The notes beneath the pieces were generated by a model. It was not told where the DNA came from. It did no database searches and saw nothing but the letters and a program-made list of their open reading frames with translations. This document shows positions 1 through 64,000 of a DNA stretch of 64,000 nt, piece after piece; positions within the stretch are counted from its first letter, which is position 1, and each line of letters begins with the position of its first letter. The translations under genes and the position numbers were made by a program. The stretch comes from Thuidium tamariscinum (lineage: Eukaryota; Streptophyta; Bryopsida; Hypnales; Thuidiaceae), in the NCBI GenBank assembly GCA_947034885.2, contig OX344751.2:8432001-8496000 (forward strand). The letters run 5' to 3'.

Positions 1-549
1 AGGAATGTGAATCACGACAAGGAGGCGGGTTCCTGCGACGCGCCATAGCCCGTATTCCAGTGCAGAGATGAGCAACGCGGGGACGACGAAGACGGTGAAC
101 ATGAGCATGTTGTACGCGCCGTGGCGCTTGAGGCTGCCGCCATGGTCGAGTAAAAACAAGAGATTAAGGGAAGTGAGGATGGCACCAAGGAGAATGGCGC
201 GTGTTCGGCCCGAGATGGTGGGATCGTACAAGGTGATGTAAACTGCGACGAGGAAACACGTGATTGCTGAGAAGAAGGAGACCGCAATTAGACCCAGACT
301 GTGCACCACAGTGCGCAAATCGCCTCCGATAAGGGACTTCCAGTATAAGTAAACCCATGCCACAGTTAGGACCAGCACCGTCGCCACGGGATTGCAGCAT
401 AAACCCTTCGCCTTCCCCTTCTTCCGTTTCTGTTGGCTCTCAATGTCGTCACCATGTTTCCTGGAGGTTTTTCGTTGCAGCTGTTTAGTGGTGAAAAGCT
501 TGCAAAATGTCGGAAACCACGACCATGTGAATGCCCTTCCATTCTTCAT
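1..549 (-). CDS. Multi-pass membrane protein, N-terminal part (runs off the left edge)
   Basis: Reading the minus strand from the ATG at 549-547 gives 183 open codons that continue past base 1, so the C-terminus is missing. An in-frame TAA lies two codons upstream of the ATG, which supports this start. The first 50 residues are strongly basic (for example QQKRKKGKAKG at about 39-49) and probably cytosolic. Four hydrophobic segments follow at about residues 55-70, 81-106, 117-134 and 146-167, and a fifth starts near 174. The polar loop after segment 2 contains YDPTISGRTR. I do not recognise the family and propose no function. The sequence is GC-rich, with no stop codon and no obvious intron in this stretch, which fits a real exon. 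Start and strand are fairly secure; identity is unknown. Confidence 0.7.
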   Translation of the reverse strand, partial: MKNGRAFTWSWFPTFCKLFTTKQLQRKTSRKHGDDIESQQKRKKGKAKGLCCNPVATVLVLTVAWVYLYWKSLIGGDLRTVVHSLGLIAVSFFSAITCFLVAVYITLYDPTISGRTRAILLGAILTSLNLLFLLDHGGSLKRHGAYNMLMFTVFVVPALLISALEYGLWRVAGTRLLVVIHIP

Positions 550-2808
550 CTGCCCTTAAAGGTTTGGTAGTCACGAGGAGCGATTGTTCCGTGATTGCTG
601 CAATAACTTGGGTTGTGCATGTCGTGACCTAAATATTGCCCACGGTGGCTCTGTTTCTGGCTAGGCTTGAAAGACGCAGAGAAAACTGTTAGAAGTCACC
701 TTCCAGCCGAATTTTAACATATGATTCACTACCACCGAACCTTCCTGCAGCTCCAATTCAAACAAGGACATGATGCTTGCTCTTCGCCGCCATGGTGAAA
801 GATTTCCAGTAACACCCCTCTAATGCAGCTTTCAAATCCCTTTCATTGGTGTTACAAATGCAAGAACTTGCAGTCGCAAAGTAGCGAACACGATTGCTCA
901 GTGTACGATTTGGATTTCAAAAGAGATCAAGAGCCCTACTTGATGTACAGATTATCGCGCACTGGAGGAACACGGGCGCAAGGAATATGAGCTACACGAA
1001 CACCCTCAAAGCAAAACCTTCGCAAACGAAAAGCAGACAGTTAGAAAAAACAAGTACCGCGTACATCAAAGGAGACTTCGCTTCCATCAACTTTCGTCTC
1101 TGCAAGAGTAACCGCTACTGACGACCTCACGCATCCGCGAACGGGGACAATTGACAGCTACAGTACTGTCGGAACCCCTCCTCGATCAAGGTCTTACTAC
1201 TAAGCGAGACGTACCATAGAAAAACTAGCACAAAACATCCCGGAAGTCAAATAATTACGATGACTCGAGATTGAAGCCCTTGCGTCGCCATAGCATCCAA
1301 ACTCTCTGTTTCCAATTGACCCGCTGTGCAAATACCATAGTTGCACCAATCTCCCCAGCAAAGCACTACTTATTAGCTGTTCCCTCTCGGTGTCAAAGAT
1401 CAGGTATTCGATCCTGAACAGTACGCGAGCGACCACCTTTCCGTTACCCACAAAACAGTATGAAAAGCCACTGAATGAACCTGCATACTCTCTGCTTCAG
1501 GCAAGAACGAGTATGCACGCCACTTCGTCCCCGACATGAACAAGCCCGGTGCAAGTCAGGCAGAGATGAGGACCTGTAACTTTTGAAGTCTTTGGCGGTG
1601 AGCTTCAGAGATGGACGGACTCTGCCTCTTTCTTGACGGACACTTTTCATATTTGTTTTTCATATCCGTCTCGCTGGGTGGCTCCAAAGTTGTGGTTCAT
1701 CAGAGCTTCTCAAGTCTTTGCACAACAATTTCGTTATCCAGAAAGCAGTTTCTGACGATTTCCAGCAAATTCTCAACAAAATTTGCTCTCGAACTGAATG
1801 CGGCTAAGCAGTCGCATTTCCTCAACATCCTATCAGGGCTTGCAACAAGACGTACAGGCGAAATTTAGCCTTAAAAAATGGACTGGCTTTCAGTGAGACC
1901 GTGAGAGCGCGAGATTCAGGTTCTGTCCACGTGGGGTTGGAATCATCCGCTGGGACAGGAACAGCTAGTGAGTCCTGTAGCTTCGAAAACTGGCGGATAA
2001 TACAACTGTAGTAGGACCGGTACTACAGTACTGATCTCCGAATTCGGGATATATTATGAGTTTTAGTAATGTAGCTATTTTCCTTTAATTCCCATATTGA
2101 ACCGTTTTTTCAAGTACTGACTGAGTTCGGTTTTTTCCCTTCATTTTACTCTGAATAGAATTTTTACAAATTTTTCACGCGGGTTTTCCCTAATTCCACC
2201 AACTAACAATGAACTAATCTATAGTTCTCTTCAAAAATTAGAATGCACAATATCCAGAAGAAATGTTATAAGCCCCCCTATTTTATCATTAAAAGAATTT
2301 TGCTTAATATAGAATATAATAGGCTTTTTTCATCTTGTGTAAATAACATTCAATTCTTATATAAGCGTACCAAATTTGGGTTTGAAAAAAGCAAAATTCT
2401 ACTTTTGGTGAATTGTTGTGTTTAATATTCATCATTTTATGTGATAATTGATTGAAAAGCATTGGTGATGAATTTTAAAATTTGATTGTGGAGGTATGTA
2501 AGAAATATCCATTCTCACATCTTTCCATCAACAAGATTCTCCAAAAAAGTTTTAAAAGTTTCTTCTATAGAAATTTCGATGTTGTCATAATAATGCCCTA
2601 ATTTTGAAAAATAGATATCTCTTTATTTTAATTAGGTTTTTCTATCTCTTCTCACATTATAAGTAATTTCATACATTTGAGCATGATGGCACAATCACTT
2701 TGCTAAAATCTAATTACAATAAAGAGATATCAATTTTCCAATATTAGCAAGAATACTAGGACATTAGCACTTTAACATTCAAATCTTTGAAAGGCATTGT
2801 AAAACTCT
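550..2808. other. Upstream region of the left-edge gene; nothing else identified
   Basis: The first 1.5 kb has a mixed, non-repetitive composition and should hold the promoter and 5' UTR of the minus-strand membrane-protein gene. Short open frames occur at 1200-1451 (-), 1444-1650 (-) and 1611-1868 (+). Their products lack recognisable domains and they overlap in conflicting frames, so I do not call them genes. Beyond about 2040 the DNA becomes AT-rich intergenic sequence. Confidence 0.5.
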
Positions 2809-4009
2809 TTAACCCCTAAAGGACTACGGTAGGTACACCCAAAAGCGCCCTCTTCCTAAAAGCGCCATCTACAGTGCACATACATTTCCGAAATCAGTCA
2901 TGTTCACAGACTGTAGATGGCGCTTTCAGTAACAGACTTTGACTGTTAATAACTTTTGCATACGGTATCCAAATCCTATGTTCTTTGGTGCGTTGGAACA
3001 TGCTTTCACTTGCTAACAAGAGTACATAAAAATTTGAACTAATTAATAGCAAAAACTAGGCTCAGTATGAATAAGTGGCGCTTTTGGGTGTACCTGCCTT
3101 AACACGTTTTTGACAATGGAGGTTTTCAATCAATTCTACCACTTTGATATTTTTTTGCACATAGATGTAATTAATTTTTTTAATTTTAACCGTATAAAAG
3201 TAAAGATTACTATATCTAGTATGCATGGAATTAATTGTAGAAAATGTTAACCATTAGATCTTTAGATTATAACAATTTCTAATGATCAACTTCATAGACA
3301 AAAAACACAGTTTTTGGAGAAAAAAATTTATAAAAAGATGAATAAAGATTTTTTAACCTCCTAGAAAAATTTATTTGGAGTCCAAAGAAAATGTAGTATT
3401 TTTATATTAAAAATTTTGAAAAATAAAAAACTCCCTCAAATTTGTACACATTTCCAAACATGAAGACTAGAAAGTCAAATCTAAGCAAATTGGATCCTAC
3501 AAAATTCTTTGAAAAATTTATATGGATATATTTTTGAAATTCAACAACTAATTTTATTATTGTATTGTTTGGAACATCTCAAAAAAATTTGGAACTATTT
3601 TAATTATTTTGTATTGTTAATTACATTAGATTGAACCTTTTATTTTTTAAATTGTTAAAAACAAAATATTGAATTTTTTTTTCAAATGCATTTTGTTTGT
3701 TTGGATTATAGAATAGAAATGTAGAAGAAAATGTGTTTTTTTCCATCTCTACTACTCTTTTCATGAAAAAACATTATTTTTGCTCCCTTTTCCTACTAAA
3801 CTACGTTCTCGACTACATTTCCTAAATGAATTTTTAACTACTTCTCACATTCAAAATCAGAAAATCAGAAAATGCAAAAAGTATGTAAACTTCTTTTTTT
3901 ACAAGATCTTAGTTTACAAAATATTGAGATTTGTTTCATCCTTCCAAGAAATTACCATTGAAAACTTTAAAGAGGACACATTGTGATTTCTTAGTCCTTT
4001 AGGGGTTAA
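2809..4009. mobile_element. piggyBac-like non-autonomous element with TTAA ends
   Basis: The left end reads TTAA then CCCCTAAAGGACTA. The right end is its reverse complement, TAGTCCTTTAGGGG followed by TTAA. The 1193-bp body (2813-4005) is therefore bounded by a 14-bp perfect terminal inverted repeat and a TTAA on each side. A TTAA target and CCC-type termini are the known signature of piggyBac transposons. No transposase frame is visible, and the interior is AT-rich and carries another inverted repeat at 2829-3098. TTAA is itself a palindrome, so the target duplication cannot be separated from a longer repeat by sequence alone. Confidence 0.55.
2829..3098. mobile_element. Inverted-repeat element inside the TTAA element
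   Basis: The left end GGTAGGTACACCCAAAAGCG and the right end, read as reverse complement, GGCAGGTACACCCAAAAGCG differ at one base and face each other over about 270 bp. A second inverted pair lies inside: AGCGCCATCTACAG near 2861 and its complement CTGTAGATGGCGCT near 2912. It looks like a small MITE nested in the larger element. No clear target duplication was found, so it could instead be an internal repeat of the host element. Confidence 0.5.
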
Positions 4010-4205
4010 AAAATCCACGTTGAAGGAAAGATGTGCCTCTGGATGTTTCCTATATACATCCACAATCAGAATTTAGAAAAAATCACTAGTAATGTTTTTC
4101 AATGAATCATGATATGAAACTATGAAAATTGAATGAAAAAAAATTCACTCAAATTGGAAATTCACTTTTTTTTTAAGTTGAAATTTGGTATGCATATATA
4201 TCCTA

Positions 4206-4734
4206 CTCCCTTCGTCCCAAAATGATCTTCTTGTTGCCTTTTGTGATATGAAAATTTGTCAAATTTGGATTTTAATTCTTATCCAAGACTAGCAAAACAA
4301 CTTTAAGCAATAATTTCCCTTCCATTCATAAAATCATCAATCAAAAGACAAAAGAAATAACTAAAGGGGTTAATCAACACTTTTTGTTTGTATTTTTTGC
4401 ATCTCTTTGAGTGTTGCCTACTTGAAGGAGGTGAAGCTTTGGTAGGTGGAACAAAGGTTCACATATGGTCTTAGGCCCATACTAATCACCCATAAAATAA
4501 CAACCTCAAATTCAAAATTTAAGTGCCTACTGGTGCTTTTTGAAAATGCCTCCAAAATTCTACTTTTCTATATTCTAAAATTACACTTTGGAAAAGGTTT
4601 TTAAAACTCAAAGTTTCAAAGATACTAAGAGTGCACCAAGCTTTGCTTACAAATCCAAAGGGGACTTTAAAATGTTATTTTTGGCCTTAATCCATAATAT
4701 TTTGTTAAACAAGAAGATCATTTTGGGACAGAGG
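4206..4734. mobile_element. Stowaway-like (Tc1/mariner) MITE
   Basis: The termini are CTCCCTTCGTCCCAAAATGA on the left and, as reverse complement, CCTCTGTCCCAAAATGATCT on the right, flanked by TA at 4204-4205 and 4735-4736. CTCCCTCCGTCCC-type ends with a TA target are the hallmark of plant Stowaway elements. No coding capacity is seen in the 529 bp. A second copy at 50519-51821, in inverted orientation, is interrupted by another transposon, so this copy serves as the uninterrupted reference. Confidence 0.75.
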
Positions 4735-5042
4735 TAATATTATATTTCATGAGAGTCCAAATATTAAGAAAAAGGCTATGAAAAGGTTTTTGCTCTATGG
4801 GTTTGAAAGAATTTTTTTTAATTAAGTGTATTTTGTGGCCCCTAGAGTACAATAGCTTCTCACTCTCGTAAACTTAAGTCTTATGCCCCGATTTCTTCAG
4901 TTATGAATGATATAAAGGAACTCTAGACAAACTTCTTTGGAGATAAGGTACATGATGAGAAAATGGATGCGGAAATGGAAGCACCAAAGTTCATCAAGAT
5001 GCTTTGTTGAAGCAATGAAGGGTTATGAAGCAAATGAAAGTT
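4735..5042. other. AT-rich spacer, nothing recognised
   Basis: The stretch between two inverted-repeat elements has only short open frames and no motif that I can name. Confidence 0.4.
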
Positions 5043-5401
5043 AAGGTAGCAACATCCATAACTATTAGTGCATCCAATTACTGATAGTAGAGTTATCTTA
5101 AAATGTTGTCAGATGTGCCTTGAAACCATGCCAATGCCTGATTGTAGTTGGTGGGGCCTGATTTTTTTAGATTTTGGTGTGAGAATCAAGGCAACTTTAA
5201 TAGAGTGTGGTTTAGGGTGCCCTACAAAGTTCTACTTTGAAAATTCATAGAAATTTGATTCTTTATCCAAAAATTCTAATTTCTTTTTTAAAATTCATGA
5301 TTTTCAATTGCTAATATAGCAAAAATATTTCTTTTAGGAAAAAATGCCTCTAACTATATTGAAATTCCTTATTTTGACGGTTATGGATGTTGCTACCTTA
5401 T
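5043..5401. mobile_element. Small terminal-inverted-repeat element
   Basis: TAAGGTAGCAACATCCATAA at the left faces GGTTATGGATGTTGCTACCTTA at about 5380-5401, an inverted pair of roughly 20 bp around 320 bp. The interior holds a 60-codon open frame (5068-5250) with no recognisable product. No convincing target duplication outside the repeats was found, so the superfamily is unassigned. Confidence 0.45.
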
Positions 5402-6416
5402 CCTAAAAGTCATCTTTTGTGTTTTCTTCCTTCTTTCAACCCTTAAATGACGGACTCATCACTGTAGAGGGAAGAGGGTTGTGACTAGTTTTAAAGGCAT
5501 TGCTAACCGTAGCAACAAATGTTGTTCTTGCCCTGTGAACAATATAAAGATAATGCAATAGAAAATTGCAGAAGTGAGCATTGCATGCTGCCGTCATGAA
5601 ATTTGCAAGGAGGGGCAATATAGGCCTAACACCGTCTTCTCCAAAACAAAAAAAATGAATGCTTGAATGCTGCCTCTTAAGTTATTGCCTTCCAAGACAA
5701 AGCAAGACTCCAAGCTCACATTTCAAAAAGAAATGGATGAAATGGCTCTTTATCATTCACCAAACGGGATTTTTTTGTCATTCATTAAATGCTCAATGTG
5801 TGTATTTGAAATTTTAACCTTGTAAGAATGGGCCATGACCGTTGATTACAAGCCTCAATTGCCATTGCTTTAATTGTTGCCATTATTACAGATGGAGTCA
5901 TATGTCTTTTACAAGTCATCAAAATTTCAAATTATTGTGAATTTTTTCAGAAAAAATAAAAAAATTCATATTAAATACAAAATATACTCACAAAATACAA
6001 AGTTTTCATTATAGATGTGTAGGGTAGAACATTAATAGTAAAAACCAAAGTTATCATGCCACTCTAAATTTAACCTTAAACCATGGTTATAGGCTTGTTG
6101 TTCATATTGCTATAAAATATTGAAATTTATTGGGGGTTTTAAATTTAAATTGTAGGAGAAAGATGAATGGATAAGCTTGATTTTATTTTTTTAAATCAAA
6201 ATTTTAAAAAACATTTTCATAGTTAAAATTTGTATCAAGAAAAAATAGTAAGAAATGGCCCAAATACACTACAACAATGATCTATGAATTGAGCATCTTC
6301 TCCTTAAAAAATTTAATAAGACTATGATGAGGGACTTTGCAATATTGTTCACTAAAAATGTATTCAAGTACCTTCTAAGTAAACAGATTGTATGAAAAAC
6401 ATTATTTTGCATTGTA
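5402..6416. other. AT-rich intergenic sequence
   Basis: No gene or structured repeat was recognised. Open frames are short and have no domain signature. Confidence 0.4.
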
Positions 6417-7807
6417 CAGTGGGGTACCAATCAAAATGTCGTTTTCGAATTCGCGGTGAGAAAAAATTTCAGTATTGCCAACTTTGAAACTCGAGAGCTC
6501 AAAAATTAGTATTTTACCACAAAAATTTTACCACATTATTATCTCTAAGTTAATTATATGCATGCCAAATTTCAAGGCCAAAAGATTCACCAAAAGAAAG
6601 TTATTCAAAATCTACCAACATGGGTAGTGGTGAGAAACATTTCACTACTTTCAACTGTGACACCTTTTTAAGGATTGAGTTTTTTTTCTTTTGCCATGAA
6701 ATTTTTGTCATGAAACAATATCTATGTTTTTAATACGTATAAAAAATTTCAAGGTAAGAAAAAAAATTTAAGAAGAAATTTGAAATCTCCCAACAGGTGT
6801 AGTTTTGAGAAAATTTTCACAATTGCCAACTTTGACACCCTCCCAAGGGCTGAAAAATTGGTTTCTTACCATGCATTTTTTTTGTGAAGTCATCTATATG
6901 TTGATAATATGTTCTCCAAATTTCAAGTTCAAATGAATTACCAAAGAAAAGATATACAAAATCTCCTAACATGTGTAGTTGTGAGAAAATTTTCACTATT
7001 GCTAACTTTGACACCCTCCCAAGGGCTGAAAATTTATTTATTTAACATGAATTTTTTTGAATAACATCAACTTTATGTTGATAATATATGTTCCAAATTT
7101 CAAGTTCAAAACACTTACCCAAAAAAAGATATTCAAAATCTCTCAACATGTGTAGTTGTGAGGTTGAATTTTTACATTCGTGTCAAACTTTGCTCCAAAA
7201 AATAACACTATACTAAGGGCTCAAAAACTCCTCCTCACAACTACACATGTTGGGAGATTTTGTATATCTTTCTTTTGGTAATTCATTTGAACTTGAAATT
7301 TGGAGAATATATTATCAACATATAGATGACTTCACAACAAAAAATTAATGGTAAAAAACCAATTTTTCAGCCCTTGGGAGGGTGTCAAAGTTGGCAATTG
7401 TGAAAATTTTCTCAAAACTACACCTGTTGGGAGATTTCAAATATATTCTTATAGAAATTTTTTTTACCATGAATTTTCTTACACATATTAAAAACATAAA
7501 TATTGTTTCATGAGAAAAATTTCATGGCAAAAGAAAAAAAACTCAATCCTTAGGCAGGTGTCAAAGTTGAAAGTAGTGAAATGTTTCTCACCACTATCCA
7601 TGTTGATAGATTTTGAATAACTTTTTTTTGGTGAATTTTTTGGCCTTTAAATTTGGTATGAATATAATTAACTTAGAGATAATCGTGTGGTAAAAATTTT
7701 GTGGTAAAATACCAATTTTTGAGCTCTTGAGAGGCTTTCAAAGTTGGCAATACTGAATTTTTTCTCACTACAAATTCGAAAACGACATTTTGATTGGTAC
7801 CCCACTG
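6417..7807. mobile_element. Modular foldback element, copy 1 (pogo/mariner-like ends)
   Basis: The element begins CAGTGGGGTACCAATCAAAA and ends with the complement of that sequence, with TA on both sides (6415-6416 and 7808-7809). CAGTGGGG-type ends plus a TA target fit pogo-type Tc1/mariner elements by general knowledge. The two long arms are complementary almost to the centre near 7200. Each arm is built from about four diverged modules spaced roughly 165-180 bp. Each module carries a GTAGTNGTGAG-type start and, in most, an AACTTTGACACC motif (near 6455, 6625, 6803, 6980 and 7155). No transposase frame is visible. A transcript would fold into a hairpin more than 600 bp long. Confidence 0.75.
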
Positions 7808-8329
7808 TACATTGCCAAATGAAGTCATCCATCAAGGACTAAGTGTCTTCAGTAGTATTACAAGGTTAAATTAACCCTAAAAAGTTCTTGAAGTGAACAG
7901 GTAGTAGGTAAGTGGTTGACTTACAAAGATTGCTATGAAAATGAAAAAATAGCTATTGATCTATAGATCAAATCATTTTTAACAAAGTACCTTGGTAACA
8001 GGTCTCATTGTTCTAAAATGAATCCTAAAAGATGCCACAAATACTAAGTGTCCAATTATGGATGACTCCATGTAAAATTGTAGAATAGAAAAAACAATGT
8101 TTTTTCATCCAATTTTTTTTTAGAAGTTGCCAGTGTACATTTTCAATGAATAGTCTTATAAATTCCTTCTTGACAAATATTATTAACTTTTCTAAAGAAA
8201 ATTGAGATGTTGAATCTATAAATCAACCTTTTTAGTGTATTTTTTCATTTCTTGCTATTTTCTCTTGAGTGAGATTTTGAGCCATAAAAATAATATTTCT
8301 TTAAATTGAGTCCAATTAATACCTAAAAA
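7808..8329. other. AT-rich intergenic sequence
   Basis: Nothing recognisable was found between the foldback element and the dispersed repeat that starts near 8330. Confidence 0.35.
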
Positions 8330-8935
8330 TTGAGATCCATCTCTTGAATTGATGATTTTAATAGAAAAATCATCATGAAGTACTATTTGGAAGAATATTT
8401 TGGAGTTGAGATGCAAATAAAAGTTGTAGAGTTTGAGTTTTAGATTTTAACCACATGGTTACATTCACCAATGCTATGACTAATATTTTTCTATAAATTT
8501 TGAAAGGAAAAATTTCAAATTCCTTCTAATTTCAATTACAAGCAAAATATTGTCATTTTTTTGAGAAAATTTTGTTGGAATGATTGAGTTTGAAATGAGG
8601 TTTTCTCCACATAGTGGTTTTTTGTATTTTTTATATTCTTTGATTATATGACCTCATTTTTGCAATTCCAAGTTTGAACTAGAGTCAATGTAATTTTGAC
8701 TTGGTTGACCACTTGGCATATTCCCACATTTGTAATTTTAGAAAAATATGTACTCTAGTAATACCAAATCCAACCTTTGGACAGGACAATAAGTTAATAA
8801 AGTATCTATAAAAATTAGAATGACTTTCATTCAAGTTGTAATGAGGAAAAAAATTTGCTGTTCAATATTTTCATTGTTTAGAAATTGGGAATTTGAATGC
8901 TTTAGGATTTATAAAATTTCAAATTTCAAGTTTTT
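8330..8935. repeat. Dispersed repeat A, copy 1
   Basis: This segment is repeated in direct orientation at about 13410-13790. Shared stretches include AAGTACTATTTGGAAGAAT, CTAATATTTTTCTATAAATT and ACACCAAATCCAACC-like sequence (with mismatches). The second copy lacks roughly 110-170 bp corresponding to about 8560-8730. No coding potential is visible; it is probably a fragment of an old transposon. Confidence 0.55.
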
Positions 8936-9676
8936 TGTAGCAATCTAAACTTGCGGTCTAAAACTATTGGATTTGTTGACTTTTCTAGTTTTTAAATTAG
9001 ACAATAATTTGGTTTGCTCCATAAAGTCCTACACTATAATATACATCTATATTTAAAATTTTAGATTTTTTGACTATAATTGATATTCTATATGAATTTT
9101 TCTCATTTCCCAAATAGAAAACATATACAATAATTTTGATTTTCTCAAAACAATTTGAGAATTTAATGACTTGTAGTAGACATATGATATCATCTATTGA
9201 AAATAAAAATAATTTATTTCATTCTTATTTTTCTTGCAATATAGTAACAAATAAAGTATTGAATAATGAAGCTTGAAATCAATAATCATAGGCATGTCCT
9301 TCTAGGGACAAGGAAGTCTTTACATTGTTGAGTTGTAAATGCATTCTTGCAAATTCAAATCTTGAATTTATTCTATAGAATGATTGATTGATTTGATAGA
9401 ACAAAACCTACCTCAATATACCAATTGTAATTCTACAAACTCAAAATCTTCAATTAAATCAAGCATTGGAAGTAGTAAAAAAGAATGTGAAGACATTGAA
9501 GATACAAAATTGTATGAAACTCAATTTGTTACATTTTAAGTTCAAATAAGAATTCTATGTGTATTTTATCATTCAACTACTTCAAATGTAAATGCAAGCC
9601 AAAAAGTGTGTACAATAATGAATTTTGGCAAAATTCAATTCAAGAATAAAAAATAATTAATGCATAAGATAGTGCC
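8936..9676. other. AT-rich intergenic sequence
   Basis: No gene, tRNA or inverted repeat was recognised. Confidence 0.35.
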
Positions 9677-9957
9677 ACACATTAGAAGGGATTTGAGGCC
9701 TGCAGAAGATAGTTAGTTCTCAAACTGCGAGGATGCAAAAACGCAAATAGTTGACGTAGTCAAGAGTGTGCCACATCATTGATTTTTTTTTAAAAGAGAA
9801 GAAAATTTGGACTTTTTTGCATTTTAGGACCAAATTTTTAAATTTTTTAAATTTTTTATAAAATAATTGGCCTAACAAAAAATTGTAGTATAAGGAACAA
9901 TTTTAAAAACAAGCCTAAAAACAGACTTCCTTTGCCCTAAAATCCCTTCTAATGTGT
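9677..9957. mobile_element. CATTAGA-type MITE, diverged copy
   Basis: ACACATTAGAAGGGATTTGA at the left faces AAATCCCTTCTAATGTGT at the right, an 18-bp inverted repeat. The interior resembles the elements at 48960 and 51887, with a CTGCGAGGATGC-like block and then a GTTGACGTAGTCAAG...GCCACAT block matching GTGGTTGAGACATTGCCACA elsewhere. It is the most diverged of the three copies. Superfamily and target duplication are unclear. Confidence 0.5.
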
Positions 9958-12503
9958 CAACCCCTTGAGATGGTGGATATCTTGTTTTTATTTCTTCAAA
10001 AATAAATTAATGCCTTTTGAAGAAATTTGCAAATATAAGAGATTGGTGTTCTAACAAAGTAATGACCTTCATTATTCAAATGTTCTTCTAGCCAAATCAA
10101 TGAAGAGTAGAGCCCCCATACGAACAAGTGGTTTTACATTTGAAATGGAACAAAACAATCTAAAGTATACATATCCATTATCTCCCCCATCTCAATAGTA
10201 CGTGCACCTACATTTGTGGAAAATTTCAATTATAAATGTTGGACAAATGTAGATAGAGAATGTAATTGTAAAGTTCTTTGGTAATGGTCCATATGTTTAC
10301 TTTAGTCCTTTAACAAAACAATAGTCCAACTTTATATGGTACTACCATATATCTTACTAATTGTTTCAATATTTTCTTTATCAATCATGTAATTGTAGAA
10401 AATTAAGAAATTTGAATCTACAGTTAAACTTCAAAATTCCCAATTAGTTGGAGAAGGGGAAAAAAATATTGACAAACCACAAAGTAGAAACAAGTTATTA
10501 CTTCATCTATCAAAGAAAATTTAGAGATGTCTACTCTCCATTTAGAATACTTTTTCGGCATGAGCAATATCTCAAGATATTGTATGTGTTGTATATTTTA
10601 GTAATCCCAAATAATAGGATAGTGATGAGTTTGTATCAAATCTATTTCTTATGACAAATTTTAAGAAGATCTAGCATAATTTTGGTATTGGCTACCTTTA
10701 CACTAGAAAAAAGGAAACAGAACAATAGATGAAAAGGTCAAATCAATTGCAAGTTGCTATTTTTACTTTATTAAACAAATATGGACCAAAATTTTTCTTT
10801 TGTAAGAAAATTTATTACATATATAGAATTTTTAAAAATTATTTAAATATAAATAATAAAAATAATTGTTCATGCCATGCTATATTAATGAATTCCTAAA
10901 TTTTGCTTGTCATGCTAACATTTAACTTCAAAATAGAAATCATATTTTTGGCAAATTTTAAAAATCAAAATTTCTAAAAGATCTACAAATATCTTGTCAA
11001 ATTGGAATACATACGTTTGCATATAAAGAAGTCTATTCTAAAGTGCCCATGCTCTAAAAACAAACATCATACTTGCAGACATTGTATTGTTTCTTTAATG
11101 AAACTTACCAATACTATACAATTTAAGGGATCGTTGTTTTTAGTGACCACTGCATTTAACTTCAAAAATTCATAGCTAATTCTACAAAGGTCCAAAAAAA
11201 TGAAAAAAATTGGGTTAAATGCCAATTTTGATTTTCTTCCTTTGGAAACTCATTAAAAATTGCTTCAAAGAATTTTGCTTCCCTGGATGTAGTTGAATCA
11301 TAATCCTTTAAGGACATATCGACCACTTTTGGGTAGGAATTGAAACTTTTTCATTGATTGTCAAAGTTTTGGAATGAATTTGGACATAGATAGAAGGGGA
11401 CACGTGTGGAAAATTAGGAATCAAATGCATTGGGACAAGAATTAAAATAGTTTGTGCTAACATGCAATTTAGGGGTTGGAAAAACCAACAAAATATAGAT
11501 TGAAAATGAAAAATCTTCGAGCAAGAGAACCTTCATTGCTACAAAATTTATTGTGAAGAAACAAGCATTCATACCAATTCCATTCTATGGTCAAATCTTT
11601 GGAATGCATGATGGTTTGATATTTCTTTTTCATATTTAACTTGGGCCTAGAAAATGTCTCACCGGCCTAAAATCAACCACATTCGTTAACCTTTGAGCGT
11701 CTAAGCACCTCAAATTTGGCCTCTCCAATTTGAAAGGCTACCCTATGTTGACTCTTATAATCTTTTCAATGGTATGGTAAAATCATTTGTCCATTTCTTT
11801 ATTGCTTAAAGGATGTCCCCACTACCAATCAGTATTGCTAGTTTTTGTGAACCTTGTTTTTAAAGATAGTTTGATTAAAATGAGTGCAACAGGGTCTAGA
11901 TTTTGGTGAACATAAGTTGGGCACTTAGGGGTTAAAGAATTAAACAATTGCATTAAGAACAAACCTCTTTAGAACACTTAAATTTTGTCAAAGTTGTTCA
12001 AAACCTAAAATTTTGTTTCACTTGTTTCATATAAAGTAGAGGTATCCATAGTTGATCACTTAAGCAATTTCAAGTAAATCATGAGCAATATGAGGCAAGT
12101 GAAATTTTTTCCAAGTAGGAAGATATTAGAATGGGAAATATAGGGACTACAATTTTTTCAAAATTTTATTCCTCAAATTGAAATTCCTTTGATTTTTGGA
12201 AGCCAAAAAGTTGTTTGGACTAATAGCCAATGTTTGGACTCTTCCAATTCCAATCATAGACTATGTACTTTCTTGCTCAATACTTCCTACTTTCTTATTC
12301 ATTACTTTGGGACATGTATCATGATTTTAGTGGGCCCAACCTTGAAGTGGAGGAAAAAACGCATTTGATGCTTTGATTGAAAATATGTTCTAGCCTTGGT
12401 TGAAAATAGATGCACTCTATAAGTTGGATATGGGTTCTTGGTTGGGAATGGATACCTCTACCTTATTTATATGTATATGTGTGTATATATAAATATATGT
12501 GAG
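9958..12503. repeat. AT-rich region with two dispersed-repeat fragments
   Basis: About 11110-11310 matches 47370-47570 (shared words include AACTTCAAAAATT, CACAAAGGT-like and TTGTTTCAAAGA-like stretches). About 12000-12460 matches 41250-41900 and 42340-43060 (shared CAATATGAGG, AGTGGAAATTTTTTCC-like and GGTTGGGAATGG-like words). No intact gene is present. The rest, including the frame at 10448-10654, holds nothing that I recognise. Confidence 0.45.
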
Positions 12504-12833
12504 CAGGGTGTTTTTTTAGGCAATTAAATGCCCAATTTCCTTTTTAAAAAAATGGGCAGCTTCAAGCCTATAGAAAAAAATGAGGATAAATGTGATAAAA
12601 AAATGCCAGACAAAAATAATAGCCCTCTTTACTATTGCCAACATGCTTCTAAAACCTCATTTCATCTGTCATGCAAAGCCAAAATTGCATTAAAAAATCA
12701 TATATTCAAAATTGTATACTCAAAATTGGCCTCCTTCACTTAAAGCCCCCTAAGTTAAGGAGCCAGTCATCTTAAAACCTTCAGGAAAGGAAGGCTACAT
12801 CACCATTTGTCCGAAAACCAAAAAAACACCCTG
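12504..12833. mobile_element. TIR element with CAGGGTGTTTTTTT ends
   Basis: CAGGGTGTTTTTTTAGG at the left faces CCAAAAAAACACCCTG at the right across 330 bp. CAGGG-type ends occur in hAT elements, but I find no matching 8-bp target duplication, so the superfamily stays open. An ATG frame at 12528-12743 lies inside and has a lysine/asparagine-rich, low-complexity product that I do not regard as a gene. Confidence 0.5.
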
Positions 12834-13143
12834 TAACTTATATGAGTGTTCTAAACTGTCAGCCAAATGAAAGATCATAACAAGCAAAGAGTTCAAATTT
12901 CAAATTTTAGTTGAGGTTTGTGCAAGTGAGTCTTATTGATTGCATATCTTGTGGATCAGGTTGAATTACTTCTTTGGTGGACAATTAAGTACAGTACAAT
13001 GAAGAACTAGAACTTAGAATTACCTGAGCTTCAAAATCCTGCATTGGCATGATGGTCTGGTACTCTGGTGGCTTGTGCAGATGCACAAAATGAGGGTGTG
13101 CTGTACTGTGGTTGGTGGATCCTTGAATTCTTGCTTCATAAAG
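12834..13143. other. Spacer, nothing recognised
   Basis: A mixed-composition stretch just before a Tourist-type MITE. No gene is supported. Confidence 0.35.
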
Positions 13144-13146
13144 TAA

Positions 13147-13254
13147 GGGGTGTTTCACACTATGGTCGTTCAAGTTGAGAGGCCATGATTTCTAAAATCT
13201 GATTGGTGGAATCGACGGCCTCTCAACTTGGACGACCATAGTGTGAAACACCCC
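13147..13254. mobile_element. Tourist (PIF/Harbinger-like) MITE, 108 bp
   Basis: GGGGTGTTTCACACTATGGT faces its complement ACCATAGTGTGAAACACCCC, flanked by the 3-bp duplication TAA (13144-13146 and 13255-13257). A TWA target duplication and GGGG-type ends are typical of Tourist/Harbinger MITEs. A close relative lies at 49614-49722. The inverted arms are about 40 bp each around a short unpaired centre. Confidence 0.85.
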
Positions 13255-13409
13255 TAAGTTTCATGCTGAGTTTGTTTTGTTTAGCTTGCCAGGCCACTTG
13301 TGACTGGTTGTATATTCTTCTTCTGGCAATGGAATTTCGCTTCATTTGTTTAAAAATAATAATAATTCTATGCTGCATTAACTCCAAAGCGGCTGGAATA
13401 ATTTCCAGA

Positions 13410-13790
13410 ATTAATGATTTGAGAAAAATCATTATAAAGTACTATTTGGAAGAATCTTTTGGAATTGTGATACAAACAAAAGTTTGTAGATTTTAAGTTT
13501 CAGGTTCCACCCGTACAATTAGATTTTCCAATGCTTTCACTAATATTTTTCTATAAATTTTGAAAGGAAAATTTTGAAATTCCTTTGAAATTCAATTACA
13601 AACAAAATATTGTAATTTTAGAAAATTATGAATTCTGGTAACACCAAATCCAACCCTTAAATTGGACAACAACTTTATAAAGAATCTCTAAGAATTAGGA
13701 TGACTTTCATCCAAGTAGTAACCAATAAGAAAAACAATTGTCAATCTTTTCATCATCCAGAAATTGAACGTTGAAGTGCTTAAGGGTTAA
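13410..13790. repeat. Dispersed repeat A, copy 2 (internally shortened)
   Basis: A direct repeat of 8330-8935, lacking an internal block. The shared order of words is AAGTACTATTTGGAAGAAT, then TTTTTCTATAAATTTTGAAA, then GGATGACTTTCATCCAAGTA-like sequence. No coding capacity. Confidence 0.55.
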
Positions 13791-14775
13791 TGCACAAGTA
13801 ACAAGTAGCAGCATTTGCAAAGTTTTTGGAATTGTCCTAGTCATCTGCCTCCTCTTTGTAGAAGGAGTTGGGTTTTTATTCAAGGACATCAATAGCATTT
13901 TCTTCTTATCAAAACCTCCCTTTTTATTTCCTCAAGTATCAAATTTCCATTGACACTTTCCTTCACTTCAATTTTGCAAAGGCTACAATCCTATTGTTTA
14001 AAATGCATGTGAGTTTCCACATTAATCTCCAAATTTCATTACATCATGCAAGCAAATATGAACAATGGATCCGGAGTAGGGGTTAGCCACCATGACCAAC
14101 CCTAAAGTAATACCACCTCTACCCTATACAAGCACTCTAAGCCCCTCAACAACCAACTAAAAACAATATTCAATTTTTTCAAAGAACATATCTACCTCTA
14201 GCAACTCAAATATTAGCCTTGAATTTGAAATGGCAAGTGGTTAAAACCCAACCAATTCATGAAAGTAGTGGCTACATATCTACCTTTATATTATTTCACA
14301 CCACTTAGTTATCAGTCCTACCAATTTTTTTGGTCTAGTTTGGGACTAAAAGCAACCCAACTCTAAAAGCAACTTCTAACACAAATGTATGTTTTGCTTT
14401 CTTCAATGTACATATAAGACTTAGTGTCTGCTCATGTTGACCAGAGCATTCAAGAACAAGGTGTGGCTTGTGTGGACAGTTCATGCTGTGCAGTAAGCTT
14501 CGCCATTGGACTTTTGGGTAATGGCATTGGCATTATCAAGCCCCCTGCCAACTGAAGATTTCTCCTCTGAGGTATCCATCCATTGCATGAGCTATCAAAA
14601 TTTGAAATGGTTCTGTTTCATTTGTGTTAAATTTTTCTTAAGAAAATAAATGTGTTGCTGCTATAGGAGAGGTACCCATTAATAACACACACCCCATAAC
14701 AATAAATAAGATATCCCATTTCCAACCAAGATTGGAATGAATTTCCTTTTTTTCCTTGGAATGTGTGTCTCTGTA
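13791..14775. other. AT-rich intergenic sequence
   Basis: Short overlapping open frames only. A word near 14350-14410 (TAAAAGCAAC...AACACAAATGTAT) resembles 47285-47330 and probably derives from the same dispersed repeat family. Confidence 0.35.
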
Positions 14776-16028
14776 CAGTGGGGTACCAATCAAAATGTCA
14801 TTTTCGAATTCGCAGTGAGAAAAATTTCAGTATTGCCAACTTTGAAAGCCTCCTGAGAGCTCAAAAATTGATAATTTACCACGAAATTTTTACCACAACA
14901 TCAACTTTATGTTAATTATATGTGTGCCAAATTTCAAGCCCAAAAGATTCACCAAAAAAGAGTTATTCAAAACCTACCAACATGGGTAGTGGTGACAAAC
15001 ATTTCACTACTTTCAACTTTGACACCTTCTTAAGGATTGAGTTTTTTGCCATGAATTTTTTGTCATGAAACAATATCTATGTTTTTAATATGTGTAAAAA
15101 ATTTCAAGATAAGAAAAAAAAATTTTAAGAAGAAATTTGAAATCTCCCAACAAGTGTAGTTTTGAGAAAATTTTCACAATTGCCAACTTTGACACCCTCC
15201 CCCAAGGGCTAAAAAATTGGTTTCTTACCATTAATTTTTTTGTGAAGTCATCTATATGTTGATAATATGTTCTCCAAATTTCAAGTTCAAATGAATTACC
15301 AAAAAAAAGATATACAAAATCTCCCAACATGTGTAGTTGTGAGGAGGAGTTTTTGAGCCCTTAGTATAGTGTTATTTTGTGGAGAAAAGTTTGACACAAA
15401 TGTAAAAACTCAACCTCACAACTACACATGTTGAGAGATTTTGAATATCTTTTTTTGGGTAAGTGTTTTGAACTTGAAATTTGGAACATATATTATCAAC
15501 ATAAAGTTGATGTTATTCAAAAAAATTCATGTTAAATAAATAAATTTTCAGCCCTTGGGAGGGTGTCAAAGTCGGCAATAGTGAAAATTTTCTCACAACT
15601 ACACATGTTAAATTTCAAATCTCCCAACTACACATGTCAAATTTTTATTGGGAGATTTCAAATTTCTTCTTAAAATTTTTTTTCTTACCTTGAAATTTTT
15701 TATACATATTAAAAACATAGATATTGTTTCATGACAAAAATTTCATGGCAAAAGAAAAAAAAGTCAATCCTTAAAAAGGTGTCAAAGTTGAAAGTAGTGA
15801 AATGTTTCTCACCACTACCCATGTTGGTAGATTTTGAATAACTTTTTTTTGGTGAATTTTTTGGCCTTGAAATTTTTCATACATATAATTAACATAAATA
15901 TGATGATTTGGTAAAAATTTTGTTGTAAAATACTAATTTTTGAGCTCTCGGGAGGCTTTCAAAGTTGGCAATACTGAAATTTTTTCTTACTGCGAATTCA
16001 AAAATGGCATTTGATTGGTACCCCATTG
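14776..16028. mobile_element. Modular foldback element, copy 2
   Basis: It has the same termini as the element at 6417-7807: CAGTGGGGTACCAATCAAAA at the left and its near-complement ending CCCCATTG at the right (one base changed), flanked by TA at 14774-14775 and 16029-16030. The arms show the same internal modules. The unpaired centre (15340-15415) is the reverse complement of the centre of copy 1, so the two insertions lie in opposite orientations. A local duplication containing CAACTACACATGT occurs at about 15595-15640. No transposase frame. Confidence 0.75.
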
Positions 16029-16030
16029 TA

Positions 16031-17767
16031 CTTTTTCAAGGTTTTGACCAATACAAGTATCTCTTGCACCCCTCCAATTCTGATTTGTCCAGTTTAGAGG
16101 GGATGGCTACTTGTATCCCCAAGAGTACAACTTGCTAAAATATACTTCCAACCAATCATAAGTTACACAACTCCCTAAATAAACTTCCAACCAATCACGA
16201 GTCAAAGAACTTGCAAAAGCAATAAGTACCCTATCTTTGATTACATTGACTTGCTAATCCTTCCCAAAATGTAGCGTATAGAGGGGTTAGTGACCCCCTC
16301 AAATATGGATTATTTGGTGCATCGTTTTGAATGTAGAGGTTGACACATGCTATAAATTGATTGCTTATCATCCAAAAACTAGAGGCTTTGTGGTAATTGG
16401 AGGGGCTACATGAGATGCTATAAGTTAATGATATATACATGAACACAAAAGTATGAAGTAATTAGCATAGAAGTAGTTCTTGAATGATGGAAATTTGATA
16501 GTTCTAGATGTTGGTCATAGGTCAAGTCAAACTTTTGCCTTTCAAAATTCATAGTAATTTCAATTCAAGAGATAAAATTATCAATTTTTTTGCAACTTCC
16601 ATTAATTCTATCAATGAACCTCTAAAAATATTTTCTTTGCCTTGCACTATCCTAGATCATGTTCAAGTGTGTATATTTAATAGTTACAGGTACCTCTACC
16701 ACATAATTTCTTGCAAAAATAATGCAAATTTTTAGAATTCAATATGCTAGGTTTTCTGAGTCATATATCAATAACTAATCTTCATCAAGTGCATTGTACA
16801 ATGAGGTATTATGCTCTTAAAGCAACCATTTAAGCCTACCTACCTACCTCATCATCATTGGTAGTAATAGATATTTCATAGAACATATTGCTCATTCTCA
16901 TATAGAAGATGTATTTAGAGTAGAAGTGCTTTAATCCCAATGTAAGTTGGAACTTAATATATGGAATCTATACAAATAGGATGCTAAAATAAAATACAAG
17001 TGGCATTTAAGGTAGTATAGAATGTCACACAAGGCCAATCTTTTTGTAGCCTTGCAAGAAGAATAAGGAATCATATTGTGATATTTGCTTATTTTTTGAA
17101 TTTATTGAATCCACTGACAGAGGTAAACTCCCTATTCATGCCAAATGATGAAATTTTTGTCACTTATAGTCAATGTCTTACATTCATACTTAATTTTTAG
17201 TTATGTACACTATAAGTACCATAGCAAAATTGGAGTGAACTACCCTTCATTGCAAATTCCTTAAACTTGATTGTGTCCATTTTTTGTCGTCTACATAAAA
17301 TTATCTATCTATGTTTATATTCATTGTACTATGAAAAATTAATACAAATTCTATTTGTCAAGGCTAACTTATTAATAAAAACTTCTACTACATGATGTTT
17401 TTACATAGCCTTATTTATGTATAATAGAGTGTGTAGCATTTCATAGACTCTATAGTAGCCCTACATCTTATATAAAAAAAAATTCCTTTGAATTAAATGG
17501 ACCCTATCTTCTAACTCACATAGTTTTCTTAAAATTCAATAGTGATCTCCTCGAGAGATACATAGTCCAAAAGATCTCACAATAACCAAAAAAAATAAAA
17601 AATAAAAAATAGAGGTATGGACTAGTGTATCCTATGTTGTTGACAAAGTCAAAATAAAAACAAAAATAATTTTTAATTTTTTTGATTAAGAAAACAAAAT
17701 TAATCATTTCTACACTATAAATTAGAACATCATGAAACAAAGCATGTACACCCATCCTTGAAGAGAT
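16031..17767. other. AT-rich intergenic sequence
   Basis: No gene is supported. The open frames at 16231-16446, 16508-16735 and 17516-17755 give low-complexity products without recognisable motifs. Confidence 0.35.
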
Positions 17768-18039
17768 CTCTAGTAGAAAAATCAGCGTCCAAATTGACCA
17801 AAAAGTGTTGATTTGGACAATTTAATTTTTTGTTAATTTAGACGTGTTGATTTGGACATTGTCCAACAAGTTTTTGTTGATTTGGACAAAATTCAACAAA
17901 AACTTGTTCAAAAACTTGTTGATTTGGACAAAATTTCAACTAAAACTTGTTGATTTTGATAACAATTTCAACAAATATTTGTTAATTTTTTTATCATTTC
18001 TGAATTTTTTTTTAAAATTATAAAAACAAAATAGGGCAA

Positions 18040-18189
18040 TGAATGGCCGCCAAGGTGGCAGCCCCGCCACACGGGCAGGGCACCTAGGTGGCAACCCCGC
18101 CACGCGGGCGTGAGTGCAAGGGGGTTCGAACCTTGCACCCCTTGCTTAGGGGTGCAAAGTTCTAACCATTGCACCATGTACAAGTACAC
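18040..18189 (-). mobile_element. tRNA-derived SINE (minus strand)
   Basis: On the minus strand TGGTGCAATGG (18176-18166) fits the RNA polymerase III box A consensus TRGYNNARNNG, and GGTTCGAACCC (18132-18122) fits box B, about 45 nt apart as in tRNA genes. An 11-bp hairpin with a TTGCACCCCT arm replaces the anticodon arm, so it is tRNA-like rather than a working tRNA. Two imperfect copies of a GC-rich unit containing GGTGGCAGCCCCGCCAC follow (about 18051-18112), then an AT-rich tail with an A-run near 18003-18012. The tail end is uncertain. It is a GC-rich island in very AT-rich DNA. Confidence 0.6.
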
Positions 18190-18244
18190 TTGACAAAGAG
18201 TGGAACAAACTACTACTTATTTGCTTTTTCCAATCTTTTGTGAT

Positions 18245-18619
18245 GTGTTTTTTCAACTCAGCAGACTTTGGAGGCTGTTTTCGCATAGTAAAGTACTTTT
18301 TTTCGGAAAACTTTGAACTAAGAAAAGTTGTTAAATCAAGTTAACTTTCATCTCCAACAATCCGTTTGCGATTTGGAGTCTCCAATTGAAAGTTATGGGC
18401 AAAATTCAGAGAGGGGTTTACAAATGTCAAAATAAAATTTCATTCCAACCCCTCTCTGAATTTTGCCCATAACTTTCAATTGGAGACTCCAAATCACAAA
18501 CGGATTGTTGGAGATGAAATTTAACTTGATTTAACAACTTTTCTTAGTCCAAAGTTTTCAAAAAAAAAGTACTTTACTATGCGAAAACAGCCTCCAAAGT
18601 CTGCTGAGTTGAAAAACAC
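18245..18619. mobile_element. Palindromic MITE nested in the CACTA-like element
   Basis: GTGTTTTTTCAACTCAGCAG at the left is matched by its complement at the right end (one T shorter). The arms, about 170 bp each, stay complementary almost to the centre near 18435, including AATTCAGAGAGGGG opposite CCCCTCTCTGAATT. No target duplication is obvious and no coding capacity is present. Confidence 0.65.
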
Positions 18620-20094
18620 TGAATTGTGAATTAGTAAGTTAATAAAAAATATTCTAATTGCACATAAATGTGAAACTTGGTGGTTTAAACTTTTCCCACA
18701 TGAAATTTTAGTGATAAAAATTTAATTAAAGATATTATGAATATTTGGCAAATATTTTACTAGGAGATGATTTGGTCACAATTCTTATTTAAGTTTTTTT
18801 ATAATTTAGAACATAGAGTTTCAATAGTTCTAAATTAGAATTTGAAAATTCTTAATGTAGAATTTAAATATTTAAGAACTTAGAATTTGAATAATTTAAA
18901 AAACTTAAAATTAGAATTTAGACCCCTAGAGAACAAAGTTGCCTTTTTTTGACAATATAGCTAATGTTTTTGGTTATGTATTTAGAAATTGAATTTCCGG
19001 GTTTTTTCCCTTAAAATTATTACACAACATGTAATCCAGGGATAGTTTGAAGGATTCACAATTTTTATAACTTTTGATTAAATCATAAAGAAGTTGTTGT
19101 ATGGTGTATAGGTTTTCGAGCTATGTGTGCATCTAAACTAGGTAGATGTGAATGTAATTTTTAAATAAATAGGAATTTGAAATTGATTTTCTAAAATATT
19201 AATCTTGTGAAAAGTTTCAAATCGTTCTATATAGATTAGGGAGGTGAAACTTATGAGGAATTTCACTTTGCAATTCAAAGTGGAATCTCTACACTAAAGT
19301 AATCTTCAAATTTCTTTAGTAAATGCAATTTTGAATATTTTTCCAAAAAAATTTGAAAAATAGGATGAAAATTCTTTATTATGGCATGTACATTAGTACA
19401 TTCCAACCATTGGGTTTAGAAATCTTTAGTTTCATAACTACAATTCTTTTCATTGAATATTTTAAATAATTCTCAATTCATGTCAACTTACTATTTTTTC
19501 CAAGCATGAATATGAAATATTATTTGTTGCAATTTCTAATACATATTCTCTAACATATTTTTCCAGCATATGGTAGGAAGTTGCAAATTGTAGAATTGAT
19601 ATATACATTAATTTTTGTATAAAATGTTGGAAAAATTAAATGTATTCATTTGGGATGAATTGAACACTATCTTTTTTGAAATCCGAACATCATGATCTTG
19701 TAATTGCTAAAATTTGTTATTTCACAATTTCAAGAGGGATTAATAGGTCAAATTAAGTATAAGCAAGATCATCTAGTTAATTTTGTTGAAAAAATAAATA
19801 GAAATGAAGATATCAACCTTGCTTTAAAGACTAATATTTAAAAGCAATTATAGGCCTTAACATATGAAAGAGTATAGAGGTTAATACTTCAAATTTGAGT
19901 AAATTTTTTTAGTAGTTCAATTTGAATTTTGAACTACTCAAATTTGATTATTTCAAGATTGAAAAATTTGATATAATCAAATTATGTGAATCAAAGTTGA
20001 ATTACATTCTCAATGTAATTAGAACTCCAATCAAATTCAAAATCTAATTGAAAATAAAATACAATTTGAACTCTAAATTCATAATTGTTGAAAC

Positions 20095-20640
20095 GTTCTA
20101 AACAATTCCAAAACCAATCCAAAACCATTCTAAAAAGATTCCAAAAACATTTCAAGAATTTTCGTAAACATTTCAAGAACATTCCAAAATCATTCTAAAA
20201 AGATTCCAAAAACATATCAAGAACTTCCCAAAATCATTCTAAAAAGATTCCAAAAATATATCAAGAACTTTCCATAAACATTTCAAAAACATTCCAAAAT
20301 CATTCCAAAAAGATTCCAAAAACATTTCAAAAACTTTCCATAAACATTTCAACAACATTCTAAAAACATTTCAAAAACATTTCGTGAACATTTCAAAAAC
20401 ATTCCAAAAACATTATGAAAACACTCCAAAAACATTATGAAAACACTCCAAAAACATTCCAAAAACAGCCCCAAAACACTCCAAAAATAGCCCCAAAACA
20501 GTCCACAAACAACCCAAAAACACTACAAAAACAGCCCCAAAACAGTCCACAAACAACCCAAAAACAACCCAAAAACAGCCCCAAAACAGTCCACAAACAC
20601 TCCAAAAACAGTCAACAAAAATGTGTTGATTTGGTTGTTG
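20095..20640. repeat. Low-complexity AAAACATTCC / CCCCAAAACAGTCC array
   Basis: Short degenerate units of about 10-14 bp, first AAAACATTCCAAAA and then GCCCCAAAACAGTCCACAAA, repeat head to tail. The array opens spurious frames on both strands (20413-20654) whose products are only Q/N/K/P- or F/W/G-rich repeats. It lies within the CACTA-like element, just inside its right subterminal repeats. Confidence 0.7.
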
Positions 20641-20829
20641 CACTATTCAAATGAACAAAAATTTGTTAAACCATTTTGTTCACTAGTGCTCAAATCAACA
20701 AAAATTTGTTAGCCATTTTGTTAACTCGTGTCCAAATCAACAAAAAATTGTAAAAACGGTCAATGCAATACCCAAATCAACAAGTTTTTGTTGATTTTTT
20801 GTTGATTTGGACGTAATTTTCTACTAGTG

Positions 20830-23172
20830 AGAGCTTTTGGATTGTACCAAGAACATAAATGGAGGATCCATGAAGTTGCAACCCAAAGGGACCAAAAGTG
20901 TCTTCACATAGTTTGCCAATCAAATTCAAAGTATTGTAAATTTTGCATCCCATGCCTAAATTCAAACTAATTTTTGCAAAATCTACACTTTTTCCTCTTG
21001 TTTAGGTGGTAAATTTTTTAGATCAATCCAAGACATATTGATTTCTTGAAAGCCATTTGAAGTTCATAGGTTCAATTTGAAATCACCATACCACATTTTG
21101 ATAAATGCAACTTTGAGGGCCTATATCTTCTTCATTCAATTTTTGTTTTCAATAAAAAAGAAATTGTTGGATTATGTTCCCCTTAAAAGTCTAGTTATTT
21201 GTTGTAAAATATTTATTTCAATCCAAATTGTTTTGAACATTGGAAGCAATTTGAAGTACAAAATCTGAACATTTTTGGATTACAGTGAACTTTAGTGGCT
21301 TATTTTTTCTTCATACAATGTCCATTTAAAAAGAAAGTTTAGAAATGTTGTACAAACTAGTCTACTTTGTATGTTTGAAATTTTATATTGATCCAAAAAT
21401 TTATGAGTGACTAAGAATCATTTTAATTAGTAGAGAGGTTTAACCATAGACGTGTTTTTTTTTGCAACTTTTATTTTGATGTTTTTTGACATTTCAAAAC
21501 AATTTTGCAAACACAATGAATCAATTGAATGATATTTTCTTTCACCAATGTGTTTGTATGCTAGTTTTGAATTACATTATTGTTCAAAGTTTTTTGACTT
21601 AAGTAAGTAGTTGTAGAAATCAAATTTCACCTCCAAATAAGGGGGGGGGGGAGAAGTACCAAAGCAATGATGTTAGATGTTGCAGTGGGGTTCCTAATTT
21701 CAACATTCATCCATGTATTGGATAGAAAATATCACATTAGCACTTATCATATATCCATAATTCTATTTTCATCCTCAATTTGGCAATTTCATCTAAGATT
21801 TTATTGTTCACATTCCAAGGGCCTAGTGCACAACCCATTCTACTTTGGTACAAATTAGCCAAAAAAAGTACACTACCCCACATGTGCTTCTAGAAAAACA
21901 TCAACATATCATTTCAACACTAAAACATTATAATCTTGCAACCTATGCAACCAAATGACTCTAAATTTGATTCAAGTCATCTATAACACCTACATAAGAA
22001 GATTATATAGTACAATATTGTACAACTAAAATTTCAATATCTTTGTGACATTTAGACTTATCACACTTGAAAAACAAATCCCAAACACCTCGATTGTTCC
22101 TTGTCCTAAAAACAAACAAACAAAATTGGAGTATTGGATTGAATTTTGTTGACAAAGATGCATGGACTCAATCAGCTCTAGTAAGTTCACCAACTAAACC
22201 TTGTAAGGACATTAAGGATTAGAATGGTCTAATGGATGACTTCACTATTAACTACAAATAAAAAGAATGCACCTATAGGTTCAATAATCAGAGAATTTTG
22301 GAAACTACCTTGGTCATGGGACTTGTGTCCTAACAAAGTCAATCATGAGCTTGAGAGGAATGGTTTTAGCAAATTATTGGACATGTAGGTCAATTTCAGC
22401 AAATTCATAGGAAATATTTTACTTTTTGCAATTCAACAATTCAGCAAACCTAAGGGATTTTAAAATTTTGGCACTTTATAAAGATACTCCTAATTTTGGA
22501 TTGATTCTTTCTATTCATGCATAAATGTGTTTCTTTTTCTAATTTTTCTCAAGAACCTATTTTTGTCAAGTTTTTAGGAATAGTTGTAAATAATTTTCTA
22601 AATTTCAACATATTCCAAATTTTACCGAGTTATTTACAAATTGACTTACACAAACGGTAGTGGGCAATGCTTTGTAGAAGAAAGGGCATCCTTGGGAAGA
22701 CTAACAAAGGAGGCTCATAAATCTCTCATTTAAGGGCTAGTCCGCCTTTTTCATGTATTTTCTACAATGGGAATATTTTTAGCTCATTTTTTAGTCATAG
22801 AGAAATAAATGAGGAATCTTACACAAGTTGTTTCATAATTTTTAGAGCAATTATGAATTACTTATGGATTTTCAAACACAATCTAGCATAGGGCCCTATT
22901 TGTGATTAGTAGGCCTTGAAAACCCACACATGCTTGGTTTGGAAAAGAATATGGCTTTGTTCAGAAACTAACATTGCAACATGTAAAAAGTATTTGAGAT
23001 GGTTTCAAAATGTGACCCTTACTAAATCTGAAATGAATGCTTGAATCAATCATTATTTTAGATTTTTTAACATTTGTAAGAAGATAGTTGGACTATCAAT
23101 TTTTATTTTGAATAAAATTAGTAGACACCTATCCACTTAGATAGGAATGAACCCATTTTGGATCTTAAACCA
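20830..23172. repeat. AT-rich region with fragments of a dispersed repeat family
   Basis: About 21680-21800 matches 43790-43912 (shared CATTCATCCA...ATTGGATAGAAAATATCAC). About 22210-22400 matches 47600-47710 (shared GAATGCACCTAT...). About 22430-22680 matches 45880-46130 (shared CCTAATTTTGGATTGA and AATAGTTGTAAATAATTTTC). A G-run lies at about 21641-21651. No intact gene. Confidence 0.45.
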
Positions 23173-23182
23173 TCCATTGAAG

Positions 23183-24284
23183 CAATGATGCTAGAGTATG
23201 AGCGAGGAGCAATGAGCGTTGAGCAATGAGCAATGAAACTTGAACGCTCATTGCAAGAATGTTTTCTAAAAATAGACATGTTAGAGAAATAAATAGTATT
23301 ATCAAATCCAAAAATAATAATGACAAAAAAAATTTAATTTAAATTTTTTTTAAATCTACAAAAAAAATTATATAAAATAGTTGATAGTATAATAAAAGGT
23401 TGCATGAATGAACACCCATTCATTCATATATGAATGAACTTCATCCATGTCATCCATCCATCATTCATCATTCATCATTCAATTTTTAAATTGTTAAAAT
23501 TTTTGCAACTCATTACAAGCTTCTTTGAAACCAAAGAGGCTTTGAACCATCTGTGCTCTTTAATATCATCTCCCTAAAAGCCTCTTTGGAGCCAAAGGGC
23601 TCTCTTAGTATAGGCTTTTTTAGAACCTAAAGAATGCTCCTCGGATTTGAGGAGCTTTTCCTTAGTGCCAAAAGGCTTTTTGAATTCATAAAAGGCTCCT
23701 TGAATCCAAGGAGCAATTTTTGGTGCCAAAAAGGTCTTTTATTGAAACCACTTTGGAACTAAAATAAGGTTATTTCAAATCAATGAGCCCTTCATTTGTG
23801 CCAAAAAGCTCATTTAGAGCATCTTTGAATCGAAGAGGCCTTAAAACCATTATTGCTTTTTAATATTGTCTCCCTACAAGCCTCCTCGGAACCCAAGGAA
23901 GGCTCCTCGGATCCAAGGAGCCTTTTTCGGTGCCCAAAACTTCTTGCAATGAAGGCTCTTTTAAACCCAAGGAAGAGTCTTCGGATCCAAGGAGCCTTTT
24001 GTTGATGCCAAAAAGTTCTTTCAATGAAGGCTCTTTACAACTCAAAGAATAATCTACATCCATAGTTCTTAATTTTTTCATCTACATTTTTCATCTACAT
24101 TCATCTGGTATTATTTTCATCCATCTAAAGTAATGAATAAAATAAGGCATTTACATCTAAAGATTTATTTTTTATAAAATTAATTTTTAAGTGTTCATTC
24201 TTAAATTTTTTTTCTTAAAATTCTTAACGCTCAAATCTTCCCACTCAATGCTCAACACTCATTACTCATACTTTAACAACCCTG
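23183..24284. mobile_element. Mutator-like (MULE) non-autonomous element with target duplication
   Basis: The 1102-bp element is bounded by TCCATTGAAG on both sides (23173-23182 and 24285-24294), a 10-bp direct repeat close to the 9-bp duplication typical of Mutator elements. The termini CAATGATGCTAGAGTATGAG and, as complement, CAGGGTTGTTAAAGTATGAG match at 15 of 20 positions, and the similarity continues inward through GAGCAATGAGCGTTGAGCAA-like sequence. The interior has several diverged copies of a roughly 60-120 bp unit with AAGGCTCCTCGGATCCAAGG and AGGAGCCTTTTT words. No transposase is visible. Confidence 0.65.
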
Positions 24285-24294
24285 TCCATTGAAG

Positions 24295-26540
24295 AAGTAA
24301 AAACAACTCCATTTTCTCATACTCTGCACCATTTTCGAGCCCTCTCCTCTACCGGTGCCCGTGTCTGCAGGTGGAAGTAAGATCGTCCTCAGTTACCGAC
24401 GTGCATTCCGAAATCCGAAGGCCAGCGAAACGAAACAAAACCTGCGCTTCGTAATTAATTGCAATTCCTGCTAACTTAGACCAACAATTGCTTGTCTTCA
24501 TTTCTCAAGCAGCTGCGTAGGTTCTATCCCAAATGAAAGCCCCGCTTGGAGTCCGTTTGAAGCTGTAGATTGTCAGGGGACTCGAACACAGTGGCAAGTC
24601 CGAAGCAGTTGGTGCTGGAGCTAGATCATGCCAGAGCAGCGGGAAAATGCGCTTCTCAAATACGGTATGAGAGAGTTGGGGGTGTGCAAACTTAGAATTA
24701 GGGTATACCCCAGAATCGTTTTGGAAACGATGCATGTACGTTACAGGGTCTGTTCAGTACCTAGAAACAATTTCCGCAATCTTCAGTAATTTGACTTCAC
24801 AGACAAAATGGATCGGAAGCTGTATGTATCTAACCCACTTTGATTCATATGTTTTGGTCTCATGTGTAATTAGGTTTGAATTTGTGAATTCGGATGGCAT
24901 GGTGCTCGAAGTGTGTCGTCCCTATCTTGAAATGTTCAGTGTTTGCACACGGAAACATCCAAAATGCACCCCACGTGACGGCGATCTGATGAAAATGAGC
25001 GTTTTCAGCATCAGTTGCATGGAATTTGATACAAGATTGAGATGTTTTGGGATGCCCTCTGGAGTGGTAGCAATTGCATTGGTTTTGCTTGGGTTTTGTG
25101 GTGTGTATCCTCTCTAACGAGAGTGTACCAGAAGTGTACATTCGGGGGGCGTTGTTCCTTGATCGTTACTTTGGGGTCCAATCCCTGACACGAGAATGTT
25201 TGAATTCAGCAGAAAAAGAGAAGTCTCTCCACACCCAGAAGCATTCTTCGGCATTCATGCGGCACCATTGCAGCTCTTCTTCAGGTATCTTCTATCTTAT
25301 CGTTTAGATGCTTGTAGGCTTGATTTAAGTAATATCACTAGTAAGTTGCGTAGGATTTCTGATTCTCCTTCACTTTGTTAGTGAGATTCCACCCCTGAAA
25401 TACCAAATTGTTTTTTATGTCAATCTTGAGTACATCATATGGGGATCGGACTTTCCCTTGTCTTATTTTAGTCTCGACCAACTCATGCATTCTGATTTCA
25501 TCACTGATTTCTGCTGGTTAAAAGTTTGACCCTATTTCCACAATTTGGTCAATCCAACGGTTTTCACATTTGCTAAGTGAATATTTCAATTGATTCACCT
25601 TTTTCATGATTATTTCTTTTGTAGTGGTGTCTTCAATTCCTCTCCTCACAAAAGCCCCTCCCCACCAATCATCAATTGCTTATTGATGGGTCATGCAATA
25701 CTGACTAGAATGGCATTGCTTGGTGTCAATGTAATGTTTTGAAGTTGGTGACGCACTGGCGCTTCAGTTCAGCTTTCTCTTGTTCAAACTTCCCTTGCTG
25801 TTGTAATAATTATTTGGCAAGGATCCAGTTTGACAGGGATAGCAAGATGAACTAGACACATCCCAGAATTACAGTTGTCGCAAGTTTATGCTCGAGACAT
25901 GAGATGCCATTGGCTGTTATAAGCTTAGACTTGAAAGACATGCCAAGCTCATAGAAAATTGGCATTGGAAACATTTCTCTGATTAGATCAAAAAGAGGGA
26001 GTAGCTAAGGTGGATACCCCAAAACCACCATTTTGTCCTTGTACTGTGGTTAGTAGTATTACTGGTCAAAGTTTTGTTGATTGTCTTGTTGGCAATTGAA
26101 AGAATGGGAGCTTCCAACACACCAAAGAATGTGACATTTGGATACCATATGCAAAAGTTATCAAGTTTTTTTTGGTAGAGATTCTATAATCCTTTCTTCG
26201 ACATAAGTTAAGTACAAATTGATTTCGGAGATGCTGACACGGTGATGGCGATGGCAGTTTTGGGTGGGTGGCGGATTTTGGGTGCAGACCTTAGTGGAAA
26301 AATGAGGTGGTCATTTGTACAAGTATCTGACTGATAGATTTCTTAAGTTGGAGTCGATGAGAAGTTTACTTCGGTGTAAGCCAGTGAGTTCTTCAATTCA
26401 TGATGCTTGATTTGCATCCATCCCATGTTTGGTCATCGTGACTGTTTTCGAATTGTCAAATATTGAGTGCTTTTCAACTCCAGTCACAAATGTTCATGAA
26501 CCTTGAGCCTCGTTTTGTAATTATGCAGTAAGCTTTAGAT
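24295..26540. other. GC-balanced island without a recognised gene
   Basis: Unlike its surroundings, this stretch is non-repetitive and of mixed composition. The longest ATG frame is 24734-25117 (+), 127 codons, with a hydrophobic C-terminus and no family that I recognise. Overlapping frames on the other strand (24860-25141 and 24505-24735) are about as long. It may be a gene relic, a non-coding transcript or regulatory DNA. Confidence 0.35.
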
Positions 26541-26614
26541 CTATACACCTTTACAAATCCCAAAATGATGCTGCAATCCTTGTATGGTTGCAAGCTTTCT
26601 AGGAGACTGAATCT

Positions 26615-26784
26615 GCAATTTGGTGGATTTTGAATTTTTTTTTTCCTTCACAATTGATTGATTCTTCTCTTCAGAATTCATGTTAACCATTGAATTAGAC
26701 GCAATTTGGTGGATTTTGAATTTTTTTCCCTTCAGAATTGATTGATTCTTCTCTTCAGAATTCATGTTAACCATTAAATTAGAC
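26615..26784. repeat. Tandem duplication of an 85-bp unit
   Basis: Unit 1 (26615-26700) and unit 2 (26701-26784) both run from GCAATTTGGTGGATTTTGAA to TTAACCATT(G/A)AATTAGAC and differ only in a T-run length and a few bases. The open frame across them on the minus strand (26541-26846) therefore encodes a duplicated peptide and is not evidence of a gene. Confidence 0.85.
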
Positions 26785-28830
26785 ATTGAATGTGTGAAAC
26801 CACTTTGATGTGGTCTAGTGTTTCTGGTTAGTGAAAAAGTATACAAAATTTTTCAATGTTAGTGAAGTGTTAAAGGAATATATTAATTGGATAAGCTTTA
26901 ATGTTCTTGCAATCAATTTTCATCTTTCCTTTGATTGTACAATGGTAACAAGTAATGAAAGTATAGTGTGAAATTCAATTATGAAGAATCTAATTCCTAA
27001 ATGTTGAATTTATATCATGTCTATTATAATAATTAGATGAATGTTTGTAATATTGTGTCTCTAATGTCAACACCTCTCCTTCTAATTACACAGAAGAGTG
27101 ATTTTTAGGTTGTTCCCACTCACCTAAACAAATACACCAAGGGCGAAAATTTACAATGTATGACTTTCAAGGAAATTGTAGAAACAAAGCATGAACATAT
27201 TCCTCTACTATTTATGTCATATTTGGTTGATTCCTTTGGTCATAGGCTCCCTTTGTTTTAAGGTTAATTTTGCCATTCTTTTAAATCCTTGGTCAATGAA
27301 CTTATTTGTTTTGCAATTGCTTTATTAGAGCTAATCGTAAAGTGTGTACAACTAAAAGAGGGACTAGGAGCTAGAGTTTGAAAAAAATATAGGACAAAAC
27401 TACTTGAAATACAAAACTATTTTTCATGAAGCTTGGTATTGTGTATCTTTTGTGATATTCTTATTCAAACCTTCCTCTAATATCCTATTTCAAATTGAGG
27501 GTTCTCTTACAAGTAATTCTAACTAATTTAATTAGATATCCAAATTGAGTTTATTTTTTGATACAGAGCTATCAAGTTGAAACACATTGTTCCTTAGTAT
27601 TCAAAGTTGTTTTTTGGGAACCATTCTTTTAAGAATCCTAGTACACCATCAATCCATCACCTAGCAATATGTATCCATCAATGGAATGGCAACTTTTGAA
27701 GAAAGTTGAATTTATGTACAAACACCACATACTCTATATATGCCCTAAAGTCCTTTAATTCTATCCATTTGTTAGACATACAACTTATGATCAGTATAGT
27801 AGAATCTCTCTATGTTGGTCCTCTATAAGCCAGTAAAGTGAATAAACATCTATAAGCTAATGTGTTAAATTAGTCCTAAACCTATTGGGTTGAAAAGGTT
27901 CTATTGTTAGTATCATGAATTTGCAATTGGAAAATGTACAATTCAATCGTTGTGATCTTGTTTGTCAAAGTCAAAAACTTAGAGTAATATGAAATTGAGA
28001 ACAAGGAAAATAAATTGAATCTTGGCCTTGCTGTTAAAATAGCCCCCAGGTTGAACAAGGGTTCCTTGATTTTCGGTGCACTCACAATCAACACTTGAAA
28101 ATTCATAGAATATCCTAAAAACATAAGCATATAAAATATGATTAATTGCCAACAAGATCTAGGAAGAAATTGATCCAATTTAGCAATAAGAACCTTACTC
28201 ATATGCTTATTTGAATAATTTAGGTGTGGTTACCTTAGAATACTTGCAAATTGATTGCCCTTTCAAGTCCACTTACTAAAAGGGCATCTCAAAGTTCATT
28301 CACATTTTGATCTTTGTTGCCTTGATTCTTTTGCATTCTAAAAAACTATAAATTATATTGCAATTATTTAGAAGGTAGTTGTACCATATAACTTATACTT
28401 CTCATTATGACCTTTCAAAGACATTGTACATGGTAGCATAAATTATACTAAATAGTGAAATTAGGATGAAATTCTACCATCTAGCAATGAACTAACCATC
28501 AGTTCTTTGCAAACATTGACAAAGATGTTGCTCAAATGTTCATCACAAGCACCCTAGCAAAAGTTTTCAAGCTTTTGTTACTAAGAAGGTCATACTCATG
28601 AAGGTTATTTGCTTGCAATTAAGCAAATCTATATAGCCTCCAATACTTGTGATTGTCATGCCTATATATTTTATTATTGACAAGAGTCTTTAGTCCTAAG
28701 AACAGGCATTGTGTAATTAACTTCATGTATTATTACTAAAGACACTAATGCTAACTTTTTGGTATTCTAATTTACTAGCCCTGTTTAAGTATAGGATAAT
28801 TACAAGGACAATTACTAATTGAAATGGAGG
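26785..28830. other. AT-rich intergenic sequence
   Basis: No gene, RNA gene or organised repeat was recognised. The 106-codon minus frame at 27882-28202 has no recognisable motif. Confidence 0.35.
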
Positions 28831-29047
28831 CACTAGAAGAAAATCAGCCCAAAGTGCGTTGTTTTTAACATAATCATGTCAAGTGGGTTGTGTTGAAAAT
28901 TGTGTTGTAAATGCAGTGAAAATGCAGAAAAACGCAGAATTTGCATTTTTCTGCGTTTTCATTACGTTTACAACACAGTTTTCAACATAACCCACTTGAC
29001 ATAGTTATGTTGAAAACAACGCACTTTGGGCTGATTTTCTTCTAGTG
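28831..29047. mobile_element. CACTA-type MITE, 217 bp, TSD AGG
   Basis: CACTAGAAGAAAATCAGCCC faces its exact complement GGGCTGATTTTCTTCTAGTG, with AGG repeated at 28828-28830 and 29048-29050. The arms are complementary almost to the centre near 28940, including AACGCAGAATT-type sequence around the turn. A 3-bp duplication and CACTA-type ends fit the CACTA superfamily. Confidence 0.85.
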
Positions 29048-29050
29048 AGG

Positions 29051-29884
29051 GAATTCTAAAAATAAGCAAATTAACAAGGAAGGCAAGGCTTAATAAGGAA
29101 TGCATATTTGTTTTTAGAATCCTCAACAAGGAGATTTCTCAATATAAACATCCATCTAGAAATGGATGAAATATGTGATTGATAAATGCAAAATTCATTA
29201 TCACCAATTACGTGGATTTCAACTACCTAGAGGAGATTGAAAAAAACAATTTTCCTACAAAATGAATACAGATTTCTAGGTGGGACTTATGTAGGTTAGT
29301 GGTGAATGACTGCTTCTTGGTTCATGATTGGTTGCTAATGTTCTTATTTAATTCATTTTCAATAATACAAACTTTATCTTTTAATAGATTGATGATGCCA
29401 TTTCCATTGATGTGCATCAATGAAGCATAAAAAATACAAATGATTAATCAATCATTCATTAAAAAAAACATGTATATTCATTCAAAATTGAATAGCAATG
29501 AGATCTTAAGAGATTGTAGCAAGTCAACAATTTAGCCACTAAACAAGGAAATCTTTCATAAAATACTGCACTTCACTTATTTTGTACTGCATTTGAGCAA
29601 ATTATCATTAAGAATTAAAACTTTGAACAATGCCTCAAGATATTAAAGCATCTGTAGTGTTGTCAATATATTGGCCCTATAATTGTATGATTAACTTTTG
29701 AATGATAGATAATTAAAACTTAAAAATGGTCAATGTAAAAAAAAAGTGTCGACAATGACTCTACATTGACTATAATTGAGCAATGATTGCAAAATGATTG
29801 TTTTGCAATCATTGTGAACAAAAAATGATTTCTATAGTCATTGTGGGCAAGTCATTTATACTCTCATTGTTTTTAGTGGGTCTT
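29051..29884. other. AT-rich spacer with a short hairpin
   Basis: Mostly featureless. TGATTGCAAAA and TTTTGCAATCA form a perfect 11-bp hairpin near 29785-29812, within a field of CAATGATT-like words and close to TTTTTAGTGGG (29870), which resembles a CACTA right end. A decayed CACTA fragment is possible. Confidence 0.35.
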
Positions 29885-30173
29885 CATTACAAAAAAATTG
29901 AACCTTGTAAGGGGTTGTTAACTTTTGTTTGATTTTTGGCCATAGTGTAAGTACAGAAAAAAATTAAAAATATTTCTTTTAAAATAATTAACTTAATTTT
30001 TTCTTGAGCCTTAAAACTTTAGAAATCTAAAAAATTAATTTTTTTTCTTGAAACCACGAATCTAACATAACATGAGTAGTGCCTTGTCATTTCCAATTTT
30101 TAAAAAAAAATTGTAATTGCATTGCTAGGCAACAAACTCTTGGCCTTTTACAAGGTCAAGATTTTTTGTAATG
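29885..30173. mobile_element. Inverted-repeat element with CATTACAAAAAA ends
   Basis: CATTACAAAAAAATTGAACC at the left and, as complement, CATTACAAAAAATCTTGACC at the right face each other over 289 bp, and the similarity continues inward through CTTGTAA. The ends resemble the CACTACAAAAA type of plant CACTA elements. The flanking triplets do not match, so the assignment is tentative. Confidence 0.5.
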
Positions 30174-30177
30174 ACTA

Positions 30178-30497
30178 GAAGTGCATCCACAAGAATTTAG
30201 GAGAGGTACAAGAAAATTCAAAATTAGGCACTAGAAAAGTACTTCAAAAGTAAGGTAAAAAACAAAAACTCTAGAAGTCTTAGCAAAATACAATTACCAA
30301 AGTATGATTAATCTATTGGCCCTTTACATTACTTACATTTAGAGGATTAATAGCCAAATTTTACTTCAGTAAACATGATTTGCTAAGACCTCTAGAGTTT
30401 ATGATTTTGACCTTATTTTTGAAGTACTTGTGTTATGTCTAATTTTGAATTTCCTTGTACCTTCTCCAAGTTCTTTTAGATGTGCTCCCAATGAGAC
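30178..30497. mobile_element. Imperfect palindrome, about 320 bp
   Basis: The left arm (about 30178-30300) carries GAGGTACAAGAAAATTCAAA, AGTACTTCAAAAGTAAGGT and ACTCTAGAAGTCTTAGCAAA in order. The right arm has the complements in reverse order (about 30375-30497). The arms pair with scattered mismatches around a centre near 30338. It is probably a MITE, but its ends are not sharply defined. Confidence 0.55.
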
Positions 30498-31317
30498 CAT
30501 TTTCAAATTATAATTCTTTAATGTTCAAAAGTTGGTTATATAGTTATAAGGCTAATACACAAGCAAATTTATGGATGTTCTTTGGAATGGTTAATAATTT
30601 AGGGTAAGTACACACTAGTAGAAGCCCAAGTTTTTTTTGGATGTTAGCAACAAATAAGAATGTTTTTTAGAACAAAAATTGGAAGATGAGATCAAGGCTA
30701 TGAAGACAAAATTTAGTTGGATGTCTCAAAAAACTAGTAGATGTCTCAAACAAAATGAGTCCATGTCTTGTGCAACATAAATGTTTTGGCAAGTTCAATA
30801 AAAAAAACGCAAGTGTGTTATGGAGAACATCTCAAAAAACACAAACTTACCACATTGGCATGGGATTTTGTTTTGACTCCAAGTAAGTTTCTAGAAATTA
30901 CTAAGAGCTAAAATAAAATGCTAAACAAATGTGAAAATGTCAGAAAGAAGGGCAACCTCTTAGCAAATTTTTCAAGAAGAAAAAAAAGAAGAAAAAAAGA
31001 AGAAAAAAAATGACAGTTGATGTGGCAATTTTGTGATGTGGCATGCCACATCAATACACTTTGACACCTTTTAAGAATTCTAAAATTGTTTTTTAAACAT
31101 CAACTAAGATATCAATTGAGACATTAATGGTGATGTCAACCAAGACATATAGATGTTTTTTGCGACTTCCACTAAGATGTTTAAATAAACAAGATTCAAA
31201 GTCCAATGGACCAAATATATCCCATATGATTCATCTTCACTCCTACCACCCAATTTACTTCAATATCATATTGTCTTTTCATCTAAATATATTCACAATA
31301 AGTGACTTTTTAAGCCA
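30498..31317. other. AT-rich region with a lone CACTA-like end and a purine tract
   Basis: CACTAGTAGAAGCCCAAG at 30613 looks like a CACTA left end. It is followed by scattered GATGTCTCAA/GATGTCAAC words to about 31660, but no matching right end was found. A pure A/G tract of GAAGAAAAAA type lies at about 30974-31010. Confidence 0.4.
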
Positions 31318-31505
31318 TACAACATAAATACCAAGTATGGTGTATGACATATTGTATACAATATAGTGTGTATGATGTATAACATATGGTGTAAAATGTA
31401 TGGCATATTGTGCATGATGAATTTTATATTGTGTACAATGTATGGTATATGGTGTATTTTGTAATATGCATGGTTTTTTGTATGGTATATTGTGTAAGGT
31501 AAACA
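31318..31505. repeat. Degenerate TATGGTATATTGTG minisatellite
   Basis: Units of about 10-22 bp such as GTATGGCATATTGTG, GTATGGTATATGGTG and GTATGGTATATTGTG repeat head to tail. The tyrosine/histidine-rich open frames on the minus strand are products of the array. Confidence 0.75.
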
Positions 31506-32339
31506 TTTAAATAAACGTTTCAAAAAATGTCTAGACATTTAATTTGATGTTGAAAAAATCAATTAGAAAATCCTTCTACACATCTCTGTTAATGTTGCTA
31601 GAGACAATAAGAATTTTTTTGCAACATCCACATTGATGTTACTAAAATAATACTTTTCATCTCAAACATTGTGGCGTTAACCACCACGTTTAGGTTTTAA
31701 AAATCCTATGTGGCATTGCCCACTTACTTGGTGCTTGCGTCGAGGTGACGTGGTTGCCACATGGTATGTTTTTTCAAATTTTCTCGTATTTTTGCCTTGT
31801 CAATCTTGATGGATTTTTCTAAACATTTATGGTAGACATGTTAAATGTTTGACTAAACATTTGTTCATGTTCAAGGGCTTGTAAAAAACCCGCAAGTTCC
31901 TTCTTGTGGCAATACATTGGATTAAAATGTTGACTAATGTAGTTCGATTTTCACTCCTAATGCAAGTATGAACCACCATATGGTCTATTCTATATGTCCT
32001 CCTTCACTGTAAGGCTGGATACAAGAAAATGTTTCATAATTCTTTGCTATAATTAATATATATGACTTCAAAGATTGAAGTTAAATGAAGTATAAATTTT
32101 GCCCTCATGTTGTACAATTTTTAATTTACACAATCATACTCAATAGAATGTTTGCAAGAAAGTTTCAATGGAGATTTGGGAGGTATTTAGTGTTAAATTT
32201 CTTCTTATTTTCTAAAGCATAGAGTGTGTCTTCGAAGAAGAAAATTCCAAATAACCAATTTTAGATGCATTGCCAATTTAGAAAAAAAATTCAATCATAA
32301 CAAAACTTTATAGAACAAATAAGGCAATGTTTAGAAATA
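31506..32339. other. AT-rich intergenic sequence
   Basis: No gene was recognised. The first part may belong to the decayed CACTA-like element starting at 30613. Confidence 0.3.
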
Positions 32340-33310
32340 CATTAAGCCCATTTGACCTTGTGGATTGAAAGATTATAATGTTTGAGGTGAGAATTTCTTT
32401 TTATTCCTACAAAACAAGGGCAATGCTTTTTAGAGTAAAATTTTGTGACCATTCATGAGTATATGTTGTTAGGTTCATTCATAAAAAATTTCAAAACACT
32501 ACAAGAGAAAGGGGTGTTTTAAGTAGTGTCCTAGACATCACGTCTTTTAAGTAATGTCTTTTAAGTAAGGTTTTAAGTAAAATTCTACTAAAAAGACTGT
32601 CTTTTTAGTAAAATTTTACTTAAAACCTTATTTAAAAGACATTACTTAAAAGACGCGATGTCTAGGACACTACTTAAAACACCCCTTTCTCTTGTAGTGA
32701 AAGCAAATATCAAATTTAGCTTATTTTAAGTCAACCTACAATGAAAGAAGGTTAAATGCATTGCCAATACATACTAGTCATTTCTTGATGTTTTCTTTTG
32801 CAATGAAGAAATTTTTCATTTGAAATTCAAATTTTAATAAAATTAAAAAAAAACATTTGGAATATGTGGGAAAATTTTCAAAAACTTTGTTTTCATAGGT
32901 TGCAAAATAATAGAACTAGAAGTTAGAAGAAAATGTTTATTTTGAAGTTGCTCCAATAATAATAAAGTTTGATTTATCTTAGAATGTGAATTGAGAACCA
33001 AATTTTTTTAGGGTACTTGAATGCCATATTTTATTAGTTGCATATATGCCAAATTTCAAAAGTCAACGAGTGTTTTTGCAAAAGATGCCCAAATTGCCTA
33101 GCCTACCAAGAAAATTTAGGGGAAGATAACTTTGATTTGGATACCTAGCTAGAAAAAATTATATTTTTTCTTCAAGACATACATGTTCACATCTTGTGTC
33201 AAAATTTTATAAACAACCAACCAAAATTCACTTCATAGAAACCTATCCAGATTCTCAATTGTCTCTTCAATGAACAATTGGCCTTTAGAGGTTAAAAATT
33301 GCTACTTGGT
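32340..33310. repeat. Dispersed repeat B, copy 1 (interrupted by a MITE)
   Basis: Diverged but collinear with 55060-55805: GTTTGAGGTGA, then AGTAAAATT, then TTGAAATTC/TTGAAATTT, then GCATAT(A/G)TGCCAAATTT, then TTTTAGAGGT near the end. This copy is interrupted by the CACTA-type MITE at 32497-32699; the other copy has no insertion there. No intact gene. Confidence 0.55.
32497..32699. mobile_element. CACTA-type MITE, 203 bp, TSD AAA
   Basis: CACTACAAGAGAAAGGGGTG faces its exact complement CACCCCTTTCTCTTGTAGTG, with AAA at 32494-32496 and 32700-32702. The arms pair nearly to the centre around 32598. The CACTACAAGA end is a widely seen plant CACTA terminus. Confidence 0.85.
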
Positions 33311-34840
33311 CAATGGCACTTGAATTGAATTGATTGTTGTTGGTTTCATGGTGTATATCCTACACATATATACAATAGAAGGAAAGAAATTTTCTAAAGA
33401 AAGGTGGAGGTAGGAAAAAATTCAACACTTAAATTTTAAATATAAGATAGTCCCACTTTAAAAACCCCATGAATGAATTTACAAAAACTATAGAATATTG
33501 AGAAATACCCTTCTTAGCTTTTATATAAAGATACGGTCATCTTGAACACAAGAATTAAGGTAAAGAGCCCTACATCAAATACCCTCTTAACTTAGGTGTA
33601 TACCTTAAATAACAATAAGTGATCTCCTTGAGATGCATCCCCTAGTTGCATTATTGGTATTGCCTAAAAGCCTTCATTGATAAGTAGGAATGCATAGACT
33701 TTGTTCTATGGTGTTTGGACCTATAGTATGAAATTAGAAGAGGACTTAAGGCCTATTTCATGTATAGATGTCCACCACTTGTAGATGAAAACCTTTGTCT
33801 ACTTGATTGCCCAACTTGGTGTGGAAGAAAATTGCCATGTCATCATTGGTTTTGTGTGTCCATTGAATGGTTTCATACTTGGAAATGGACATCCCTAAAA
33901 TTATACCTTAATAGATTTATATTATTGTTCTATAACTATGACTAGCACCATTGAAGTAAAACGAGAACCATCATAATGTACAACTTTATTACATAAACAT
34001 TAGTTTAGAGTTTGTATATTTTATTCTAAAAGAGCTTTTATTGGTTTGCAATTTTAAAAAATCATTCTGGAAATACTCTAGAAATATTCTATGAATGCTA
34101 AATCTATTCTAAAAATACTCCAACAATATCCAAAAGTTTCAGAAATATTATTACAAACCTCTAAAAACACTCTGAAGATTAATTTTAAAAAGATTCTAGA
34201 AATACTCTAGAAAATTTCTACAATTTTGATAAAGAAGTTTCAAAAAAATACTAATTAAAATAAAATATTCTAAAAAATCATATTAATTTTGAGCATTGGT
34301 TTCATTTACCTTTATTATTTTTTGGTAACTTAGATATCACTTTTGATGCAAATAAATTATACAAGGGATACACTAATCCATACTTTAAGTTGGATTGTTT
34401 GTTTATTCATTTTGTTTCTTATGTTGAGATTTTTTGATTGTACATCTCCTAGATGTGTTCTTAGTATTGTTAGAAAGCTCTCTACAAGGAAGTGCATGGA
34501 CTTTGTTCACTCCTATAATTAGAAAGTAATGAATTTTTGAATTATTTTTGGATCATAAAAAGTTAAAAATCACTCTTACCTCTACTTTGATAGTCGCACA
34601 TTAGTTGAGGGTAAAGAAAATTCAAATTTTACTAACAATCTAAAATCTTATTTATTTGTTTAGATCATATCTGATTATTAACAATCTAACAACAACTAAA
34701 CAAGTATCTGATTATTAACAATTATTCAGGTTAGTATTATAGATAAAAAAAGAATTCTACTCAAAATCAAAATTATTATGATAACAAATTTTATTGTTTG
34801 TTTCATTATTCAGGGTAAAGAATAAAAAAGTCTGGCCTTT
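33311..34840. other. AT-rich intergenic sequence upstream of the synthetase gene
   Basis: A weak GAAATACTCTAGAAAT-type array runs from about 34065 to 34215. The 61-codon plus frame at 33760-33945 is not recognised. No TATA box is obvious immediately upstream of the synthetase gene. Confidence 0.35.
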
Positions 34841-34847
34841 CCCAATT

Positions 34848-34910
34848 AGGGTTTATTGCAGCAGTCCTTCCTCTCCACGCATGCTTGGCCGAATGGCCGA
34901 ATTAGGGTTT
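34848..34910 (+). promoter_or_regulatory. Pair of telo-box motifs upstream of arginyl-tRNA synthetase
   Basis: AGGGTTT occurs at 34848-34854 and 34904-34910, each preceded by AATT. A third lies in intron 1 (35333-35339). In plants AGGGTTT/AAACCCT telo-boxes are common near transcription starts of ribosomal-protein and other translation genes, which fits the gene downstream. The transcription start itself cannot be read from the sequence. Confidence 0.5.
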
Positions 34911-35000
34911 GTAGGCGTTTTCGCGATGCAGGCAGCAGAACTATGGACATCTACTGCAGCAGCACGCGCGTTGCCATCCAGCGCCTCTCCCCTCTGCTAG
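34881..35000 (+). other. Upstream ORF overlapping the long-form start
   Basis: An ATG at 34881 opens a 39-codon frame ending at 35000, with further in-frame ATGs at 34893 and 34926. It is out of frame with the synthetase, spans the long-form ATG at 34943 and stops 107 bases before the short-form ATG at 35108. If included in the mRNA it would tend to favour initiation at the downstream ATG. Whether it is transcribed depends on the unknown start site. Confidence 0.4.
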
Positions 35001-38000
35001 CTCTAAATCCTAAACCCCCGCCCTCCTTGTTGCCTCGGCCTTCATTTTACAGTCACTTTCGCCTTCTTCGCCTTCCTCACACCCGCGCCCGTTTTCTGCA
35101 ACGATCCATGGCAACTGCAAGTGACCTCGCAGGCCCCGCTCCTGCTCCTGCTCCTGCCGCGGCCGTGGACAGAGAAGTGGATACAGATGTAGGTGTGGGA
35201 AGTGTGCGGCAGCAACTCGCGAATCTGATGCGGGAGTCTTTGGCCGTCACAGTGCCGAACCTGGAAGGCATTGAGCCGCAGGTGACCACTTGCGGAAATC
35301 CCAAGAACGGGGATTACCAATGGTGAGTGAGTAGGGTTTCCTGGAAGTGTTTTGAATGCCCGCACAATTCCCACTATCCTTTTAGGTTTTGTCTGTAGGA
35401 TTTAGATATTTAGAGTTTGTGAGAAAGAAGATTTGATTGTGATTTTGTTGGTTCATTGTGACAGTAATAATGCTATGGGTATATGGTCCAAGATTAAAGG
35501 CCCTGGCGCTCAGTTCAGGAATCCAAATGCAGTGGGACAGGCTCTATCAGCGAACATCCCTCGCTCACCGATGTGGGAGAGGGTGTCTGTAGCAGGGCCT
35601 GGTTTTGTCAACCTCTGGCTCCGCGACCAATGGATCGAGAAGGTGTGTGGCATTGCACTCCAGCTTGTCGTGTTCCTCTTGGAGTAGTCGTTCCTATCCT
35701 GCAAAGAGAGCTTCTGTTGGCAAGAGTAATGTGAATCCGTGGAGAGAGAGACACTTAATGATCGACTTGACGTAGACTTTTCAATTCGCTCTATGGTGAC
35801 ACCGCTTGCCAAGGATGTCGTTCAAAGCGTAGAATTTGTTTCAGAGGAATTTTTGCTTCAAGTGGAGTGCTCATTTTTGAGTGCTGGTTCAGAAACTTCA
35901 TCAACTGTTGTCGCAAGGAATTGGCTCGTGGGCTCCGGTGCTCAAATATAAGCGGGTCGTGGTAGATTTCTCGTCGCCCAATATCGCCAAGGAGATGCAT
36001 GTGGGTCACTTAAGGTCCACAATCATAGGTGACAGCCTATGTCGAATATTGGAGTACTGTGGTGTCGATGTTTTGCGGCGAAATCACGTCGGTGATTGGG
36101 GAACTCAGGTGGGTGATTGTTTTTCAGCTCACGGGAGTGTGTTGAATTCTTTGTCGAAGCGCTCATTAATGCCATCTTTGAGTAAACATACATGCTTGAC
36201 AAAATCTGCTGCGGTAGTGAAGTGAAATGTTGTGCAGTGCCCACCTCTGGCTTGTGTGGAATGATCGGTGTTTCTGCCATGACAGTGCACAGTCTTGTCA
36301 ATATTAATGCATTGTACTAAAGTACGGTCTTGGGCTTGTCAGTTTGGGATGTTGATCGAGTTTCTGTTTGAGGAGTTTCCCAACTGGGAGGAGATTGGAG
36401 ATCAGGCCATTGGAGATTTACAGGTATTAATCCTTCGGCAGAACGCAGTGATTTGTCCTATAAGTGAGGGTGCAGAATTAGTTTCCTTGCATAGTTCTTG
36501 AAGTCTTTCCATATACCGTGCGTTCAGGTGAGATTCAACACTTTTGATGTCGAAATTCAATTTCCTCGTCACAGTTTGAGGATTTGCAACCAATCACACG
36601 ACTACTGTATCACTTTCTCGGCAGAAAATTGTAAATTTACGTTGAATTCAAACAGAACATAGTGTGATTAACTTTGTATTTTGAATCGCACATCCAGCTG
36701 CCCTGAGACTGGGAGCATTTCAGGCGGTTCCGTAGTTTGCACTGGTAAGATACGCCGTGGTTAGTTTTGAACGTAGCAATTTTGACAAGATAGTCCGTGT
36801 GCAGGAGTTTTATAAGAGAGCGAAAATCAAGTTCGACGCGGATCCTGCTTTCAAAGAAAAATCTCAGAAAGCTGTAGTGCTTCTTCAGGTATTGAAGCTG
36901 AGCTTGGTATCATGACTGCTGGTATTGGTTGAGACGCGTTTGTCCCTAATGTGCCCTTTTTTTATAAGCTCTACTGGTGTACCAAATGAAATCTTAACGC
37001 AACTGCATGGGCCCTTGTGCCACGTCGTGATTTGCAGGGCGGTGATCCAGTTTATCGGGCAGCTTGGGCGAAAATCTGTGATGTGAGCCGAAAGAGCTTC
37101 GATCAAGTGTACAAGCGATTGAACGTCACTCTAGAAGAGAGGGTGGGAATACTTATTTATGTTCTTCATTAGGTCCTGAATCTTGTATTCCGGAATATGC
37201 TATTGTTGTGAAAGACGTTGAAAACTTTATTCCGCACTACTTATGAAGTTGAGTGTCATCTGTTTGTAGGGTGAGAGTTTTTACAACGAGTACATTCCAC
37301 GTGTTGTTAAGAAGCTAGAAGAGAAAGGGCTAGTGGAGGACAGTGAGGGCGCTCGTGTCATCACAGTTTCTGGCCAGACCATTCCTCTCATATTGGTGAA
37401 AAGAGACGGTGGCTTCAATTATGCTTCCACGGACATGACTGCTATGTGGTGTGCACCTTAGACCCCTATTTGGGCACTTCTCTGCATTTCCTTTGTTACA
37501 TGACGCGTTTTTCATGCCCCTGTCTACAAGCGGTCCTAAACTTCCCTTAATGGAGGTGGCAATCCTTCCTGAAGCTACGATATCTATCTTTCCTAATCAT
37601 GCAAATGTGCAGGTACCGATTGAACGAAGAAAAGGCTGAGGCAATTATTTATGTAACTGACGTTGGCCAATCCCAGCACTTCGACATGGTGTTCAAAGTG
37701 AGCATCTATCCAATGCACTTTTTTTTTGTCATCAAACATGTCCAGCTTCCTTGACATTGTTGTAGCCTAAGTTTGAGAGCTGCAAATTAACCCAAATGCT
37801 TCTCTTGGGAGTTCTAAGATTGAGTGTGCAATTTCTAATGGTATATTGATATTACCTTTGATGTTGGCTGTTGCTCCTGAAGGCAGCAAAGCGTGCGGAG
37901 TGGTTGCCACAAAGTGAATCTGAACTCCCTCGCGTTAAGCATGTTGGATTTGGTCTAGTGCTCGGTGCTGATGGGAAGCGATTTCGAACGAGAAGCACTG

Positions 38001-39908
38001 AGGTTGTCCGGCTTGTTGATCTTCTTGACGAAGCCAAGGATCGAAGCAGACAGGGGCTTGTTGAACGAGGTAATTTTTGCTTTTTCTCCGTTGCAAGATA
38101 TGTACATTAAGGTTGCTCACAGTGATATGGCAGTATGTGGAAGATGGCATTTCAAAGCTTAGCATGTTTTTTGGAGCAGGTCGTGAAGGCGAATGGTCTG
38201 CACAGGAGCTTGAAGAAGCTGCTGAGGCATTGGGCTACGGCGCTATCAAGTATTTTTCTCTTCACGATTTATTGTTTTCCATTTGTTTGGAGTTTACAAC
38301 AATTTCAGAAATGATTGTTTCAAATTCCCTGTAAATTCATGGGCCTGAAAGTAGCTGTGGGTGTTGCGTCTTCTTTGCAGGTATGCAGACTTGAAAAATA
38401 ACCGGTTGACAAATTACACCTTCAATTTCGATCAAATGTTGGACATCCGGGTGAGCAACAGCGGTTGTTCTGCATTTGGTTGTGTCAGTTCTTTTTGTGG
38501 AGTCGTTGGTTTTCACCATTACTGAATTCCTTTTGTGAATGTCAGCTTCTATGGTTGAGAGATATTTTTTTTGTAGGGAGCATCATTCTTTTAACTTTTT
38601 TAGATAGCTTGTCTTGATGATCCCCTATCTTTTTTGGTTTGATGTTTATGGAGGTTCAGATATCAACATATTGGTTTGGAATGATAAGTGCTAAATTTTC
38701 ACTTCAGAAGTAACGCATCAATCAGCTACTCATTGAACGCATTTACCGCCGTGCAGGGCAACACCGCCGTTTATTTGTTGTACGCTCATGCTCGAATCTG
38801 TTCTATAATCCGGAAATCCGGAAAGGACATCGAAGAGATCAAGCAGGTATGACATTCAGCTGCAAGAGCATGCATTACCGGTATTCTAATTCTGCTTTGA
38901 AAGTCGACCCCCTTCTAGAGACTCTATTGAGTAGCCTTGCAGTGAATACCCTCAACTTGAACCTGCGTCACTGAAGTCTACGTTTTGTCTGTTTGCAGAC
39001 TGGCCAGTTACAGCTAGTGCATGCAAGTGAAAGAGCATTGGGTCTACAACTAATCCGCTTTGGCGAGGTGCGTCACTTTCTTCTAAGTTTTTTTTGCCAT
39101 ATTTTCTTTTTAAATTGCAAGGACAACCTGGGAGAGTGCAATATCTAATACCGATCATTTATGTCGGTGGATTTGGAGCTTTGCCCGCAAAATGAGTTTA
39201 GAATGACAGTTTTCCTTCTTTTGTAATTTGAGAGACCAAACCGTCTCTTCAGTCATCGTGCAATGAGTAACGCGTCACGCTTACCACGGTTTTGTTACTC
39301 TGCGATTCTGACGACTGTTGTATGTTTCCATGTTTTTCAGTTTGTGGAGGACGCAGCAACAGACCTTCTTCCAAACGTTTTGTGTGAATATCTCTACACC
39401 CTCTCTGGGATGTTCACGGATTTCTATACCAACTGCAAAGTAAGTCTGCACTTTTCAAAGACCGCTAGTCAGTTAAACAATTGTGTTCAAATGAGAATTT
39501 GTAGCTTTTAGGCACTTGAACCCTCTTTTTTTTCTTAAAGTTTTGTTAATTAGCTTTATGTCAGGTTGCATGATGTGCGTTCTATGGTTGGGTGTAATCA
39601 ATGGAAGTCAATCTATAGAATCAGACGGTTGTGACTCTTGCTGTCCTTGGAGGGAATTTGTTCTGCTAAGTAAGAAAGATACATTTTCACAGCAGACATG
39701 AATTTCACTCATCTCATTCTATGCAATAGGAGGGTGTTATGTCGCGAGGGTTACGACTCGAGATTCTTTGTTTTTGATCCTTGGCCTCTATATGCAGGTT
39801 GTGGGTTCAGAGGAGGAAGCTAGTCGATTGCTGCTTTGTGAATGTACCGCGTTGATTATGCGAGAGTGCTTCAAGATTCTCGGCATCAAGCCTCTGTACA
39901 GATTATGA
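34943..39908 (+). CDS. Arginyl-tRNA synthetase (class I), 15 exons
   Basis: It charges tRNA-Arg with arginine. Exons: 34943-35322, 35465-35642, 35893-36108, 36343-36423, 36805-36888, 37038-37142, 37270-37448, 37613-37697, 37883-38069, 38180-38249, 38381-38450, 38757-38846, 38999-39067, 39341-39439, 39798-39908. All introns are GT-AG and all junctions keep frame. The ATG at 34943 gives 667 residues. The ATG at 35108, in a strong CCATGG context, gives 612. The extra 55 residues are rich in R, S, L and P with few acidic residues, like an organelle transit peptide. In short-form numbering: N-terminal tRNA-binding domain about 30-130, class I HIGH motif as HVGH at 167-170, a [14 protein letters not shown] loop in place of KMSK, and a C-terminal DALR-type anticodon-binding domain up to YRL. 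Plant enzymes of this family have the same substitution and similar length. Dual cytosol/organelle targeting is inferred. Confidence 0.96.
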
Positions 39909-40702
39909 TTGTACTTCTGCAGCACCAGTTTTGTAGGCCATTGAAGTTCAGATATTCTTGGCTCTTGCTATTGTGATAAGCCAATAATTATTTTTGGTAC
40001 TGATGTGTTTGGGCAGTGACATTTCTGCTTTTCCAGATTCCATCATCTGATGGTCGCTGTGTAGCAGGTTCTGTTGAAGAATGTATCCCTATGTTCGTTC
40101 AGGTCACTTGACAGTACTATGACCTAGGCATCTGTGGTATATTTCCCGGACTGTTCAAACCTTTTCTCTTAGAAGATTTGCTGGTAGGCGTTTTCAGTGA
40201 CAGTTATTAACGGCTGCTCTTTAGAGATGAGGCGTCAGCGGTCATTGTAATATGAACTTGAGCCTGGGAACTCTTTCTTGTGAAGTATTTAATGTCAGAG
40301 TTAGCAACTGTCAACTTGACCCAGCTGTAATTGATTTCGGTTTCTAGGAATCTGGCAATATTAGGGTTTGGTTCTTGCCCGAAGTCGATTTTAGCTATGT
40401 CAGAACTGCCTCAGGGATCGACCGAACTTATTGTTAGTTTTATAGATAATATTATTGCAATTTACTCCTGAGACTTGAGAGCATATAACCACGTTCGTAG
40501 ATGTAGAATGAGTATGGTAGTCTGCTCGAATTCCACCTCATTTTCAATCGCCCATGTAGATGTTCCAAAAATAGTGTAAGCAGTTTCTGAGATGGATCAA
40601 GAGTGTGCATGCTGCGGAAATAGCTTTCCATATGCATGATTTTCAGAAGTTCATGGAATTAGGGATGCTAGCGTTATGATTGCTTTTTGCTAAGATATGT
40701 CC
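39909..40702 (+). other. 3' flank of the synthetase gene
   Basis: Non-repetitive mixed-composition sequence that should include the 3' UTR. No canonical polyadenylation signal stands out and no further gene is supported. Confidence 0.4.
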
Positions 40703-41189
40703 TTAACCCTCGAAGGACGGACCTATAACCACAGGTTTTAGGCCTCATATTACAATGGGCAAACATCTTAGTGTAGCCTCAATTTCCGTGACCTTCTCTA
40801 ATTAGAATACAATGTACATTAAAAATACATCCAAAGTTCAAACTGCAATAAAGTAATCAATATTATGAATTTAAAAAAAATTCCAATTAGAGTAGAAACT
40901 TGAGTAGATGGCCTCTGTATTCTTAGTTGGGCTCAAACTTGAAAAATGGCATTTTCAAGGAGAAATTTCAGATTTAGAGGAAGGGGCAGAATATATTAAA
41001 ATGGCAAATTTGCTATCCGTTTTTTTTACTTCTTGTTCATGCGAAGACAAATACTATGAAGACTACTTAACCCTCCATAAATGATCAACAAGCAAAGAAT
41101 GGATGAAAAATATGCTTTGAGTCTCTTTTCAAAAACTCTTCTAGTCATCCAAATGCCATAGTATGGCATTGGTAGGGTTTAGGGGTTAA
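40703..41189. mobile_element. Possible short TTAA-flanked element
   Basis: TTAACCCTCGAAGGAC at the left faces AGGGTTTAGGGGTTAA at the right. The ends resemble the TTAACCCCTAAAGGAC terminus of the element at 2809-4009 but match each other only partly. It may be a decayed member of the same family. Confidence 0.3.
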
Positions 41190-41249
41190 TTGGTTAATAG
41201 TAAAATATTAGTAATCATGAGTGGAGGCAAAATAATAATTTAGTAGTGG

Positions 41250-41905
41250 GGCTTATAAAGTTGAGGTACTAGTAGTCGACCATTTAAGCAATTTTAGAGC
41301 AAATTTTGCACAATATGAGGTGGTGGGAATTTTTCCCATGTTGAAAGGTAAGAAATATGGGGATAGCAAAATTTTCATAATTTTATTTCCAAAATTGAAT
41401 TTACTATGAATTTTGGGAAGCAAAAAGTAATCTAGACCAATAGCCAATGTCTAAAATCTTCTAATTTTGATAATGCCATAATTGCTTTCCATTCACTTCT
41501 TTGGCTCACTAATTTGGACATGCGTCATTACCTTATTAGTCTTGGCCTCAAAAAGGACCACTAGTAAAAAACCTTGTTTAATGCGACAAGGCCTAATTTT
41601 TCTTGACGAATTTTGCTAGGCATCAAAAGTAACAACCCATGTTTTTATGTCAACAAAAACGTTCAACACAACATCAATGCTGACATAAAAACACGAGTTG
41701 TTACTTTTGATGCCTAGCAAAATCCGTCAAGAAAAATTAGGCCTTGTCACATTAAATAGGGGTTTCTACTAGTGGACAAAAATACACGATTCAAGCTCTA
41801 GTTAGAAGTATATTTTGGCCTTGACTAGAAATAGACACCCCTACAAGTTGACTATTGGGTGTCATTGGCAATTGGTGCCTCAACCTTAGTAGGCAAGTTT
41901 GACAT
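41250..41905. repeat. Dispersed repeat C, copy 2 (interrupted by a CACTA-type MITE)
   Basis: Collinear with 42340-43060 and more weakly with 12000-12460. Shared words in order include GTTGAGG-ACTAGTA, ACCATTTAAG-AATTT, AATATGAGGT, TCATTACCT-ATTA, CAAAAAGGACCA and ATTGGTGCCTCAACCTTA. It is interrupted at 41559-41774. No intact coding frame. Confidence 0.65.
41559..41774. mobile_element. CACTA-type MITE, 216 bp, TSD GAC, with paralogous empty site
   Basis: CACTAGTAAAAAACC faces its near-complement GGGTTTCTACTAGTG (one inserted base) with GAC at 41556-41558 and 41775-41777. The arms pair nearly to the centre near 41665. The related repeat copy near 42930 reads straight through this point as AAAAAGGACCAAAAAAATGC, giving an uninterrupted version with a single GAC. 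Confidence 0.85.
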
Positions 41906-42339
41906 GGTGACAAGTCCATTTCCAATTTCAAGTGAAAAAGAATTCATGACTTACACAAATACTATTGAGTTTTGTATTCATGATTTATTAGCATTGCTCT
42001 GTTTATTTAGTCATTTCTAACTTCATTAGTGCTCTAGTCTATGAACCATTATATATATATACTTGTGACTTCTAAAAATTACCCTTAATTCATTTTGGCT
42101 TTGAAATTTTTTGTTGTTAATTGGCTCAAAAGTGCTTATTATTTTTCCTTACATAAAAAACATAGAAATCATGTTTCCTTCTACCTATTTTTTTGAAGAC
42201 TGGATTTTACCTCATATTTACGCTTCATAGTAATGTCTCCAAAACTTTATGAAATATATATAGTATAACTAGCAAAAAACAAACAAACAAAAGTTTAGAT
42301 GCTTGCTTTGAGAATAGACAACTATGATGACATGAAAAC

Positions 42340-43060
42340 TTGGTGTCCACTTTGATGTTCTAAAGTTGAGGCACTAGTAACTTACCATTTAAGTAATTTC
42401 AGAGTAGATTGTGCATAATATGAGGTAGTGGAAATTTTTTCCATGTAGGAAATATGGAGATAGAAATATTTTCAAAATTTTATTCCCTAAATTTTATTAT
42501 TGTGAATTTTGGGAGGCAAAAAGTACTTTTGACCATAAGAGGATTTCCAATTGGTTTACAAGACTGCCAGTTCCCAAATGCTAGAAACGCATTGGGAACA
42601 CTGGGAACGCAATGCTGATGTGGTTGAACAACTGCCACGTCAGAAAATAATAATTATTTATTAATGTTAATTAATTATTAAATATTTTTTAAAATCATTT
42701 TTTTGCATTTTAATACACTGAAGTTTTTTGGAAATTTTTTGGAATTTTTTTTTTCAAAATTCAAAAATTCAAACTAGCAGGGGGCTGGTCTGCAGCAGTG
42801 GGAACAATTTCAGGGAACACCCTTGAAACGATCTTCTGGGGGCCAGAAATCCTGTTATGCCATAACCAAAGTCTAGAGTCTTCTACTCACTACTATGGAA
42901 CATGTGTCATTACCTCATTACTCTCAACTTCAAAAAGGACCAAAAAAATGCAATTCAAGCTTGGGTTGAAAATTTTTTCTGGCCTGGATTGGAAATAGTA
43001 CACTTCTAGAGGTTGGGAATTGGGCATGGTTGGGAATTGGTGCCTCAACCTTATACCAAG
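42340..43060. repeat. Dispersed repeat C, copy 3 (interrupted by another MITE)
   Basis: The second full-length relative of 41250-41905. It lacks the CACTA-type MITE found there but carries a different insertion at 42536-42857. Around that insertion about 30 bp present in copy 2 are missing, so a small deletion accompanied or followed it. Confidence 0.65.
42536..42857. mobile_element. TAAGAGGATTT-type MITE, copy 1
   Basis: TAAGAGGATTTCC at the left faces AGAAATCCTGTTA at the right across 322 bp. The interior matches 58792-59129 along its length, with GTTCCCAAATGCT, GCATTGGGAAC, GATGTGGTTGA, CACGTCAGAAAATAATAA, GGTCTGCAGCAGTGGGAACA and GGGAACACCC/GGGAACCCCC blocks in order. No coding capacity. 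Confidence 0.7.
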
Positions 43061-44311
43061 TGTGATAAGGAAATTCCAAAAAATGAAGTAGATTTGGCAA
43101 TTGATTGGAAAACTTTTTACTATCTTTTATTTAAATTAACAACAATTTTAATTTTTTATATTAAATTTGGACATTTTATGATACAAAAGATGTTCAATCC
43201 CATCTTTGAGGAATAGAAATGCCATTCATGGATGGTGCCAATATGGAAGATGCAAAGCAAAGTTAAGTGTATCTAAAGTCATGTTAAATAGTGGCAATAT
43301 TGTTTTGCATATTCACATTATTTCCTAATGTGGACTAGGACATGAATTCCTAAAAAAAGTTACTTCTTGTAATAGAGTTCCCATTGCAATCATTAATCAC
43401 TCCATCATTCATAACATTGATTGTGGTTGCTAACTCAAACTAAGCCCTAATGTAGTCCAAATCTCATGTATTGAAAAAGTCTAATCAATTGATGTGGGAT
43501 TGTAATGGATTATTCTTTGAGTGTCTTCTAGGTGGTGTGCCCATTATAGGATGGTTTACTTTATATGAACTTAGGAATTGTCACAAATGTGCTCACACAA
43601 CTATATACATAATGTTCATAACATGATTGTGTCAACACCTTGGACACAGTAGAATATGAATTTATAGACACTTGCTTGGCAAAGCAATTAAATCAAACAT
43701 TTATCTCTCATGAAGAATTACAAGTGTAAGTAATTCCAACCAAGGCTTTATTTTTTTTATTTTTTATGAAGTGCCAAAGGGGCAATACAAATTGTCTTAA
43801 TGGTATTCCAAATTTCAACATTCATCCACATATTGGATAGAAAATATCACATTAGCACCATCTATCACATGTTCATAATTCTATTTTCATCTACAATATG
43901 GTAGTTTCATCATATAAAACTTTTGGAGAAAAAAATTCTCAATTTGTTGCCATTTGTTAGCCAAATTGTTATTTCTGATGCAATCTAGTACCGGGAAGCC
44001 CAAAAAAGTCCTTGATTCCAACTCATCAACCCTTCAAATTTTGCTTGGAATGTACTCTTCAATCTACAAAGGATGTGCACTTCATATGGCATATTCACAT
44101 GACACCCCAACCCAAGTACCCAACCTAAGGTTCCTCTTGGGTGGCCTAAATAACCAAAACACAACTCAATTCCAAAGTTGGGATTCACTCACTTAAATAT
44201 TGATTCACCCAGAAAAAGAATTGTTTTTCATCGAGGCTGGAGTGTGCATCCAAAGACTTATTTCATTCATGAAATATGTAAGGGCAAAACACCCATTCCC
44301 GTCCATGTATC
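43061..44311. other. AT-rich region with a dispersed-repeat fragment
   Basis: About 43790-43912 matches 21680-21800. Near 43640 the plus strand can be read as a peptide with TVEYEFID...LAKQL, faintly like a Ty1/copia RNase H segment but too short and isolated to call. The 43954-44196 frame has no ATG start and is not recognised. Confidence 0.35.
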
Positions 44312-44390
44312 CATTCCCGTCCATATGTAGGAGGGGTGCACATTTTTCAAAGAAAAATGTACACCCCTCCTACATATGGACGGGAATGGG
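44312..44390. repeat. Near-perfect 79-bp hairpin
   Basis: CCATTCCCGTCCATATGTAG at the left and its complement at the right form arms of about 38 bp with a single mismatch (GTGCACAT opposite ATGTACAC) and a loop of only a few bases near 44351. The block CATTCCCGTCCAT is also repeated directly just upstream (44294-44306), so part of the left arm is duplicated. Confidence 0.8.
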
Positions 44391-44991
44391 TGTTCCCACC
44401 TTAACAAGCTTGAGGCTGTTGCGCAGGGAGCCCTCTCTTAGGCGACTCAGCCTTTACTGAAAAATGTTGTGAGCAAATGGGACAAACTAGAAGCATCATA
44501 ACATTCAGTAGCCCATGGAAGGACTGCCTTCCCCTTGGTGAAGTCCCCATCACCTAATTTCATCTGACATTTCTTGGAGTTGCAACTTTAGTTACTGATT
44601 GGAGTGGGATACCATTGGTGCTAGATGGAATGGTGTGGGATATTCCACACCATTTCATCCGTTGGGAGGTAGTGTAACAGTCTGCTATTGAATGTAATGA
44701 TGGCCAATTTCGTTAAAATGGCAGTATGCCATCTCTGTAAATGTCTTCACTCAACATGGAGGATCTTGCTCCAACCTCTAGCACCTGTGGCCACACCACT
44801 AACCTCAGCATCTCAAATATTTCAAACATTTTTCACACAATGGCGAGAGCAAGGAAAATTGACATCAATACCTTGCCGATAGGTTTAATGTGCTTTAATA
44901 CAAGATGATGAAAATGCAAGTAGTCTTTGAACCATTTGTAATTCTATTCTTCTTCAAGGTGCACATCCCTGGCATTTGTCACAGAGTCTAA
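44391..44991. other. Intergenic sequence, nothing recognised
   Basis: The composition is less AT-rich than the average here. Short frames (for example 44688-44882) show no domain. A small palindrome, ATGGAATGGTGTGG facing CCACACCATTTCAT, lies near 44627-44657. Confidence 0.35.
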
Positions 44992-45325
44992 GGGCTGCTT
45001 TACACCAAGAGGCCGGGCAAATTTGGTGTGTCAGATGCCAATAATCCTAGCTTGTGATTGGTTGAAAGGCTCAAATCAATTCCAACCCTTTTACACCAAG
45101 AGGTCGGGACAATTTGTTATGTGAGAGTTTTCTTTCTTCAAATAGATGATCTAACATGACTCCAACATGGCCCAAGCTTATTGAATTGGGTGCACCAAAA
45201 ATGAGAGGCCAATTCAAGACCAATGTCAAATTAGATGAGGCTGGCCTTCAACCCAAGAATAGGTTGAAATTTTGGGCAATTGTCTTGGTGACAAATTGGC
45301 CTAGCCTCTAGGTGTAAAGTGGTCC
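44992..45325. mobile_element. Harbinger/Tourist-like element, 334 bp, TSD TAA
   Basis: GGGCTGCTTTACACCAAGAG and, as complement, GGACCACTTTACACCTAGAG face each other with TAA at 44989-44991 and 45326-45328. The interior repeats the terminal word ACACCAAGAGG-CGGG near 45090. The TWA duplication and GG ends fit PIF/Harbinger. No coding capacity. Confidence 0.7.
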
Positions 45326-45328
45326 TAA

Positions 45329-48300
45329 GTGAGGGAGAAAAAAGACCTATTTCAATTACTAATTTTGGACATTCATAAACGCATTCAAAGGAAAATGCAC
45401 GTGCTCTAAAAACAGACAATGTAGGATTTGAGATCTCAAAACAGATTCAGGGTTTTTAGCCAAATGTTCATTTTTGGAAGATTTTTTAAAATTTATACAA
45501 AGGGCATGAAAAAATTAAGTAGAAAATGAGTGAAATCTAGCCAGTTTTGGGATCACTGCTTCTCACGCTCCCTACCACCATTGCTCAATCTCCAAAAGCC
45601 TTCATTGCACCCTGTTTTTGCAACTCACTGAAAATCCTTAAACCCTTGAACACAGAGCAGTTTCTACTTCAAAATATGCCAAATTCCAATCCTCAATTTT
45701 TGGAAAATTTTAATAATGAAATTTAGTGTCAATCGCTATAATTGTTATAGAAATTATGCCGTAAGTTTTTCCTCTCGATGAAGACTTTTGCCAACTAAAT
45801 TTACATTGTAGAAATCCCCCTCTTTAAATTGTATTGGTATATCATATGTGTAGGTTAGTTTTGGTAGTTCATGCTGAAATAGTTTACTTTTTGCAATTCG
45901 ACAATTTGGGAGATAAATAAGAATTTTTTTTATTTTGGTTCTTTAAGAGGATATTCCTAATTTTGGATTGACTCTTTCTAACCATGTGTAGATGTGTTCC
46001 TTTCTCTAATTTTTCTCAAAAAAAATTTATTCAAATTTTTAGAAATAGTTGTAAATAATTTTCTTAATTTTGACATTTTTCAAATTTTCCTAAGTTATTT
46101 ACAAAACTAACCTACACATATGGTACATGTTCTTGGTAAAAGAAAATCTTTAGCAAGAATAAACTTTTAAGGATCAATTAGTATAGTAACAATGGTTTTT
46201 TTTTTGGAGACTTGTATACCCTGTGTTGGCCTCATTGTATAAGTAAGGTTTTTAAGAGACAAACCAACGGAGGTCAAATTCTAATAGATTTGGAAATTTT
46301 TTACTAGAAACAAATGCCCTTAGAAACAAATGCCCTAATAGTAACACTAAACTTTAGTTTCAATTTAGCAATATTTGAATAGTAAAGTCAATAGTCATTT
46401 TCCATCATTATAAAGCATAATGAAGAATAAAAATAAGGTAAAAAAAATGCAATAGAAGGTAGGATTGATGTATTTGCATTTGCTTAGTTGAATAGAAGGG
46501 TGAAAAAATTGAAGTTCTAGTATGAAAATTTGGTTTATTTAGCCATCATATATTGAATCAAATAAAATTTCAAATAATTTTTTTAGGTTAATTATACCTT
46601 TATAGACACAAAAAGGGCTTGATAATAATACTTCAAATAAAAACAAATGTAGAAGAATAAAGAAGTCGGGGACTTCCTAAATATAAGACCTCTCATATCA
46701 TTACATCAAAAATAGACCCCTTAAATATCCTTTACTTTGTGTACTATATAGTCCTAATTTACACAAATAAAAGAGTATATTCAATTCAAATACATTGTGA
46801 TCAATAATTTTTTGTCACACCACATTCTATGATGTAATCATTTAGGTGACAAGTAGTGAAAATACTAGTACAACATCATGTGCTCAATTTTATATTGTGT
46901 TGTAAGCTAAAGGACATGGCCATCGAGTGCCTATAAGTGCATGCTATATGATTTAATATTTTCTCAATGTACCAGGTTGCAGAGTTAATAGTGAATGGCC
47001 TTTAAGTTTTGTCCAATAGGAACAACACTTTCCTCAATTTTATCCAAGACCTTAAGGTTGAATATGCAAAAAGTAGTTTTTTCCATCATGACTCTTTATT
47101 CTAGAATTGACATTTTTGTAGTGAATATAGTCATGAACCTTTCTTAAACCTTTAGAGGTTAAGGATTACATTCTATCTTGCTAGACATTTTAAAGGACAT
47201 TTCTTTGGACTTACATTGTAGTAGTTAGAGGAATCTTTCTCTAGCTTTCTTAGATGTTATGTTTGTCACTATGGTATGGTGCTCTAAAAGCAACCTTGGT
47301 GTAAAAGAGTGACCACTAACACAAAGGTATATTTTACTTCTTTCAGTGTATCAATAGTATACATTTGAGGAGGTGGTCATATTTAGTGACTTTTGCATTT
47401 CAACTTCAAAAATTTGCAACTAATTTCACAAAGGTTTAGAAAATATGAAATGACTTGAGTTAGATGCTAATTCCATTTTTCTTCCTACAAGATTTCACTC
47501 AAAATTGTTTCAAAGAGTTTAACTTCCCCCCAAATGCAATTCACACTTAAAAAATCACTTTAAGAGCAAACTACCTTAAACATCAAAGGAACATGAATCT
47601 AAAAAGTAGCCAATGGATGACTTCATTGTTCATTGTATGACAAACAAAGAATGCACCTATTGGTCCAATAATTGAAACAATTTTGGTAACTACCATGGTC
47701 ATTGGAGGAGCATTCTTTATAGATTAATGGACAAAGTGGCATGCTCACAACATTGATTTCAGTAAATGCAAACATGGTAGATGTAGCTAAGTGTATTGCG
47801 CATGGATTGTCATTGGCCATGAAATTTCAAAGGCCTATATAGGAACACTTCTCGCAGTGGACAACTAGGCATCCTCTAAGCTGTCCATTTCAATTGAACC
47901 TAGACTTGTTGGATGTAGTAAGGTAGAAGCACCCAAATGTAATAGGATTTATATATCAATACCTAGAATAAATCCTAAAGTAAAACACAAATAAACCCAA
48001 AGTTGAAATGTGGAGAATATGAAGTTGTTGCAATGATGTAGGCAAATTTCACCTTGGCCAATCTCTTGCAAGTGATTCAAACTTAAGGTCTATTGCTTTG
48101 GGATGTTTGGAAGATCTCTTATATGTTAGTCTACGATCCATAGTAGGTGCATCTATGCAGTTGTTTTTACAAATTCATATTATACTCATACAAGCTTGGA
48201 AAATTATGAAACCAATTTTATTGATCAATTCCCTAAACCATTTCCTACCACAAGATGTTAAATCCATTGTAGGAAGTGGGACTAGTAGGGTAAAACTTGT

Positions 48301-48959
48301 GTTATTCAAGGATAAAAATTAAAAAAAAGATCCCTATTTTAGGTTGTGTTTTGTAAATGTTCTTGGCTTCTTATTTTAAATTTGGAATCTCTCATTGCAA
48401 ATATGAATTCAAAAATAATGTACAAAAAATTAAATTTTTCAACATTTCACCCTTGGGTAAATCCAACCAATTGGTCCAATTTCATGGAATGGGTTTAATG
48501 GCCTCCTTTCCTACCAAGCACACATCATTTAAGGTAAAAGTATCTATTTTGAACAACCCCCCTTCAATGGCTTCATAGGTTGACCTATTGTGAACAACAC
48601 TTGGATGCACTATTTATTGAAAAAGATTCTCTATTTGCACCTTCCTGTCCAATCATCTCTCTTCCTTTATTTATTAGGGAGAAGTGCCAAAGCTAACCAT
48701 AATAGGTGAGTCTATGAAACTGGAATGGGTCCCAATGAAAAATCTAGGTTTAAATTGAATAAAATATTCATTTTTGAGGAAAAAAAATCCATATTTTGTT
48801 TTGCATTGTTCCTCATCCTTATGTTTGCACACATTGAGCTCAATTTCACAGTGAATTTCACAGTGAATTTCACACATCTTACATGATGAAATGCTTAGGT
48901 TATCCATTATAAGTACTTCAACCTTAATTCTACCCTTGAGATCTGTACATTGTGAAGAA
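45329..48959. repeat. AT-rich region made largely of dispersed-repeat fragments
   Basis: About 45880-46130 matches 22430-22680, about 47370-47570 matches 11110-11310, and about 47600-47710 matches 22210-22400. The minus frame at 47623-47820 includes DNPCAIHLA, and the plus strand near 48005 reads EYEVVAM; both faintly resemble Ty1/copia RNase H motifs, but on opposite strands and without supporting context. No gene is called. Confidence 0.4.
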
Positions 48960-49259
48960 GCATTAGATGAAATTTGAGGGCATAGGAAGACTGCGGGTTC
49001 TTAAACTACGGGAATGTAGTTTCTATCGTGGGAACATGAATCTAACGTGGTTGAGACATTGCCACATTGTTTATTTATTTATTTATTTTTAAATAAATAA
49101 AAATTTAAGATTTTTTTTCATATTTCAAGACCCAATAAAAAAAATTATTTATTTATTTATTTGGGTGAATGCCAACTTGACAGCAGCCAATGACATCAGG
49201 AACTATTTCGGGAATAGACCCGAAACGACCCTCTAGTGCCCTCAAATGTCATCTAATGT
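48960..49259. mobile_element. CATTAGA-type MITE, copy 2
   Basis: CATTAGATGAAATTTGAGGG at the left faces CCCTCAAATGTCATCTAATG at the right (one mismatch in 20). The interior has CTGCGGGTTC, GTGGTTGAGACATTGCCACA and a GGGAATAGACCCGAAACGAC block shared with the element at 51887-52202, plus TTTATTTATT runs. No target duplication is clear. Confidence 0.7.
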
Positions 49260-49610
49260 ATTACTTTTAGGTGCACCTCCCTTAACGGCTTAACTCACGT
49301 CAAGGCATCGGACTTGTGTACTGCAATGAAGTTGCACAAATCCCAGACTGCGCTAAGTTAAGGTCGGCCAACACAGGTCAGAAGTATGTCCTCTGCAGCA
49401 GCAAGAATGCCGCAGGTTGGACAGATGCTCCACTGAATGCATGAAGCTCGTGGTTCATCAGCACAACAAGCGACAAGGCCCCCATCGAGCACCATGTGCT
49501 CGGTACTTGTGTACTCACCTGAGAGTCCAGAATTTTATCGTAGTTTTCTCTACTTCTGCACAAAGGCCTGCTTGGATTTGGAGCAATGTGGTATCCACAA
49601 TTCCACATAC
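49260..49610. other. GC-richer unique stretch, unidentified
   Basis: About 350 bp of complex sequence, open in more than one frame on both strands (49378-49620 -, 49437-49709 +), sits between two MITEs. No domain is recognisable. It may be a captured or decayed gene fragment. Confidence 0.3.
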
Positions 49611-49613
49611 TTA

Positions 49614-49722
49614 GGGGCATTTCACACTATGGCCATCCAAGTTGAGAGGCCGTTGATTCAACCAATCAGATTTGAGAAAACCATGGCCTCTCGACTTGGA
49701 CGGCCATAGTGTGAAACACCCC
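49614..49722. mobile_element. Tourist (PIF/Harbinger-like) MITE, 109 bp
   Basis: GGGGCATTTCACACTATGGC faces GCCATAGTGTGAAACACCCC, with TTA at 49611-49613 and 49723-49725. It is the same family as 13147-13254 (shared TTTCACACTATGG and CAAGTTGAGAGGCC), with one change in the left terminus. Confidence 0.85.
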
Positions 49723-49725
49723 TTA

Positions 49726-50374
49726 GGGAGGGTGGACCACTCGGATTCTCACACTTTGCATTCTAGGAGGAGGATATGATACCATGTATACATATTGGTG
49801 TGTCCTATGCTTTGCCATAGCCAAAACAAAAGCTAAAGTAACTTTGTAAGTTTTTAATTGTTAGAAACTTCAAAATTTCATGACTTTCATACCGTACGTT
49901 CAAATGTCATGGAAAAAAGTCCATGCAGTCACGCACCCCTTCTAGCTAAGGGCTTTTCAACAATACCAAGACTGAGACCAAAAGATGTATAGTCTAAGAG
50001 ATTTCAATGAAACAAACAAAACAAACAAACTATATAACTTAACCCCTAAAGGATTGAGACCATTTTTTTTTGTCAAAACCACTAAAAATTGTCATTTTTG
50101 TTGCATTCGTCTATGAAAACAAATTTTTTTTTTTTTAGAATCTAATCGTAGAATCTTGTACTTAACTTGTTTGAGATCATGTGGCAAAGATTGAAAGATG
50201 ATTGGATAGATTGAAGATCAAAGTTATTTTTTCGAGAAGATGCTAAAATTGCCTAAAAAACAGTATTTCATAAGAAGTTTTTTCAAGGCACTAAGAGCCT
50301 GTTTCAATCTAATTCTCCAATCTGTAAACCAATCACTGCTCGTCCAATTAAAAAATAATTAAAAATAAATTTAA
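49726..50374. other. AT-rich spacer with a lone TTAACCCCTAAAGGA end
   Basis: TTAACCCCTAAAGGATTGAG at 50039 matches the terminus of the element at 2809-4009, but no partner end in the right orientation was found nearby, so it is probably a truncated copy. Confidence 0.4.
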
Positions 50375-50380
50375 ATATAT

Positions 50381-50426
<46 letters not shown>

Positions 50427-50444
50427 TTATTTTTTTAAATTTTT

Positions 50445-50475
<31 letters not shown>
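50375..50475. repeat. AT, CATA and ATTT microsatellites
   Basis: A run of ATACATAC, then about 30 bp of pure AT dinucleotides, then ATTT tetranucleotide repeats. It lies directly before a nested transposon pair. Confidence 0.9.
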
Positions 50476-50518
50476 AATTGAAAAATTGAAAAATTGAAAA
50501 AATAATTAAAAAATATTA

Positions 50519-51821
50519 CTACCCCCATCCCAAAATGATCTTCATGTTTAACAAAATATTATGGATTAAGGCCAAAAATAACATTTTAAAGTCCCCTTTG
50601 GATTTGTAAGCAAAGTTTGGTTCACTCTTAGTATCTTTGAAACTTTGAGTTTTAAAAACCTTTTCCAAAGTGTAATTTTAGAATATAGAAAAGTAGAATT
50701 TTCGAGGCATTTTCAAAAAGCACCAATAGGCACTTAAATTTTGAATTTGAAGTTGTTATTTTGTGGGTGAGGGTCATTGCAAGAAACACCAGTCCTATTT
50801 CATGTCACAATTTGAACCACTTTTTTGTTGTCTACAATAACTTTTGGAGATTAAGTCCAATGAAAATGAAATTTTTATTGAACATACCTAACTTGAAGTT
50901 TATTAGATCCCTTATTTTTCAGAAATTAAAAAAAATCATTTTATATTTTAAAAACATTTTCGTTGAGCGTCACAAAATTACGTTTATGGTTATCATTACG
51001 TTCGCAGTGTCTAAATTTAATGATTTGATGACGAAACTTTCATGGTCTATTTGCATAGGTGTAAAACCTACAAATTCCAAAAAAAAAATTTTAAATATGT
51101 TTTTTTATGTCCTCCACATGAGTACAAATTTTTTTTTTTGGCACGCAATTTTTGAACAATGGTAATGGTTCTAAGATCGAACTTTTGGTCAAATCTCATC
51201 AAAATCAACTTTCCTCAAATGGCCAATTTTTAGTTTTCCTTAAAACTGATTTTCCTATTTTTTACAAATTAAAATGTCGAAGTACTAATTTTCATGAGAT
51301 TTTGCACTTTTCTGGATTTCCTACTTAGAGATTTTTCCTATGCTTTTCCTTTCTAGGGTATATTCTTCTTAAAGGTTTATACATGAAACATATTTTTCAC
51401 TTTTTTAAAAACTTGTTTTTCTAATTTTAAAGTACTCCCGAAAAAAAAAGACTACGTTGCAAAACGCTACGCTTTTTGGTAGGTGTTTCTTGCAACGACC
51501 CGTGATTAGTGTGGGCCTAAGACCATGTGTGAACCTTTGTTCCACCTACCAAAGCTTCACCTCCTTCAAGTAGGCAACACTCAAAGAGACGCAAAAAATA
51601 CAAACAAAAAGTGTTGATTAACCCCTTTAGTCATTTCTTTTATCTTTTCATTGATGATTTTATGAATGGAAGGGAAATTATTACTTAAAGTTGTTTTGCT
51701 AGTCTTGGACAAGAATTAAAATCCAAATTTGACAAATTTTCATATCACAAAAGGCAACAAGAAGATCATTTGGGGACAAAAAATTAAGGCCAACAGGAAG
51801 ATCATTTTGGGACTGAGGGAG
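50519..51821. mobile_element. Stowaway-like MITE, inverted copy, interrupted by another transposon
   Basis: The left end CTACCCCCATCCCAAAATGA faces the right end, as complement, CTCCCTCAGTCCCAAAATGA, with TA at 50517-50518 and 51822-51823. Outside the nested insertion it is the reverse complement of 4206-4734 over its whole length. The right terminus is partly duplicated in tandem, with AGAAGATCATTTGGGGAC and then GGAAGATCATTTTGGGAC. It is split at 50770/51502 by a 731-bp element. Confidence 0.8.
50771..51501. mobile_element. TIR transposon with 4-bp target duplication GTGA, nested
   Basis: GGGTCATTGCAAGAAACACC at the left and its complement with one change, GGTGTTTCTTGCAACGACCC, at the right. 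GTGA stands at 50767-50770 and again at 51502-51505. The uninterrupted relative at 4206-4734 reads, as complement, TTATGGGTGATTAGT with a single GTGA, so the 4-bp duplication is directly supported. The 731-bp interior is not palindromic. A 134-codon frame (50761-51165) begins without ATG outside the element and is unlikely to be coding. A Sola2-type assignment (4-bp duplications) is one possibility from memory of that superfamily; it is not demonstrated. Confidence 0.8.
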
Positions 51822-51886
51822 TATTATCTAATGTGGTAGTCTCTTGGCCACATCAGATTGCTTGTGGAACAAATTTCAATAAGCTT

Positions 51887-52202
51887 CATTAGATGAAATC
51901 TGAGGGCATTAGGAGACCGTTTTGGGTCTGTTCCCGAAACGGCTCCCAATGCCGCAGATCCTCGTCAGGCCGACTTTTATGGAAAAAAAATAAAAATAAA
52001 AAAAAATAAAAAAAAATTTGGGGTCCTGAAATATGAAAATAAGTTCAAAAAATAAATTTGAAAAAAAAAAAATAAATATTACGTGGCAGTGTCCCGACCA
52101 CGTAGGATTCGGGTTCACAGGGCAAAAACTGCGTTCCCGCAGTCCGGGAACCCGCAGTCCGGGAACCCGCAGTCTCCTAATGCCCTCAAATTTCTTCTAA
52201 TG
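51887..52202. mobile_element. CATTAGA-type MITE, copy 3
   Basis: CATTAGATGAAATCTGAGGG faces CCCTCAAATTTCTTCTAATG (a few mismatches) across 316 bp. CATTAGGAGAC and GTCTCCTAATG extend the repeat inward. The interior has GTTCCCGAAACGGCTCCC, then GTGGCAGTGTCCCGACCACG, then two tandem copies of GCAGTCCGGGAACCC. A stub of another MITE type (TCTAATGTGG-AGTCTCTTG) abuts the left side (51827-51885) and recurs at 59890. Confidence 0.7.
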
Positions 52203-55059
52203 CTACAGTCTGGGAACTCGCAGTCTCCGAATATGGCCAAAAAATCTCTTGTGTTTATAACTTTCTCATTACTAATCCAAATATAATGAATTGAAGCTTC
52301 AAATGTAGATAAAAATGTATGCTTCTAGGTAATAAATAGTTTTAATTTTAATTTTGTCGTTTTGCAAAAGTTTTTTTCTACATTGACTTTTTACTACAGG
52401 ACTTTCTATGTTATAACTTTTGCTCTTGGGCACTATTGTATTTTGTTCTTACAAACATATTCTGCCAACTGTAACAACTGGGCATGATATTGAGGAGCTT
52501 GGCCAAGCGTGAGAGTTGAGTGGTTAAGAAATTGTATTTTCCTCCTGAATTTTTGTTTTGTAATTTCGCAATTTTACCAATTTACGTGACGGTAATGGAT
52601 GTTTCAAAATGAATTAAAAAATTTCCAACAATTTCCAAGTGACTCAATTGGGTGAAAATGAAACGAAAATTCCAGTTCCAACCAGGCAGTTCAGTTGTAT
52701 CCTACTCCCCGGGCCTGGCAGACAAACCAACGTTTTTCCAGTGCCAAGGAGTCAAGGACTTCTAAATCAAGTATGCTGCGGATCCCTCAAATCTATCGAC
52801 CTTAATTTCTGCACCGCCCCTGATGCGAATCTTCGCAAAGCTTGTAAATAAAGTATACTGCAATGATGTGAACCCAAAAAAAAGATGTAGAAGAGTAGGA
52901 GTAAGAATTAGAACTGAATGCCAGAGAAGAAACTAGAAATAGAAAGGAACAGAAAGAGATTGAAGCAAAAACTGAAGGAAGCTCTGCTAGATTTGATGAT
53001 GGGCTAAATTCAGTTGGGAATTCGAATAGACTAATGAACTCCCCATCTTTCAAGGAAACTCCCGCATCCATCCAGTGCAGTGTGCGAACTGAACTGCGAA
53101 CTGCTCTACGGAGTAAAATAGCAAATTATTCAACAACTAGATAATAATTTAAGCAGTCGGTCCTGGCTGTTTCGAGACTGTTTCGGGACTGTAATGAATT
53201 TCTGTAGAAATTCCATTGGAAGTAAGTTACGTCTCTTCTTGACACTGGTCCAGTAAGTTCAGCGTTTTTATGTACAGTAGAATCCTCATTTACTGTTGCT
53301 ACCAAATTGAGATTTGTAAAGATTGAAGGTGACCAACTGCACAGTGAGTTGCAAATGCCTCACTCACTGCTTGCTCCGACTGTCTGGTGAAACGATCATT
53401 GCAGCACTGCTCCGATCCACTTCTCTGTGATCGAAATAGAATAGTAAAGCATTGTCACACAATAGAGTTAATCGTAAAGTTGGTCCTGTGTTTGTGAATT
53501 GGTGTCAGAGGAAGACATAACTTAGAATAGTAGAAAACAAGTATGGCAGCTCAATCCAGGAAGAAATTTTAGTTTAAGGTTTGCTAATATTCTCTTTTTT
53601 TTCCTCTAAAATGATCGATTTGTTTCCTAGAATTTTGAAATCAATTCGGAAATGTTCGATTTCAACTGGCTTACTTGTCAGCAAATGCTGGTGTTCCCCG
53701 TTCATTGCATGGCAGGCACCAAACTCCAAGGGACCTTAGTTTTGGTGCTCGGAGGAGTTTCGTCGGACCGCCTTTTTCCCAAACTCCGGCTTCTGGTCCC
53801 GCATTGCGCACTCTTTACGATTAACTCTAATAGTCAAAAGAAATCAACTTAAAAAATTGTTCTTAAATGCGTCATTTGCACTTCCGAAGGCTGCGAGTGT
53901 GCCTGAGTGGCGGAGGTGTCGACGCTCTGAATTGAAGAATATCGGCACCATCACGTCGGAGACATGCCACGGAAGAAGCTGAAACTTCGGCAATTGGCCT
54001 TCAGGGAACTGGAAAAAAAAATCAGGCTTGTTTTTAAGTGTTTTTTCCAAGAAAAAATGTGGGTAATTTCATTGGAAACCGACAAGAAAGGCGAAGCAAG
54101 GTTGGTTTTGAGTTGCATTACAAGCGAACCGACACCCAGATCACCTTTCGTGACTGGACTAACACCCTTATCTACAAACATCCAAATAGATTGTTTCTAC
54201 AGTGGAAACACCCAAAACCGTGCAAATAAGGAATTCAGCATAGTTGGAGGCAGTGTTTTCTAAAAATGATATTTTTCTAGTATTAGCGAGTGAAAATCAT
54301 GAATATTCAAAAAAAAAATAGATTTTTCCGATACAGTATGTAATTTCTACAAATTTTCAAAGTGTTGGCTCCCTAGACCAGTGAAATTGTCCGATAGGTG
54401 CCCCCAAATTGAACCCTGCGAAAATCAGCACTCAGCCAACTAGATTCTCCTATGTGTCCTTCAACTGTGTCAGCTAATTATAATTACACATGTGGCGAAC
54501 ACATTAAGGAAAGTCTATTGACACAATTGGGTGAATCTATGGTCCATTCCCAAGGAACAGGTGCAAGAATGGGTGTTTTGCCCTTATGACACTTTTGAGA
54601 AGAAAAAAAATAACCCACACAAGCAGGGTGGTTTTTCAAAGAGAAATTATTAAAAACTGTCAATTTTGGTGAATGGGCCGAAACTGAAAGAATTTTTTCA
54701 TTTTCATTTTTTTCATTTTTTCAAATTTTTTTTCCCTTTTTTTCTCTTAACTTTAATTATACGAAAGTGTTAGTAGTAGATTATTATGGAAATGTGTGGA
54801 AAAAATTTCGGCCCATTGGACTAAGGTAAGTTTGCCTATGACAAACCAAGTGCCATCCAATCCATTACAAGCAAAATTATACTAACTGTGTATATACCCA
54901 AATCTGAAATTTGTTTCACTAGAAAATTTTTGCTTGTAATAGGTTGGCATGCATTTGGCTTGTTATAGGCTATTTTACATTTAGAACATATATTTGAATA
55001 AAGTAAATGTTATTACCAAAACTAAAGTTTAAAATGAAAAACAAAAATTTTACCTTATG
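52203..55059. other. Mixed region without a recognised gene
   Basis: From about 52620 to 54260 the composition is more balanced and several ATG frames of 60-99 codons occur (for example 53964-54263 +), none recognisable. GAGTTAATCGTAAAG near 53465 recurs inverted near 53814, hinting at a decayed foldback. Beyond 54300 the sequence is AT-rich. A word near 54570-54588 (GAATGGGTGTTTTGCCCT) is the complement of 44281-44298. Confidence 0.35.
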
Positions 55060-55805
55060 TAGATTGAAACATGCCAATAACGTTTGAGGTGAAAAAAGAA
55101 ACTTTCCTTTCATTCTTGTAAAACAGGGTCAACCAACTACAAGTGCTCTTGAAGTAAAATTCTTGTTCTAAGTAAAATTGTGCCTTTATGTAATACTATA
55201 GAATGCTAAATCTTGTTAGACACATGCATGTAAGATTTGAAAAGTAAAGGAGTCTACCTTACTCTAAATCAACTTCCATTACAAAGATGTCAAGTGAATT
55301 GGCAATATATACATTACTCAATTTTTCAAGATATCTTGTTCAATGAAAAGATTTTCTCTTTGAAATTTAAAAAAATATTTTCTATCTACGGGAATAATTT
55401 CAATAATCTTGAAAATACAAATTCAAGAAATAGGTGTTGTCAAATTTACAAAGCAGGCTTAGTAGAGTATTACCACTCTTCTTAGAATGAGATTTTTTTC
55501 TAATGGTAGTTTTTAAAATAAATTTTCATATTGTATCATATTAATTGCATATGTGCCAAATTTTAGGAGTATAGAGGATTTTAGCAAAAAAATGCCCACA
55601 TTGTCCAAACTACTTGGATTTTTTTCAAAAGCATAACTTTTGAACCACATGCATCTCAATAGAATTCTCTTACCTTTTTGCAAAGAGGATGAATGTCTCT
55701 ATCTTGTGACAAATTTAAAAAAAACATCCATTCATTTTTTTTATTCATCATCAACAATGTGAATTTTTATTGTTCCTTCAATGGACATTTAATCTTTTAG
55801 AGGTA
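55060..55805. repeat. Dispersed repeat B, copy 2 (uninterrupted)
   Basis: Collinear with 32340-33310 but without the CACTA-type MITE. It ends near TTTTAGAGGT, shortly before a lone TTAACCCCTAAAGAAC terminus at 55820. Confidence 0.5.
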
Positions 55806-55874
55806 GATATCACTAATTTTTAACCCCTAAAGAACCACTTGTCTCTTTGGGGGACAAGTTAGATTTCCATTTTT

Positions 55875-56806
55875 GGGTCATTGCAAGAAACACCGACCAC
55901 TTTTGTAGCACTTTGCAAAATTTGTTCTTGTCCAATGCTATAACTTTTGATTGATGAATCCATTTCCCAAACCAAAAAAATAATTCCTAGAATTTTTTAT
56001 TGCAATCATATTATATATTTTTCAAAAAAATTTAAAAATCATTTTATATTTAAAAGTTATTTTTGTTAATTTGTCACATTTTCAAGATTAGATTTTTCTT
56101 TTACTATTGATTGGTTTAAATTAATGATTTTTGGTTGAAATTTTTGTGGTATGTTTTTATAGTAGGTAGACATGTCCCTACCAAAGGACATCTAAAAAAA
56201 GATTATTTTATGACCTCTACATTAGTGCAAACAGACCTCCCTTGCACGCATACTTCAAAACATTAGAAATGGTTTTGAACTCATTTTCTTAGTCAAACCT
56301 CATCACCAAAAAGTCTTCTCAAATGGCCAATTTTGAACAAAACTAAAAATTGGCCATTTGAGAAGACTTTTTGGTGATGAGGTTTGACTAAGAAAATGAA
56401 TTCAAAACCATTTCTAATGTTTTGAAGTGTGCGTGCAAAAGAAGTCTGTTTGCACTAATATAGAGGTTATAAAATAATCTTTTTTTAGATGTCCTTTGGT
56501 AGGGACATGTCTACCTACTATAAAAACATACCAAAAAAATTTCAACCAAAAATCATTAATTTAAACCAATCAATAGTAAAAGAAAAGTCTAATCTTGAAA
56601 GTGTGACAAATTAACAAAAATAACTTTTAAATATAAAATGATTTTTAAATTTTTTTTGAAAAATATATAATATGATTGCAATAAAAAATTCTAGGAATAG
56701 TTTTTTTGGTTTGGGCAATGGATTCATCAATCAAAAATTATAACATTGGACAAGAACAAATTTTGCAAAGTGCTACGAAAGTGGTCGGTGTTTCTTGCAA
56801 TGACCC
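55875..56806. mobile_element. 932-bp near-perfect palindrome, same TIR family as 50771-51501, TSD TTTT
   Basis: The ends are GGGTCATTGCAAGAAACACC and its exact complement, with TTTT at 55871-55874 and 56807-56810, again a 4-bp duplication. The arms (about 55875-56330 and 56348-56806) are complementary over nearly their full length with few differences, leaving a spacer of about 15-20 bp near 56340. Arm sequence is related to the left part of 50771-51501 (for example AATCATTTTATATTT). No coding frame. A transcript across it would be an almost unbroken double-stranded RNA of about 455 bp. Confidence 0.85.
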
Positions 56807-56810
56807 TTTT

Positions 56811-58326
56811 GTCATGAAATATTGAAATTTATTTTAAAGATAGAGAAACTAATTGTCTTTGTAGCAATATAATTTCTTTTTTCAATTAATGTCTAGGGAC
56901 AAAAGTTTTGTTCAAAAGTAGAGAGACCAAGCAATAAAAAATAAATTCTCTTAAACTTTAAATTTTAATTAAAAAATTTCCCCTATAGATTTAATTTTTG
57001 TCTACATAGAAAGCTTTGATTGATTTCATTTGAATAAATTACGTGAAATTTATGAACAATCTTATTTTTGGGCAATCTAAGCATCTTTTTGAAAAATAAC
57101 TTGTAGGATTCATTTTTAATGCAATTTCTATAATTTTAAAAAAAGAAGCTCCACATGGCTCAATATTCTTGTTAGAAAAATCTCACGACTAGGATTAGTG
57201 TCTTTTAATTCCATCTTAGAAACACTAATAATCTAGATTTTCCTCCTTTCCTATACCCACTTCTAATTAACAATTCTTTAAAGAATGAATATTATGGGGG
57301 ATTTTTCCTAAAATAAATTTCCTAGACTCTCAACCAAATTTTCCACTATAAAAATTTAAAGCTCATAACTCTATAGTGCAAAAATTTTTAATTAAGAAGG
57401 TTCAAAGTCAAATAATCTAGTTTTGCAATATAGTGAATTTCTTTAAAATGGTAGTATTCCATTAGTTTGACACTTTTGATAGTTCAAAACTTCAAATAGT
57501 GTGGTCTGAAATCTAAAACTATCATAGATTTTTGAAATTTATTTATGTTGTAGATGTCTGAAATCTATACTAATCCAAGATGTTTTAGACCGTGCAGTTT
57601 GAAATCAAAATGTGTCATAGATTTTTAAAATCTACATGCATCCTAGATGTTTGAAATCTATACATGTCCTAGATTTTAGTTTTAAATTCAAATTGTATAG
57701 TCTCAAAAATGGCATAAGGAATACTTCCATTTTAATGAAATTTGCCATCAATGTGCACAAAAAAATTTGTTTTTTCACCTTAAATGTAGATACCTTACAA
57801 TCTGTGTAGTTGAAAAAATTTAGATTTATTACACACATTCTTATAGTAGTTACTAGTAGGGTGTAAGATTGTATGGTTAGAAATGCAAAGAAATACAATT
57901 TTCAATTTTTTTTAATTCTTTGCAATAGAATAACAAATTTGAGTGATTTTTGGCAAAAAAAGGTGTTAGTTTTTTAAGGGATCATGAAGAAGGCTACCTA
58001 AAAAATCTAAGTGGATGAAGTGTTTGTTGAAATAATTCAATTATCTAAGCTTAATTTGCCTATAGAAGTAAATCCTATCTATTTTAGGCATCACTCTTTT
58101 GAGATAGAGCCTATCTCTTTACCAAGTGCCCATGCAAGAATTGACATTTTCATCCCCAAAGGACTTTTGAAATAACTCTAACAAAAAAAGAACACCCCAT
58201 TCAAATTCATTGTATAATCTTACTACTTATCCTTCAAAACACCACATTCATTAATTCAAAAAGACTAGCTAGGGGTCAAAATATTAAAATGAAATATCAA
58301 ATATGCTAGTTAAAATTTTTAAGTAT
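56811..58326. other. AT-rich intergenic sequence
   Basis: A degenerate field of TAGATNTTTGAAATCTATA words runs from about 57500 to 57690. The 88-codon minus frame (57632-57898) has no recognisable product. Confidence 0.35.
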
Positions 58327-58486
58327 GTCCCATATGAATATGGACAAATAGATACGGACATATGGATATAAATATCTATATATCTATATAGATATGAAAA
58401 TGTGAATGCACACATGTACATGTACAAATATGGATACATAAATATAAACATGGCTACATGGATATGAATAAATTGGATACGAACAT
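58327..58486. repeat. Degenerate ATATGGATA/CATGGATATG array
   Basis: Short variants of GGATA and ATATG repeat irregularly. The tyrosine/methionine-rich minus frame 58284-58535 is a product of the array. Confidence 0.6.
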
Positions 58487-58687
58487 TTTTTATATCTTTG
58501 CAGCTCCCAAACTTTGAATCACAATATGAATTCATACTTGAGACATCCTAAATAATTGATCATTTTACAAAATACTTATTTACAAAATTTTATATCTTTG
58601 CAGCTCCCAAATTTTGAATCACAATATGAATTCATACTTGAGACATCCTAAATAATTGATCATTTTACAAAATACTTATTTACAAAT
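58487..58687. repeat. Recent tandem duplication of a 100-bp unit
   Basis: Two 100-bp units run head to tail from TTTTATATCTTTGCAGCTCC to AATACTTATTTACAAA. I see a single difference (CAAACTTTG versus CAAATTTTG), so the duplication is young or recently homogenised. Confidence 0.92.
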
Positions 58688-58791
58688 CATACGTGATCTC
58701 TATCTTGGTTAATCTCTTGATACTACTCCATTACAATTACATCCTATAAGTTGGAACAACCCAATGCCACTAGTCACCCAATTCCATCACA

Positions 58792-59129
58792 TAAGAGGAT
58801 TTTCAGCTCTTGTACAAGATTGTGAGTTCCCAAATGCTGGGAATGCATTGGGAACTCTGGGAACGTGATGTTGATGTGGTTGAGCGACTGTCACGTCAGA
58901 AAATAATAATTTTCTATTAATTTTAATTAAATATTAAATATTTTTAAAATATTTTTTTGAATCATTTTTTTCTCTTTAATACATTCTGAAGTTTTTTGGA
59001 AAAAAAAAAATTTAATTTTTTTTTTTCAAAATTCAAAAATTCAGACCAGCAGGGTGCTGGTCTGCAGCAGTGGGAACAATTTCGGGGAACCCCCCTGAAA
59101 CGGTCTCCTGGGGCCCAAAAATCCTCTTA
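58792..59129. mobile_element. TAAGAGGATTT-type MITE, copy 2
   Basis: TAAGAGGATTTTC faces AAAAATCCTCTTA across 338 bp, better conserved at the ends than the copy at 42536-42857. It has the same internal order of blocks, including GGTCTGCAGCAGTGGGAACA and GAAACGGTCTCC near the right end. No coding frame. Confidence 0.75.
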
Positions 59130-61574
59130 CGTCTATTAGATCATCCTATTTAAGACTTTAAGTCACTCATCCATCCATCACCACAATCTTAGCAAATTTT
59201 AACTTTTTAAGCATCATGACAATGAACTTGAGGAGGGGACATGTCATTGAGTGATTTTAGCATAGAGTCTAGTAACACTTTACCAATTTAGTGCCAACAA
59301 CCTTTGAAAAATCACAAAAAATTCTTTTTTTTGTTAGAATTTAATCATTCTACTTGCAAATGACTTCTCTCAAATTTTTCAATATGTAGAAAATAGTTTC
59401 TCCAAGCTTTACGAATAGCTTCTCCAAGCTTCTCCTAGCCTCTCCAAGATATCAAATTTGGTTGTAATAGGTTGGTTTAGTTTAAGACTAGTAGATTTGG
59501 GTGCCGTCAAGCGCCAAACTTTGACACATAGCTTGGTTCTTGAAGACCCCTTTTCCATTAGTCTAATATTACAAAAAGTTACATACAAATGTATAGTAAG
59601 TTAAGGATTAAAGTTCAACACCTATGAAAGTGGTGTAAGCTGTCACTGTCACTCTTGCATCCATAAATTCCATTAGATGTTTTTTAAAGCCTTTAGAAGA
59701 ATGTTTTATAGATGTTCCTCAAAATTGTTCCCTATGCTACTATAAACCAACTACTACTAGATTGAATATTCAATTTTTTTAAAATTAAATATTTTTAATT
59801 TCAATTATTTGAGAAAAATTCAAAAATTCAATTTTTTTTTAATTTTTTAATTTCTTTAAAATAATTAATTCAAATATTTTAATTAATTGATATTATCTAA
59901 TGTGGAAGTCTCTTGACCACTTTAAATTGCTTACGTGACAATGTTCCCAATGTTCTCACAATCTTGGAACTCGCAATTTTATGGAGGCCTCACAAAAACA
60001 TACAATATTTCTTCCTCATATCACTTTTCACATACAGCACCATGTTCCAAAATTCCATGTAATACCTATTTTGGGTGCTTCCGTCCGCTGTGACATTCTA
60101 CTGGAGAGGTCTCACTGTCGCCTGGTCTTCATGAAAAGTAAGAAACTTCCAGTCCGGAGAAGTGCACGGACTTGTCTGCCGAGTCTCTCCAAAGTCCTGT
60201 CAGAGCCTGCAACCCGCAAAGGCAGTTGAAATTCATGTGCTGTAACTTACAATTGAAAATTCATGTAAGTTAACAATTTTCTGGAAGAGGAGCAGAGGGG
60301 AAACTTCAGTCAGTTCAGTTGCCGTGGAGTGAGTACCCGATTTCTTTTGATTTCTTTTATACATTTGAGGTGGGGACATAAATAGGAAGATTATTAATTG
60401 GGTGCAGGATTGACCGGAACGACTCCAAAACTGAAGATAGCGTACCGGTACTCAGAAGCTTACCGGGGGCAGGAAAAGTCGCTGTAGCCACGTACGCTCG
60501 TGTGAAACCAAATCAATCTCCTACGGAACCACGAATTGAAAGTTGGGAGATGCCGACGATGATGAAGTTGGACTGTGGCTGCGTAAGCTGGCTGCCTGCA
60601 AATGCAAGGACATTCCATGTTCCGATCCTGTGGGGTCAAACTTCATTACTTTCAGTGGGCTTGTCCCGTTTGTTCAAAAAACAAAACAAAAATCTTCATT
60701 ACTTTCCAATATTATAAAACACACCTTTCTCATAATTCAAAACATAGAAATAAAATTTCTATGACTTTTTGGAAGTACTTTCTTTGGTAAAATCTTAGTG
60801 ATTACAAAAATGCTTAATACAGTACGATAGTTTGAGCGAAAATGGAGATGGCAGTGATAAACGCCATTGTGTAAATGGTGTGTTTTTTGAGATCACATCA
60901 AGAGAAGTTGTATATAGGAGTGAAACTGTTTGGACGATTCCTTCGCAATTGGAACTTGTAATGAGTTTTCTTTTGTCAAACCTACGCCCCCTTCAATTCT
61001 CCCAAGTAACAAAAACTGCTTGGATGAGGACAAATTATCCGAAATGAAGAACAATCATCGCGTGAGGGAGGGAGGGATGGACCCCGCTGTTCCCGCAACG
61101 GCAATGCTCGCCCGCAAAGTCAGTCCCTGGAATGCGCTTGAAAGGTTCCCTGGCGGCTGCATATGAATCGCCTTCACCGGGAATCATTCTAGAATACGAA
61201 GACTGGAATTTCCACATCCCGAGGCAACGAGCGAAGCCCAACTCGACGAAGCTGCAGCCAGACACATAAGCCCCTCGCTCATCAAGCAGGCGGGGGGCGT
61301 CGACGAACTTCGCTGCGTGGTGCATCCATGAAATGCCATTGGAGATTCTTTCTGCGAAACCTGAGCTCCACGGTAAGTACTTCCTGAACAAGTCTTTGGC
61401 TCTCTGACACTCCTAACTTACTCACTTAACTTTACTGCCTTTTCAGCTTCGTTACTGACTACTCGACGAACGCGCCTGCCCCCAGAAGGCCCAGAGTCAG
61501 TGGGGATCAGTCAAAAGTAGGAATCCAGCAATAAAAATAATGAAGGAAATGCAAACGTTTCGTCGAAGGGCGTC
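59130..61574. other. Upstream region of the dioxygenase gene, no gene recognised
   Basis: AT-rich up to about 60050, with a fragment near 59890 shared with 51827-51885. From 60050 onward it is balanced and non-repetitive. Frames such as 60502-60717 (+), 60832-61047 (+) and 61035-61391 (-, no ATG start) give no recognisable product. It probably holds distal promoter sequence. Confidence 0.35.
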
Positions 61575-61811
61575 TATATAAAGCCTCTGGAAGCACGCAC
61601 TCTCAGTTTGCGGCCTCATGCACGCATCTTCGGGATCAATCGATCGCTGGAGTAGTGGATCGGAGCCCTGTCGACTTGCATGGAAAGGACGCCCCCGGTA
61701 CTTGCTAACTTTGAGCATTCGCCAGCTTCGACTGGACATCAATAGCAAACCCAGCAGCAGCAGCAGCAGCCGATCATCCGATCATCGACTGTCTGTTGGT
61801 GGGTATATATA
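61575..61811 (+). promoter_or_regulatory. Two TATA-box candidates upstream of the dioxygenase
   Basis: TATATAAA at 61575-61582 and TATATATAAG at 61804-61813 lie 658 and 427 bp upstream of the ATG at 62240. The second stands in a GC-rich setting and is the better candidate. An AGC trinucleotide run lies between them at about 61754-61771. Confidence 0.4.
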
Positions 61812-62239
61812 AGTTTAGTCTGGGAATGAGTCTTGTCGCAGTGGTCGGCTTGACCTGGCGGGACTACCCGTGCTTGTAGTTGAAGTGAGCTGGCCGGCAC
61901 AGTGGCCCCAGTCCCTGCTTTTTGCTATTCGCGGGGATGCCTGCTTGCTTAATTGCGAAATGCATTGTTCCCACTGCCGACGACGTGTAGGATATGCCCG
62001 TGGCGCAGGAAAAAAGTCATATGAATACGTGCACGGACATCCCATGACTTCTTCTCACTGGGAGTCTTCTCCTGTCGCTTCTGCTGCTCTTATTATTCGG
62101 TACTAGTGAGGAATTGAAGCTCGTCGCGGCGACGGGATCAGTCAGTTGTTCGTGGTGTGGAGTTTGTTGTAGCAGCGCGTGCAGATAGATAAAGAGAATT
62201 GTGGGGTGGTTGGGAGTAGGACTGACTCGGCGTACGTAG

Positions 62240-63521
62240 ATGGCCGCAATCCCAGTGGCATCCTCTCACGCGCACAATGCAGGGGATCGGGCTGCTGCCC
62301 TGACGCATGCTAACACGGCGATTCGCAACGCGAGCCTGCTCTCGGCGCTGGTGCACAACTCGCGCCAGCTGCCCGCGATGTTCATCGAGGCGGAAGATCA
62401 ACGACCCGTGCTGGACATGGACGCAGACGTCCCCGCTCATCACGCAATTCCCATCGTGGACATGGCGAGCGCACGACCCGCTCTAGTAAACAGCATCGCG
62501 GCGGCCTGTTCGCAATTCGGCTTCTTCCAGGTGATGAACCACGGCGTGGACGCGTCTCTCATCCAGCGCTGTGAGGCGGAAGCCCATAAGATGTTCGAGC
62601 TTCCGCTGGAAGTGAAGGAGCGCGTGCACCGCCCCCCCGGGACATCCTTCGGCTATGGAGCCAACACCTGGGTGAACCAGACCGTCATGCACTGGGCCGA
62701 GAGCTTCCACATGCAGCTGCACCCGCAGTCCAACATCCGGGAGTTTTCCGCCAAGCTCTTCGCCGAAAGCCACCATCCTACTCAATTCAGTTCCACAGTG
62801 GAAGACTACATGGCGCAAATCGAGAAGCTGGCGAGGGAGCTGCTGGAGCTGCTCACGGAAGGACTGGGACTGGAGCCCACACAGTTCAATCACTACGTAA
62901 ACCAGGAGAGGATGATGTCAATGCGATTCAATCTCTACCCGCCTTGTCCGCAGCCCGAGCTTGCAATTGGGTTGCGGGCGCACACCGACCCTCATTTGCT
63001 CACGATTCTGCACCAGGACGACGTGGCGGGGCTACAAGTGCACATTGACGAGCAGTGGATCACCGTGAAGCCGCGACCCGGCTGCTTCGTCATCAATGTC
63101 GGTGACCTCTTCCAGGTGAACGACTCAAATTGACTCGTCGATCGATTCTGACATTAGAAATGGAATGCTAGCGCCGGCCATTCGTAACTCAGCTAGTGCA
63201 AACGTTGACAGATAGTTGTGCTCACGCTGTTGCAATGGTTTGAATTGTTTGATTCTATTCAATTTGCAGGTGCTGAGCAATACGCGGTACAAGAGTGTGC
63301 TGCATCGAGCGGCGGTGAACGGGACGTCGAAGCGGCTGTCGCTGGCGTGTTTTCTGAATCCGCCTCTAAGTGCCACTGTGGAAGCGCCGAAGGAGCTCAT
63401 CAGCGAGGAACATCCGCAGGTGTATCGTCCCTTCACGTGGGGGGAGTATCTGGCCAACGCGTATAAGTTCCACCCAGCCACAGGCGGTGAGCGACATGAA
63501 CGCTTCTTCCTGGAAAGATGA
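62240..63521 (+). CDS. 2-oxoglutarate/Fe(II)-dependent dioxygenase, gibberellin-oxidase-like
   Basis: Exon 1 is 62240-63115 and exon 2 is 63270-63521, with a GT-AG intron of 154 bp; the product has 375 residues. Family members use 2-oxoglutarate and O2 to hydroxylate or oxidise small molecules in the cytosol. An N-terminal DIOX_N domain (about 68-175) contains IPIVDMA and GFFQVMNHGV. The jelly-roll core has NLYPPCP at 231-237, the iron ligands H248, D250 and H304 in RAHTDPH and VLHRAAV, and the 2OG-binding R314-x-S316 in RLSLACF. The catalytic set is complete and the length is normal. The intron after VGDLFQ is at a position often seen in this superfamily. MFIEAEDQRP resembles the FIWP-type segment of GA 20-oxidases, but the substrate cannot be fixed; other DOXC activities are possible. 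Confidence 0.93.
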
Positions 63522-64000
63522 ATTCCGTCGGAAACAGTCACACCGCCTCCTCCAGGAGAAATGGATGCAATTCCGTGTTATATTGAACACATCAGCCGTG
63601 ATTGATTATATAAACTTCTGTTCTCTGGAGGATGAAGAAGAAGGACTCAATCTCTTTTGTCCTGTTCAAAAGTGGTGTGGACCAAAGAGCTTTTCCTCAT
63701 TCCAGATCCGAAACAGTCTACAAAAAAGTGGGAGAGGTAGCATACAGGAAGGAATGCTGAGAAAGCACAGCTGAAAGCAACTGGGTCATAAGAATATCAC
63801 CCATGTTCTGCCCATGCCATCTGACCTTGCAATGCTTGTCTTGCAATGGTGTAAGTTAGTAAGGAGAACATGGGTCTCATTTGAGTGATCCATTTGGGAT
63901 CCATTTGGTAGCCATTTTGACGGATCTGGCACAGAGACAACACGGGGAGAAGCTCCACTGCTGGGAATTGAATCCTACTGTTTAGGCAGCTTTTTTGTAC
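63522..64000 (+). other. 3' flank of the dioxygenase gene
   Basis: It should contain the 3' UTR. Open frames overlapping the last exon (for example 63370-63774) are shadows of the coding exon. Nothing else was recognised. Confidence 0.4.

Follow-up and report, generated by a model that had tools for sequence, protein, structure and literature searches.

Two related elements and an empty site

The window, a 64,000-nucleotide stretch of DNA, contains two elements, e1 and e2, that belong to one family (Table 1). When the 20-bp end sequence of this family was searched for with up to 3 mismatches allowed, 4 matches were found in the window, which are exactly the four ends of e1 and e2 (0.01 expected).

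Element e1 is an insertion within another repeat, which from its CTCCCTTCGTCCCAAAAT start looks Stowaway-like. The first-pass annotation had claimed that a relative of this host repeat reads through the insertion site with one GTGA, and this was borne out: when the flanks of e1, joined through one GTGA, were compared with the reverse complement of 4190-4760 by alignment, 528 of the 557 bases were identical and the junction was ungapped. The same annotation had placed the element at 50767-51505. The element at this position is real, but the span takes in both GTGA duplications, and e1 proper is limited to 50771-51501. In e1 the longest reading frame, of 134 aa, begins 10 bases ahead of the element; it had no match to a Pfam family, and neither did a similar frame of 145 aa in another copy.

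Element e2 consists almost entirely of an inverted repeat, and is predicted to fold into a single hairpin (-483 kcal/mol, z -58). The TTTT flanks that had been reported for this second member were found in the sequence at both ends. Among its stop-to-stop frames of at least 50 aa, none was longer than 57 aa. The foldback type matches e1 with about 66-67% identity over e1 positions 143-478 and with 75% over the first 76 bp of e1; it looks like an inverted duplication of the first end of e1.

A cluster of long inverted repeats was also observed in the window, at 6390-7830 and 14770-15985. Its arms measure up to 376 bp, are 98% complementary and lie about 8 kb apart, and may be the termini of a large element. 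The inverted arms at 6492-6769 and 15673-15950 were considered as members of the e1/e2 family and rejected, as their similarity to it was weak.

Table 1. Features of e1, e2 and the uninterrupted relative of the e1 host repeat (window positions)
Feature	Position	Strand	Basis
Element e1, probable non-autonomous transposon, 731 bp	50771..51501	+	sequence, end matches, duplication analysis
e1 left target duplication, GTGA	50767..50770	.	sequence; single GTGA in uninterrupted relative
e1 left terminal inverted repeat, GGGTCATTGCAAGAAACACC, 20 bp	50771..50790	+	end matches
e1 right terminal inverted repeat, GGGTCGTTGCAAGAAACACC (read inward), one mismatch to left	51482..51501	-	end matches
e1 right target duplication, GTGA	51502..51505	.	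sequence
Uninterrupted relative of e1 host repeat	4206..4734	-	alignment
Empty site TCAC (GTGA on the other strand) in the relative	4486-4489		
Element e2, foldback member, 932 bp, ~460-bp arms	55875..56806	+	sequence, folding
e2 arms	about 55875-56334 and 56346-56806		
e2 left target duplication, TTTT	55871..55874	.	sequence
e2 right target duplication, TTTT	56807..56810	.	sequence

End sequences and subfamilies across the genome

Ends were counted in the complete 363-Mb assembly (19 contigs), with the reversed patterns serving as a control. In this search, which the first-pass annotation had proposed for the 20-bp terminus, the exact 20-mer occurred 1347 times (668 + 679) and the end variant GGGTGATTGCAAGAAAGACC 145 + 158 times. 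A relaxed end, GGGTSRTTGCAAGAAASACC, which covers both of these, was found 3518 times (1749 + 1769). Each of the three reversed controls gave 0 occurrences. The family ends had no match in viral contigs (pattern search) or in plasmids (blastn). A 2-oxoglutarate dioxygenase gene with a DIOX_N domain was recognised as well; this gene and the types of repeat present point to a land plant as the probable source.

The complete copies from the first of the pairing analyses described below were mostly 0.39-1.1 kb long. Two longer pairings, of 1467 bp and 1818 bp, contained nested copies, and family copies inserted within one another were found at loci L004 and L012. At least four subfamilies of ~730 bp have 20-bp ends that are nearly alike: the e1 type (731-733 bp), a subfamily with about 81-82% identity to e1 (714-735 bp; L016, L017, L019, L021), a CCTG-ended subfamily that is 70-72% identical to e1 over the right ~290 bp (734-738 bp; L007b, L018, L022, L023), and a GAAAGACC-ended subfamily that is 70-71% identical to e1 (729-732 bp; L010b, L012in). 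As these diverged subfamilies have kept the same length and ends, their sequences suggest that the family amplified in several bursts over a long time. Eight e1-type copies differed by 1.5% on average, a value that is biased low by their being drawn from the best matches. One locus carries a 389-bp copy derived from the e1 type by internal deletion (L015:136-524) and flanked by TCCC duplications, suggesting that shortened copies still moved. In structure, the members of the family are MITEs: short, gene-less, present in many copies and bounded by inverted ends.

Length of the target duplication

The flanks of paired ends were compared in two analyses. The first covered the fetched genome loci and the window, and favoured a partner with a 4-bp match where several were possible. 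Of its 31 distinct end pairings, 24 showed a duplication of exactly 4 bp, none showed a longer one (up to 11 bp were tried) and 7 were without; shuffled flanks gave a mean of 1.08 and a maximum of 5. The second applied no such preference and included loci L059 and L060, yielding 35 left ends for which a partner was possible; at 8 of these there was more than one. When only the nearest partner was taken, the longest match was 4 bp at 24 of the 35 ends, 3 bp at 1, 2 bp at 2, 1 bp at 3 and 0 bp at 5. When any partner was allowed, a perfect 4-bp duplication was present at 26/35 ends and a duplication of 5-10 bp at 0/35, while a shuffled control with equal freedom reached a mean of 1.6 and a maximum of 8.

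The remaining 9 left ends had no perfect 4-bp partner. For three of them (L003 999, L005 863 and L019 16), the sole partner fits another end better. The flanks differ by one base at L010 4407, L017 and L020, read AAGG/AGGG at L060 5817, and differ by more than one base at L013 and the decayed L059 1450.

The 24 perfect duplications of the first analysis comprise 22 different sequences, none of which is TTAA. A and T make up 71 of their 96 bases, in a window that is itself AT-rich (GC 0.345). The consistent, non-TTAA duplication of 4 bp that had been proposed from two elements was supported in the wider family, and a predominance of 8-9-bp, 3-bp or TTAA duplications, named beforehand as the outcome contrary to that proposal, did not occur among the 35 left ends.

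Search for a transposase-bearing copy

No autonomous, transposase-bearing copy of the family was found in the loci and end pairs examined. For PIF/Harbinger (PF13359, DDE_Tnp_4), 30 of the best 150 matches were examined with 1.5-kb flanks; two weak end matches were detected at the 5-mismatch limit, and none nearer, within that distance. For MULE transposases (PF10551), which had 33 matches genome-wide, 30 loci were examined in the same way, and the family end was absent at fewer than 6 mismatches, the sole matches having 6. Both results apply to these 1.5-kb flanks only: in one MULE family and one PIF family, identity of 98-99.9% extends through all of the 3.3-3.5 kb retrieved, which places the true ends of these families beyond the flanks.

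Proximity was assessed for 25 transposase matches in the region C1:0-22.3 Mb (13 PIF, 1 MULE, 4 DUF7869 and 7 hAT), taken from at most the best 150 matches of each family; for the hAT dimerisation domain, these were the best 150 of 714 candidates scored. None lay within 10 kb of the 170 listed ends, which were relaxed ends up to C1:9.1 Mb and two exact variants beyond that point. With the 25 matches placed at random, a mean of 3.5 fell near ends, and none did so in 2.5% of trials.

Several candidate partners were rejected individually. Decayed PIF-like genes near C1:4.32 Mb are surrounded by ends that belong to separate short or truncated copies. The MULE family represented by L063 carries an end-like motif, GGGTTAAGTGTAGAAAGCACA, but six aligned copies remain identical beyond it, so the motif is internal to the MULE element. 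In one copy of that family (C2), the sequence diverges near AAACTTGCCA, an end that resembles a Mu end read inward. DUF7869 (PF25273), which might be Sola-related, was set aside with 0 of its 4 matches in C1:0-22.3 Mb within 10 kb of a listed end, and in the stretches flanking one DUF7869 copy the family end was absent at fewer than 6 mismatches. hAT was likewise set aside, with 0 of 7 matches in the same region and distance. Two long end pairs among the ends listed (the first 100 places per variant) were retrieved, and each turned out to consist of separate copies. Three further candidate long pairs, each of which may consist of two unrelated neighbours, are C1:1798952-1810735 (11.8 kb) and, with the relaxed pattern, C1:7969723-7974767 (5045 bp) and C1:2008810-2011567 (2758 bp).

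Other mobile elements in the genome

A number of other mobile elements were noticed during these searches. Proteins with DUF7869 are hugely amplified: the best 150 of 853 candidates were scored, all of them strong, with open frames of up to 1076 aa (for example C1:23373141-23373719, L103 and L104). Contig C11 held 47 of the 150 scored matches, the highest position seen being 17.4 Mb. These proteins look like the genes of an abundant mobile element.

The MULE family L063-L069 (C5:9103256 and others) comprises seven copies with 98-99.8% identity throughout the 3.3 kb retrieved; one copy has long inverted subterminal arms, and the family was probably active recently. Eight copies sharing 98-99.9% identity across 3.5 kb make up a PIF/Harbinger family (L048-L055; C2:1576336 and others), which has a stop-free transposase frame of 458 aa. 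hAT-type matches were present on many contigs; many of them share one score and lie in open frames of 1061 or 1118 aa, and these probably represent two recently amplified hAT families.

Proposed mechanism and affiliation

With its shared inverted ends, 4-bp duplications, one empty site, high end count and several diverged subfamilies, the family is best explained as a group of non-autonomous cut-and-paste DNA transposons, of MITE and foldback form, whose transposase is encoded elsewhere and acts in trans; we assign this reading a probability of roughly 0.9. Counting against it, no autonomous partner was found in the loci and end pairs examined, and 9 of the 35 left ends lack a perfect 4-bp partner. 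We infer a DDE-type enzyme, mobilisation in trans and a 4-bp stagger. The transposase would most likely recognise ends of the form GGGT(C/G)(A/G)TTGCAAGAAA(C/G)ACC, cut the element out, and join it to a target whose two strands are cut with a 4-bp offset; repair of the gaps would then leave the 4-bp duplication.

The duplications and ends were compared with those of known superfamilies. hAT elements duplicate 8 bp, a length seen at none of the 35 ends, and PIF/Harbinger elements duplicate 3 bp of the TWA type, while a longest match of 3 bp occurred in only 1/35 nearest pairings. GGG ends and long inverted arms are frequent among plant MULEs, whose duplications are 8-11 bp long, usually 9. A Mutator-like derivative with an unusual duplication length would account for the GGG start and the foldback form found here, and the genome does encode MULE transposases (33 matches). 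Against this origin, duplications of 5-10 bp were seen at 0/35 ends and no duplication longer than 4 bp in 31 pairings with up to 11 bp tried, the 30 MULE loci with their 1.5-kb flanks gave end matches only at 6 mismatches, and the one MULE family with an end-like motif was dismissed by six copies identical beyond it. We consider a MULE origin unlikely. Among other superfamilies with duplications of about 4 bp, which share that length with the present family, piggyBac targets TTAA, in contrast to the varied duplications found here (0/24 perfect duplications being TTAA), and Chapaev ends start with CAC rather than GGGT. Ginger termini, given as TGTNR (PMC2836005), differ from GGGT as well. Membership of Ginger, Chapaev, piggyBac or Academ appears very improbable. 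Tc1/mariner elements duplicate the 2-bp TA according to a plant transposon guide (PMC10741241), unlike the 4-bp duplications of this family. None of the five common plant superfamilies accommodates 4-bp duplications together with GGGT ends, and the misfit that the first-pass annotation had asserted is upheld by target size.

A tentative but reasonable possibility, raised for Sola2 in the first-pass annotation, is that these elements are members of the Sola superfamily (Sola1 or Sola2), with a Sola transposase moving them. The plant transposon guide, which counts seven plant superfamilies with inverted ends, describes Sola as having 4-bp duplications, as having inverted ends that span 11-1124 bp, as present in the moss Physcomitrella and as seemingly uncommon in flowering plants (PMC10741241). 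Sola2-type elements with Fanzor are described as having AT-rich 4-bp duplications (PMC3627910), which the 71/96 A/T bases counted here resemble, though in an AT-rich setting (GC 0.345). Speaking against Sola, no Sola-type DDD transposase was identified, and no coding copy was recovered in the loci examined. Somewhat doubtful, in our view, is the alternative that these elements are the non-autonomous side of an undescribed plant DNA transposon superfamily, with GGGTSRTTGCAAGAAASACC ends, a varied 4-bp duplication and a transposase lineage of its own that would have kept ~730-bp derivatives moving in several bursts. Among the titles and abstract openings listed for 4-bp duplications with plants and MITEs in an open-licence library, none dealt with this family, which is no proof of absence in print, and pieces of the end sequence led there to two papers, neither about transposons judging by title and abstract.

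Comparison with known systems

The family has much in common with plant MITEs such as Stowaway and Tourist and with foldback elements: it is short, AT-rich, gene-less and present in many copies, with inverted ends and a hairpin form. Its duplication sets it apart, being 4 bp of varied sequence here versus TA, 3, 8 or 9 bp in plant MITEs. Long-armed Mutator-like elements share the GGG start and the long arms, while their duplications are ~9 bp long. Across 207 plant genomes, a MITE survey distinguishes five superfamilies and one special group (PMC12550479). The 3518 end matches of the present family cannot be placed by the usual plant duplication sizes, and as such mark a gap in the assignment of plant MITEs. 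Identification of the partner transposase would either add to Sola as a lineage active in plants or establish a new group. Sola and the present family share duplications of 4 bp, and the inverted ends of 20 bp in e1 and ~460 bp in e2 fall within the 11-1124 bp of Sola. Judged by described duplication size and end lengths, Sola is the best named candidate for this family.
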